Positions 1 through 41,741 of a stretch of 41,741 nucleotides of DNA are shown in pieces. Position numbers and translations under genes: made by a program. The notes under the pieces were generated by a model that saw nothing but the letters and a program-made list of their open reading frames with translations, had not been told where the DNA came from and searched no databases. Positions within the stretch are counted from its first letter, which is position 1. Every line of letters begins with the position of its first letter. Source of the stretch: Lachnospiraceae bacterium (GTDB lineage: Bacteria > Bacillota > Clostridia > Lachnospirales > Lachnospiraceae); the NCBI GenBank assembly GCA_030536455.1, contig JAUNPZ010000005.1, positions 1-41,741 on the forward strand, in the 5' to 3' direction.

Positions 1-109
1 TAATAGCATGCCCATCAACAAATGTCAACTGTTTTTTTCATTTTTTTGCGTATTTTTTCAAGCTGTTTTTTCAACTGTTTTTTCAGACCTTTTTCAGCTC
101 TTTCACTGC
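1..109. other. T-rich intergenic stretch
   Basis: No gene is supported here. The plus strand is a run of T tracts separated by short CAACTG or CAAGCTG motifs, which look like slippage-type imperfect repeats. Short open frames in it are lysine- or phenylalanine-rich low-complexity translations. It may hold the leader of a gene lying beyond the left edge on the minus strand. Confidence 0.5.
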
Positions 110-148
110 AAAAATGCTGTGGAAATTTACGTTCTATTTCCACAGCAT
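110..148 (-). terminator. Rho-independent terminator of the histidine phosphatase gene
   Basis: A perfect 13-bp inverted repeat (114-126 against 136-148) has a 9-nt loop. Read on the minus strand it is followed by five T (plus-strand A run 110-114). It lies 20 bases past the stop of the minus-strand gene that ends at 169. Confidence 0.85.
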
Positions 149-168
149 CGGTTCCTTCTATTTTATAT

Positions 169-717
169 TTATTCTTCATCAAAATCATAACGCAGGATTT
201 CACAGTTCTTGATTCCGAAATTGGCATATTCTTCATTGCTCATATCAAAGAAATAAGACTGTATCACCCGCGCTACTCCGTTATGTGCTACCAGAAGATA
301 AGTGGTTTCTTCCGAGGCTGCGCGAATCTCATCCAAAAGATTGTAAATCCGCTGGCAGAATCTCAGCATGGATTCTCCGCCTGAATAATGGTCCACAAAA
401 CACATTTTTGCCTTTTTGAATTCTTCCCCGTCTCTGGGTGTGGACTCAAACCGGCCAAAATTCTGTTCCTTCAGCCGCATCTCCACCTGCATCGGAATTC
501 CGGTGATCTCCGAGATATGTCTGGCGGTCTCCGCCGCACGGCTTAACGGAGAATATAAAATCTGATCAATCTTCAGATTCTGTGCCGCAATCTCCTGTCC
601 CAGTTCCTGCGCCTGCCGATGTCCCAGCTCCGTCAGCGCGATATCCGTTGCCCCGCAGATTTTATTTTCTACATTCCAGACCGTCTGCCCATGTCTTGCA
701 AAATACAAATGTCCCAT
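169..717 (-). CDS. Histidine phosphatase family protein (phosphoglycerate mutase-like)
   Basis: The 182-residue protein opens with the family signature ARHGQTVWN, with the phospho-acceptor His at residue 9. It keeps the other active-site elements: Arg60 in SPLSRA, Glu84 in KEQNFGRFE and the second His at 145 in LLVAHNG. Length and motif order are those of small cytoplasmic phosphatases of the PhoE/CobC/GpmB branch, which remove phosphate from small phosphorylated metabolites; the substrate cannot be read from sequence. It has no signal peptide. It lies 95 bases downstream of the HAAS/DUF1700 gene on the same strand with no terminator between, so co-transcription with the PadR unit is possible. 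The start is preceded by AAAGGAAA. The family call is secure, the substrate is not. Confidence 0.9.
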   Translation of the reverse strand: MGHLYFARHGQTVWNVENKICGATDIALTELGHRQAQELGQEIAAQNLKIDQILYSPLSRAAETARHISEITGIPMQVEMRLKEQNFGRFESTPRDGEEFKKAKMCFVDHYSGGESMLRFCQRIYNLLDEIRAASEETTYLLVAHNGVARVIQSYFFDMSNEEYANFGIKNCEILRYDFDEE

Positions 718-812
718 TGCACGTTTCCTTTCGTAACTTCGCGTTTTCTTACGGTCAGCGCAGCAAGTGCGCCGGCCTGCTGAATCGTTACTTCCTTTCT
801 ATATTCTTCGCA

Positions 813-2228
813 TTAATAAAATTCGATCTGTTCCCGATTAGACGGATTCACACGGCATGTCACGCTCGTTACATATTCCACCTCATACTCCCGCAGTTCC
901 CGGTTCTTCAGTCCCGCCAGAAATTCATCCTTGTATTTCATCAGCATTCCCAGTCCGGACTGCACATCCGTCATATGCAGGCTTAAATACGAACTGCCGG
1001 CTTCCCCTTTTTCCATATAAAACTCCGGGCGGCAGTATTCCGGATTATAAACCACGGTAAGTTCCACAGAATCCTTCGGCACCGATTCATCCTCCACAAT
1101 CTCACACCGCTCGCCGCCAAAATACTGCCGGATGAATACCGGTTTCTCTTCCCCACTCTTTATCTCATAGGAAAAATGCTGCGTCTCATAATCCGTTTCC
1201 GACGCGCCAATCCATTGATAGGAGAATCCCGAAAAGTCGGAAAATGCCTGCCCGGTTCCGATTCCACCGGCTAACACGCCTGCGCAAAATGTTCCGGCCA
1301 TCACGATGCGTATCATCCGCCTGCTCTGGCGCTGTTTTTTTAAGGGCTCCTCTTCCAGGCTCATTTCTCTCTGCTTTTTCCAAAACAAGGTGCCGCCAAA
1401 CACCGTTAACGAAATGCAGCACAGCACAACGCCGGCACATCCGGTTACAATGCCCGCCAGCGGATATCCCTGTCCCCATAATACCACCAGGGTTCCCAGC
1501 AAAAATAGAAACAAGAATCCGCAGAATGCCACGCTGCCTGCCGCAAACAGCAGACATACGTTCCATGCCGCCCGGCAGCACCAGCAAAAGCAGGACCATG
1601 CGCCGGTTCCGGTCCAGACAACCAGATGCTTCAGCTTATCTCCCATCCGCTTTCCATCCTCCCATCCACGCCCTTTTCCTTCGGCGTTCACTTCCAGCTT
1701 CCCTGCATCTGCAGCAAAGGCTGCCGTTTCAGGTGCTGCATCACTTACTGTATATGAAATCCCACGGCCTGCTCTCCGGTTTTCCCATTTTTCCATTCCA
1801 TATCGAAAAGGCGCCGCTGCTGTCCGGATGACAGCCAGGAAAAGCTGCTTTCCAGCCTTCGCCCCTCTGCGAAGCAGGCCGACGGCCTTCCTGCCTCCAT
1901 CTTTCAGCATTTCCGCAAATGAGGACGCCCGATTATCGCGCGTATCCTCTGCTTCCTTTTGATGCAGAAATGGAATCTTTCCGAAATTCCGCCTTTTTTC
2001 ACCGCTTTCATTCGGTTCATATTCCGGCTTCACATGATATGCCGCCAGAATCTCCGCTGCCAGCTCCTTCACGCTTCCAAAGTCCCGGATTGCTTCCTCC
2101 TCACTTAAGCCATTTTCCATCTTCATCTCTATATGCTGGGAATACTCTTCCAGGATATCTTCCTGTTCCTCGTCCTGCAGAATCTTCAGGTAATCCTTTA
2201 ATTCCGCCAAAAATTCCTGTTTCTTCAT
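813..2228 (-). CDS. HAAS/DUF1700 domain membrane protein, PadR partner
   Basis: The 471-residue protein begins with a HAAS-type (DUF1700) helical domain at about 1-65: MKKQEFLAELKDYL, an acidic helix, then GLSEEEAIRDFGS. A charged linker of about 150 residues follows. A hydrophobic cluster at roughly 220-285 probably gives two or three membrane segments and another helix lies near 310-327. The C-terminal 140 residues are predicted to be outside the cytoplasm. Its start codon overlaps the stop of the PadR gene as ATGA, so the two are translationally coupled, as is usual for PadR-HAAS pairs. In characterised pairs the HAAS protein is thought to work with the PadR repressor in membrane or envelope-stress signalling; that role is inferred here. 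The segment at 210-225 is unusually rich in Cys and Trp. Confidence 0.85.
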   Translation of the reverse strand: MKKQEFLAELKDYLKILQDEEQEDILEEYSQHIEMKMENGLSEEEAIRDFGSVKELAAEILAAYHVKPEYEPNESGEKRRNFGKIPFLHQKEAEDTRDNRASSFAEMLKDGGRKAVGLLRRGAKAGKQLFLAVIRTAAAPFRYGMEKWENRRAGRGISYTVSDAAPETAAFAADAGKLEVNAEGKGRGWEDGKRMGDKLKHLVVWTGTGAWSCFCWCCRAAWNVCLLFAAGSVAFCGFLFLFLLGTLVVLWGQGYPLAGIVTGCAGVVLCCISLTVFGGTLFWKKQREMSLEEEPLKKQRQSRRMIRIVMAGTFCAGVLAGGIGTGQAFSDFSGFSYQWIGASETDYETQHFSYEIKSGEEKPVFIRQYFGGERCEIVEDESVPKDSVELTVVYNPEYCRPEFYMEKGEAGSSYLSLHMTDVQSGLGMLMKYKDEFLAGLKNRELREYEVEYVTSVTCRVNPSNREQIEFY

Positions 2229-2551
2229 ACTTCTCCTTTCGTCTGCTCATTCAAAAAGCAACTGACCCTCATCTGCAGCTCGCTCCATTCTGTTTCCAGC
2301 TTATCCCGATACAGAACCCCCGCAGCTGTCAGATGATAATACTTTCTCGGCGGCCCCTCTGAAGATTCCCGCAGATAGGTTTCAAAATAATGTTCATTGG
2401 TCAGGCGCTTTAAAAGCGGATAGATGGTTCCTTCATTCACATCAATTACCTTCGACACTTCCTCTACCAGCTCATAACCATACATATCTCTTTTTCGAAC
2501 CGATTCCAGCACAATCAGCTCCAGCACTCCCTTTTTTAACTGTGCATTCAT
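2225..2551 (-). CDS. PadR family transcriptional regulator
   Basis: A 108-residue winged-helix regulator. The start at 2551 is chosen because AAGGAGGAGG (2561-2570) lies 9 bases upstream; a longer frame to 2608 would begin inside the promoter. The sequence shows the PadR hallmarks: KKGVLELIVLESV, then RDMYGYELVEEVSK, then EGTIYPLLKRLTNE, then GPPRKYYHLTAAG. It lacks the long C-terminal dimerisation domain of PadR-s1 proteins and so belongs to the short PadR-s2 class usual in Firmicutes. These repress their own promoter and a linked membrane protein gene, here the HAAS/DUF1700 protein whose start overlaps this stop. The promoter carries three evenly spaced TACTAT half-sites. Confidence 0.93.
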   Translation of the reverse strand: MNAQLKKGVLELIVLESVRKRDMYGYELVEEVSKVIDVNEGTIYPLLKRLTNEHYFETYLRESSEGPPRKYYHLTAAGVLYRDKLETEWSELQMRVSCFLNEQTKGEV

Positions 2552-2575
2552 ACTCTGCAGCCTCCTCCTTACGAT

Positions 2576-2615
2576 TACTATATTATACACGCTACTATGC
2601 ATTGTCAAGTACTAT
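2576..2615 (-). promoter_or_regulatory. PadR gene promoter with three TACTAT/ATAGTA half-sites
   Basis: On the minus strand TTGACA (2603-2608) is followed after 17 bases by TAATAT (2580-2585), or after 15 by TATAAT (2582-2587). The plus-strand hexamer TACTAT occurs at 2576, 2593 and 2610, exactly 17 bases apart, covering both promoter boxes. ATAGTA-type half-sites fit the palindromic operators of short PadR repressors, so autorepression is likely but inferred. Confidence 0.65.
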
Positions 2616-2633
2616 TAAAAATAAAATAGTGAT

Positions 2634-2759
2634 TCGTGATTTTAGTTGCTTCGCAAGATAAGCTTTTGTATCCCCTCCGGGGACTCGTGATTTTAGTTGC
2701 TTCGCAAGATAAGCTTTTGTATCCCCTCCGGGGACTCGTGATTTTAGTTGCTTCGCAAG
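2634..2759. repeat. 51-bp tandem repeat, two full copies and one partial copy
   Basis: Copies lie at 2634-2684, 2685-2735 and 2736-2759. Each starts TCGTGATTTTAGTTGCTTCG and holds the inverted repeat TTGC-ttc-GCAA. The full copies go on to a CCCC-tcc-GGGG palindrome. The third copy runs into a perfect promoter for the gene at 2814. In the first two copies the -10 position reads TATCCC instead of TATAAT (for example 2669-2674). A 36-bp version of the third copy, with one mismatch, sits at 35647-35682 in front of another gene. Confidence 0.9.
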
Positions 2760-2776
2760 TAAAGCTGCGGTATAAT
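2748..2776 (+). promoter_or_regulatory. Promoter of the 2814 gene
   Basis: TTGCTT (2748-2753), a 17-base spacer and TATAAT (2771-2776). The -35 box is part of the TTGC-ttc-GCAA inverted repeat shared by all repeat copies, so a repressor could overlap the polymerase site. The same promoter with one base change is found at 35648-35676. Confidence 0.8.
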
Positions 2777-2813
2777 ATAGTATAAATGTAAAATTTCAGG
2801 AGGTATGAAAGAT

Positions 2814-3278
2814 ATGGCACTTGTAAGACAAAGCGCGCTGTCTCTCCCTATGATGAACGAAGCATGGGCGCAGACAGCACTTCATTATGAAACAGAGAAT
2901 TTAACTGAAATCGACTACTGGTGTTCCCCTACCATGACGTCCACTGACCCGGCGCGTCACGCTGAGCTGATTGGGCGGACTGTGCAGGTCGGCTATGAGG
3001 AATATTCCAACATCGTACTTTACGGAACCATCAAATCCATCGAAATCCTGTCCGTGGAAGAAACCTTTGAGAAATACGGTCCGGAGGGACTTCGGATTCT
3101 GGGACTCCCGAAATGCGCGAACGTCACCGATTTCCTTCGTGAAATCCATGAAACGCTCACTTCCTCCAATCCGGAAAAGATTAACGTCTTCTCCCCGATG
3201 GCCAATATCGTCATCGCCATCAAGCCGATTCCCGGCTACTTAAAGCACGGAACCGGAAACCGCACGGTGCTGCGTTAG
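2814..3278 (+). CDS. Conserved-looking hypothetical protein, 154 residues
   Basis: I do not recognise this protein. The start at 2814 (MALVRQSALS) is preferred over the in-frame ATG at 2805, because AGGAGG at 2798-2803 is only one base from the latter and 10 bases from the former. The product is soluble, has no signal peptide or membrane helix, has two Cys, and is acidic in the middle (SVEETFEKYGPEGLRILG). A beta-rich stretch with IVLYGTIKSIEILSVEE recalls small OB- or PUA/ASCH-like folds, but this is only an impression. It stands alone behind a strong promoter built from the repeated 51-bp element, so it is probably well expressed. Codon use and reading frame look real. Confidence 0.75.
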   Translation: MALVRQSALSLPMMNEAWAQTALHYETENLTEIDYWCSPTMTSTDPARHAELIGRTVQVGYEEYSNIVLYGTIKSIEILSVEETFEKYGPEGLRILGLPKCANVTDFLREIHETLTSSNPEKINVFSPMANIVIAIKPIPGYLKHGTGNRTVLR

Positions 3279-3487
3279 TCCTGCCACTGATATTAATCTG
3301 GGAAATGTTACATTTTCTTAACATCATTGTCAGAAAAATGTAGGAGAATAGACTGATTTTGTTTAAGCAAAATGTTTTATTTTCTAGTATAATAAGGGCA
3401 TAGAAAGAAACCGTGGTGATGCCGGAACGTTACAAGATAATCATGAAGCATTTCAACCACCAAACCATTAAGAAAGGATGGAGAACT
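3279..3487 (+). promoter_or_regulatory. Leader region of the wall-binding protein gene
   Basis: A likely -10 box TATAAT lies at 3388-3393, without a convincing -35 at 17 bases. Upstream an imperfect inverted repeat, TACATTTTC (3309-3317) and GAAAAATGTA (3333-3342), could be an operator or a weak terminator of the 2814 gene; no T run follows it. The roughly 90-base leader before the start at 3488 shows no other structure that I can support. Confidence 0.45.
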
Positions 3488-4528
3488 ATGAGAGTATGGA
3501 AAAAATTAACCGCAGTGATGCTGTCCGCCCTCCTTGCAGGCGCTATGGCAGTTCCCGCATTCGCCGCAGAAGAACGAACCAAGATTGAAAAAGTTTCCTT
3601 AAGCTTTACCGCTTACGATGACGGCGAAGACACCGAATATGGAGAGGTTGAGGTATCCACCGGAAGCGGCACCTACGATGTTGATGATGTTGAATTTTTA
3701 TCCAATACCAGCACCTCCCGCTATCCAAGAGTAAAGGTAACCTTAATTGCAGACGGCGACTACTATTTCGGCGGAAGCTCCCGCTCCTTCTTTGACCTGG
3801 AAGGCGAAGGCGCTTACTACTCCAGTTCCAGTCTCCGCGATTCCCGTTCCACTCTGGTTGTAACGGTTCAGTTAAAGGATTATTCCGGTGCGGAAGCCGA
3901 TGTGGCTGAGGATGTCGAGTGGGATTACGAAGGAAGCGGCACCTGGAGCGAGGTTTATAATGCCGGCTATTATGAAGTCCGTCTGAAAAAGGGAAGTACC
4001 GTCATCAGCGATATCTTAAAGGTTGACGACACTACCTTCAACTTCTGCAATATGATTACCCAGACCGGAAACTATTCCTTCCAGGTTCGGACCGTAAACA
4101 AATATGTAACATCCAACAAGAGCAAGTGGGTAAGCTCCGAACGCTGGAGCGTTGATTCCGATACCCTGCAGTACATCCGCCAGAATGCGGCAAACGGCGT
4201 TTACAACAACTACTACGGCGGAAGCGACAACAGCTACTCTTCCACCAACACCTCCGGCCCTGCAGGTGCAAGCACCGGATGGCAGCTGAATGCAATCGGC
4301 TACTGGTACCGCAACTACGACGGAACCTGGCCTGCAGCATGCTGGCAGCAGATTAACGGCGCCTGGTATTATTTCAACCAGGATGGCTACATGGTTGCCA
4401 ATAACTGGATTCATCACACCGACGGCAACTGGTACTACTTAGGCGGCGACGGAAAGATGCTGACCAATACCCGTACACCGGATAACTACTATGTAGATGG
4501 ATATGGTATCTATCGTCCGGGGCTGTAA
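3488..4528 (+). CDS. Secreted protein with choline-binding-like cell wall repeats
   Basis: 346 residues. The start at 3488 follows AAAGGATGGAG and gives a clean signal peptide: MRVWKKLTAVMLSALL, then a cut near VPAFAA. The next 220 residues are beta-rich, with many Tyr, Ser, Gly and acidic residues, and have no family I can name. Residues about 265-346 hold CW-binding-type repeats (GYWYRNYDGTWPAACWQ, then GAWYYFNQDGYMVANNWI, then GNWYYLGGDGKML). Such repeats anchor proteins to choline-substituted or similar wall polymers. The product therefore sits in the wall. It is monocistronic, with its own promoter and a strong terminator. The GTWPAACWQ block recurs in the protein at 27612-28256. Confidence 0.88.
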   Translation: MRVWKKLTAVMLSALLAGAMAVPAFAAEERTKIEKVSLSFTAYDDGEDTEYGEVEVSTGSGTYDVDDVEFLSNTSTSRYPRVKVTLIADGDYYFGGSSRSFFDLEGEGAYYSSSSLRDSRSTLVVTVQLKDYSGAEADVAEDVEWDYEGSGTWSEVYNAGYYEVRLKKGSTVISDILKVDDTTFNFCNMITQTGNYSFQVRTVNKYVTSNKSKWVSSERWSVDSDTLQYIRQNAANGVYNNYYGGSDNSYSSTNTSGPAGASTGWQLNAIGYWYRNYDGTWPAACWQQINGAWYYFNQDGYMVANNWIHHTDGNWYYLGGDGKMLTNTRTPDNYYVDGYGIYRPGL

Positions 4529-4582
4529 GATCTTATAAAACATTTTTTCAGAAGCTTAGCGTTTTAAGTCCTGAACATACTT

Positions 4583-4620
4583 CGGGCCGGAATCCTTACG
4601 CGATTCCGGCCCGCTTTTTC
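4583..4620 (+). terminator. Rho-independent terminator of the wall-binding protein gene
   Basis: A perfect 12-bp stem (4583-4594 with 4602-4613) and a 7-base loop are followed by CTTTTTCTTT on the plus strand. There is no T run on the minus side, so it serves the plus-strand gene only. Confidence 0.93.
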
Positions 4621-4627
4621 TTTCTGC

Positions 4628-5155
4628 CTATTCCCTCACCCTCTGATACGCCACCCGCTCTTCTCCATTTTCCAGATAGATGATGCCGCACCGCTTAAAT
4701 CCGTTCTTTTCCAGTACATGCTGCATCACATGATTGTCCTCATGGGTATCGATTTTTAAATTGCCGCACTGTCTGCCCGCCCAGTCAAAGCAGGCGCCAG
4801 AAAAGCCTTTTCCTCTTCCGGAGGCCGCGACCCGGTGCACGACACCGTAAGGCTTCTCATTCAGCCAGCTTCCCTTATAAATCTTGTGGTAGGTCGGGTC
4901 CTCCTCTATGGCAAAGTAAAAGGTGCCCAGCAAATCACCAGCCTTTAACTCCTCTCCTTCTTTTCCGTCCTCCGGTCCCTCCGCCACGCATACATAGGCC
5001 TTTTGGTCCCGGATTCCCTGCTCCACCACCGCTTCGCTTGGGTTCGTATCCTTCCACTGGTTGGGATTTCCCGTCTCCTTCATAAACTGTCTCGCCCTCG
5101 CATAGCTTTTCAGCATCTCCGGCAAATCCGACCACTCCGCTTTTCTGATAATCAT
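4628..5155 (-). CDS. GNAT family N-acetyltransferase
   Basis: A 175-residue protein starting MIIRKAEWSDLPEML, the usual first strand and helix of the GNAT fold. The acetyl-CoA pyrophosphate loop is visible at about 107-120 (HRVAASGRGKGFSGA), and the late beta-bulge and helix end in HVLEKNGFKRCGIIYL, a classic motif B region. It transfers an acetyl group from acetyl-CoA to an unknown amine. An acidic insertion at 61-73 is unusual. Its start overlaps the stop of the DNA glycosylase gene as ATGA, so the two are translated together. The plus-strand terminator at 4583 cannot serve it, and no minus-strand terminator was seen. Substrate unknown. Confidence 0.9.
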   Translation of the reverse strand: MIIRKAEWSDLPEMLKSYARARQFMKETGNPNQWKDTNPSEAVVEQGIRDQKAYVCVAEGPEDGKEGEELKAGDLLGTFYFAIEEDPTYHKIYKGSWLNEKPYGVVHRVAASGRGKGFSGACFDWAGRQCGNLKIDTHEDNHVMQHVLEKNGFKRCGIIYLENGEERVAYQRVRE

Positions 5156-6042
5156 TCCGTTTTTCCTCTTTCTCTGCTTATTTGTGGAACGTTTTTATTT
5201 TCTACCTCGTAAAAAAACATATACTGCTGCAGGATTCCCGCAAATCCGTGATATCGCTTATAAGGGAAGCCCTTGGGATAATGCTGTTCCAGCACCTGGG
5301 CGATGTGGGTGTCGATTGGAAATGCATCCACATGATGCAGGGCAAAGAGGCAGACGCATTCCGCCACCTTTACTCCAACGCCGCAAAGCTTTAAAAGCTC
5401 CGCTCTGGCTTCCTCATGGCCCATGCCATATAATTGTTCCGGCACAAAGCGTCCGTCCGACACCATTCCGGCCGTCTCCAGCAGGTATCTGGCGCGGTAC
5501 CCCAGATTGCAAGCCTTCAAATCCTCCAGATCTGCCCCGGCCAAAGCCTCCGGCTCCGGAAATCCATAATAGGATTCTCCCCGAAAGTTTACCAGCTTTT
5601 TCCCATACCGCTCGCACAGCAGGCGGACGCAGCGGCGGATTCTGGGGATGTTATTCTGCTGGGAAATGATGAAGGTAATGATCATCTCCCACAGGTCCTG
5701 ATTCAGAATCCGGATGCCCCAGCCCCGTTCTGCCGCCTGATTCAGATACCGGTCCCTCTTTGCAATCCTCCCTTTGATGGCCCCGTAATCCGTTTCCAGG
5801 TCAAAGTAATGGCTCCAGAAGGCCTGAAACTCCGGCTCCGGGCAGGAAAGCTGAAAAAGGCCCGCTCCGTTTTTGCCGACTGCTCCGTCCTTGCATTCCG
5901 CTCCGTCCTCCACCCTGCGGATTTCCAGATACCGGTCCCCCGCTATGATGGAAAACCAGCCGTCCTCCCGCTCCTCCATCCGAAAGCACTGACCGCTGGC
6001 CGCAATCTGTCTTAAATCCATATCCACAATCTGACACTGCAT
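5152..6042 (-). CDS. OGG1/AlkA-type DNA glycosylase, probable 8-oxoguanine DNA glycosylase
   Basis: 296 residues from the start at 6042; the ATG at 6045 directly before it is an alternative, GGAGG being 2 or 5 bases upstream. The N-terminal part carries the OGG N-domain features (SGQCFRMEEREDGWF). The core holds the helix-hairpin-helix and catalytic elements: GVGVKVAECVC with Lys225 as predicted Schiff-base residue, then FPIDTHIAQV with the conserved Asp244. Human OGG1 has the same GVGxKVAdC...VDxH pattern, so removal of 8-oxoG with lyase activity is expected; 3-methyladenine glycosylase is the alternative. An insertion at about 46-62 of the protein is rich in Gly, Asp and Lys. The gene sits directly behind a terminator hairpin and overlaps the GNAT gene downstream. 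Confidence 0.9.
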   Translation of the reverse strand: MQCQIVDMDLRQIAASGQCFRMEEREDGWFSIIAGDRYLEIRRVEDGAECKDGAVGKNGAGLFQLSCPEPEFQAFWSHYFDLETDYGAIKGRIAKRDRYLNQAAERGWGIRILNQDLWEMIITFIISQQNNIPRIRRCVRLLCERYGKKLVNFRGESYYGFPEPEALAGADLEDLKACNLGYRARYLLETAGMVSDGRFVPEQLYGMGHEEARAELLKLCGVGVKVAECVCLFALHHVDAFPIDTHIAQVLEQHYPKGFPYKRYHGFAGILQQYMFFYEVENKNVPQISRERGKTE

Positions 6043-6052
6043 CATTTCCTCC

Positions 6053-6096
6053 AAAAAAGGTGCCGGAAACGGATATTTCTTCCGTCTTCCGGCACC
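6053..6096 (-). terminator. Terminator or attenuator between the cytidylate-kinase-like and glycosylase genes
   Basis: Arms 6081-6096 and 6059-6073 pair over about 15 bases with one bulge and a short AT-rich loop. Read on minus, six T follow at once (6058-6053) and then the GGAGG of the glycosylase gene. No promoter is visible between the hairpin and that start, so the downstream pair depends on read-through or on a promoter inside the upstream gene. Confidence 0.85.
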
Positions 6097-6104
6097 CGTC
6101 ACAC

Positions 6105-6701
6105 TTAATCCAGGTAAGCCATATATGCGACAGCCGCATCGATGCAGGCATCCTGCCCGGCCTTGTGGCTGTCCAGACAGAGATGATAGTTCTGCGGCTT
6201 GCCCCACTCATTGCCGGTATAGTACTGATAGTAATCCCGGCGCTTCCGGTCAATCTCCCGCACCTTCTTCTCCATCTGCTTAAACTCAGACTCCGGCAGA
6301 TTCTCCCTGGTCAGAATCCTCTGCACACGCTTTTTAAAGCTGGCGTAAAAGAAAAGATTCAGACACTGCTCGTCCTTCAGCACCATATCCGCGCAGCGGC
6401 CCACGATCACGCAGGGACCATGCTCGGCCAGACGGCGGATCACACGGGACTGCGCCATGAAAATCTGGTCCGACATCGGCACCTCGTACACCGGTGAAAA
6501 CGGGGTATACTGCATCTCCTCTTTTTCTAAAAAGGCATCGTCATACATCTCGAAAATATGCTCTTCAATGTCAATGTCATCGGCTGCCATCCGAATCAGA
6601 TCTTTATCATAAAAAGGAATTCCCAGTTTTTCTGCCAAACGGCGTCCAATCTCCCTTCCGCCGCTTCCAAACTCCCTGCTGATGGTAATGATTTTTGTCA
6701 T
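6105..6701 (-). CDS. Cytidylate kinase-like family protein
   Basis: 198 residues starting MTKIITISREFGSGG at 6701, six bases after AGGAGG. The P-loop variant SREFGSGGREIG (8-19) is typical of the cytidylate-kinase-2 family, as are GRCADMVL in the middle (a GRGAD-type motif) and the basic LID-like region KRVQRILTRENLPE. These proteins are P-loop kinases found beside many clostridial genes; phosphorylation of a nucleotide or small molecule is expected, but the true substrate of this branch is unknown. The C-terminal half is rich in Tyr and His (YYQYYTGNEW). The gene has its own promoter and ends in the hairpin at 6053-6096. Confidence 0.88.
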   Translation of the reverse strand: MTKIITISREFGSGGREIGRRLAEKLGIPFYDKDLIRMAADDIDIEEHIFEMYDDAFLEKEEMQYTPFSPVYEVPMSDQIFMAQSRVIRRLAEHGPCVIVGRCADMVLKDEQCLNLFFYASFKKRVQRILTRENLPESEFKQMEKKVREIDRKRRDYYQYYTGNEWGKPQNYHLCLDSHKAGQDACIDAAVAYMAYLD

Positions 6702-6748
6702 AAAGCACCTCCTGAATCCAACTCCTCCATTTGTAACCATATGGATTC

Positions 6749-6777
6749 ATTATAGCGCAGCCGGACGTTTTCGGCAA
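6749..6777 (-). promoter_or_regulatory. Promoter of the cytidylate-kinase-like gene
   Basis: On minus: TTGCCG (6772-6777), a 17-base spacer and TATAAT (6749-6754). It is 48 bases upstream of the start at 6701. Confidence 0.75.
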
Positions 6778-6867
6778 TGGAAACCTGGCATTTTCCTTAA
6801 ATTTCCCCTGACATTCCTTTTATCTGGCATTCCTTTTCCCTTGGAATCCGCACGGAGCGCATTCCGG
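6778..6867. repeat. Short direct repeats CTGRCATT downstream of the symporter gene
   Basis: CTGGCATT at 6785, CTGACATTCC at 6808 and CTGGCATTCC at 6824; the last two form a 16-bp imperfect tandem duplication with CTTTTAT/CTTTTCC tails. No terminator hairpin was found after the symporter stop at 6868. Confidence 0.5.
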
Positions 6868-8136
6868 TTATTTCTCATCGGAGCGGTAAAATACATCCCG
6901 GTTCACTGCATTCTCCTGGCAGGCCACGATCGTGGTGCACACGGCATCACCTGTGATATTGACCGCTGTCCGGCTCATATCCAGGACCCGGTCGATTCCC
7001 ATGATAATAGCAATCGCCTCGGTAGGCAGTCCCACCGACTGGAACACCATAGACAGCGTGATCAGCCCGACACCCGGAACACCGGCCGTACCGATGGACG
7101 CCAGCGTTGCCGTACAGATGACCGTCAGATAATCCGCCAGCTCCAGATTCATCCCAAACGCCTGGGCCGCAAATACCACCGCCACGCCCTGCATGATAGA
7201 GGTTCCGTCCATATTGATGGTGGCGCCCAGCGGGATGGTAAAGGAAGAAATCCGCTTGGACACACCCATTTTCTTGTGCAGCGTGTCGATGGACATGGGA
7301 ATCGTCGCATTGGAGGTTGCGGTCGAAAATGCAAATCCCATAACCGGAAGGAATTTTTTCAAAAACTTCAGTGGGTTCAGTCCGGTAAAGCCCTTTAACA
7401 TCAGCATATAAACCACCAGACACTGTACCGCCAGGGCCAGAAGCACGCTGGCCATATATTTTAAAAGAGGCAGGAAGGCGTCGAAGCCAATGCCGGAAAA
7501 GTTCTTTGCAATCAGACAGAATACACCATAGGGCGCCATCTTCATGACAATCACCGTCATCTGCATCATCACATCATTAAACTGGCTGAAGAAGTTCCCC
7601 ACCGTCTCCACGCTCTCCCCAAGCTGAGCCAGGATGATGCCCACCAAAAGCGCAAACAGGATGATTGGAAGCATCTCCCCGTTCGCCAGAGCATGCAGCG
7701 GGTTCGTCGGAATGATATTTAACAGCGTGTCAGCAAAGCGGATCTTCTCTGCCTCCGCCACACCTGCGCCGCCCATTCCGGTCAGGTCCAGTCCCCGCCC
7801 CGGATTGATGATTTGCGCCACCAGAATCGCGGCGGTAATCGCCAGCGCAGTGGTCGCCAGGTAAAAGGCCAGGGTCTTCACACCGATTTTTCCCAGCTTC
7901 TGCGTATCTCCCATAGCCATGCTGCCGCAGACCAGGGAGCAGAACACAAGCGGAACCACCAGCATCTGCATCAGGCGCAGGAAGCCATTGCCCACCACAT
8001 AAAAAATCCCGTTGATCATAATCTCATCCCGGAATACGCCTGCGGGAACCACATAGTGGAACAGGATGCCCGTGACCGCCCCGGCCAGAAGGCCGATAAA
8101 AATAGCGGTTGTCAAACCGATTTTCTTCTTTCCCAT
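6868..8136 (-). CDS. Dicarboxylate/amino acid:cation symporter (DAACS family)
   Basis: 422 residues from the start at 8136, which follows AGAAGGAAA. The motifs of the glutamate/dicarboxylate transporter fold are all present: a Ser-rich HP1-like region, NMDGTSIMQGVAVVFAAQ (TM7, the NMDGT signature), the HP2 stretch SIGTAGVPGVGLITL, and DRVLDMSRTAVNITGD (TM8, with the substrate- and Na-binding Asp, Arg and Asn). The fold has eight membrane helices and two re-entrant loops and works as a trimer, importing glutamate, aspartate or C4-dicarboxylates with Na+ or H+. The Arg in DMSRTAVN favours an acidic substrate. The frame stays open to 8208, but that start has no ribosome site. The gene lies 68 bases below the reductase gene. 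Confidence 0.93.
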   Translation of the reverse strand: MGKKKIGLTTAIFIGLLAGAVTGILFHYVVPAGVFRDEIMINGIFYVVGNGFLRLMQMLVVPLVFCSLVCGSMAMGDTQKLGKIGVKTLAFYLATTALAITAAILVAQIINPGRGLDLTGMGGAGVAEAEKIRFADTLLNIIPTNPLHALANGEMLPIILFALLVGIILAQLGESVETVGNFFSQFNDVMMQMTVIVMKMAPYGVFCLIAKNFSGIGFDAFLPLLKYMASVLLALAVQCLVVYMLMLKGFTGLNPLKFLKKFLPVMGFAFSTATSNATIPMSIDTLHKKMGVSKRISSFTIPLGATINMDGTSIMQGVAVVFAAQAFGMNLELADYLTVICTATLASIGTAGVPGVGLITLSMVFQSVGLPTEAIAIIMGIDRVLDMSRTAVNITGDAVCTTIVACQENAVNRDVFYRSDEK

Positions 8137-8148
8137 AAATTTATTTCC

Positions 8149-8207
8149 TTCTTTCTTTCCATCTTTCTTTCCATTCCTGCCGGATTTCACTTTCCTGCCG
8201 GATTTCA
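8149..8207. repeat. Two adjacent slippage-type tandem duplications
   Basis: TTCCTGCCGGATTTCA occurs at 8174-8189 and 8192-8207 (period 18), and TCTTTCTTTCCAT-like units are duplicated just before it (about 8149-8175). The second duplication covers the stop codon of the reductase gene (8205-8207). Confidence 0.8.
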
Positions 8208-9068
8208 TCTAAGGCTGCACTGCCGCCGGGACATGTAACCCTTCAGCATGTCCTTCCAGTGCGGAAGCAGCGCGATATCCGACATCTTCAGCATGAAATT
8301 ATCCAGCACGGAATAGGATGGCCGCATGGCAGCCAGCGGGTCGGCGTCCGCCAGAACCGGGACCACCTTCGCATCCATACCGGAAAGCGCCAGAATCTCC
8401 TTCGCAAACTCATAGCGGCTGCAGAAGCCCTGCCCGGTCACATGATAAAGGCCATCCGGCGCAGTCTCCATCAGCTCCACGATTTTTTCCGCCAGACATC
8501 CGGCATCGGTAGGCGATGCAATCTGGTCCTCGGCCGCATATACCGATTCTCCGGAAGCCGCCCTTTTTAAAATCTCCTCCAGAAAAATGCTTCCGTCACC
8601 GAAAATCCAGGAGCTTCTTACGATGATATGGCGGTTGCAGAACTCCTTGACAAAATTTTCACCGGCCAGCTTGGATTTTCCGTAAACCGTCACCGGGTCC
8701 GGCGTATCAAATTCCGTATACGGAACAGTCCCTGCTCCGCCGAACACATCATCGGTGGAAAGCTGGACCATCCTGGCCTTCCCCATCCTGGCCGCAACGC
8801 TTAGGTTCCTTGCTCCCAGCGCATTCACCCGAAAGGCCTTCTGCATATCGGACTCACATTCCTGCACATCCGTAAGGCCGGCGCAGTTCACGATAAAATG
8901 AGGACGGTTCATGTTGGCAAATTCCGAAACAGCCTTCGCATCCGTTATATCCACATCCTCCACATCTGTCAAAAGCAGCTCGACCGGAGCTTTCATCAAT
9001 AATTCGGTCATCTTCCGCCCCACTCTTCCATCTGCGCCGCATATCCAAATCTTCTGCATATGATTCAT
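8205..9068 (-). CDS. NAD(P)-dependent sugar-nucleotide reductase, RmlD-like
   Basis: 287 residues from 9068, where CAGGAGG lies 8 bases upstream; ATGs at 9107 and 9059 are less likely. It has the atypical Rossmann loop of RmlD-type short-chain dehydrogenases (IWICGADGRVGRKM), then IVNCAGLTDVQECE, STDDVFGG and the catalytic YGKSKLAGE (Tyr-x3-Lys). RmlD makes dTDP-L-rhamnose, but no other rhamnose genes are near and the sequence is also compatible with related reductases or a MAT2B-like role. Product identity is therefore open. It probably shares a transcript with the symporter downstream; its stop lies inside a tandem duplication. Confidence 0.85.
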   Translation of the reverse strand: MNHMQKIWICGADGRVGRKMTELLMKAPVELLLTDVEDVDITDAKAVSEFANMNRPHFIVNCAGLTDVQECESDMQKAFRVNALGARNLSVAARMGKARMVQLSTDDVFGGAGTVPYTEFDTPDPVTVYGKSKLAGENFVKEFCNRHIIVRSSWIFGDGSIFLEEILKRAASGESVYAAEDQIASPTDAGCLAEKIVELMETAPDGLYHVTGQGFCSRYEFAKEILALSGMDAKVVPVLADADPLAAMRPSYSVLDNFMLKMSDIALLPHWKDMLKGYMSRRQCSLR

Positions 9069-9166
9069 TCCGATTTCCTCCTGTATTTTCCTTGTCCTGT
9101 TCTTCATCTGCTGAATCCTTATTAATCTGCACCATTTACGCTCCTTAATACGAGAGCTGACAGCGT

Positions 9167-9195
9167 ATTTTATCATAGAAAAAACAGGGATTCAA
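9167..9195 (-). promoter_or_regulatory. Promoter of the reductase-symporter unit
   Basis: On minus: TTGAAT (9190-9195), 17 bases, TAAAAT (9167-9172). An overlapping alternative is TTGCTT with TATGAT. A leader of about 95 bases follows. Confidence 0.6.
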
Positions 9196-9206
9196 GCAAA
9201 ATCCGG

Positions 9207-9234
9207 TTGCAAGCCGGCAAAAAAACGCTACAAT
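9207..9234 (+). promoter_or_regulatory. Promoter of the aldo/keto reductase gene
   Basis: TTGCAA (9207-9212), a 16-base spacer and TACAAT (9229-9234). It is back to back with the divergent reductase promoter, so the two could share a regulator. Confidence 0.55.
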
Positions 9235-9285
9235 AATTATATACGAAATACGAAAAAATTTCATCATACGAAGGAGGATTTTAAC

Positions 9286-10311
9286 TTGAGACAGAACGTT
9301 ACCCTGGGAAGCACCCAAATCACCGTAAATAAAAACGGCTTCGGAGCGCTTCCAATCCAGCGCATTTCCGAGGAAGAAGCCGTCCGCCTGCTGCACAAGG
9401 CCTATGAGAGCGGCATCAACTTCTACGACACCGCCCGCGCCTATTCCGACAGTGAGCGCAAGCTGGGCGCGGCCTTCCACCAGATTCGGGAGCGCCTGTT
9501 TATCGCCACCAAAACAGAGGCCGTGGAGGTGAAGAGCTTCTGGGAGGACTTAAACTGCAGTCTGGAAACCCTGCAGACCGATTATATCGACATTTACCAG
9601 TTCCATAATCCGGACTTCTGCCCGAAACCAGGCGACGGAACCGGTCTTTATGAAGCGATGCTGGAAGCAAAGGCCCAGGGGAAAATCCGCCACATCGGCA
9701 TCACCAACCACCGCCTGGCCGTTGCAAGGGAAGCCATCGAATCCGGTCTGTATGAAACGCTGCAGTTCCCATTCTGCTATCTGGCATCTGATGCCGACTT
9801 GGAGCTGGTGGAACTGTGCCGTCAGAAAAACATGGGTTTTATCTCCATGAAAGCCTTATCCGGCGGCCTGATTACCGATTCCGCCGCAGCCTACGCCTGG
9901 CAGGCCCAGTTTGACCATGTTCTCCCAATCTGGGGGATGCAGAAGGAGTCTGAGCTGGATGAATTTTTAAGCTACATCGACAATCCGCCCGCCATGACGC
10001 CGGAGCGGAAGGCTCTGATTGAAAAAGACCGGAAGGAGCTTTACGGAAACTTCTGCCGTGGCTGCGGCTACTGTATGCCATGCCCGGCCGGCATCGAGAT
10101 CAACAACTGCGCCCGCATGTCCCTGATGATACGGCGCGCGCCGTCCGCTCCCCTCTTATCCGAGGAGAATCAGGAGAAGATGAAGAAAATCCAGGACTGC
10201 CTTCACTGCGGAGCCTGCATGAGCAAATGTCCTTATGGGTTAAATACGCCGAAGCTTTTGGAAGATAATTATAAAGATTATATGGAAATTCTGGAAGGAA
10301 AGGCATTCTAA
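9286..10311 (+). CDS. Aldo/keto reductase with C-terminal 4Fe-4S ferredoxin domain
   Basis: 341 residues. The start is TTG at 9286, fixed by AAGGAGG at 9271-9277; no ATG is near. The N-terminal 230 residues are the AKR barrel with the catalytic set Asp48, Tyr53, Lys76 and His107 (FYDTARAYS, IATKTEA, YQFHNPD). The C-terminal part carries two cysteine clusters, CRGCGYCMPC at about 257-266 and CLHCGACMSKC at about 305-315, each able to hold part or all of a 4Fe-4S centre. AKR-ferredoxin fusions of this kind are common in anaerobes and are thought to couple carbonyl reduction to ferredoxin or NADPH; the substrate is unknown. The gene is monocistronic and ends at a hairpin shared with the converging isomerase gene. 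Confidence 0.92.
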   Translation: MRQNVTLGSTQITVNKNGFGALPIQRISEEEAVRLLHKAYESGINFYDTARAYSDSERKLGAAFHQIRERLFIATKTEAVEVKSFWEDLNCSLETLQTDYIDIYQFHNPDFCPKPGDGTGLYEAMLEAKAQGKIRHIGITNHRLAVAREAIESGLYETLQFPFCYLASDADLELVELCRQKNMGFISMKALSGGLITDSAAAYAWQAQFDHVLPIWGMQKESELDEFLSYIDNPPAMTPERKALIEKDRKELYGNFCRGCGYCMPCPAGIEINNCARMSLMIRRAPSAPLLSEENQEKMKKIQDCLHCGACMSKCPYGLNTPKLLEDNYKDYMEILEGKAF

Positions 10312-10355
10312 CAGACGAAGCCGGCTCTGATGCCGGCACATACAGAATCACAAAA

Positions 10356-10400
10356 GGGTCCGGAAAATACATCCGGACCCCTGCTTTTTCATTTTTAAAA
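10356..10400. terminator. Bidirectional terminator between convergent genes
   Basis: A 9-bp perfect stem (10356-10364 with 10372-10380) and a 7-base loop are followed by CTGCTTTTTCATTTTT on plus and by TTTT on minus. A smaller GCCGGC hairpin precedes it at about 10320-10337. It can end both the aldo/keto reductase and the isomerase transcripts. Confidence 0.85.
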
Positions 10401-10401
10401 A

Positions 10402-11040
10402 TTAGTTTAATACACTCTTTAAGTACTCAGCAATCTCCGGTACCTGGCAGTTTTCGAAGAAATACTCCTGGAACTTCGGTCCGCTGATGGTGTTCTTTAA
10501 GAAATCCTGGTCAATCTCCTTTAAGATGGTCATGATATCCTTGTGGGTAATCTCCTTCACACCGTCCAGAATCTTCTTGTTTCTCTGCTCCGGAACCACT
10601 CTCTCCTTTGGATATCCGCCGCCGCTCTCGCAGCCGAACAGCTTCTCAAATACATACTGCAGAGTCAGCTCCGCGCCCCAGCCGAAGCCCTTCGCGAATG
10701 GAAGCGCAATCGCATTGCCATCGTTGATCTGTGCAAACATAAATGCGTCTTCTGCATCTACCACATGGCCGCAAAGCACGCCTGGGAATGCGTTCAGCGC
10801 CAGCATCGCGCCCTCGCCGGTGCCGCAGCCGGTTACTACGAAATCGGCAGCCTTGGAATTTAACAGGATAGCAGCCAGAAGGCCGTTCATAACATATGTA
10901 AGCTGAGTCTCATCATCAGCGGAGTACATACCGTAATTATATACGGTGTGGCCCATCGGCTCTACAACCTTCTTTAAATTGTCGCAAATCATCTCATTCT
11001 TTGCAGCCTGGCTGTTTTCGTTGATTAATGCAATCTTCAT
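10402..11040 (-). CDS. RpiB/LacA/LacB family sugar-phosphate isomerase
   Basis: 212 residues from 11040, with AAGGAGAAGG upstream; the longer frame to 11109 has no ribosome site. It begins MKIALINENSQAAKNE and has the RpiB/LacAB-type signature VVTGCGTGEGAMLALN, in which the Cys is the likely proton-transfer base, followed by CGHVVDAEDAFMFAQINDGN. At 212 residues it is longer than canonical RpiB (about 150); the extra C-terminal 60 residues (HKDIMTILKEIDQDFLK) mark the larger clostridial branch. It should interconvert an aldose and a ketose phosphate; whether ribose-5-P, allose-6-P or galactose-6-P is unclear. It stands alone between a terminator and the helicase gene. Confidence 0.9.
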   Translation of the reverse strand: MKIALINENSQAAKNEMICDNLKKVVEPMGHTVYNYGMYSADDETQLTYVMNGLLAAILLNSKAADFVVTGCGTGEGAMLALNAFPGVLCGHVVDAEDAFMFAQINDGNAIALPFAKGFGWGAELTLQYVFEKLFGCESGGGYPKERVVPEQRNKKILDGVKEITHKDIMTILKEIDQDFLKNTISGPKFQEYFFENCQVPEIAEYLKSVLN

Positions 11041-11124
11041 GTTCCTTCTCCTTTTTGTTTCTAGTTGTAATATTGTGTAATCTCTGGTTTTCCGTAATTT
11101 CTTTTCCAAAAACCATACATCTTT

Positions 11125-11153
11125 AGTTTACTACAGAACAGCAGGAAGTACAA
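11125..11153 (-). promoter_or_regulatory. Promoter of the isomerase gene
   Basis: On minus: TTGTAC (11148-11153), 17 bases, TAAACT (11125-11130). It lies just past the stop of the helicase gene, so the isomerase need not depend on helicase transcription. Confidence 0.5.
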
Positions 11154-11173
11154 TCCCTTTGTCTGTTTACTTT

Positions 11174-13621
11174 TTATTCCGATGCTTTCATAATTCCTAC
11201 TGCTTTTCCCAGTATTCTGAACTGCTCTGTATTTACCATCATTGGCTCATACTCGTCATTTTCAGGTATCAGAAGCACAAAACTTCCCATACTGCGGAAT
11301 CGTTTTAATGTTACATTTCCATCTAATTCAATGGCTGCAATTTGCCCATTATCAACCGTATTGGTTCGACGCAGAACCACATAATCACCATTCTCAATAT
11401 CCGCATTAATCATCGAATTTCCTTTTACTGTCAGCAAAAAAGTTTCTGAAGGCGCACTCAGCCATTCAAATGGCAATGTGCAAATTTCCACCATCTCTTC
11501 CTGCATCTCAATCGGACTTCCTGCTGCAATATCTGCAAATACCGGACAACGTACCACTCGCTCCCCGCTAAGGGTATGCTGAACTCCTTCACAATTAATA
11601 ATCACGTCTTCCGGACAATCCTCATCTCGCAGAAAGCTGTATTTTTTATTTTTAACCAGATCAACATACTGATATTCTCTGATACTGGACGGCAGCATGG
11701 AAGTATCAAATACTGGAATATCCTCTATCTCGCTTCCATCCTTTTCAAATATTTTCAAAGAATTACCATCGGTAATCATACCATAGCAGTTTTCCGGTGT
11801 AACTGCCATGTAGGATTTTAATTGCTCCTCTCCGCTTTCTATTCCGGCCCGGTACTGTTTGGTTTCAATAAAAATGTAAGGTATCATTTTATTGTTTTTA
11901 TAAACAAAAACAACAATATCTACGAATCCTGCTTTAGAAAATGTCTGTACCCGAAATTCAATTCCAAGCAAATCAATTGGATAATGATAAGTTTCCCGAA
12001 GTTCCTTTAAGACCCACTGACGAATTTTTTCCTCTTTATTGTATGGATCAGCAATCTTATCCGCAAACAGGTAATCCTTCATTGGAACATCTGATAAACT
12101 GCGAAATCTCACGCCATCCTTCAGTTTTAAAAATTCAGGACTGATACAGGATATAAATCTGGACGGTTCACCGTGACAGCTCATATAAAGCCGTTCTGTT
12201 GCTCTTGTCATTCCTACATACAACAGCTTTCTTTCCATTGTCTCAGCATAATTCGGATCATCGTTTTCCTGCCTTAACATCTGATTTGGAATCAATTTAT
12301 CAGAAAGTCCAATTAATATTACAACTTTAAATTCCAATCCTTTAATTGAATGCATCGTTAATAATTTAATTGTATTTTCATTGAAATCAATCCCGTCCTG
12401 TTTTGAGTAAAGTGTACTTTTGATCTCTTTTTTAAGTTTTATCTGAAACTGTTCCAAAATCTTTTTTGTTCTGGCAACAACTGCAATTTCTTTCAATTCA
12501 TAACACTTCACAAGCTTCTCTTCCAACAACCGTTCCACTTCATCTATTTCTTCATCTAAAGTATTATATCGACGAAATACAGGATATACCCCCTGCTTAT
12601 CAATCAGAGACGGCTTCACGAAATTATCATCACTTACAATCTCTCCATCGGATTCAATTAAACTATATGCAGCCTCTGCAATCTGTGTTGTGGTGCGGTA
12701 ATTCTTCGCCAGTGAAGTACTCTTTCCTTTCATATCCAAGCCAATACTGGTAAAACTTCTTCCTTTGATTAACCAGGATGTGTTATAAATACTCTGTGCT
12801 GTATCTGCCACGAACATAATACTGCTATACTCTTTTTCAGAATCATATAGCTGCATTAAACACTCCAATTGCACTTTAGATAAATCCTGACTTTCATCTA
12901 TAATAATATGAGTATATCGTTCCACGGTATGCGTTTTCAGATATTTTAATGCATATAATCCCACATCCTGAAAATCACATAATCCTTCTGCATTCAATGC
13001 CTTTGTATATAAAACCATCAATTCGTGAATCGCTTGTCTGGTTGGACTGTTTTTCATTAATTTTTGGGGTCCGTCTCCCCCGCTTCCTGTCCGTCCTAAA
13101 CGGTCAGCTACCTGATATGCTTCGACATCAATCAGATTACACGCCTTAATCCATGAAATTTCCTTCTTCAGAAATCCAAGGTATTTCATATTTAAAATTT
13201 TCACATTATCAAAGGATTTCCTCAATTCAAAAATACATCTCTCCCAAATGTGAATTTCCTGCTGTGAACTTGCAAATTCTAATTTTCTCTTATTTTCCTT
13301 ACAAAAAGCACGAAAATAACCAAAAAGCAGCTTATCAATATTTGTAATTCTTACATTTTCTTTTTTATCCTTCGAATCAAACAAGCTGTACTGCTCGTCC
13401 TCTTCAATCTGTTCATATATGTATTCAATATAATTAGTCAGACTTTTGTTAAATGTCACCATAAGAATACGATCCTGCGGACTAAAGCAATAATTATTCA
13501 AAAGAAACGGAATGCGGTGAACAGCCACAGTAGTCTTACCAGAACCAGCAACTCCTTTAATCATCGACTGGCCCATAACTGTACTATGAATCAATTTCTT
13601 TTGTTCCATATTCAACTGCAT
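11174..13621 (-). CDS. UvrD-like helicase / PD-(D/E)XK-like nuclease / LexA-type peptidase fusion
   Basis: 815 residues, start 13621 with GGAGG 7 bases upstream. Residues 1-490 form an SF1 UvrD/Rep-like helicase: Walker A GVAGSGKTT (23-31), Walker B IIIDESQD (239-246), motif III MFVADTAQSIY, motif IV NYRT (307-310), motif V TMHSIKGLEF (422-431) and motif VI LLYVGMTRATERLY. Residues about 535-630 resemble the HsdR N-terminal nuclease: Glu555, FVDIVV with Asp568, IETK with Glu586 and Lys588, then a Gln at 600. Residues about 685-815 are an S24/LexA peptidase: cleavage site FADIAAGSPI (Ala700-Gly701), GNSM with Ser736, VTLKRF with Lys773. The 37-residue Ser-Lys distance equals that of E. coli LexA. 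There is no HTH. The gene is clearly more AT-rich than its neighbours and stands alone, suggesting horizontal transfer. A role in DNA defence or repair, switched by self-cleavage, is inference. Confidence 0.92.
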   Translation of the reverse strand: MQLNMEQKKLIHSTVMGQSMIKGVAGSGKTTVAVHRIPFLLNNYCFSPQDRILMVTFNKSLTNYIEYIYEQIEEDEQYSLFDSKDKKENVRITNIDKLLFGYFRAFCKENKRKLEFASSQQEIHIWERCIFELRKSFDNVKILNMKYLGFLKKEISWIKACNLIDVEAYQVADRLGRTGSGGDGPQKLMKNSPTRQAIHELMVLYTKALNAEGLCDFQDVGLYALKYLKTHTVERYTHIIIDESQDLSKVQLECLMQLYDSEKEYSSIMFVADTAQSIYNTSWLIKGRSFTSIGLDMKGKSTSLAKNYRTTTQIAEAAYSLIESDGEIVSDDNFVKPSLIDKQGVYPVFRRYNTLDEEIDEVERLLEEKLVKCYELKEIAVVARTKKILEQFQIKLKKEIKSTLYSKQDGIDFNENTIKLLTMHSIKGLEFKVVILIGLSDKLIPNQMLRQENDDPNYAETMERKLLYVGMTRATERLYMSCHGEPSRFISCISPEFLKLKDGVRFRSLSDVPMKDYLFADKIADPYNKEEKIRQWVLKELRETYHYPIDLLGIEFRVQTFSKAGFVDIVVFVYKNNKMIPYIFIETKQYRAGIESGEEQLKSYMAVTPENCYGMITDGNSLKIFEKDGSEIEDIPVFDTSMLPSSIREYQYVDLVKNKKYSFLRDEDCPEDVIINCEGVQHTLSGERVVRCPVFADIAAGSPIEMQEEMVEICTLPFEWLSAPSETFLLTVKGNSMINADIENGDYVVLRRTNTVDNGQIAAIELDGNVTLKRFRSMGSFVLLIPENDEYEPMMVNTEQFRILGKAVGIMKASE

Positions 13622-13704
13622 ACTTTATCCTCCATCACCCTTGCTTTAAACCATCTGCTTTGTAAAACCGGCTTAGCTTATTTATTCACGCTCATATACA
13701 GCAT

Positions 13705-13764
13705 TTTACTCTATCTGTATATTCTTACAATGATTCTATCATAATACTTATATTCTTACAATGA
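13705..13764 (-). promoter_or_regulatory. Tandem promoters within a 31-bp direct repeat upstream of the helicase fusion
   Basis: TATATTCTTACAATGA occurs at 13718-13733 and again at 13749-13764. On minus each copy supplies TTGTAA as a -35 box: one is followed after 17 bases by TAGAAT, the other after 16 by TAAAAT. The 16-bp identical copies set 31 bases apart (about three helical turns) also look like a double operator. No GAAC-N4-GTTC SOS box was found by eye. Confidence 0.6.
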
Positions 13765-13862
13765 AGTTCTTAGATTCCACGTACTTGACAAACAACAGAT
13801 TTCTCCTTTAAGCGCTCTTGCATGCAGCTTTGCTGATTGCCGCAATACTGACTTATTCTCAT
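13765..13862. other. Intergenic stretch without recognised features
   Basis: Together with the promoters and terminator on either side this is the only gene-free stretch above 300 bases (13622-13961). It contains a plus-strand TTGACA at about 13785 without a gene to serve. I see no RNA gene, attachment site or ORF of note. Confidence 0.4.
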
Positions 13863-13908
13863 AAAAAATAGCCGTCCTGCTTCTTAATCGGAGCGACGAC
13901 TATTTTTT
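13863..13908 (-). terminator. Terminator after the first NSS transporter gene
   Basis: A 14-bp arm AAAAAATAGCCGTC (13863-13876) pairs, with one mismatch, with 13895-13908 around an 18-base loop. The ends are A6 and T6, so it can work on both strands. It lies 54 bases past the stop at 13962. Confidence 0.8.
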
Positions 13909-13961
13909 AACATAACAATTCACCGGAACAAGCGAGATTCAGTCACCATTCAGCTAACCTG

Positions 13962-15428
13962 TTAATTTTTCCCCGGCTTCCTCGCCACCGCACAGGTAAT
14001 CACAAATCCCAGCAGCAGAACCGCCACCGCCATCCAGCAAGCCAGGCGCAGAGTGCTTCCTTTGCGGAACATATCGTAATATCCCTTCAGGTAGATTACG
14101 ATAATGGCGGCCGGAATGCACCAGGAAACGTACCATTTTAAGCCCTTGGGGAATGAAATGCCTTTTCCGGCATTCACTTCCTGCAAGAAGCTGTCCCAGC
14201 CCCAGCCGTTCTTTCTGGTACAGAACAGCACATAGCCCAGGCTGCCTAACGGAAGCAGGTTATTGGAAACAATGAAGTCCTCCAAATCCATAATGTTGGT
14301 TCCGCTGCCCAGCGGCTGGATGCCGGAAAGCACGTTAAAGCCAAGGACACACGGCATACTGAGCACCATGATGGCCACAGCGCTTACCACCACGCTCTTC
14401 TTTCTGGACCAGTGGAACAAATCCATATCGAAGGAAATCAGGTTTTCAAATACCGCAATAATCGTGGTAAGTGCGGCAAAGGTTAAGAATAAGAAGAACA
14501 GCGCTCCCCAGAATCTTCCGCCCGACATCTGGGCAAAGATGTTCGGCAGCGTGATAAATACCAGGCTCGGACCGGCCCCCGGCTCGATTCCGAAGGAGAA
14601 GCATGCCGGAATGATGATGAATCCGGCCATCAGCGCTACAAAGGTATCCAGAACCGTAATGCTCAGCGCCTCTCCGGTCAGGCTCTGCTCCTTTGTCTGG
14701 TAGCTTCCGAAAATCAGCATTGCGCCGATTCCGATGGATAAGGTAAAGAAGGACTGGCTTAATGCGCCGAATACCACATTGCCGATGCCCTGCTCCAGCA
14801 TCTTGTTAAAGTCCGGAACCAGGTAGAAGCGGATTCCCGCATCGGCTCCCTCCAGCGTGAAGGAATGACCGGCCAGGACCACCATAATCAGGAGCAGCGC
14901 AGTCATCATTACTTTGGAAACCTTCTCGATTCCATTTTTCAGACCGAACAGGCAGACTAAAAAACCAATCACACAGATTAAAACCGTCCAGAAGGTCATC
15001 AGTCCCGGATTTCCCAGCATATCGCTGAACGCGCCGGATACCACCTCCGTGGAAACGCCCGCAAAATCACCTTTGATGCTGCGGTAACAGTAATACATCA
15101 TCCAGCCGCCTACCATGGTGTAGAACATCAGAAGCATGTAGCAGCCGACAATGCCGATTCCCTTCATCCAATGCCAGCAGGAGCCCTTCGGTTCCAGACG
15201 CTCAAACGCAGCCGCCACGCTCCGTCTGCTTCCCCGGCCAACTGCAAATTCACAGACAAGCACCGGGATTCCAAGCAGCACCAGAAAAGCCAGATAAATC
15301 AGGATAAATGCCGCTCCGCCGTATACTCCGCACATATACGGGAACTTCCATACGTTGCCCAGTCCTATGGCACAGCCGGCCGAAACCAGGATAAATCCCA
15401 GCCGGGAGCCAAATTTTTCTCTTTCCAT
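13962..15428 (-). CDS. Sodium-dependent transporter, NSS (SNF) family
   Basis: A 488-residue integral membrane protein of the LeuT fold. It starts MEREKFGSRLGFILV, and TM1 carries the unwound Na+-site signature CAIGLGNVWKFPYM, followed by GGAAFILIYLAF. TM6-TM8 features (FFTLSIGIGAMLIFGSY, FENLISFDMD) are in place. Eleven to twelve membrane helices are expected. The family imports amino acids or related amines with Na+. The start at 15428 has AGGAGG 7 bases upstream and a strong promoter. The gene is divergent from a LysR regulator, the usual layout when the regulator controls the neighbour. Substrate not predictable. Confidence 0.93.
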   Translation of the reverse strand: MEREKFGSRLGFILVSAGCAIGLGNVWKFPYMCGVYGGAAFILIYLAFLVLLGIPVLVCEFAVGRGSRRSVAAAFERLEPKGSCWHWMKGIGIVGCYMLLMFYTMVGGWMMYYCYRSIKGDFAGVSTEVVSGAFSDMLGNPGLMTFWTVLICVIGFLVCLFGLKNGIEKVSKVMMTALLLIMVVLAGHSFTLEGADAGIRFYLVPDFNKMLEQGIGNVVFGALSQSFFTLSIGIGAMLIFGSYQTKEQSLTGEALSITVLDTFVALMAGFIIIPACFSFGIEPGAGPSLVFITLPNIFAQMSGGRFWGALFFLFLTFAALTTIIAVFENLISFDMDLFHWSRKKSVVVSAVAIMVLSMPCVLGFNVLSGIQPLGSGTNIMDLEDFIVSNNLLPLGSLGYVLFCTRKNGWGWDSFLQEVNAGKGISFPKGLKWYVSWCIPAAIIVIYLKGYYDMFRKGSTLRLACWMAVAVLLLGFVITCAVARKPGKN

Positions 15429-15460
15429 AACTACCTCCTAAATTTTCATAACATTTTATT

Positions 15461-15489
15461 ATTATACTGCCGGGAATTGTGGATTGCAA
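15461..15489 (-). promoter_or_regulatory. Promoter of the first NSS transporter gene
   Basis: On minus: TTGCAA (15484-15489), a 17-base spacer and TATAAT (15461-15466), inside the 123-base divergent region. The AT-rich stretch on the LysR side (15490-15540) is the natural place for LysR binding; no single T-N11-A palindrome stood out. Confidence 0.75.
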
Positions 15490-15551
15490 ATTTCTATTTT
15501 CCATATTAAAATAAGAAAAAGTTATATTAGAAAGGTGTTTTAAGAATTGTT

Positions 15552-16445
15552 ATGAATACGAACCAGTTAAAGTATTTTGTGGCCGTGGCTGAGACCAAAA
15601 GCTTTACCAAGGCGGCAAACCAATATTATATTTCACAGACCGCCATTACCCAGCAGATTCATTCTCTGGAGGAGGCGATGGAGGTACAGCTTTTCGACCG
15701 CACCTGCCGTCCCATCGAACTGACGCCGGCCGGTCATGTGTTCCTGAATGAAGCAAAAGCAATTCTGGAACGGATGAATACGGCAGTCAGCAAGGTGCAG
15801 GATGCCTCCACCGGACTGGTAGGCACACTGCGGGTGGGTTATACGAAGGGCTATGAGCGGAGCAGCCTTTCCAACCACCTCCGGGCCTTCCATCTGGAGT
15901 ATCCGAACATCCTGATTACCTGCTACCGGTGCGACACGGATAAGCTGGCCTCCGGCCTTTTCATCGGGGATTACGATATCATCTTCACCTGGGACAGCAC
16001 CAATATTATGCAGGAGAGCAACGTGGAATATCGCCTGGTTGACCATTCCCCTCTGGTGGTGGCTCTGTTTGGAAGCCATCCGTTCGCCCGCCGCACCTCC
16101 CTTCGGAGGGAAGAGCTGCTGAATGAGTCCATTCTTTATATGACGCCCTCCGGCACTGCCGATTCCTTCGGAGATAATCATTTCATGGAGCTTTACAAGA
16201 AGGCCGGTTATTACCCCAACATCCTGTTCCGCTCCAATGACATCGAAAGCATCCTGATGATGGTGGCCGCAGAGGAGGGCATCTCCATCCTCCCCTCCTA
16301 CGTCACCAACAAGCTGACCAATGCCGACAATCTGGTATTTGTTCCGCTGATTGGGGAAGGGGAATTTGAAGAAATCATCGCCGTGTGGAAAAAGGGCGAG
16401 CAGGGGCTTCCGCTCCGGCATTTCGTGGAGCGGATTTTTTCCTAG
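15552..16445 (+). CDS. LysR family transcriptional regulator
   Basis: 297 residues. The N-terminal winged helix-turn-helix is textbook: LKYFVAVAETKSFTKAANQYYISQTAITQQI, then LEEAMEVQLFDRTCRPIELTPAG (residues 1-65). A linker helix and the periplasmic-binding-protein-like effector domain follow (from about 90, VGTLRVGYTKGYERSS). The effector is unknown. It is divergent from the NSS transporter gene, so it probably senses the transported compound or a product and activates the transporter. The ribosome site is weak (AAAGGTG, rather far from the ATG at 15552), which fits low expression of a regulator. It converges on the Gfo/Idh gene, with only 34 T-rich bases between and no hairpin terminator. 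Confidence 0.93.
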   Translation: MNTNQLKYFVAVAETKSFTKAANQYYISQTAITQQIHSLEEAMEVQLFDRTCRPIELTPAGHVFLNEAKAILERMNTAVSKVQDASTGLVGTLRVGYTKGYERSSLSNHLRAFHLEYPNILITCYRCDTDKLASGLFIGDYDIIFTWDSTNIMQESNVEYRLVDHSPLVVALFGSHPFARRTSLRREELLNESILYMTPSGTADSFGDNHFMELYKKAGYYPNILFRSNDIESILMMVAAEEGISILPSYVTNKLTNADNLVFVPLIGEGEFEEIIAVWKKGEQGLPLRHFVERIFS

Positions 16446-16479
16446 TGTTTTTCTCTGTGCGTTTCCATCGTGTTTTTTC

Positions 16480-17610
16480 TTAATGCTTTTCCTTCCAGGC
16501 CCTTTCCTGCTCCATCTTCTCCTCCAGCATCTCCAGGTAAAGGGCTTCCTCTGCCGGAAGAGAAATTCTCCGCTCCAGCCAGGAGGAAAGGTAGGCGCCG
16601 TTCATCAGAACCACCGACTTCAGCCCTTCCCTTCCATCTGCGAGCAGCGGGACTCCGTCTCGCAGGTGGGCGGAGAAGTTGGCAAGAAGCTTCTGATATC
16701 CCCTCTCATCCTTCTCCGTCGGGATTTCTTTTACTGTATAATCCAGCATTCCATAAATTTCGGTATTGGTCTTCGCAAATTCATCCGTTGACATCACATT
16801 CTCATAGAAGGTCAGGCGGCTGGTGTCCTCGATGCAGAGGCGTCCCATGGTTCCCCAGATTTCCAGGCGGTTCACGCCGGGCGCTTCCCCACTGGCGGTG
16901 AGAAAGGTCCCCCGGATTCCATTCCGATAGGAAAACTGAAGCTCCGCGCTGTCATCTACGAGGAAATCATTGTATTTTCCATAATCCAGAACAGCCAGAA
17001 CGGAATCCGGCATTCCAAGAAGCCACTGCCACAAATCCAGGTAATGCTGGCTCTGGTTAATCAGAAGTCCGCCCCGCTCCCCGTTCCAGGAGCTGCGCCA
17101 CGGGGCTGAATGGTGATAAGCCGGAGTCCGGTACCAGGTGTTGCATACCCAGACCGCCCGCTGAATCCGTCCCAGCGCTCCGGCATCCAGCATCTCCTTC
17201 GCCTTCACGAACACCGGATTCTCCCGGTTGTTAAAAATCATGCCAAAGCTGACATGGGCTTCTTCGGCCGCCTGAATCAGGGCATTTACCTCCTTTGCAC
17301 AGACTCCGGCCGGCTTGTCCATCAGGATATGCTTTCCGGCTTTCACCATCTGAAGGCCGATTTCCACATGGCTGGTGTGAGGCGTTACGATCACGGCCGC
17401 GTCATATTCCGCCGGATGGGTCAGCATCTCCTCCACATTCTGATAAATCGAAATGCCGGGGTACTCGTTCCGCAAAACCGCCTGACCCTCCTGATTCCGG
17501 CAGCACACCCCGGCCAGGGTCATGCCTTCTATCTCGCCATCATAAATCATCTTCGCATACTGGCGGCCCATTCCGCCAAAACCGATTACCGCGGCCCGTA
17601 CCTGCTCCAT
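16480..17610 (-). CDS. Gfo/Idh/MocA family oxidoreductase (second in operon)
   Basis: 376 residues from 17610, where GAGGAAG precedes an ATG that directly begins the Rossmann strand (MEQVRAAVIGFGGMGRQYA). The NAD(P) domain includes VIVTPHTSHVEIG and the catalytic DKP variant of the EKP motif (HILMDKPAG). The C-terminal domain follows the family pattern, with NQSQHYLDLWQWLLG providing the usual His after an acidic-helix segment. These enzymes oxidise or reduce sugars, inositols or dihydrodiols at C-OH positions. The frame stays open upstream to 17748 through a repetitive purine-rich stretch, which I treat as spacer. It is the last gene of the cyclase/ROK/dehydrogenase set. Confidence 0.9.
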   Translation of the reverse strand: MEQVRAAVIGFGGMGRQYAKMIYDGEIEGMTLAGVCCRNQEGQAVLRNEYPGISIYQNVEEMLTHPAEYDAAVIVTPHTSHVEIGLQMVKAGKHILMDKPAGVCAKEVNALIQAAEEAHVSFGMIFNNRENPVFVKAKEMLDAGALGRIQRAVWVCNTWYRTPAYHHSAPWRSSWNGERGGLLINQSQHYLDLWQWLLGMPDSVLAVLDYGKYNDFLVDDSAELQFSYRNGIRGTFLTASGEAPGVNRLEIWGTMGRLCIEDTSRLTFYENVMSTDEFAKTNTEIYGMLDYTVKEIPTEKDERGYQKLLANFSAHLRDGVPLLADGREGLKSVVLMNGAYLSSWLERRISLPAEEALYLEMLEEKMEQERAWKEKH

Positions 17611-17714
17611 AACTGCTTCCTCTCTGCTTCTGTTCGTTTCTGCTTTGTTTCCTGCTTCTGTCTGGCTTCCTGCTGCCTGGCTTCCCGCTTCCGTTTCACA
17701 TTCTGTCTTCTGAT
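17611..17714 (-). repeat. Purine-rich imperfect repeat in the spacer between the two dehydrogenase genes
   Basis: On minus the 104-base gap consists largely of repeated AGGAAGCCAG / AGAAGCAGGAAAC-like units. In the frame of the downstream gene it would encode a Glu/Ala/Gly/Ser/Thr-rich low-complexity extension. Confidence 0.6.
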
Positions 17715-18722
17715 TTACCAGATTTCTCCCGGATACTTCATACCCCATTCCTTCCGAAGGCCGGTCATGAGCGCCATCACATCCCGGCTGTCGGAAAGGC
17801 GCATCCTCTCGGTCTTTCCCTCCAGAATGGCTGCTTCCATATCCATCATCTCATACTGCAGCGCCTTGGCCGTCTCACCGGCCTCGATCACCTGCTGTTC
17901 TCCGGTCTCCGCATCCACAATCACGGCCCGGTCTGCCCTCGGATACTCCATAATCTCGATATAGCCCTTCTCGCAGCTGATCATCACCCGCTTCGGCTGC
18001 TTGGAATGCATGCTCAATGCCACGGCTGCCATCTGTCCATCCGGATTCATCAATATCATCGTGGCCTGCTCATCGGAGCCGGTGGGGGACGGAAGCATCT
18101 GGCTGGAAATCTGATTCGGCTGGCTCTTCATAAAGCTCCGCACAACACTGAGCGCGTACACGCCGATATCCAAAAGCGCCCCGCCGGCCAGATTCATATT
18201 AAAGAACCGGTTGTTCATATCGTATTCCTTAAAGCTTCCGAAATTCGCGGTAATCATCTGCACCTTTCCTAACGCCCCGCTGTCCACAATCTCCCAGAGC
18301 GTCTTGTACAAGGGCATGTGCCAGATGGTCATGGCCTCGGCCAGAACCAGATGCTTTTCCTCGGCCAGCGCCGCCATCTCCTCCAGTTCCCGGCTGTTCA
18401 GGGTGATGGATTTCTCCACAAACAGATGCTTTCCATGCTCCAGCGCCATCTTCATAAACGGATAATGGGTGTTGTGGGGAGTCGTCAGATACACCACGTC
18501 CACCGCCGGGTCCTCAAATACATCCTCATAGGAATCGAATACCTTCCCGACCCCGTATTTTTCCGCAAATGCCACCGCCTTCGAATGGGTCCGGTTGGCC
18601 ACTCCGTAGAGCTGCCGTCCCATATCCTGCAAAGCCGACACCATCTGATTGGCAATGACGCCCGTTCCCAGAACGGCCCAGTTCAGCACTTTTGTCGTTT
18701 CTGACGTTTTCGATGTCTCCAT
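17715..18722 (-). CDS. Gfo/Idh/MocA family oxidoreductase (first in operon)
   Basis: 335 residues from 18722 (GGAGG 8 bases upstream). It has the Rossmann start LNWAVLGTGVIANQM, then VYLTTPHNTHYPFM and the motif HLFVEKSITLN, where the family's EKP reads EKS. The C-terminal half contains FFNMNLAGGALLDIGVYALS, the GGGxxxDxGxY signature of dihydrodiol-dehydrogenase-like members. It should act on a polyol, sugar or dihydrodiol with NAD(P). It shares family but not close sequence with its neighbour, so the two probably catalyse successive or opposite redox steps (3-keto-sugar type chemistry is a possibility). The gap to the kinase gene upstream is 34 bases. Confidence 0.92.
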   Translation of the reverse strand: METSKTSETTKVLNWAVLGTGVIANQMVSALQDMGRQLYGVANRTHSKAVAFAEKYGVGKVFDSYEDVFEDPAVDVVYLTTPHNTHYPFMKMALEHGKHLFVEKSITLNSRELEEMAALAEEKHLVLAEAMTIWHMPLYKTLWEIVDSGALGKVQMITANFGSFKEYDMNNRFFNMNLAGGALLDIGVYALSVVRSFMKSQPNQISSQMLPSPTGSDEQATMILMNPDGQMAAVALSMHSKQPKRVMISCEKGYIEIMEYPRADRAVIVDAETGEQQVIEAGETAKALQYEMMDMEAAILEGKTERMRLSDSRDVMALMTGLRKEWGMKYPGEIW

Positions 18723-18756
18723 ATGATTATCCTCCACTTCCGGGCGCGGCACGCGG

Positions 18757-19638
18757 TCACGCCTTCGTCATCATCAATTCGTCCAGTCCCAGCTTTAATG
18801 CGCCCATAATTCCCTGGTTGTCATTCAGAGAAGGCAACACGATATAATCCTCCAGGTTCTCCATCTCTTTGGTGTTGATATATCCATTTAACTGCTTCTT
18901 CACTTCCTCACGAACCTGCTCGATCAGTCCCTTCTGATGCATGACGCCGCCGCCCAGAACAATCTTCTGAGGAGACAGAACCAGAATATAATTCATCAGA
19001 GCCTGTCCGATGTAATACGCCTCCAGCTCCCAGACCTCCGGCACATCGCTCATCTCCTGGGCCTTCTTTCCCCATCGCTTCATGATCGCCGGACCGCTGG
19101 CCATGCCCTCCAGACAGCTTCCATGATAAGGGCAGCCGCCTGCAAAGGTGTCCTTCGGATGCGGCTTTACCATAACATGTCCAGCCTCCGGATGGAGCAT
19201 TCCGTGCAGCAGCTTTCCGCCGGAAATCACACCCACGCCCACACCGGTTCCGATGGTGATATAAATGCTGTTTTCCAGTCCTCTGGTAATTCCCCATACA
19301 CTTTCGCCCAGAGCCGATCCGTTCACATCGGTATCAAAGCCTACCGGGACCCCCAGCTCCTTCGCAAAGGTGCCGGTGATGTCATAATTGGCCCAGGCCA
19401 GCTTCGGCGTGGTGGTAATGTAGCCGTAGGTTTCCGACTGACGGTTTAAATCAATCGGTCCGAAGCACCCGATTCCCAGGGCCTCCACCTGATGCTTTTT
19501 AAAATACTCGATCATCTGCGGCATGGTCTCCTCCGGAGTCAGTGTCGGAATCGAAATCCGCTCAAAAATCTCACCATTCTCATTTCCAATCGCGCAAACC
19601 ATCTTGGTTCCGCCTGCTTCTAATGCACCTAATTTCAT
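18757..19638 (-). CDS. scrK: ROK family fructokinase
   Basis: 293 residues from 19638 (GGAGG 9 bases upstream). The phosphate-binding start LGALEAGGTKMVCAIG, TIGTGVGVGVISGG and the zinc-binding region HPEAGHVMVKPHPKDTF with GGCPYHGSCLEG identify the ScrK/YdhR-type ROK fructokinases, which phosphorylate fructose at position 6 using ATP. A broader hexose specificity cannot be excluded. SGPAI follows, as in the family. It lies 25 bases after the cyclase gene and 34 before the dehydrogenases, so all four are probably one transcript from the promoter at 20448. The gene symbol reflects family resemblance. Confidence 0.88.
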   Translation of the reverse strand: MKLGALEAGGTKMVCAIGNENGEIFERISIPTLTPEETMPQMIEYFKKHQVEALGIGCFGPIDLNRQSETYGYITTTPKLAWANYDITGTFAKELGVPVGFDTDVNGSALGESVWGITRGLENSIYITIGTGVGVGVISGGKLLHGMLHPEAGHVMVKPHPKDTFAGGCPYHGSCLEGMASGPAIMKRWGKKAQEMSDVPEVWELEAYYIGQALMNYILVLSPQKIVLGGGVMHQKGLIEQVREEVKKQLNGYINTKEMENLEDYIVLPSLNDNQGIMGALKLGLDELMMTKA

Positions 19639-19663
19639 GTTATATGTCCTCCATTCTATCTCT

Positions 19664-20413
19664 CTATTCCGCAATCGCCCACATCCGCACCGGAAGTCCG
19701 GTAGCGCCTTCAATCGGCAGGAATACGGCAAAGCAGATTGCGCCGGCCGGCGGAACCTGGTCCAGATTGCACATCACTTCCACCTGCAGCTTGCCTTTGC
19801 TCAGCAGATACCGCTCGCAGGCCAAGTCTCCCGCCTGGGCAGCCAGCGCGGAAGCATCGGTATCCAGGGTCTCATGGCCGCTGGCCGCCGCATTCCGCGT
19901 CTCATAAATATACTGCAGCGCTTCCATGGACCAGCCTGGGAAATGCTCTCCGCCCTCTGCATCGTAGTTGGAAAGCGCATTCATATCCGGCCAGTGCCTG
20001 CTCCATCCGGTGTACAGGGCTACAAACGCGCCGTCCGGAATCTCCCCGTACTTCGCCTCGTAATCCTTGATATCCTCCACGGTCACGGCATAGTGGACAT
20101 CCTCCTTCACCTTTTCCGAAACATCGATTACCACCAGCGGAAACACCATATCCTTCAGGCCGTACTGCTCCGACAGAGCCATTCCTTTTATAAAATGTCC
20201 CGGAAAATCAATATGGGTTCCGAACTGCCCCGGAAACTTGAAGGTCTGAATCAGGCACTCCAGCTCATTTCCCCAGTCATACACGGTTTTGCAAAGTTCC
20301 AGCTGCCCCTCCGGAATCCCGCCCCAGTATGGACTGTCATTGTTTAACGGATGCGAAAGGTCTATCCAGCGGCAGCTTTTCAGTCTCTTTAAATCTTCCC
20401 ATAGTTGATACAT
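19664..20413 (-). CDS. Cyclase family protein (kynurenine formamidase-like metal hydrolase)
   Basis: 249 residues from 20413 (AGGGAG upstream). The metal-binding motif of the family is clear: FGTHIDFPGHF (HxGTHxDxPxH type), after the conserved opening WIDLSHPLNNDSPYW. The C-terminal region has HETLDTDASAL, in the place of the family's second acidic/His cluster. Relatives include kynurenine formamidase (KynB), polyketide cyclases and isatin hydrolase; nothing nearby points to tryptophan breakdown. Being first in an operon with a sugar kinase and two sugar-type dehydrogenases, it may open a lactone or hydrolyse an amide of a carbohydrate derivative; this is inference. Confidence 0.88.
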   Translation of the reverse strand: MYQLWEDLKRLKSCRWIDLSHPLNNDSPYWGGIPEGQLELCKTVYDWGNELECLIQTFKFPGQFGTHIDFPGHFIKGMALSEQYGLKDMVFPLVVIDVSEKVKEDVHYAVTVEDIKDYEAKYGEIPDGAFVALYTGWSRHWPDMNALSNYDAEGGEHFPGWSMEALQYIYETRNAAASGHETLDTDASALAAQAGDLACERYLLSKGKLQVEVMCNLDQVPPAGAICFAVFLPIEGATGLPVRMWAIAE

Positions 20414-20447
20414 GCACAAAATCTCCCTGTCTTTTTTTGATGTTTTC

Positions 20448-20476
20448 ATTATACTTGCAATGGGAGGTTCTGACAA
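20448..20476 (-). promoter_or_regulatory. Promoter of the cyclase-ROK-dehydrogenase operon
   Basis: On minus: TTGTCA (20471-20476), a 17-base spacer and TATAAT (20448-20453), 34 bases before the start. A second TTGTCA lies just upstream. No terminator was found between it and the secreted-protein gene that ends at 20489. Confidence 0.85.
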
Positions 20477-20488
20477 GTAATTGACAAA

Positions 20489-22825
20489 TTAATTTCCATA
20501 AACCACGCCATCCTTCACGGTATACTCCGTCACCAGCGTATCCGTTTTCTGCGCGGCCTCGCTCTTAATCGTCTCCTCCACAACCAGTCGGATCTCCTCT
20601 CCGAAGGAAGGGCGTTCCTTCGGAATCCAGATGACATCCTGTGATTCCATCCGGCTGATGTAACAGCACACCGCATCCACCTTGACACTGTCCGAATGGC
20701 TGCTGAGATTCCGGATAAATACATCAAAAAGCCGGCCGCTGGGACTGACGGCTGCCAGAACCCCTTCGTCTGCCGTTCCATATACAGTTCCCTGGCCTTC
20801 ACCACCCGGCAGCCCGGCCTCCTCCAGCTCCTCCGGGAACCAGAGACACACGCTTCCTTCCGCGGTCCGGCCGCTTACATCCTCCGGAAGATATTCCTCT
20901 TTTATGATTCCAGCCAGTTCATCGTATGGAACCACCGCCTTCATAAGACCGCCTGCATGCGGCGCAATGCTGTACTCCTGATAAACCATACACAGGCCCT
21001 CCCTGGTCAGAGACCAGTTCTTTTCAAAATACCGATCCTGAAAAGCCTCATCCACCGCCGACGGAGCATCCAGAAACATCCCCTCCATGTGATTGGTCGC
21101 CTGATTCAGCGACTGAATCAGAAGGTCTCTCATCCTCTGTTTCGAAGCCTCATCCTCTGTACGGAACAGGTCCGAAAAAGAAAGCTGCTCTCCATTTTCC
21201 ATGTCAAAGACTGCCGAGTAAACCTGATGGCTTCCATGGGCTCCGCCCGCATAATAGTAGGACCCCATACTGATGGATACCGCACCTTTGACCGCATAAC
21301 AGTCATCGATAATGCTGATGCTGTGGTTCAGGCCGTACATCGCCGGATAACTTTCTACATCTGCCCGAACCGCTCTCTGTTCATCCACATATTCCTGAAT
21401 CCATGCACTGCCGTTAATCTTCTCCGCAATCTCTTCCCGGCCTGTGATGGATACCACCGGCGTGGTAATCACGCTCTGCATGCTGCCGGTCTCCAGCGTC
21501 TCGGCCTCTCCGTAAATCACGACCCGCTCGGCCGGCTCCGGGAAAATCATCGCCAGAGCGTGATAATACTTTGCAATCTGCCCGGATATGTATTGATCGA
21601 TTCCATCGATATCCTCCGGCGCCTCTTCTTTGCCGCGGATGGACTCCAGCGCGCAGTGTTCTCCCCGCAGACGTACATAAGCCAGGGCCTCTCCGCAGGC
21701 AACCATACGGAAAATGCTTTCGTAACGCTTCCGGCTGTCCGTCTCCTTCCGCGCCTGTCTGGCAGATTCGGAAACCGAATCCGACAGGGCGTCGCTGATT
21801 TTTTTCATAGAGCGCATTTCCCGAAAGCACTCCAGGTCATCCCCCCAGACAAGCGCTCCCACTGCTCCGCCGATTTCGAAGCCCGTCTGCATCAGGCCTA
21901 AAAACAGAGCCGTTTTCTTGATTCCCAGAACGATTGTACCGGAAATTACCTTTTCTCCTGATTTTTTAAGAAGCTGATCCAGCCAGGGGCCGATCTTTTC
22001 CGCGACTCTCACGCTGACCTGCTCTAAAAATTTCATATCGGATGGATTCGTAATATCCCAGGCTAAGGTTCCGGCTGCTTTTATAAGCTCTGTACTGTAA
22101 TTTTCCAGAATATAGACCAGCTGCAGACTGCTTGCTGCAATCAAATCCTCCGCCGCCTCCTTAAGCTTCGCATCCTCCGTATGATCCCGGACCTCCTCCA
22201 GGAAAGCCAGCTTCTTCTGATAAATCTGGCCGTAGCTGGTAAGGATTGCCGCTTCCCCTGTGGTTTCCACACTCTGCGCCGCCAGCTTCGTCAGTTTTTT
22301 TCCATCCATAAGCAGCTCCAGCGGCTTCTTTAACTCGCCCATCAAGGAGGAACCAAGCAGTTTTTCCACCGTTACCCCGCCAAAATCCGTGATTCGGTTT
22401 CCCAGATTATCGCTGGCACAGTAGCTGGCCTGAGCTGCGGTTGTCTCAATCAGGCCCTTCTCCATCATAGCCATAATATTCGACAAATAGGTCACATAGG
22501 ATGCGGTATCTAACTCGGTCCCGGTCAGCTCATGGGCTGCCCAGAGAAACAGGCGTCCCTCCCAGCTTTCCTCCTGAAATGCCTCCAGCTCCTCCGCCCA
22601 GACTGCATAAGAAAACGAATCATCCTCCGTCAGCCCGGTTACCGCATACGCTTCCTGGAAATGCTTCTCTGTTCTCCGGAATAAGCCCTCCAGATAAGCA
22701 TCCGTCTGATTCCCGCTCCCCTCCTCTGCCAGCCCTGCGCCGCACAGCAGATTCGACAGCAGCAGGATGCATAAAAACAGCGCCGTAAGCCGTTTTACCG
22801 GTCTCATAGAAAATCGTTTTTTCAC
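20489..22825 (-). CDS. Large secreted protein with DUF3298-like domain
   Basis: 778 residues. The start is GTG at 22825, overlapping the stop of the lipoprotein gene (GTGA), with GAGGAGG 7 bases upstream. A signal peptide (KRLTALFLCILLLSNLLCGAGLAEE) leads into about 400 helical residues of unknown family, with the segment LMQTGFEIGGAVGALVW near the middle. From about 455 to 645 lies a DUF3298/RsiV-like region: SITGREEIAEKIN, then GSYYYAGGAHGSHQVYS, LSFSDLF, and EYSIAPHAGG. In other proteins this domain is extracellular and sometimes ligand-binding (RsiV binds lysozyme). A C-terminal beta-rich tail follows. It pairs with the lipoprotein upstream. Function unknown. Confidence 0.82.
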   Translation of the reverse strand: MKKRFSMRPVKRLTALFLCILLLSNLLCGAGLAEEGSGNQTDAYLEGLFRRTEKHFQEAYAVTGLTEDDSFSYAVWAEELEAFQEESWEGRLFLWAAHELTGTELDTASYVTYLSNIMAMMEKGLIETTAAQASYCASDNLGNRITDFGGVTVEKLLGSSLMGELKKPLELLMDGKKLTKLAAQSVETTGEAAILTSYGQIYQKKLAFLEEVRDHTEDAKLKEAAEDLIAASSLQLVYILENYSTELIKAAGTLAWDITNPSDMKFLEQVSVRVAEKIGPWLDQLLKKSGEKVISGTIVLGIKKTALFLGLMQTGFEIGGAVGALVWGDDLECFREMRSMKKISDALSDSVSESARQARKETDSRKRYESIFRMVACGEALAYVRLRGEHCALESIRGKEEAPEDIDGIDQYISGQIAKYYHALAMIFPEPAERVVIYGEAETLETGSMQSVITTPVVSITGREEIAEKINGSAWIQEYVDEQRAVRADVESYPAMYGLNHSISIIDDCYAVKGAVSISMGSYYYAGGAHGSHQVYSAVFDMENGEQLSFSDLFRTEDEASKQRMRDLLIQSLNQATNHMEGMFLDAPSAVDEAFQDRYFEKNWSLTREGLCMVYQEYSIAPHAGGLMKAVVPYDELAGIIKEEYLPEDVSGRTAEGSVCLWFPEELEEAGLPGGEGQGTVYGTADEGVLAAVSPSGRLFDVFIRNLSSHSDSVKVDAVCCYISRMESQDVIWIPKERPSFGEEIRLVVEETIKSEAAQKTDTLVTEYTVKDGVVYGN

Positions 22826-23403
22826 TGCTGCGCCTCCTCTCCGTCCATCTCCGGAACCGGATAAAGCTCAGCCAGGAGGGACAGGCTGTACTCCGCCTTT
22901 TCTGCCTCAACGGCCGCTTTCCGGGCCTCCGCGATAATCTCCGATTCCTTCCACTGTTCTTCCGTCTTTTTCTCATCCAGTTCCGTAAGATTCAGCACAA
23001 CCTCTCTCTGACAGAACTCCGGCTCCTTCTTTCCCTCTTTCACCACCATGCGGAGCAGCCGGCGCTCCATCTGCTTCACATTCTTACTGTCTTCTGCCGC
23101 CTCTCTGGCACACGCCTCCAGATAACGGCTGTAATCCGGAAGCTGAACCGTAACCACCGCGCAGAGGTTTCCGTCCTCCTCCGAAATCTCATAATCCTCC
23201 ACCACGACCTGCTTCCTCATGATCCGCAGATTCCGGTCCATCTGTCCGATATCCAGCTTTGCATAGCTTTCCGCCGCCCTTTTTATCCCATTTCTCAGAT
23301 TTTGGACTCCCGTTTCTGCTATCCCGCAGCCGGCAGCCGACAGGACAAGCATACCCGTCACACTGCCCAGCAGCCATTTGTTTTTCAGCCTTCTCTTTTT
23401 CAT
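22822..23403 (-). CDS. Lipoprotein of unknown function (second pair)
   Basis: 193 residues from 23403, where GGAGGAGG sits upstream of MKKRRLKNKWLLG. The signal ends in a lipobox (VLSAAGC), so the mature protein is tethered to the outer face of the membrane. The rest is helical and charged, with a short strand-rich centre (LCAVVTVQLPDYSRYLEA) that resembles NTF2-like or DUF4878-type folds in pattern only. Its stop overlaps the start of the large secreted protein, so the two are made together, probably in equal amounts. The same arrangement is found 4 kb upstream. Confidence 0.75.
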   Translation of the reverse strand: MKKRRLKNKWLLGSVTGMLVLSAAGCGIAETGVQNLRNGIKRAAESYAKLDIGQMDRNLRIMRKQVVVEDYEISEEDGNLCAVVTVQLPDYSRYLEACAREAAEDSKNVKQMERRLLRMVVKEGKKEPEFCQREVVLNLTELDEKKTEEQWKESEIIAEARKAAVEAEKAEYSLSLLAELYPVPEMDGEEAQQ

Positions 23404-23484
23404 ACGCTTCCTCCTCCTTCTTCTTTTTTCATTATAAAAACAGCTGAAGGAAAATGCAACCATCTCCAATCGTCTGCTGCATCA

Positions 23485-26400
23485 TCAGTCAAGCTGAATC
23501 CTTACGTTGGTATCCACCACCTGAATGATTGAAACCGTTGCTCCTTTAATTTTAATTCCATTGGCAAAATGCGAATAGTTGTATGGTTTTCCGAAGAACT
23601 GTGTGATCTCATTCGGATCCAATCCAAATCCAGGATAGGAAAGCGCCGCATCTTTCATTTGGAACCAGATCTGTGGAACCGGATAGGAGTTGTTGGAAAT
23701 CATTATGTAAGTAATTTTTTTCGTTTCCGGGTTATAACGAAAATACAGAGAACTGTATTCTTCCGTCTCATACTCAACGATAACCAGCTTTGATTTTTCA
23801 TAATAGTTGCTGTCGGAATCCACATACACACAGCCGCTCTGCTCCGCAATATAATCAGCCAGCGGCTTTACCGCCTCTGCGCCCTCCGCAACCGCCGGAT
23901 TTTCCGGTATTAACCCGCCCTGCGGCAGTGGTTTATGCGGAAACGCTTTCGTTCCTTCTTCCAGGATCGTTCGAAGCCCCGTGTAATCCGTTCCCCGATA
24001 GGTAATGTCACCGCGATTCCGGTTGGTACATTCAAATTCACCCCAATATACACAGCGGTTCTCCCGCTCATCACCATCTGGATTTACCTCCTCAAACGGA
24101 ATGGTCCGGGATCGGAAGGTGTAGTCCTGAGGATCGATATTCGTGGTTCCCATCAGTCGGTTCGGATTCCGGTCCAGACTGCCCTGGCCCCAGTGAATGC
24201 CCATGATGTAGTCCATCACAAATTTTCCATCCTCTATATGGAAAATGGTCCGCGGGGTGGCGCCGTAGGTGGTCATATCCTCCGCCTCGGTACTGCTGTC
24301 GATGTAAATGCCATTCTCCAACTGCTCCAATTCAATCCAGATTCCGCCCCAGCTTCTTCCGTCCAGCCAGTTTAAGCAGGAATAGGTATCCTTCCAGGTC
24401 ACTTTGGGGGAATGCAGCTTTGCTTTCTCCAGCGTATAGAAGTCTGCCGATATCGCAAAATCAGGTTTATAATACTTCGTCGAGGTAAAGATTTCCGGCC
24501 ATACCTCACTGTGCGGAATCGCCTCCAGGCGGAAGGCCACCATATCCGTCACACCGTCCAGATCGAAATCACGGACAACGGCACTGACCAGACCGCAGCG
24601 TCTATTCGCCTTCATATAATCCGATTCGCTGCTCATACCCAAGTCATGCAGATTCCAGCTTAATTCATCCAGGCTGGCAAGGCCATACTCCGGAATGTAA
24701 TCTGACTTCAGATAGTCATAAAAGATCTGCCGGTCATCGTCACGGACAGCCTTCAGAAGATACTGGCACTCGGTCCAGTTTACATTCTCATGGAAACCAT
24801 TCTGTTTTTCCAGTCTTCCGGCTTGAATCTTTTTCGAATCCTTTCCGTGAACTGCACTCAGCATCTTCTCCCTGATTCCTTCATACAGCGTGCCCACGTC
24901 ATTATTTTCCAGAATACCTTTTACCGCATCCAGCGGATTGCGGTCTGATTTTCCGAATTTTTCCGATGCAGAATCTGCCACATCCCCACCCGGACTGCTT
25001 TTTAATAAAGCTTCCATGTAGCGGCAGAGTTCCTTCTGCAGCTTCTCTTCATCGGCAAATGCAAGCTCATACTGCTCGTTCTTCTCCTGAGTCTGATAGA
25101 AATCCAGCATATTTTTCCTGGTCACATAACAGGATTTCAGATAAACCCATGCCAGTGCAGAAAATGTTTCCAGCTTGCTTTCATCATAACGAAGTTCCGT
25201 CATATCCACATCTGCTCTCATGCCGGCCCGATAATCCACCAGCGCATTTAACGACGCAGATTCCAGCTGCATTCCATATAGAGACAGGTTCAAAGCATCA
25301 AGAGCATCAAATGCGCCGGAGGTATACTGATTGACCATAAATTCACCAATCTCCCATCCGGTATGAATCCACTGATAAGGAGCCATTCCTGTTACAAACA
25401 CAGATGCTGACAGATTCGCATATAAATCACTTCCGGTTTTCGTCAGGATTTTGGCTGCTTCTTCCACTGCCTCCGCCGTATACAGCCTGTCCTTCCCTTC
25501 TGTGACATACATCGCAATTCGCTCTGAAAGCCCTTCCTTTACCGGATCCGCAATCGCACTCTCCCCATTCTGATCATATCTCAGGAATGTCTGAACGTTG
25601 TTCGCATAAGCTTTATCCACCCGGTTCAGCTCCGAAATCAATACCGATGTCTGCAGGTAAGCGCCAAGCAGCGGACCGCCATAGTTCACAATACCATCCA
25701 GCGCTTTTCCGGTCTTACTCCACCATAATTCATTTTTCTCCAGCGTGGCAAGCTCCGTGTCAAAGCTCATGTATTTCTGAAACAATTCAACGGCTTCTCT
25801 ATCTCTCCGCTCCGTTACAGCAGCCGACATTAACTTTCTTGTAGCTTCCTCAGCCGCTTTCGCGGCATCCACAGCCTTCGTATTACTCTCATTCAGCAGC
25901 TTCATCATTTCCTGAATCAATGCTGAATCTGCACTGAAATAGCTGGTCAGGTAATTTGCAGACTCCTTCTGTATCTGCTGGATTTCCGGGTCTGAGCTGC
26001 ACATCTGCTGCGCCAGAATTGCCCCGGCTTCCTCCTGAAAATCGGAAGGACACAGCTTAAAAAGCGCAGAATAATCCACATTTACCACGCCGCCATACAG
26101 ATTTTTAAGCTGATCATACAGTCCTTTATAGGCAGAACCCATTGCGATCTGCCACACCTCCAGCCCGGAATCCTCCAGCACATTACAGTAAAAACGTTCC
26201 GTAAAGTTTTTCTCATGAAGAATATCCACCGCCGTCAGCTCACAGGGATAGATTGCAATCATTTCTTCCGACTGAATCGCATGGGAATTCACCAGATACA
26301 GAATATCGTTAAGCGGCGCCCAGCAGCAGACCGTTCCGTCTTCCAGCTCCTCCTCCACAACCGGTGCTCCCAGTTCCAGAGATGACTGGCCAAGATAATA

Positions 26401-26868
26401 GGATATGGTGATGGCCGTCGGCGCACCGGTGCACAGCATAATCTGATGACTGCTTCCGGCCTCCTTCCGAAGCCGGAATATGGTCTCTGTTCCGGTCATA
26501 TCATCCTCTTTCATATCCCCGACTGCCGTCCAGAGATTTTGACTGGACACATCGCTGCCGGTACGCTCCAATACCAGCCCCAGTCCATCTGCCAGCCATT
26601 CCAGATTAACCATCAGATTCTCATCTTTCACCTTTACCGGCTGAGTCTCCCGCCCCGACTGGCTGAAGGTCTCCCCATCCGGCATCATAAATGTAAAATC
26701 AGCCTGATAAATCTTATCCTCGTCCCACTCCTTTTTCGTCTCCTCCGTCTGCACACCATCCTGTGCATATCCGATAATGTCATTCGAAAACAGGCTGCTG
26801 ATGACCATCGCACAGGAAAGCAGGGCTGCCGTCACGCGGAAACGGATACTTCTCCTCCTCTTTCTCAT
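23485..26868 (-). CDS. Very large secreted protein of unknown function
   Basis: 1127 residues; ATG at 26868 overlaps the lipoprotein stop, with GGAGGAG 5 bases upstream. A basic start and hydrophobic segment (RFRVTAALLSCAMVISSLF) form a signal peptide. Residues about 50-210 (FMMPDGETF, VNLEWLADGLGLVLE, EEMIAIYP) resemble copper-amine-oxidase N-terminal-like surface domains in pattern. The middle (about 260-620) is helical and contains IHTGWEIGEFMVNQY, echoing the TGFEIGGAV segment of the 778-residue protein. Near 770 there is a calcium-type DFDLDGVTDM motif. The last 150 residues are beta-rich. No anchor is seen, so retention may depend on its lipoprotein partner. It is the largest gene in the window. 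Confidence 0.78.
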   Translation of the reverse strand: MRKRRRSIRFRVTAALLSCAMVISSLFSNDIIGYAQDGVQTEETKKEWDEDKIYQADFTFMMPDGETFSQSGRETQPVKVKDENLMVNLEWLADGLGLVLERTGSDVSSQNLWTAVGDMKEDDMTGTETIFRLRKEAGSSHQIMLCTGAPTAITISYYLGQSSLELGAPVVEEELEDGTVCCWAPLNDILYLVNSHAIQSEEMIAIYPCELTAVDILHEKNFTERFYCNVLEDSGLEVWQIAMGSAYKGLYDQLKNLYGGVVNVDYSALFKLCPSDFQEEAGAILAQQMCSSDPEIQQIQKESANYLTSYFSADSALIQEMMKLLNESNTKAVDAAKAAEEATRKLMSAAVTERRDREAVELFQKYMSFDTELATLEKNELWWSKTGKALDGIVNYGGPLLGAYLQTSVLISELNRVDKAYANNVQTFLRYDQNGESAIADPVKEGLSERIAMYVTEGKDRLYTAEAVEEAAKILTKTGSDLYANLSASVFVTGMAPYQWIHTGWEIGEFMVNQYTSGAFDALDALNLSLYGMQLESASLNALVDYRAGMRADVDMTELRYDESKLETFSALAWVYLKSCYVTRKNMLDFYQTQEKNEQYELAFADEEKLQKELCRYMEALLKSSPGGDVADSASEKFGKSDRNPLDAVKGILENNDVGTLYEGIREKMLSAVHGKDSKKIQAGRLEKQNGFHENVNWTECQYLLKAVRDDDRQIFYDYLKSDYIPEYGLASLDELSWNLHDLGMSSESDYMKANRRCGLVSAVVRDFDLDGVTDMVAFRLEAIPHSEVWPEIFTSTKYYKPDFAISADFYTLEKAKLHSPKVTWKDTYSCLNWLDGRSWGGIWIELEQLENGIYIDSSTEAEDMTTYGATPRTIFHIEDGKFVMDYIMGIHWGQGSLDRNPNRLMGTTNIDPQDYTFRSRTIPFEEVNPDGDERENRCVYWGEFECTNRNRGDITYRGTDYTGLRTILEEGTKAFPHKPLPQGGLIPENPAVAEGAEAVKPLADYIAEQSGCVYVDSDSNYYEKSKLVIVEYETEEYSSLYFRYNPETKKITYIMISNNSYPVPQIWFQMKDAALSYPGFGLDPNEITQFFGKPYNYSHFANGIKIKGATVSIIQVVDTNVRIQLD

Positions 26869-27461
26869 TGCTTCTCCTCCATCTGTCCGATCATCTCTTC
26901 AAGCATCTTCTGCGCCATCTCATTCATAGCGGTATAAAGACCACCCGTCACGGCGTCCTGATATTCTTCCGATTTCGTGTCTGCATACCAGCTGCCGTCC
27001 CGCTTCACAACCGGCACCTTGACCGTCTGCTCCCGTTTCGGACACTCCGGCTCCTCCACATACTCCATGATCGCCTGATGAAGCTGTTCTTCATCCTCAA
27101 ATGTCATCCCCTGCTCTGCAAACTCCATCACCATGCTGTATACATCCGGTGCTTCAATCTCACAGACAGCATGACCACCTTTTACTTTCTTTACCCTTAT
27201 CTCTGCCAGGGAGGAAAGCTCATTTACATAGTCAGCACTCTCCGGCCCTGCGTCTCCAGACTCCGCTTCTTCTCCCGTTTTCACTTCCTCCGGCTCCACC
27301 ATCTCTCCCGGTTCCTCAAATATCACCCGAACATTCTTCCCGGTCACGCCGGAATAATCAGCCGCATATTTTCCCAGATAATCTCCAAGATCGCTGCAGC
27401 CGGATAGAAGGACCACCGCTGCCAGCAGTATGCTCGAAACCACAAAAAGCTTTCTTTTCAT
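26865..27461 (-). CDS. Lipoprotein of unknown function (first pair)
   Basis: 198 residues from ATG 27461 (GGAGA 9 bases upstream; a GTG at 27467 is an alternative). The lipobox is clear (VVLLSGC). An acidic Glu/Gly-rich linker at about 45-75 is followed by an alpha/beta domain (EIRVKKVKGGHAVCEIEA, then VPVVKRDGSWYADTKSEEY), a layout common in NTF2-like lipoproteins. Its stop overlaps the start of the 1127-residue protein. No promoter is visible in the short gap to the terminator at 27485-27535, so transcription may be read-through from the upstream unit or start within about 27540-27600. Confidence 0.78.
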   Translation of the reverse strand: MKRKLFVVSSILLAAVVLLSGCSDLGDYLGKYAADYSGVTGKNVRVIFEEPGEMVEPEEVKTGEEAESGDAGPESADYVNELSSLAEIRVKKVKGGHAVCEIEAPDVYSMVMEFAEQGMTFEDEEQLHQAIMEYVEEPECPKREQTVKVPVVKRDGSWYADTKSEEYQDAVTGGLYTAMNEMAQKMLEEMIGQMEEKQ

Positions 27462-27484
27462 AAACACCCATCTCCATTCTGTCT

Positions 27485-27535
27485 AAAAAGGACGGCTGCA
27501 GAATCGTTCAAAAATCATCGATTCTGCAGCCGTCC
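27485..27535 (-). terminator. Strong terminator after the wall-binding protein gene
   Basis: A perfect 17-bp stem (27490-27506 with 27519-27535) has a 12-base loop and, on minus, is followed by TTTTT (27489-27485). It ends the MATE-to-wall-protein unit. The first secreted pair starts only 24 bases beyond it. Confidence 0.93.
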
Positions 27536-27611
27536 CCTATCATTTCAGCCACTTATAACGATTCCGTAATTTTGCAGCTGCGATGGACTTATAATCGCCC
27601 GAAAAGATGAA

Positions 27612-28256
27612 TCAATCCTTCCGGCAGCGAATCTCATACCGGCTGCTGCTCGGTGAGGTTCCCGTCATCCGCTTTCCTTCAATTTTCACATTCCAGTCCA
27701 GCATCGAATAGCCGCTTGGCCGTGAAATCCAGGAATCCGCATCCAGCTTATAAGAACCATCCTCATTTTCCAGCACCTTTGACAGGAAAGAGCCTTCCTT
27801 TGCATTGCTCATGCCTTCCAGATTGTAAAATTCAACCTCTGCCCAATCCTCGCCCATATCATCAAAGATCGTGATTGTGATTCCGGTTTTGCCCTGACCC
27901 GCCACATAATAGCCTTCGTAGGTGCCGTAAATATCATTTTCTTCTGCTGTTTCCACATATACCTGCATGGTCTGAACCACTCCGTCCACCACCCAGGCTC
28001 CGCTTCCACTGGTCTGATAGCCATCCGGCGTCACCTGGCCCATCACGCAGTAGCCGTCCGGATTAAAGTAGTAGCACTCCGCAATACCGTCGTTGTTTCC
28101 GTCAATCCACTGCCAGCAGGCTGCCGGCCAGGTTCCGTTTCCGTTGTCGTACCACCATCCGGCGCCATTGCTCTGCCACGTTCCGGCAAATGCAGTCATA
28201 CAGGTCATCGCGGATACCCCCGCTGCCAGACATAAAGTTTTCAGTGCTTTCTTCAT
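27612..28256 (-). CDS. Secreted protein with wall-binding-type repeat
   Basis: 214 residues with AAGGAGG 9 bases upstream of ATG 28256. The signal peptide is MKKALKTLCLAAGVSAM with a cut after TAFA. The mature N-terminus carries one or two choline-binding-like repeats (GAGWWYDNGNGTWPAACWQ, then AECYYFNPDGYCVMG), closely matching the block in the 3488-4528 protein. The remaining 120 residues form a beta-rich domain (YGTYEGYYVAGQGKTGITIT) that looks like a small lipocalin-type barrel by pattern only. It is the last gene before a strong terminator and 30 bases below the WG-repeat lipoprotein gene. It is probably wall-attached. Confidence 0.85.
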   Translation of the reverse strand: MKKALKTLCLAAGVSAMTCMTAFAGTWQSNGAGWWYDNGNGTWPAACWQWIDGNNDGIAECYYFNPDGYCVMGQVTPDGYQTSGSGAWVVDGVVQTMQVYVETAEENDIYGTYEGYYVAGQGKTGITITIFDDMGEDWAEVEFYNLEGMSNAKEGSFLSKVLENEDGSYKLDADSWISRPSGYSMLDWNVKIEGKRMTGTSPSSSRYEIRCRKD

Positions 28257-28286
28257 TATTTTGTTCCTCCTTAAAAAATTTTTTCA

Positions 28287-29675
28287 TTATTTCATATCAA
28301 ATATGCTGGTGTACATCGGTTCTGCTACGATGTTTTCCTGCATATCTTTGATTCCCCACAAATCTTCTTTCTTGTAAGCCAGATAACCTCCCGGCAAAAC
28401 TTCGCTGTAATTTTCCATTTCCTCATACTCTAACGGATAACATTCATTTCCTTCCGTATCAATAAATCCACAGTAATTAAAACCGCTCTCTCTTCCTCCT
28501 GCAATCATCTTTGCGTAACCGTTTTCAAAGCCATACCAGCCTTTTACTCCACTGGACTCGTACAGAAGACTTCCATCCTCTCTGAAATAACGGGCATCTG
28601 CCGTTACAATTCCATCGTTTGCAGTAATTCCCCAGCCATTCCGGCCCTCAACGCTCACAAGCAGTTTTAATCCATTGGTATAAATACCAACTGCATTCTT
28701 CTCATTTTCTCCTAAAGAATCATAAACGTACCAGTTATCGCCCTCATATACAACCGCTGAAATCGGTGAACCACAGAAGCTCTCTTCCACTATGTTTTTG
28801 TCCGGATCCATTATAATCAGCTTTCCCTGTGAAAAATGATAATATCCCTGGTCATCTCCTGCAAGTCCGCCGACATCATCTGCTGTATAGATATAATTTC
28901 CGTCCTTATCATACCAAACATAAGAATAATCACCCGCCTTGTTTTCCACCTTGATTACCAGATACCGCTCCGGCTCATAAAAATCACCGCTGCCGGATTT
29001 TCCCCGATATCCCCAGGACGGGCCGAAATTTTTCACATTCTCAACCGGGACTTCCAGTTCTTTGATAAAACTACTCCCATGGTACAGCAGGCATTCTGTA
29101 TCCGATCTGCTTACCAGCATCGCATCCCCTTCATATTCATAGACATAACCGATGCTTCCGAAGTCAAATAATGGCGTTCCTTCGGTATTGATTACGGTTT
29201 GTTCGTCATTTTCATTCCTTACACGCGCCCATCCGTCTTCTCCGAAGCTAACGTCCGCATCCGCAAATTCCGGCTCAATTACATAGTGTCCGGTTCGTAC
29301 ATCAATATAGCCATATTTTCCATTTTTCTCGCTTTGTGCACGTACCAGATAAACCGACAATTCACAATCTGTAGATAAACTGCCAGCCTCAGTCTCCTCC
29401 GCTTCTGTTTTTTGGGATTCTGCTTTTCCGTTTTTCGCCTCTTCTGTTTCCACCTCGTCCTTCTCCGCTTCTTGCCGGCTTTCTTCTTTCTTCTCCCCAT
29501 TAAAAATATCGGCCAGGATATCCTTCAAAGATTCTTCTATCTGAGCCTTATCCGATTTCAGATTCTCTAATTTCAAATTATCCAATTCCATTTTCCCACA
29601 GCCGTTCAGTCCAAGAACCAGAATTTCCGCAAGAATTGCTGCTGCAGTCGCTTTTTTCCATCCCTTTTTCTTCAT
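28287..29675 (-). CDS. WG-repeat lipoprotein
   Basis: 462 residues from ATG 29675 (AAGGGATG upstream). The signal ends in a lipobox (EILVLGLNGC). A long Lys/Glu-rich, probably coiled or disordered linker (about 30-110) leads to WG-type beta repeats. Recognisable units are KYGYIDVRTGHYVIEPEF, then GWGITANDGIV, NYCGFIDTEGNECYPLEYEE and the last, LWGIKDMQENIVAEP. WG repeats often form surface beta-propellers of unknown ligand. The protein is outside the cell, tethered by the linker. It follows the HTH-like gene by 72 bases and precedes the wall-binding gene by 30. Confidence 0.87.
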   Translation of the reverse strand: MKKKGWKKATAAAILAEILVLGLNGCGKMELDNLKLENLKSDKAQIEESLKDILADIFNGEKKEESRQEAEKDEVETEEAKNGKAESQKTEAEETEAGSLSTDCELSVYLVRAQSEKNGKYGYIDVRTGHYVIEPEFADADVSFGEDGWARVRNENDEQTVINTEGTPLFDFGSIGYVYEYEGDAMLVSRSDTECLLYHGSSFIKELEVPVENVKNFGPSWGYRGKSGSGDFYEPERYLVIKVENKAGDYSYVWYDKDGNYIYTADDVGGLAGDDQGYYHFSQGKLIIMDPDKNIVEESFCGSPISAVVYEGDNWYVYDSLGENEKNAVGIYTNGLKLLVSVEGRNGWGITANDGIVTADARYFREDGSLLYESSGVKGWYGFENGYAKMIAGGRESGFNYCGFIDTEGNECYPLEYEEMENYSEVLPGGYLAYKKEDLWGIKDMQENIVAEPMYTSIFDMK

Positions 29676-29747
29676 CACATTTTCATCCCTTCTGCATGTT
29701 ACATCCTTTTTCAATCCCTTATAAAACTATGCAATCCGTTTAATCGT

Positions 29748-30688
29748 TTACCCCTCCGCATTCCGCAGCGCCTTAAAATACAGAAACCGAAGCTCCTCAT
29801 GCCCCGTTCCCGCCAGCGCCCGGTCAAGCATCCGGCAGCTTTCCCGGAGCCAGCATAGCCCCTCCTCCGGGGATTTTCCGGTACACTCCTGTTCATAACG
29901 CTCCAGAAGCCGCAGGAGCAGGCAGTCCAGCCGCTCTCCCCATCTGGTTTCATGGTCCATCGTAAGCGGAGCATATCCCAGCGCCTGAAACCAGTCATTC
30001 ATTACCTCCGCCGACAAAAACGGCGCTCCCATAATGAACAGATGCCGAAGAATGGTTTTCCGCGGAATCTCTCCCAGCAGGCGGCGGTTTTTCTGAAACT
30101 CATGGATATAATTTATGCTGCTGAAATGGCTGTTCTTCTTTCCTGATTTTTCAGTTGCCCCGGCATATACATAGCTGCCGGCGTCCTGAAAATAATAATG
30201 GCGCAGGAACTTCCCATTGCCGGTCCAGGGGATATCCAGCCGGTCCAGCTCTGCCGGGTGTGCATTCGCCAGATACTGTGTCTCCAGTTCAGCCAGGACT
30301 CTGAGCCGCTCCTGATAAACCGGATTATCCAAATCCTCCTCTGTAAAAACCTGATCGGCAGCGTCATAGTAAAACTGCAGCAGATATCTGGCTTCCTCCG
30401 GCTCCAATTCCAGCGCCCGCGTCAGCTCCAGACACTGCTCCCGGCTCTGCGGCTTGTGCCGTCCGGTACGCCAATAGCGGATTTTTAAAATCTCGGAATC
30501 CCGCAGAGGACATCTGCCGTTCATCTTCTCGAAAATCAGCCGGTCTACATCCTGCTTTCTGTACAAACCGAATTTCGCGCCAAGCTGTTCAAACCGGCTC
30601 TGAATCCATCGGATTTCTCCCGGAAGCTGTGCCGGAGTATCCGGCTGCGCCGTGCATTCTGATAAGATATCCGCAATCCAAGCACCAT
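29748..30688 (-). CDS. HTH-like protein downstream of the STAND gene, frameshifted near its start
   Basis: About 310 residues are coded in the frame that ends at 29748. I do not recognise a family. Its first part has an XRE-like look (CPLRDSEILKIRYWRTGRHKP, then CLELTRALELEPEEARYLLQ), and the rest is helical with many Leu, Arg and Glu. The only well-placed start is ATG 30688, two bases after the STAND stop and behind AGAAGG. That ATG, however, is in another frame, which stops at 30545. One extra base just after the ATG would join it to the long frame. Either an indel broke the gene, the assembly lost a base, or a rare start is used. Its position suggests a regulator working with the STAND ATPase. 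Confidence 0.6.
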
Positions 30689-30690
30689 TT

Positions 30691-32025
30691 CTATCCTTCT
30701 CCCTGCCTGCCGTAATGACACCCCCTTTCTTCCTGCTCCGCCATTCCCGAATGATTCTGCCGCTCCTTTTCACAGACCTTCCGATACCAATCCCTTTGAA
30801 GCGGATAATACCGTTCCAGTTTTTCCAGGATTTCCCGATACAGCCTTTCTGCCTCCCGGAATCGCCCGGCTGCACCATAAGCGTCTGCCAGAATCTCCCT
30901 GCAGCCCAGCACTTCTTTTGCCGTCTCTCCACGCATGGTTTCTGCGATTTCCACACTCTCTTCCGCCAGCAAAACCGCTGCTTCCGCATTCCCCAGCTTT
31001 AATTGGATCTCTGCCTCTAAAAGGTACAGCTCCTGGAAAAAATGAACCCAGCCGCAGTCCTCGCTCCGGTATCCTGCATCAATTTCCCGGCACAGCGCTT
31101 CCGCCTCCCGGTACCTTCCGCAGTCCGCAAGAATCTTGGCCTTTTCCATCAGCAGAAAATAGATTTCCTGACGGTGATGGGCCGGAGCTTTCGGATTCTC
31201 TTTCAGATAACGGGCATGCGCCAGCACTCCTTCCTCCAGATAACGGAGGGCCGAATCCCATTTTCCTTCGTGCCGGTCATTGCGGCACAAGGTATGGGCC
31301 GCCTTCATCCGGAACATTTCATAATACAGGTTGTACGGCTGGCTCTTGTTCAGAATCTCATAGGACTTCTGATACCACGCTCTGGCCTCTTCAAACTGGA
31401 GGCTGTTGTGATACATGGCGCCAACCCGCATGGCAATCTGTCCGGTAATCTGATGAACCGCTCCGTAATACTCCACACAGGAGCGATACAGCCTGATTTT
31501 CCAGTCCTGCGCCTCCTCAAAATATCCGCCCATGCACAGCACATTGGTAAATACATCATATGCATCATACAGCCATGCCCTTGGCTGCTGCCACGCCCGC
31601 AATATGGCCATGCAGACCGGGATTGCTTTCGTTACCTCCTCATAGGGTTCGTTCCAGAGCTGCTCATACTGCGCTGCCATACCGTTTAAGATGCTGCAGC
31701 AGTTTTCCGGCGTAGGCCGGTAATACCGCCGTACACTTTCCGCAATTACCGGATGCAGTCCGCAGACAGCCGAACCATTACGTTCCCGCTCCCAGAGCAG
31801 GGACATTTCTTTCAGCTTGTAAAATGCAGACTCCGGCACTCCCGATGCCGGAAGAAACCGCATTTTTTCAATTCCGTCCACCGGTATCAGCGACAGATAC
31901 CGCAGAAGCTGGATATCCGATGCATTCAGAGCATTTGTCCGAAGAAAGTAGGCCTCCAGCCCCTCCAGTCCGTCTGCGGCTGTACCGCACAAATCCGGAT
32001 TGCAGACTGCCAGACGCATCAGCAA
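30691..32025 (-). CDS. STAND ATPase, C-terminal half (winged-helix/TPR part), cut off by a frameshift
   Basis: This frame continues the NB-ARC protein after the run of eight G (plus-strand C, 32053-32060). With one G fewer, both frames join smoothly (LGG into YRKQVHGNTLLMRLAVCN, a typical end of the NB-ARC lid region). The segment then has a winged-helix-like stretch (ASDIQLLRYLSLIPVDGIEKMRFL) and many TPR-like helix pairs (MYHNSLQFEEARAWYQKSYE, then LAEESVEIAETMRG and EAERLYREILEKLE). No good ribosome site precedes the first possible starts (TTG 32025, ATG 32019), so it would be made only if the frame is restored. TPRs in such proteins sense a ligand or partner. Confidence 0.7.
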   Translation of the reverse strand: MLMRLAVCNPDLCGTAADGLEGLEAYFLRTNALNASDIQLLRYLSLIPVDGIEKMRFLPASGVPESAFYKLKEMSLLWERERNGSAVCGLHPVIAESVRRYYRPTPENCCSILNGMAAQYEQLWNEPYEEVTKAIPVCMAILRAWQQPRAWLYDAYDVFTNVLCMGGYFEEAQDWKIRLYRSCVEYYGAVHQITGQIAMRVGAMYHNSLQFEEARAWYQKSYEILNKSQPYNLYYEMFRMKAAHTLCRNDRHEGKWDSALRYLEEGVLAHARYLKENPKAPAHHRQEIYFLLMEKAKILADCGRYREAEALCREIDAGYRSEDCGWVHFFQELYLLEAEIQLKLGNAEAAVLLAEESVEIAETMRGETAKEVLGCREILADAYGAAGRFREAERLYREILEKLERYYPLQRDWYRKVCEKERQNHSGMAEQEERGCHYGRQGEG

Positions 32026-32875
32026 GGTATTCCCATGAACCTGCTTCCGGTACCCCCCCCAGCTTTCCGGTCTGCTCTCTGGAAAGCGGAACCGGGCTAT
32101 AGGAGCGATAAAATGCCTCCCAATCCCGTTCCTCCCGCAGCGGCTCTACGAAAACCGCCGTCACCTCCTGACCGCCCTTCTGTTCCCTCATCCATTCCGC
32201 CCGGCAGTTCCGGCTGGTGACCAGCACGTCACACGGAAGTTTCCAGAGCAGGGGAAGCTTCCGGTCCCTCAGATTATTCATATCATCCAGGATCAGCAGG
32301 ACCTTCTTCTCCTTCACCAGAGAACAGAGGACGTCCCATTTCTTCCAGAAATACTCGGTATGATTCCGATAGCGTCCGGCATGCCAGGCCAGATTTGCAA
32401 TGGAAATCTGCGTGTCATCGCAGATTGTATGCAGAAGATCCATATTGCAGCTCAGCCAGAGGATGCCGTCATAGCATTCCTTCATGTACCGCGCTGCCTG
32501 ACGGGCCAGGGATGTTTTCCCGATTCCTCCCATTCCATAAAGAAGCACCTTCCGCCCTTCCTTTTCGGAAAACAGCCGACCCAGGTGTTCCAGTTCTGCC
32601 TCTCTTCCCACGAAGTGTTCTCCGGAAGCAATATCCGGAAGCGCTTTAAAGCACAGCGCGTATTCGTGCGCGTTCCGATAAATCTCCTGCTTTCTCTTCC
32701 ATTCGGCCAGCGCCTCTTCTTTCTGCTTCTCCGTCTGAAAGCCGACCGGCGTATTGGAAAAGCGGCTCCGAAGCACGTTCTGATTCCATTCCCAGATCAG
32801 TTCCCGTTTCAGGCCAAATCCGGCGCCATCCTCCGGAGAAAGCAGCTCATGTTCTTTCAATCCTTTTTCTTCCAC
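31868..32875 (-). CDS. STAND ATPase, NB-ARC N-terminal half, frame lost at a G8 run
   Basis: The start is taken as GTG 32875: AGGAG lies 7 bases upstream, and the start overlaps the MATE stop by 19 bases. After a short helical N-terminus come FVGREAELEHLGRLF and the P-loop LLYGMGGIGKTSLARQAA, then Walker B VLLILDDMNN and the sensor-like LVTSRNC, all hallmarks of NB-ARC/NACHT-like STAND ATPases. These are molecular switches that assemble when a C-terminal sensor finds its ligand. The frame is right up to about 32053 and then runs on for some 60 meaningless residues to 31868. The sequence resumes in the next frame. It may be a phase-variable gene, a recent mutation or an assembly error. Confidence 0.75.
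   Translation of the reverse strand: MEEKGLKEHELLSPEDGAGFGLKRELIWEWNQNVLRSRFSNTPVGFQTEKQKEEALAEWKRKQEIYRNAHEYALCFKALPDIASGEHFVGREAELEHLGRLFSEKEGRKVLLYGMGGIGKTSLARQAARYMKECYDGILWLSCNMDLLHTICDDTQISIANLAWHAGRYRNHTEYFWKKWDVLCSLVKEKKVLLILDDMNNLRDRKLPLLWKLPCDVLVTSRNCRAEWMREQKGGQEVTAVFVEPLREERDWEAFYRSYSPVPLSREQTGKLGGVPEAGSWEYLADASGSLQSGFVRYSRRRTGGAGGLLSSDKCSECIGYPASAVSVADTGGRN
32053..32060. repeat. Homopolymer of eight C (G on coding strand) at the STAND frameshift
   Basis: TA followed by eight C on plus. Seven residues would restore one open frame of about 730 codons from 32875 to 30691. I saw no longer G or C run inside any other gene in the window. Confidence 0.85.
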
Positions 32876-34005
32876 ACTGCAGCTCCTCCCTTCATGGCAT
32901 GCCGGAAAAAGAACACACCGGCTGCCGTCTGCAGCATCCATCCGGCTGCAACGCCAAAGGCTGCCGCTTCATACCCGAATGCCGGAGCCAGCACATACGC
33001 CGTCACCAGCATCACAGCCAGATGAAGGATACCCAGGCAGACCACCTGAACATAACGTCCCATGGCCTGCAGCGCGTTCCGGTACAGGATAAAGAATGCC
33101 GCCGGGAATGCCGATACCGTAATCCGAATCCAGTCTGCCGCAGAAACAGCCACCGCTGTCTGATTCGTACCGGTCAGGATACGCAGAAGCGGATATCCCA
33201 TCAGGTAAACCACGCCGATTGCCATAAGACCGTACCATACCATCCATCTCACCAGCCGTCTGTGATACCGCCGGATATTCTCCCGGTTCCCCGCCCCCAC
33301 ATTCTGCCCGGTAATCACGCCGGACGCCGTCCCCAGTTCTCCCGGCAGAACCAGAAGAACCGTCTGGAGGCGCACTGCCCAGGTCTGCCCGGCAATCATC
33401 TCAACCGGGAAGGTATTGACGGTTCTCTGCAGGAACAGGTCACCTGCCGCACCCAGGACAAAATATGCGGTCTTCGAAAAACCGTTCTTCATCAGATCCT
33501 GCCAGGCAGCCGCCAGGAAACTAAAATAGCCGGTTTCCCCCACCGCCTGCAGCGTTACCAGAAGGAACAGCTTTGCCGTCATGGCTCCGCTTCCGGCAAA
33601 TGCCGTCCGCAGATATCGTCCCGCATCATCAAACAGCTCCGCCGGAACATTGCCCGCCAGAAGCATCCGATACGTAAACGGAAGCGCCGCAATTCCCAGT
33701 ACGCCAAGCATCAGCGTACAGACAGCCAGCGCCGAAAAGCTTTGCCTGAAATAATCTTCGTCATTTCTCCCAACTGCTTTTCCCAGGTAAATTCCAAATC
33801 CATACATCATTCCGCAGATAAAGTTGCTGCGGACTGCAAGAAAGCCACTGCAGGCGCCAATTACCGCTACTGCACGATAATCCAGAACGTGACTGACTAC
33901 AATCGTATTGATCAGTGCATACACCTGCTGGAACAGTTCTGCTGCTATCAGCGGAATCAGAAAACAAATCAGATCTTTACCGGAATCCTGTTTCGTAAAA
34001 TCCAT
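32857..34005 (-). CDS. MATE family efflux transporter
   Basis: 382 residues from ATG 34005 (GGGGAGGGG upstream). The start resembles MATE proteins (LICFLIPLIAAELFQQVYALINTIVVSHVLD), followed by VAVIGACSGFLAV, GYFSFLAAAWQDLMKNG and a second-half SGVITGQNVGAGNRENIRRY. About ten to twelve membrane helices are present; the length is below the family's usual 440-460, so one or two helices may be short or missing. MATE proteins export drugs, metabolites or peptides in exchange for Na+ or H+. The stop overlaps the STAND start, so the pump and the ATPase are translationally coupled. It is the first gene of the proposed operon. Confidence 0.88.
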   Translation of the reverse strand: MDFTKQDSGKDLICFLIPLIAAELFQQVYALINTIVVSHVLDYRAVAVIGACSGFLAVRSNFICGMMYGFGIYLGKAVGRNDEDYFRQSFSALAVCTLMLGVLGIAALPFTYRMLLAGNVPAELFDDAGRYLRTAFAGSGAMTAKLFLLVTLQAVGETGYFSFLAAAWQDLMKNGFSKTAYFVLGAAGDLFLQRTVNTFPVEMIAGQTWAVRLQTVLLVLPGELGTASGVITGQNVGAGNRENIRRYHRRLVRWMVWYGLMAIGVVYLMGYPLLRILTGTNQTAVAVSAADWIRITVSAFPAAFFILYRNALQAMGRYVQVVCLGILHLAVMLVTAYVLAPAFGYEAAAFGVAAGWMLQTAAGVFFFRHAMKGGAAVWKKKD

Positions 34006-34029
34006 GCTTTTCCCCTCCCCATTGTAAAC

Positions 34030-34059
34030 ACCATAACATCTGCCCCCTGCCGAAGTCAA
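34030..34059 (-). promoter_or_regulatory. Promoter of the MATE operon, extended -10
   Basis: On minus: TTGACT (34054-34059), an 18-base spacer and TATGGT (34030-34035), preceded by TG one base upstream, giving an extended -10 box. Confidence 0.65.
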
Positions 34060-34068
34060 TTCCATTAT

Positions 34069-34127
34069 GTACGGATTACCGGCTTCTGTACTTGATTATG
34101 GGTTTAGCATAGATTCCGGTAATGTAC
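34069..34127. promoter_or_regulatory. Inverted repeat upstream of the MATE promoter, possible operator
   Basis: GTACGGATTACCGG (34069-34082) and CCGGTAATGTAC (34116-34127) are inverted copies of each other, apart from two extra bases in the left arm, 33 bases apart. The left arm ends 10 bases upstream of the -35 box. The spacing suits a looped operator pair rather than a terminator, and no T run follows. Confidence 0.5.
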
Positions 34128-34161
34128 AATGATGTAAGTTTTAACATCAAATAGAAAAAGA

Positions 34162-34219
34162 ACTCCGGAGCTTTTCAATCATCTGTCCGACAGACATCAT
34201 CAAAAGCCCGGAGTCTTTT
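34162..34219. terminator. Bidirectional terminator after the second NSS gene
   Basis: Outer arms ACTCCGG...GCTTTT and AAAAGC...CGGAGT pair with one mismatch, and a further stem forms inside (CTGTC with GACAG), giving a long hairpin at 34162-34214. CTTTTT follows on plus and TTCTTTTTCT on minus. It ends the minus-strand transporter transcript about 40 bases past its stop. Confidence 0.8.
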
Positions 34220-34253
34220 TAGTTTTATCAAGCCATTTTTTCCGCTTCTTTTC

Positions 34254-35594
34254 TCAGCCGATCCCCCCAAAGAAAATTCCCATCACATACACAAACAGGG
34301 TAATCCCCACAAACACATATTTCGTCACCGGCTCGAACCAGCCGCCCAGCGGCTTCTTCCGGCCTAACTGCACCTGCTCTCTGGCATATCCCTTCGGACA
34401 GACCCAGAAGAACATAACCGCCGCCAGCAGCGCTCCCAGCGGAATGATGTAGATCGACACGGCATCCATCCATGCCCCTACCTTGTCCCCACTTTCGATG
34501 AAGACACCCACTGCCGCAGAAACTGCCGCTATGATACATACTGCTGTAATCCTTGACAATTTGAACTGCTCCTGCAGCGCCTCGATTGGCGTCTCAAACA
34601 GGTTCATCAAAGAGGTGATGGCCGCAAACAGTACGGCGATAAAGAACACCACTGCAAACACCTGGCCCAGCGGCATCTGCCGGAACACAGCCGGAAGGGT
34701 GATGAACATCAGCGGCGGACCGCTGGACACATCCATCCCGAACGCAAACACGGCCGGAATCACCACCATGCCTGCCAGAAGGGCGGCACAGGTGTCGAAA
34801 AATGCCACATTTCTGGCGCATTCCACCACATCCGCATCCTTTTTCAGATAGCTGCCGTACACCAGCGTGCCGGAGCCGGCCAGAGACAGTGAGAAAAACG
34901 CCTGTCCCAGCGCATAGACCCAGGTTTTGATATCACCCAGCATCTGCCATTTTGGCACAAACATATAGCGGTAGCCCTCCAGCGCACCCGGAAGGGTCGC
35001 CACCCGCGCCAGCAGGATGATAAAGAATACGAAAAATACCGGCATCATAATCTTATTCATCTTCTCGATTCCCCCGGTCACACCGAGAATCATAATCACG
35101 AAGGTAATGCCCAGTCCCAGCATCTGCCAGCCCACGCTTCCGAAATCCACAGCCAGCGCGCCAAAATAGGCCCCCATATCGGCTGCCTCGAACAGCTGCC
35201 CGGTTACAGCGCTGCACAGATATTTTAAAAACCAGCCTACCACCACGGAATATCCGATGGCAATTGCCAGAGAGCCAATCACCGGTATCATGCCGATGAG
35301 CCTTCCCGGAACCCTTCCCTTCTTTCCAAAACGCAGCTCACAGGCATTGGAAAATGCGCCTAACGGCCCGGTTTTCATCCCCCGGCCAAATGCCATCTCG
35401 CCAATCTCACCAGAAAAGCCCAGCAGCACCACAAAGATAAAATACGGAATCAGAAATGCCGCCCCGCCGAATTTTCCTGTCCGATACGGGAACATCCAGA
35501 TATTCCCCATTCCCACCGCCGAACCGATGCAGGCGATGACAAAGCCGAGCCTGGTGCGGAATTCATCTCTTTCTTTCCCCTTTTTGTTTCCCAT
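34254..35594 (-). CDS. Sodium-dependent transporter, NSS (SNF) family (second copy)
   Basis: 446 residues with AAGGAG 8 bases upstream of ATG 35594. TM1 carries the Na+-site signature SAVGMGNIWMFPYRTG, followed by FGGAAFLIPYFIFVVLLG. TM6 reads YALGQAFFSLSLAGSGTLVYGSY and TM8 contains SLMNLFETPIEAL. These are standard LeuT-fold features; eleven membrane helices are likely, as in most bacterial members. It is only distantly similar to the copy at 13962-15428 (that one has a longer C-terminus), so the two probably take different amino acids or amines. It has its own promoter, made of the same 36-bp element that drives the 2814 gene, and its own terminator. Confidence 0.93.
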   Translation of the reverse strand: MGNKKGKERDEFRTRLGFVIACIGSAVGMGNIWMFPYRTGKFGGAAFLIPYFIFVVLLGFSGEIGEMAFGRGMKTGPLGAFSNACELRFGKKGRVPGRLIGMIPVIGSLAIAIGYSVVVGWFLKYLCSAVTGQLFEAADMGAYFGALAVDFGSVGWQMLGLGITFVIMILGVTGGIEKMNKIMMPVFFVFFIILLARVATLPGALEGYRYMFVPKWQMLGDIKTWVYALGQAFFSLSLAGSGTLVYGSYLKKDADVVECARNVAFFDTCAALLAGMVVIPAVFAFGMDVSSGPPLMFITLPAVFRQMPLGQVFAVVFFIAVLFAAITSLMNLFETPIEALQEQFKLSRITAVCIIAAVSAAVGVFIESGDKVGAWMDAVSIYIIPLGALLAAVMFFWVCPKGYAREQVQLGRKKPLGGWFEPVTKYVFVGITLFVYVMGIFFGGIG

Positions 35595-35646
35595 GTTTCT
35601 AACTCCTTCAGTTTCTTTTCTTTCTGCCCCGCAGGCATATCTTTAT

Positions 35647-35682
35647 TATTATACCGCAGCTTTTCTTGCGAAGCAACTAAAA
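35647..35682 (-). promoter_or_regulatory. Promoter of the second NSS gene, copy of the 2742-2777 element
   Basis: On minus: TTGCTT (35671-35676), 17 bases, TATAAT (35648-35653). The 36 bases match 2742-2777 with one mismatch, including the TTGC-ttc-GCAA inverted repeat over the -35 box. Two unrelated genes 33 kb apart thus share one promoter/operator module. Confidence 0.8.
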
Positions 35683-35711
35683 CAAAGAGCCCTGCCGAAG
35701 CAAGGCCCCTC
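35682..35711 (-). terminator. Terminator after the response regulator gene
   Basis: On minus, GCCTTGC-ttcg-GCAGGGC forms a stem (with G-T pairs) around a TTCG-type loop and is followed by TCTTTGTTTT. The T run merges with the start of the promoter element at 35647-35682. Confidence 0.75.
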
Positions 35712-36530
35712 TCAGGACAACGTATTCCGATACTCATTCGCCGTAACCCCGGCCACTTTCTTAAATACCCTGGAAAAATGCGCCATGTCCAGGAATCCTA
35801 CCAGCTCCGCCACGTCTCCCACCCGCAGCCCCGGATCCTTTAAAAGCTCCTTGGCCTTCTCAATCCGCACATGATTCAGGATATCGGAAAAGCTCTGGCC
35901 CCGGTATCGGTTCAGCAGCTTGCTCAGATGCCACTGGCTGACAAACACATGGTCCGCCACCTCCTCCAGCTTCAGCTTGTTCTGGTAATTTTCCTCGATG
36001 TAGCTGATGGCATTATTTACCACAAAGCTTCCGGCATCCCTTTCCTCAGCTCCCTTCCCGGAAGCTTCCATGCTTTCCGCCTGTTCTTTCCGGTCTGCAG
36101 CTTCCCCGGCCGCCGGTGTGTGTTCCGGCTCCTGCCGCTCCGGCCAGATGCCCTTCCGCTCCAGATTTCCCACCATCACCTGAACCGCCTCCTGGATTTC
36201 ATCCATTTTCGACGGCTTTAACAGAAACCGGGTGACGCCAAGGCGGATGGCCTCTCTGGCGTACTCGAAATCACGGTATCCGGTGAGAATGGCGATTTCC
36301 ATATCCGGATACTCGCTCTTCACGCCGGCAATCATATTCAGGCCGTTAAGGCCCGGCATACAGATGTCTGAAAAAAGCAGATCCGGCTTTTCTCTTCGAA
36401 TCAGCTCCGTTCCCTCTTCTCCGTTCTCTGCCGTAGCGGTCACACGGCAGCCCCATTTTTCCCAGGGAAAGCTTCTGGATAATCCCTCTACGATAATCGG
36501 CTCATCATCTATGATGGCAACCTTCCACAT
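35712..36530 (-). CDS. Response regulator, YesN type (receiver plus AraC DNA-binding domain)
   Basis: 272 residues from ATG 36530 (GAAGGGGG upstream). The receiver domain holds VAIIDDEPIIVEGL, the phospho-acceptor Asp55 in LLFSDICMPG, and LLKPSKMDE. A low-complexity Glu/Ala-rich linker follows (about 130-165). The C-terminal AraC domain has two HTH motifs (LEEVADHVFVSQWHLSKLLN and VGDVAELVGFLDMAHFSRVFKK). It should be phosphorylated by the YesM-type kinase at 40006 and activate the solute-binding-protein and permease genes in response to an external sugar. It is the last gene of the ABC cluster, 26 bases after the permease stop. Confidence 0.93.
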   Translation of the reverse strand: MWKVAIIDDEPIIVEGLSRSFPWEKWGCRVTATAENGEEGTELIRREKPDLLFSDICMPGLNGLNMIAGVKSEYPDMEIAILTGYRDFEYAREAIRLGVTRFLLKPSKMDEIQEAVQVMVGNLERKGIWPERQEPEHTPAAGEAADRKEQAESMEASGKGAEERDAGSFVVNNAISYIEENYQNKLKLEEVADHVFVSQWHLSKLLNRYRGQSFSDILNHVRIEKAKELLKDPGLRVGDVAELVGFLDMAHFSRVFKKVAGVTANEYRNTLS

Positions 36531-36556
36531 ATAATCCCCCTTCTCCGCTTCCGTCA

Positions 36557-37414
36557 TTACCCCTTCACCGCGCCTGCCGTCATTCCCTTGATGATGTACT
36601 TCTGCAGGAAAATATATACGATTACCATGGGAATCACCACCAGCGTCACCGCCGCGGCCATCAGACCGTAATCCGTTCCCTCTCTGGAGGTAATGTTGTT
36701 TAACAGGGTGGTGATGCCCTTAAATTCCTCTCTTCTTAAGAAGAACATCTGGGTAAACAAATCATTATAGCTCCACAGGAAGGAGAAAATCGTTACCGTG
36801 GCAAAGCTGGGCTTGGTCAGCGGCACGACAATCTTCGTGAAAATCTGGAACGGCGTGCAGCCCTCCAGGAATGCGGATTCCTCCAGCTCGATGGGCAGTC
36901 CCTTTATGTACCCCGACAGCACCACGATGGCAAATGACAGATTTCCGGCCACCTGGGGAAGAATCACGGACAGCATGCTCTTTAACCAGCTTCCCGTATT
37001 CGCCAGCCCCCACAATACCTCCATGCGGTGAACGGGAATGATGGTTGCAAACACCGGAAACATCATTCCGGCGATTACGATTGTCTGCAGCAGTCCCTTC
37101 AGCTTAAAGCTGTACCGCACCAGGGCGAAGCTTGCCAGACCGGCCAGTATAATAACAATTATACACACCATGGTGGAAATGAACAAGCTGTTCTTATAGG
37201 CCCGGAAAATGTTCAGATCCCGGAATGCCTTCCGGTAATTGGCCGTGGTAAACAGCGCTCCGGTCGGCAGGGCAAATGAATTCTCCAGGATTTTATTCTT
37301 CGCCTTGAAGGAGTTCTGGAACACCCAGAGAAGCGGATAAATCGTGGTCATTGCCCAGAAGATCAGAAGCAGGTACACGAAGATCATGCCGATGGATATT
37401 TTCTTCTTTTTCAT
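36557..37414 (-). CDS. Carbohydrate ABC transporter permease, MalG type
   Basis: 285 residues with GAGGAGGGAAA upstream. Six membrane helices are expected. The first is ISIGMIFVYLLLIFWAMTTI, followed by the conserved YPLLWVFQNSFK. The cytoplasmic EAA loop is ELEESAFLEGCTPFQIFTK, with the usual IVVPLTKP after it. The C-terminus FLQKYIIKGMTAGAVKG is the classic end of the family. It pairs with the MalF-type permease 15 bases upstream to form the membrane channel of a CUT1 sugar importer. No ATPase gene is in the cluster; a shared MsmK/UgpC-type ATPase elsewhere is expected. Confidence 0.95.
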   Translation of the reverse strand: MKKKKISIGMIFVYLLLIFWAMTTIYPLLWVFQNSFKAKNKILENSFALPTGALFTTANYRKAFRDLNIFRAYKNSLFISTMVCIIVIILAGLASFALVRYSFKLKGLLQTIVIAGMMFPVFATIIPVHRMEVLWGLANTGSWLKSMLSVILPQVAGNLSFAIVVLSGYIKGLPIELEESAFLEGCTPFQIFTKIVVPLTKPSFATVTIFSFLWSYNDLFTQMFFLRREEFKGITTLLNNITSREGTDYGLMAAAVTLVVIPMVIVYIFLQKYIIKGMTAGAVKG

Positions 37415-37429
37415 CTCGTTTCCCTCCTC

Positions 37430-38317
37430 TTAATATTCTTTCTCATGGAAGACCATGTTTACCACCTTGGACAGCACCACGCCAAGGATTACAATCATCA
37501 GTGCCAGGGTGGAGCCATAGTCGATGTTCTTGGCCTCCATGGTCTGATAGTACATATAGGTACCGGTTAAGAAGGTGCTTTTGGTTGGAATCCCCTTCGG
37601 GAACATGGTCCACGGAAGGTCGAATACCTTCAGCGCGCCGGTTACGGCCAGCACCACGCAGGTGCAGACTACGTTGCGTACCAGCGGCAGGGTAATATAG
37701 CGAACTCGCTGAAGCTTCGTGGCTCCGTCGATGGAAGCCACCTCATAAAGCTCTCCGGAGATATTATTCAAGCCTGTGATAATGATAACAAAGTAAAATC
37801 CTACATACTGCCACATAACGGGAAGCATCATGGTAAAAAGGGCAAGCCCTTTTCCTTTCCAGTCAATCAGCTCCGTCCTTCCGAACATCTCTAAAATCTG
37901 GTTAATCATACCCTTGTCATATAAGAATACAAGGTTGAACAAAAGACCAAGCGCCGTTGCGCTGATTACAATCGGGAAAAAGTACACGGTCCGGAACAGG
38001 CTGCCGCCCCACGGGATATTGTCTACCAGAAGTGCAAGAAAGAGGGCGATTCCCACCTGGCCGAAAATCGTGACCAGTATCATCTTTAAGGTGTTGATTA
38101 ATGAAATTCTTACAACCGGGTCGGTGAACAGCTTGACATAATTCTCGTACCACGGTTCATTCCAGCCGTTTCCTCCGCTGCCCAGCACCTTAATGTGCTG
38201 GAAGCTGTTTATGATATTCTGAAAAAATGGATAATACAGAAACAGCCCGATAAAGAAGAACGCCGGAAAGAGGAAGAAAAACAACGGCTTTTTATTTTTG
38301 TAGATATTTGCACTCAT
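37430..38317 (-). CDS. Carbohydrate ABC transporter permease, MalF type
   Basis: 295 residues with GGAGG upstream of ATG 38317. The N-terminus is typical of the family (KPLFFFLFPAFFFIGLFLYYPFFQNI), and the EAA loop reads ELYEVASIDGATKLQRVRYI with TLPLVRN after it. Six membrane helices. It forms the heterodimeric pore with the MalG-type protein. It is separated from the solute-binding protein gene by 158 bases holding two hairpins without minus-strand T runs, which is consistent with lower or separately tuned permease expression. Confidence 0.95.
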   Translation of the reverse strand: MSANIYKNKKPLFFFLFPAFFFIGLFLYYPFFQNIINSFQHIKVLGSGGNGWNEPWYENYVKLFTDPVVRISLINTLKMILVTIFGQVGIALFLALLVDNIPWGGSLFRTVYFFPIVISATALGLLFNLVFLYDKGMINQILEMFGRTELIDWKGKGLALFTMMLPVMWQYVGFYFVIIITGLNNISGELYEVASIDGATKLQRVRYITLPLVRNVVCTCVVLAVTGALKVFDLPWTMFPKGIPTKSTFLTGTYMYYQTMEAKNIDYGSTLALMIVILGVVLSKVVNMVFHEKEY

Positions 38318-38369
38318 AACGTTCCTCCATTTCCCATCATTTATTTCTTGAAAAGACCTTTTTAGTACT

Positions 38370-38458
38370 CCGGCACAGGTGGAAAATCCAACTGTGCCGG
38401 TTTTTTACTGCCTATTTACTTTTTCAGAATCGTCAGATTTCGGTTCCTGCCGATTCTG
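38370..38458 (-). promoter_or_regulatory. Two intercistronic hairpins between solute-binding protein and permease genes
   Basis: CCGGCACAG (38370-38378) pairs with CTGTGCCGG (38392-38400), with further inner pairs; CAGAATCG (38425-38432) pairs with CGATTCTG (38451-38458). On the minus strand neither is followed by a T run. They look like RNA-stabilising or processing structures, or partial attenuators, rather than full terminators; they would stabilise the upstream message. Confidence 0.6.
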
Positions 38459-38475
38459 TTTTCCTTTTCCAAATC

Positions 38476-39870
38476 CTACTGATTGTGATAAATCTCCAGA
38501 CCTTCCGCTACTGCGTCTGCTGCATCCACATCGCCGGATACGATATCGCCCATGCCGTCAAAGGTGGATACACGGCAGTCGCCGTTAAAGATATCCTGAA
38601 CTGCGCCGGTCAGGGACGTACATCCAGCCATCATTGCCATGGATTTTACCTGAAGCTCGTTAAATACGGACTCGTCAACCTTTGGAGAATTCTTTAAAGC
38701 GCTTGCGGTATGCTGTGCGAATACCGGAACCACCTCGTCACTGGTCATATGGGTTACGAAGTCAACCGCTGCCTCTCTCTTGGCCGGGTCGTCCCATGCC
38801 TTCTTGGTGATGTAGTAGCCCATGGACAGACCGCCGACTAAATCAGAAGCCTTTCTTACATCGCTTCCCGGAACATAGGTGACATCATAGTCTGCCAGCT
38901 TCTCTGCGTCCAGAGTAGACGGGTCTTCTGCATCGGTCTGGCATGCTGCCACGATACCGCCGACCTTCCAGCTTCCGTCGATCAAGAATGCTGCCTTGCC
39001 TTCCATAAACATATTGAAGGTCTCTTCATCCAGAGCGGATAAGGTATTCTCCGGGAAGTAGCCCAGCTCATACAGTTCCTTGATATCGTTGATACCGTCA
39101 ACCCATGCCTGGCCTAATTCGTCATCGGCGGTTTCCGGAACGTTCAGGTGCTTTTCCGGGCCGGTATGGTTGAAGATACAGAACTCCCACCAGTAATGCG
39201 GAATATTTCCAAGAGCTGCCGCGATTGGCGTATAGCCTGCGTCCTTAATCTTCTGACAGTCTGCCTTAAATGCATCCCAGGTATAATCCGGGCCAGGCAT
39301 CTCCACTCCGGCCTCTTCCAGAATCGCGGTATTCACAAACATCGCCTCCCAGAAGCCGTTTACCGGAACTGCATATTTCTTGCCGTCCACTAAAGAAGGA
39401 GCGATACGGCCGTCATCCATATTGCCTGCGTACTCCGGATACTCGGCGCGGATATCATCGATGGACATCACCTTTCCGGCCTCGATAAATGGATTTGCAT
39501 CTGCGCCGTTAAAGAAGAAGAGGACATCCGGCTCAGAGTTGGTCTCAAAATCGGTGATGACTCTGGTCTTAAAGGTTTCATCACTGGTTGCGGACATATC
39601 CACTACGGTATTGCCGGTTTTTTCTTCCCATGCCTTGTAGGCGTCCTTGTAGTTCTGTGAGTTCTGGTCATTGCCGGCGAAGGTGGTCACAACCTCCAGC
39701 TCGACTGCGGCTTTCGCTGCCTCAGTTGGCGCTGCGGTGGTTTCCGGAGCTTTTGTCTCAGCCGGAGCTGCGGTGGTTTCCGGAGCCTTGGTCTCCTTCG
39801 GTGCGGATGAACAGGCCACAAGTGACACTGCCATGGTGCATGCTAATGCTGCTGCTGTGAGTTTCTTCAT
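38476..39870 (-). CDS. Extracellular sugar-binding lipoprotein of the ABC transporter
   Basis: 464 residues with GGGAGG upstream. The signal ends in a lipobox (MAVSLVACSS). A linker with a tandem KAPETTAAPAET repeat (about 25-50) tethers the protein. The mature part is a type 1 extracellular solute-binding protein: VVTTFAGNDQNSQNYKDAY, DVLFFFNGADANPFIEAGK, KKYAVPVNGFWEAMFVN, then FMEGKAAFLIDGSWKVGG, which is the usual family order. Aromatic residues around HYWWEFCIF suggest carbohydrate stacking. It delivers the sugar to the two permeases. The sugar cannot be named. It has its own promoter about 90 bases upstream. Confidence 0.95.
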   Translation of the reverse strand: MKKLTAAALACTMAVSLVACSSAPKETKAPETTAAPAETKAPETTAAPTEAAKAAVELEVVTTFAGNDQNSQNYKDAYKAWEEKTGNTVVDMSATSDETFKTRVITDFETNSEPDVLFFFNGADANPFIEAGKVMSIDDIRAEYPEYAGNMDDGRIAPSLVDGKKYAVPVNGFWEAMFVNTAILEEAGVEMPGPDYTWDAFKADCQKIKDAGYTPIAAALGNIPHYWWEFCIFNHTGPEKHLNVPETADDELGQAWVDGINDIKELYELGYFPENTLSALDEETFNMFMEGKAAFLIDGSWKVGGIVAACQTDAEDPSTLDAEKLADYDVTYVPGSDVRKASDLVGGLSMGYYITKKAWDDPAKREAAVDFVTHMTSDEVVPVFAQHTASALKNSPKVDESVFNELQVKSMAMMAGCTSLTGAVQDIFNGDCRVSTFDGMGDIVSGDVDAADAVAEGLEIYHNQ

Positions 39871-39957
39871 AACGTTTACCTCCCAATCATTTTTTTGAAG
39901 GACCGCCTTCCTTCAGACGGCCGTTCCGTTGATAAGTGTTTCGCTTTTCCTTATGTT

Positions 39958-39987
39958 ATTATCATACTCTCAGCAGCCGGAAAACAA
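39958..39987 (-). promoter_or_regulatory. Likely promoter of the ABC transporter genes
   Basis: On minus: TTGTTT (39982-39987), an 18-base spacer and GATAAT (39958-39963). A roughly 85-base leader with a weak GCCGTCT/AGGCGGT stem precedes the solute-binding protein start. The weak -35 box fits activation by the YesN-type regulator. Confidence 0.5.
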
Positions 39988-40005
39988 AATTGTCAGTCTT
40001 GGTAT

Positions 40006-41741
40006 TTATTGACTTTTCTTGTTGTCCTTGTCTATTTTGACCAGAATTGTGCTTTTTGTATAATTCTCTTTGTCTGTTTTGATGGATAAACCATACTCTT
40101 CTCCGTAAATAATGCGCAGCCTCCGGTCTACATTTCGTATGCCCAGGCTGACATGGTGCTCCTCATCCTCCCGGCAGTCCTCACCCAGAAGATAGTCAAT
40201 CCGCTTCCGGTCCTCCTCGCTTAAGCCGCCGTCATTGATGACCTCGATGTACATCTTTTCGTCCTTTTCAAAGATGTGGATGCTGACCTTACCGGTCTTC
40301 CGCCCCTGCATCCCGTGCTCTACCGCATTTTCCACGATGGGCTGGATAATCAGAAGCGGCACCTTCACATCCAGAAGAGACGGCTCAATCCAGCGCTCCA
40401 CCGTGAACCGCTCTCCCAGCCGCTGCTTAATGATATAAAGGTAGGCGTCCACATACTCCAGTTCCTCCGCCAGCGTGATATAGCGCCGGTGCCGCCGGTT
40501 CATGGTGGCATTCAGCATCGTAGCCAGGGCTTCAATCATGCCGCTGATTTTTTCATTTCCATTCATCCTGGCCTCCCAGTTGATGATTTCCAGCGTGTTA
40601 TTCAGGAAATGCGGATTAATCTGGGACTGGAGCGCCTTGATGCTGGCATCCTTCAGCGCCAGCTCCTCTAAGTAAATCTTCTCAAACTGATGCTTCAGCT
40701 CCACGCTCATGGCATTAAATGCTCCGTCCAGGTATTCAAATTCCATACTGCTTCCCGTTTCCTGAATCTGATGGCCGTAATTGCCATTGGCAATCTCCCT
40801 GGACGCCGATACCAGCTCCGCCACCGGCTTCGTTACCTTGGTATGGAAAAAACGGAAAATCATATACACCAGCGGAATGACAAACAGCACCACCAGTCCC
40901 AGCATCCAGTAAATCATCCGCATATCGTCCACCAGCATCTTGGAATCCAGCTTCACCAGGCAGACCAGCTCCTGATCTTCAAAGGCAAACTTCCGGTAGG
41001 AAAACGCCCTTCCCGCCCGGTGCTCATAGCCGTTTTCCGGTTTCGTCAGGGTTTCCACCCAGGTTCCCCCGTTCTTTTCCCGCTCAATCGCCTCCGCCGA
41101 ATGCACCCCCAGCGCTTCCGGCAGAATGTCCAGCGCCTCTGCCGTTCCGTTCCCGAACACCGCCTCCCCGTCCAGATAGACCTCGTAATCCAGCGCACCC
41201 CAGACACTGTTCAGGCTTTCAAACACGAATTTCGGAGACAGCTCGATTACCAGCACCGCATACGGACAAAAGGACGCATCCACCAGATTCCGCACCATAT
41301 AACAGTGGCCGTTCTCCATCCGAAGCTCCGTCCGGGTCTCCCGCCGGGAGGCCTGCGCCCTCATATCCTCCAGATGATTTTCCTTAAAATATTCAATCCG
41401 GCTGTACCCCTCCGCCCCTACATTATTATCCTGATAGGTATTGTAGGTAAAGCAGAACACATCCGGCTCCTCCAGGAGAAACACCACTGTGCTCAAGAAA
41501 TTCCGGTCATACTTATACTGCTGGTTTAAAAAACTGGTCACAGCCGTGACAAAAGCGCCTTTGCTGTGATTTCTCCGGTACTGATTGTAGCTGTCCCGGA
41601 TGACCGGATTGTAGGAGGCCATCTTGGACGCCGCCAGCGTCTCCGAAAGCTGCAGTTCACAGATTTCCACCGCCTTCTCAGTGGAGATGCCGATGGTCCG
41701 GCGAATCTGCCCGCTGATGGTATGGGACACCAGATACAGCA
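40006..41741 (-). CDS. Sensor histidine kinase, YesM type (5' end outside the window)
   Basis: At least 574 residues are visible; the frame is still open at the right edge (LYLVSHTISGQIRRTIG reads on upstream), so the true start and first membrane helix lie outside. An extracellular sensor region of about 250 residues (dCACHE-like by position) is followed by a second membrane helix (MIYWMLGLVVLFVIPLVYMI), a HAMP domain (KPVAELVSASREIANGNYG), the His-kinase domain with phospho-acceptor INPHFLNNTLEIINWE, and an ATPase part with IQPIVENAVEHGMQ. It should sense an external sugar, directly or with the binding protein, and phosphorylate the regulator at 35712. It ends 135 bases above the binding-protein gene. 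Confidence 0.93.
   Translation of the reverse strand, partial: LYLVSHTISGQIRRTIGISTEKAVEICELQLSETLAASKMASYNPVIRDSYNQYRRNHSKGAFVTAVTSFLNQQYKYDRNFLSTVVFLLEEPDVFCFTYNTYQDNNVGAEGYSRIEYFKENHLEDMRAQASRRETRTELRMENGHCYMVRNLVDASFCPYAVLVIELSPKFVFESLNSVWGALDYEVYLDGEAVFGNGTAEALDILPEALGVHSAEAIEREKNGGTWVETLTKPENGYEHRAGRAFSYRKFAFEDQELVCLVKLDSKMLVDDMRMIYWMLGLVVLFVIPLVYMIFRFFHTKVTKPVAELVSASREIANGNYGHQIQETGSSMEFEYLDGAFNAMSVELKHQFEKIYLEELALKDASIKALQSQINPHFLNNTLEIINWEARMNGNEKISGMIEALATMLNATMNRRHRRYITLAEELEYVDAYLYIIKQRLGERFTVERWIEPSLLDVKVPLLIIQPIVENAVEHGMQGRKTGKVSIHIFEKDEKMYIEVINDGGLSEEDRKRIDYLLGEDCREDEEHHVSLGIRNVDRRLRIIYGEEYGLSIKTDKENYTKSTILVKIDKDNKKSQ

Follow-up and report, generated by a model that had tools for sequence, protein, structure and literature searches.

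The window analysed here is a 41,741-nt stretch from a Lachnospiraceae bacterium (GCA_030536455.1, contig JAUNPZ010000005.1, positions 1-41,741), and it holds a gene whose 815-residue product joins a helicase, a nuclease and a LexA-type peptidase in one chain (the long form; a shorter relative, the short form, is described below). The gene lies at the coordinates given in the initial annotation, which named no strand; it is on the minus strand, and frame 1 of the plus strand over 11174-13621 holds stops. The features of the gene are as follows.

11174-13621, minus strand: helicase-nuclease-LexA protein (long form), whole open reading frame, 815 aa (open reading frame and Pfam)
12122-13621, minus strand: SF1 UvrD/Rep-like helicase, residues 1-500 (Pfam, fold match to UvrD/PcrA/Rep, invariant residues)
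13532-13555, minus strand: Walker A motif GVAGSGKT, residues 23-30 (sequence and homologue alignment)
11702-12037, minus strand: PD-(D/E)XK-like nuclease (HSDR_N_2), residues 529-640 (Pfam, structure model)
11918-11920, minus strand: nuclease Asp568 (76 of 76 homologues)
11858-11866, minus strand: nuclease Glu586-x-Lys588 (76 of 76 homologues)
11552-11701, minus strand: beta-rich linker, residues 641-690 (structure model; kept in the short form too)
11186-11551, minus strand: LexA-type S24 peptidase, residues 691-812 (Pfam, NCBIfam, sequence profiles)
11519-11524, minus strand: Ala700-Gly701, predicted self-cleavage site (76 of 76 long and 30 of 30 short forms)
11414-11416, minus strand: Ser736, predicted nucleophile (76 of 76 long and 30 of 30 short forms)
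11303-11305, minus strand: Lys773, predicted base (76 of 76 long and 30 of 30 short forms)

Domain organization and predicted structure

Four Pfam models match the window protein, each above its cut-off, in the order UvrD-helicase (residues 3-280, 5.8e-24), UvrD_C (8.8e-25), HSDR_N_2 (residues 529-635, 9.2e-19; 68 bits against a cut-off of 25) and Peptidase_S24 (residues 693-808, 4.9e-30). The order of helicase, nuclease and LexA-type peptidase, which had been read from the letters alone, is thus borne out by Pfam and by the homologues described below; the domain searches that had been proposed for the nuclease region and the C-terminal region returned HSDR_N_2 and Peptidase_S24, respectively, and the seven residues that had been named (D568, E586, K588, A700, G701, S736 and K773) are all present in the translation as claimed.

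With its Walker A and B and motif residues, the motor belongs to the SF1 UvrD/Rep/PcrA superfamily, but it scores only 64-126 bits against the NCBIfam equivalog cut-offs of 911-1168 for UvrD, PcrA and Rep proper, and 61.2 bits against 707.65 for AddA. The nuclease is placed in HSDR_N_2 by both its Pfam gathering score and its D..ExK residues. In the AlphaFold2 model of the window protein, built from 55 sequences (pLDDT 87.1, pTM 0.74), residues 647-684 form strands between the nuclease and the S24 domain. When this model was compared with solved structures by Foldseek, UvrD, PcrA and Rep came first, followed by AddAB, AdnAB and RecBCD, among the best 50 matches listed; the nuclease domain alone gave one chance match to solved structures (E 0.42).

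Conservation of the catalytic residues

Eighty loci were taken of the 138 confirmed in a scan of genome contigs, nearly all from Bacillota, with Desulfosarcina in addition. The 76 intact proteins that were aligned (792-820 aa) comprise 72 of these scan loci, the window protein and three distant relatives (L036-L038) that came from the family search. Left out were L117, L120 and L121, which are cut by contig ends and have the residues present as expected; L118, L119 and L123, which have a broken frame; L062, which has an intact frame of 822 aa; and L125, which is truncated at both ends and lacks S24 but still has its helicase and nuclease active-site residues. Median pairwise identity among the 76 is 44%, and they form 52 clusters under 80% identity when the three distant ones are excluded.

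In this alignment, the helicase residues G26, K29, D242, E243, Q245, R309 and R473 are identical in all 76 proteins, as are D568, E586 and K588 of the nuclease and A700, G701, S736 and K773 of the S24 domain; T30 is kept in 75 (one has Ser instead), and position 699 is Ala in 71. The Ser-Lys spacing is 37 in the window protein and in 69 of the 76 homologues, and 38 or 39 in the remaining seven. The initial annotation had equated this spacing with that of E. coli LexA, which is 37; the value holds here. In nine of 11 pairs, dN/dS of the S24 domain is 0.009-0.095, as low as that of the helicase (dS is saturated in the other two), and the domain is therefore under strong purifying selection. Two findings that would have spoken against the initial annotation were sought, namely homologues lacking the Ser/Lys dyad or the D..ExK residues, and signs that the C-terminal part is a degraded relic. 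Both motifs are kept in 76 of 76 intact homologues, and the relic is ruled out by the invariant residues together with the low dN/dS. As judged from the alignment, this is an old, conserved three-domain architecture, and every domain keeps its catalytic residues, mostly across Bacillota.

Relation of the S24 domain to LexA and UmuD

The window protein scores 119.8 bits against the NCBIfam lexA equivalog (TIGR00498; cut-off 110.95) and 60.5 bits against the UmuD subfamily, which requires 110, so it falls outside UmuD. A profile of the S24 domain matches LexA (3.9e-33) far better than UmuD (~8e-22) or lambda CI (~1e-8). On these profile scores, the domain is LexA-type and not phage-repressor-type. 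It shares with LexA the S24 peptidase, the Ser-Lys dyad and the Ala-Gly site, but its head is a helicase-nuclease and not an HTH: no Pfam HTH model matches residues 1-640, where helicase and nuclease models match.

Nor is the fusion the cell's own LexA. The host genome encodes a separate LexA of 205 aa, and a LexA spanning the HTH part of the profile is found in 19 of 20 positive genomes; in G603, the sole match above the LexA cut-off is the fusion protein itself. The likeness to UmuD/UmuD' is weaker than that to LexA. UmuD is an S24 autopeptidase that belongs to DNA-processing machinery; it is a small subunit of a polymerase and has no enzyme attached in cis, whereas the rest of the window protein chain is a helicase-nuclease in place of a short N-terminal arm.

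Upstream region and SOS control

Unlike lexA, the long form has no SOS box. An exact GAAC-N4-GTTC was found in none of 73 regions upstream of the long form, and two reach 11 of 12 positions; in 1358 control segments, the rates are 0.2% for exact sites and 7.7% for 11 of 12. The same scan gives 11 or 12 of 12 at all 11 host lexA genes, this genus only. An ordinary SOS-controlled gene is thereby ruled out, and any control by RecA must therefore act on the protein. Upstream of the window copy, the following features were found.

13733-13761, minus strand: weak promoter-like site TTGTAA-N17-TAGAAT (three sites against a mean of 1.4 in shuffles)
13718-13733 and 13749-13764, no strand assigned: two exact 16-bp direct repeats around the promoter-like site (sequence)

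The repeats are a possible operator, going by their position and identity; they were not seen when sought by eye upstream of five relatives.

A lone-gene insertion with a sporadic distribution

11159-13989, no strand assigned: approximate extent of the lone-gene insertion (empty sites in G001, G002 and G003)

The window copy is flanked by an RpiB-like gene and a gene for an SNF-family transporter (both named by eye). These flanking genes lie 155, 146 and 389 bp apart in three congeners (G001, G002 and G003, respectively), compared with ~2.95 kb in the window; the empty sites thus mark the window copy as a lone-gene insertion of ~2.8 kb, in which no mobility gene was seen. The stand-alone character suggested at the outset is accordingly supported at this locus. 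In G004, the transporter and the next gene out, which is aldo-keto reductase-like, are 1.44 kb apart, too close to hold the gene; in G005, ~10.9 kb with TRAP-transporter and FAD-enzyme genes (by eye) separate the flanks; and in G006-G010 no contig was found to carry both flanks. Between the window and the loci L047, L048 and L118, alignment is limited to the gene itself (blastn, E<=1e-5).

Within the genus, the gene is sporadic and decaying. Two of 11 genomes carry a full-length protein, one (G005) a split copy in which residues ~491-560 and the catalytic Asp are missing, and one (G007) a three-piece relic. On a wider scale, a nuclease query matches 13 of 299 genomes in the family sample, in six of which the frame measures 793-830 aa, and 28 of 398 genomes match in the phylum sample, 15 with full-length frames of 815-869 aa (the window's own genome included). 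A phage gene is ruled out, as none of 50,697 phage records covers 80% of the protein; viral contigs gave two weak partial matches only, and a single plasmid record of 72,556, an Ilyobacter megaplasmid, covers at least 80% of it.

Neighbouring genes

For the long form, neighbours of 120 to <1300 aa, two nearest per side, were collected from 51 diverse loci, and a random 105 of the 176 were compared with PADLOC models; the short-form set comprises 119 proteins from 20 loci, three nearest per side. At E<=1e-30, 59 families were matched among the long-form neighbours (several families match one protein), and one family, with two members, among the short-form neighbours. Counted as proteins, defence matches amount to at least nine of 105 and two of 119, respectively (Fisher two-sided p 0.027, with the two samplings differing), which is a modest enrichment near the long form in the sampled subset. 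The nine distinct neighbours match PDC-M26A (four), PsyrT (two), PsyrA, DRT UG10 and ZorA (one each). Of ten large proteins among the 105 that were checked singly, two match (UG10 and PsyrT) and eight have no PADLOC match. A further ten neighbours picked by hand include matches to ZorA2/ZorB2, a ThsA/LmuA-like (SIR2-type) protein, PsyrA and PDC-M26, and one of the ten has none at E<=1e-8.

At single loci, ZorA and ZorB models match beside one long-form copy, DRT UG10 lies 34 bp from another, and PsyrA with PsyrT stands upstream of a further one. A defence-island context, which the initial annotation had named as a point to check, is therefore seen in some lineages but not at the window copy, beside which no defence genes were found. 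In Planococcus, the neighbours are common to several species and not defence-like by eye, which fits a stable house role there, and many long-form copies have neighbours of their own that other copies do not share. A NERD-HRDC gene (domains verified in one member) was found at 10 loci; in eight it lies 15-40 bp upstream, and in the other two 20 bp downstream and 3.3 kb away, respectively. It is absent at the window, and since the neighbours vary, a fixed partner gene is ruled out.

The short form

A relative in G663, with 495 aa, consists of helicase residues ~1-320, the linker and S24. In 29 short forms, the alignment columns of residues 330-480 and 529-640 are empty, so that neither the remaining motor nor the nuclease is present, while the linker columns are 90% filled. 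By a hand count of near end-to-end frames among the matches listed, at least 104 genomes carry this form out of the 206 in the clostridial family of G663, which is probably Clostridiaceae. All 30 short forms from fetched loci, chosen regardless of motifs, retain Ala-Ala-Gly, Ser and Lys. The helicase motifs, by contrast, are decaying: 19 of the 30 lack the catalytic Glu of motif II and 23 the Gln. The Walker A Lys is present in all 30, so that nucleotide binding may persist.

A tree built from 33 long-form and 35 short-form sequences requires at least two changes on strongly supported branches (a quick method with SH-aLRT support only and some long branches), and the short-form pair L228/L229 nests within the long forms, adjoining L061/L065. 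The tree thus indicates that the short form arose at least twice; the short forms in the tree and in the neighbour loci were chosen by patterns similar to one that required the motifs with Ala-Gly and Ser. The regions upstream of 29 short forms yielded no site resembling an SOS box, and at most six of the 20 loci have any one neighbour family in common. That the short form is an obligate partner of the long form is ruled out by the many listed genomes with only one of the two. Because the short form keeps S24 without the nuclease or a complete motor, control of a nuclease is not the only use of this peptidase, a complication not anticipated in the initial annotation; the switch was evidently worth keeping without the enzyme. 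Our guess is that the short form serves as a regulator or else as a partner protein, with pairing by way of S24.

Comparison with known systems

AddAB, AdnAB and RecBCD resemble the window protein in their SF1 helicase fold, and each has a helicase and a PD-(D/E)XK-like nuclease on one chain; to our knowledge they carry no S24 domain, and the window protein differs from AddAB in its HSDR_N_2 nuclease and its score far below the AddA cut-off. Its best PADLOC match is C3a187 (NERD+UvrD, 2.5e-39), with GajB matches down to 1.4e-35. Gabija GajB is likewise the UvrD-like helicase of a defence system, but the best GajB-matching stretches listed stay inside the helicase of the window protein, and we know of no nuclease or S24 domain in GajB. 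No GajA-like gene was recognised by eye next to the window copy, and GajA does not appear among the 105 homologue neighbours in the 25 of the 59 matched PADLOC families that were listed. Type I restriction HsdR has an N-terminal nuclease domain of the same kind (HSDR_N_2, above the Pfam cut-off); its motor is SF2, in contrast to the SF1 motor here, and no hsdM or hsdS was recognised by eye beside the window copy. Nhi and similar proteins share the idea of a single-protein nuclease-helicase defence, and no S24 domain is known to us in them.

S24 self-cleavage is known for repressors and UmuD. The parts are thus familiar; what is new is that a single chain unites them and retains all three active sites. 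The initial annotation knew of no characterised protein with this order, and a literature search likewise found none, nor a description of the long or short form; the sources were available in part and subscription literature was poorly covered, so this absence weighs little.

Proposed role and mechanism

Based on the results presented above, we give about an even chance to the long form being an accessory antiviral or anti-mobile-element helicase-nuclease with its own LexA-type control switch. The helicase would feed DNA to the nuclease, as in AddAB, RecBCD and AdnAB, and such a DNA-degrading enzyme would harm the host unless restrained. The S24 domain may pair two molecules and, on contact with RecA-ssDNA, would cut Ala700-Gly701. 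After the predicted cut, the 1-700 fragment would end in -Ile-Ala-Ala; cut E. coli LexA ends in -Val-Ala-Ala, a ClpXP destruction signal, and this resemblance favours an off-switch. Ala-Ala-Gly is in itself no special degron sign, because the cleavage site of the host LexA is also Ala-Ala-Gly. Host breaks, by loading RecA, would disarm the enzyme and the host would be spared, and invading ends that do not load RecA would be degraded. The weakest link of the proposal is its direction, with cleavage inactivating the enzyme and not activating it. A parallel may be drawn with Gabija, for which DNA devoid of RecBCD is proposed as the target (PMC12407980). Counting against the proposal are the position of the window copy away from defence genes, the shared and not defence-like neighbours in Planococcus, the modest size of the defence enrichment, the eight of ten large neighbours with no PADLOC match, the existence of the short form, and a RecA independence such as that of the LexA-like IrvR, which is reported to act without RecA (PMC7101444).

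It is rather unlikely that cleavage is instead an on-switch, an S24 dimer restraining the nuclease until RecA-ssDNA from infection or damage frees an active helicase-nuclease. The precedent is UmuD, which is cut to the active UmuD' and whose chains are found by the same S24 profile, and in the model S24 follows the nuclease via a short beta-rich linker; however, the freed N-terminal fragment would bear the -IAA end as a possible degron, and if activation depended on RecA, everyday damage to the host would trigger it as well.

A host repair enzyme, docking at RecA filaments through S24, trimming or stripping DNA and released by self-cleavage, with defence neighbours incidental, is unlikely. It would agree with the fold matches to AddAB, AdnAB and RecBCD, the shared neighbours in Planococcus and the LexA type of the S24 domain, but not with a single-gene insertion that has empty sites in three congeners, with the scarcity of full-length frames (15 of 398 genomes in the phylum sample), or with the defence-gene neighbours. 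With regard to a possible replacement of AddAB, AddA scores above its curated cut-off in eight of the 20 positive genomes; the remaining 12 have weaker matches, which could come from different UvrD-type helicases. It is least probable that S24 serves for dimerisation and as a stress sensor cut without RecA, for example by another infection signal; its precedent is IrvR (PMC7101444), and against it stand classical LexA as the best match and the Ser-Lys spacing of 37 in 69 of 76 homologues.

An extended form of the accessory antiviral reading is put forward tentatively, well short of an even chance: an immune nuclease gated by RecA, for which RecA loading would be the signal of self, upon which the enzyme would cut itself and be destroyed, and whose switch would at least twice have been split off, through clean loss of the nuclease and half the motor, as a self-cleaving pseudo-helicase regulator that became common in one clostridial family. 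If so, there would be a further level of damage response in addition to LexA, with a dead half-helicase in place of the HTH head. With RecA gating, the survival of a DNA-degrading enzyme would hang directly on the damage signal, and point mutants could be used to test how the host chromosome is spared by immune nucleases. It is worth adding that automatic annotation can mask both forms, as the window protein and one of the two short-form proteins tested pass the LexA equivalog cut-off.

Long and short forms of the protein

Window 11174-13621 (minus strand): helicase-nuclease-LexA gene, long form
L180:2834-4321 (G663:C44:192833-194317): short form
L228:5691-7226: short form

At L180 and the further loci L182-L211, the short form consists of half of the helicase and an intact S24 peptidase, without the nuclease, and helicase motifs II and III are decayed. 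It is present in at least 104 of the 206 genomes in the family of G663, and it has at least two separate origins. Both the long form (window) and the short form (L228) can exceed the NCBIfam LexA equivalog cut-off; consequently, databases may name both of them LexA. The Ilyobacter copy carries the database name S24 family peptidase. In four positive genomes of one genus (G648, G485, G627, and G605), no AddA hit exceeded the curated threshold.

Neighboring genes

L052:8906-9982: NERD-HRDC gene adjoining the helicase-nuclease-LexA gene
L053:12468-16136: row of helicase-nuclease-LexA, NERD-type gene, ZorA2, and ZorB2
L090:12458-15805: DRT UG10 reverse transcriptase (match at 1.1e-263), lying downstream of a copy at a distance of 34 bp

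Including L052, similar NERD-HRDC neighbors occur at 10 loci in Clostridium, and in 8 of these the gene lies 15-40 bp upstream of the helicase-nuclease-LexA gene; it is likely an operon partner. The L053 row, with its ZorA2 and ZorB2, may represent a Zorya variant or an island. An HNH_4 protein, a MazG-like protein, and a PLD-SF2-DUF3427 helicase also recur near Clostridium copies (L051, L069, L071, and others).

Insertion site and upstream region

Window 13718-13733 and 13749-13764: a pair of identical direct repeats, each 16 bp long
L173:763-11667 (G005:C10): TRAP-transporter and FAD-enzyme genes (assigned by eye)
L006:1420-1854 (G007): decayed copy, three-piece relic
L118 (G005): decayed copy, split, catalytic Asp missing

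The intergenic site of the window gene is a variable spot, and the congener G005 holds the TRAP-transporter and FAD-enzyme genes there. Decayed copies are found in two congeners, G005 and G007. The direct repeats surround the promoter-like site of the window gene and possibly constitute an operator.
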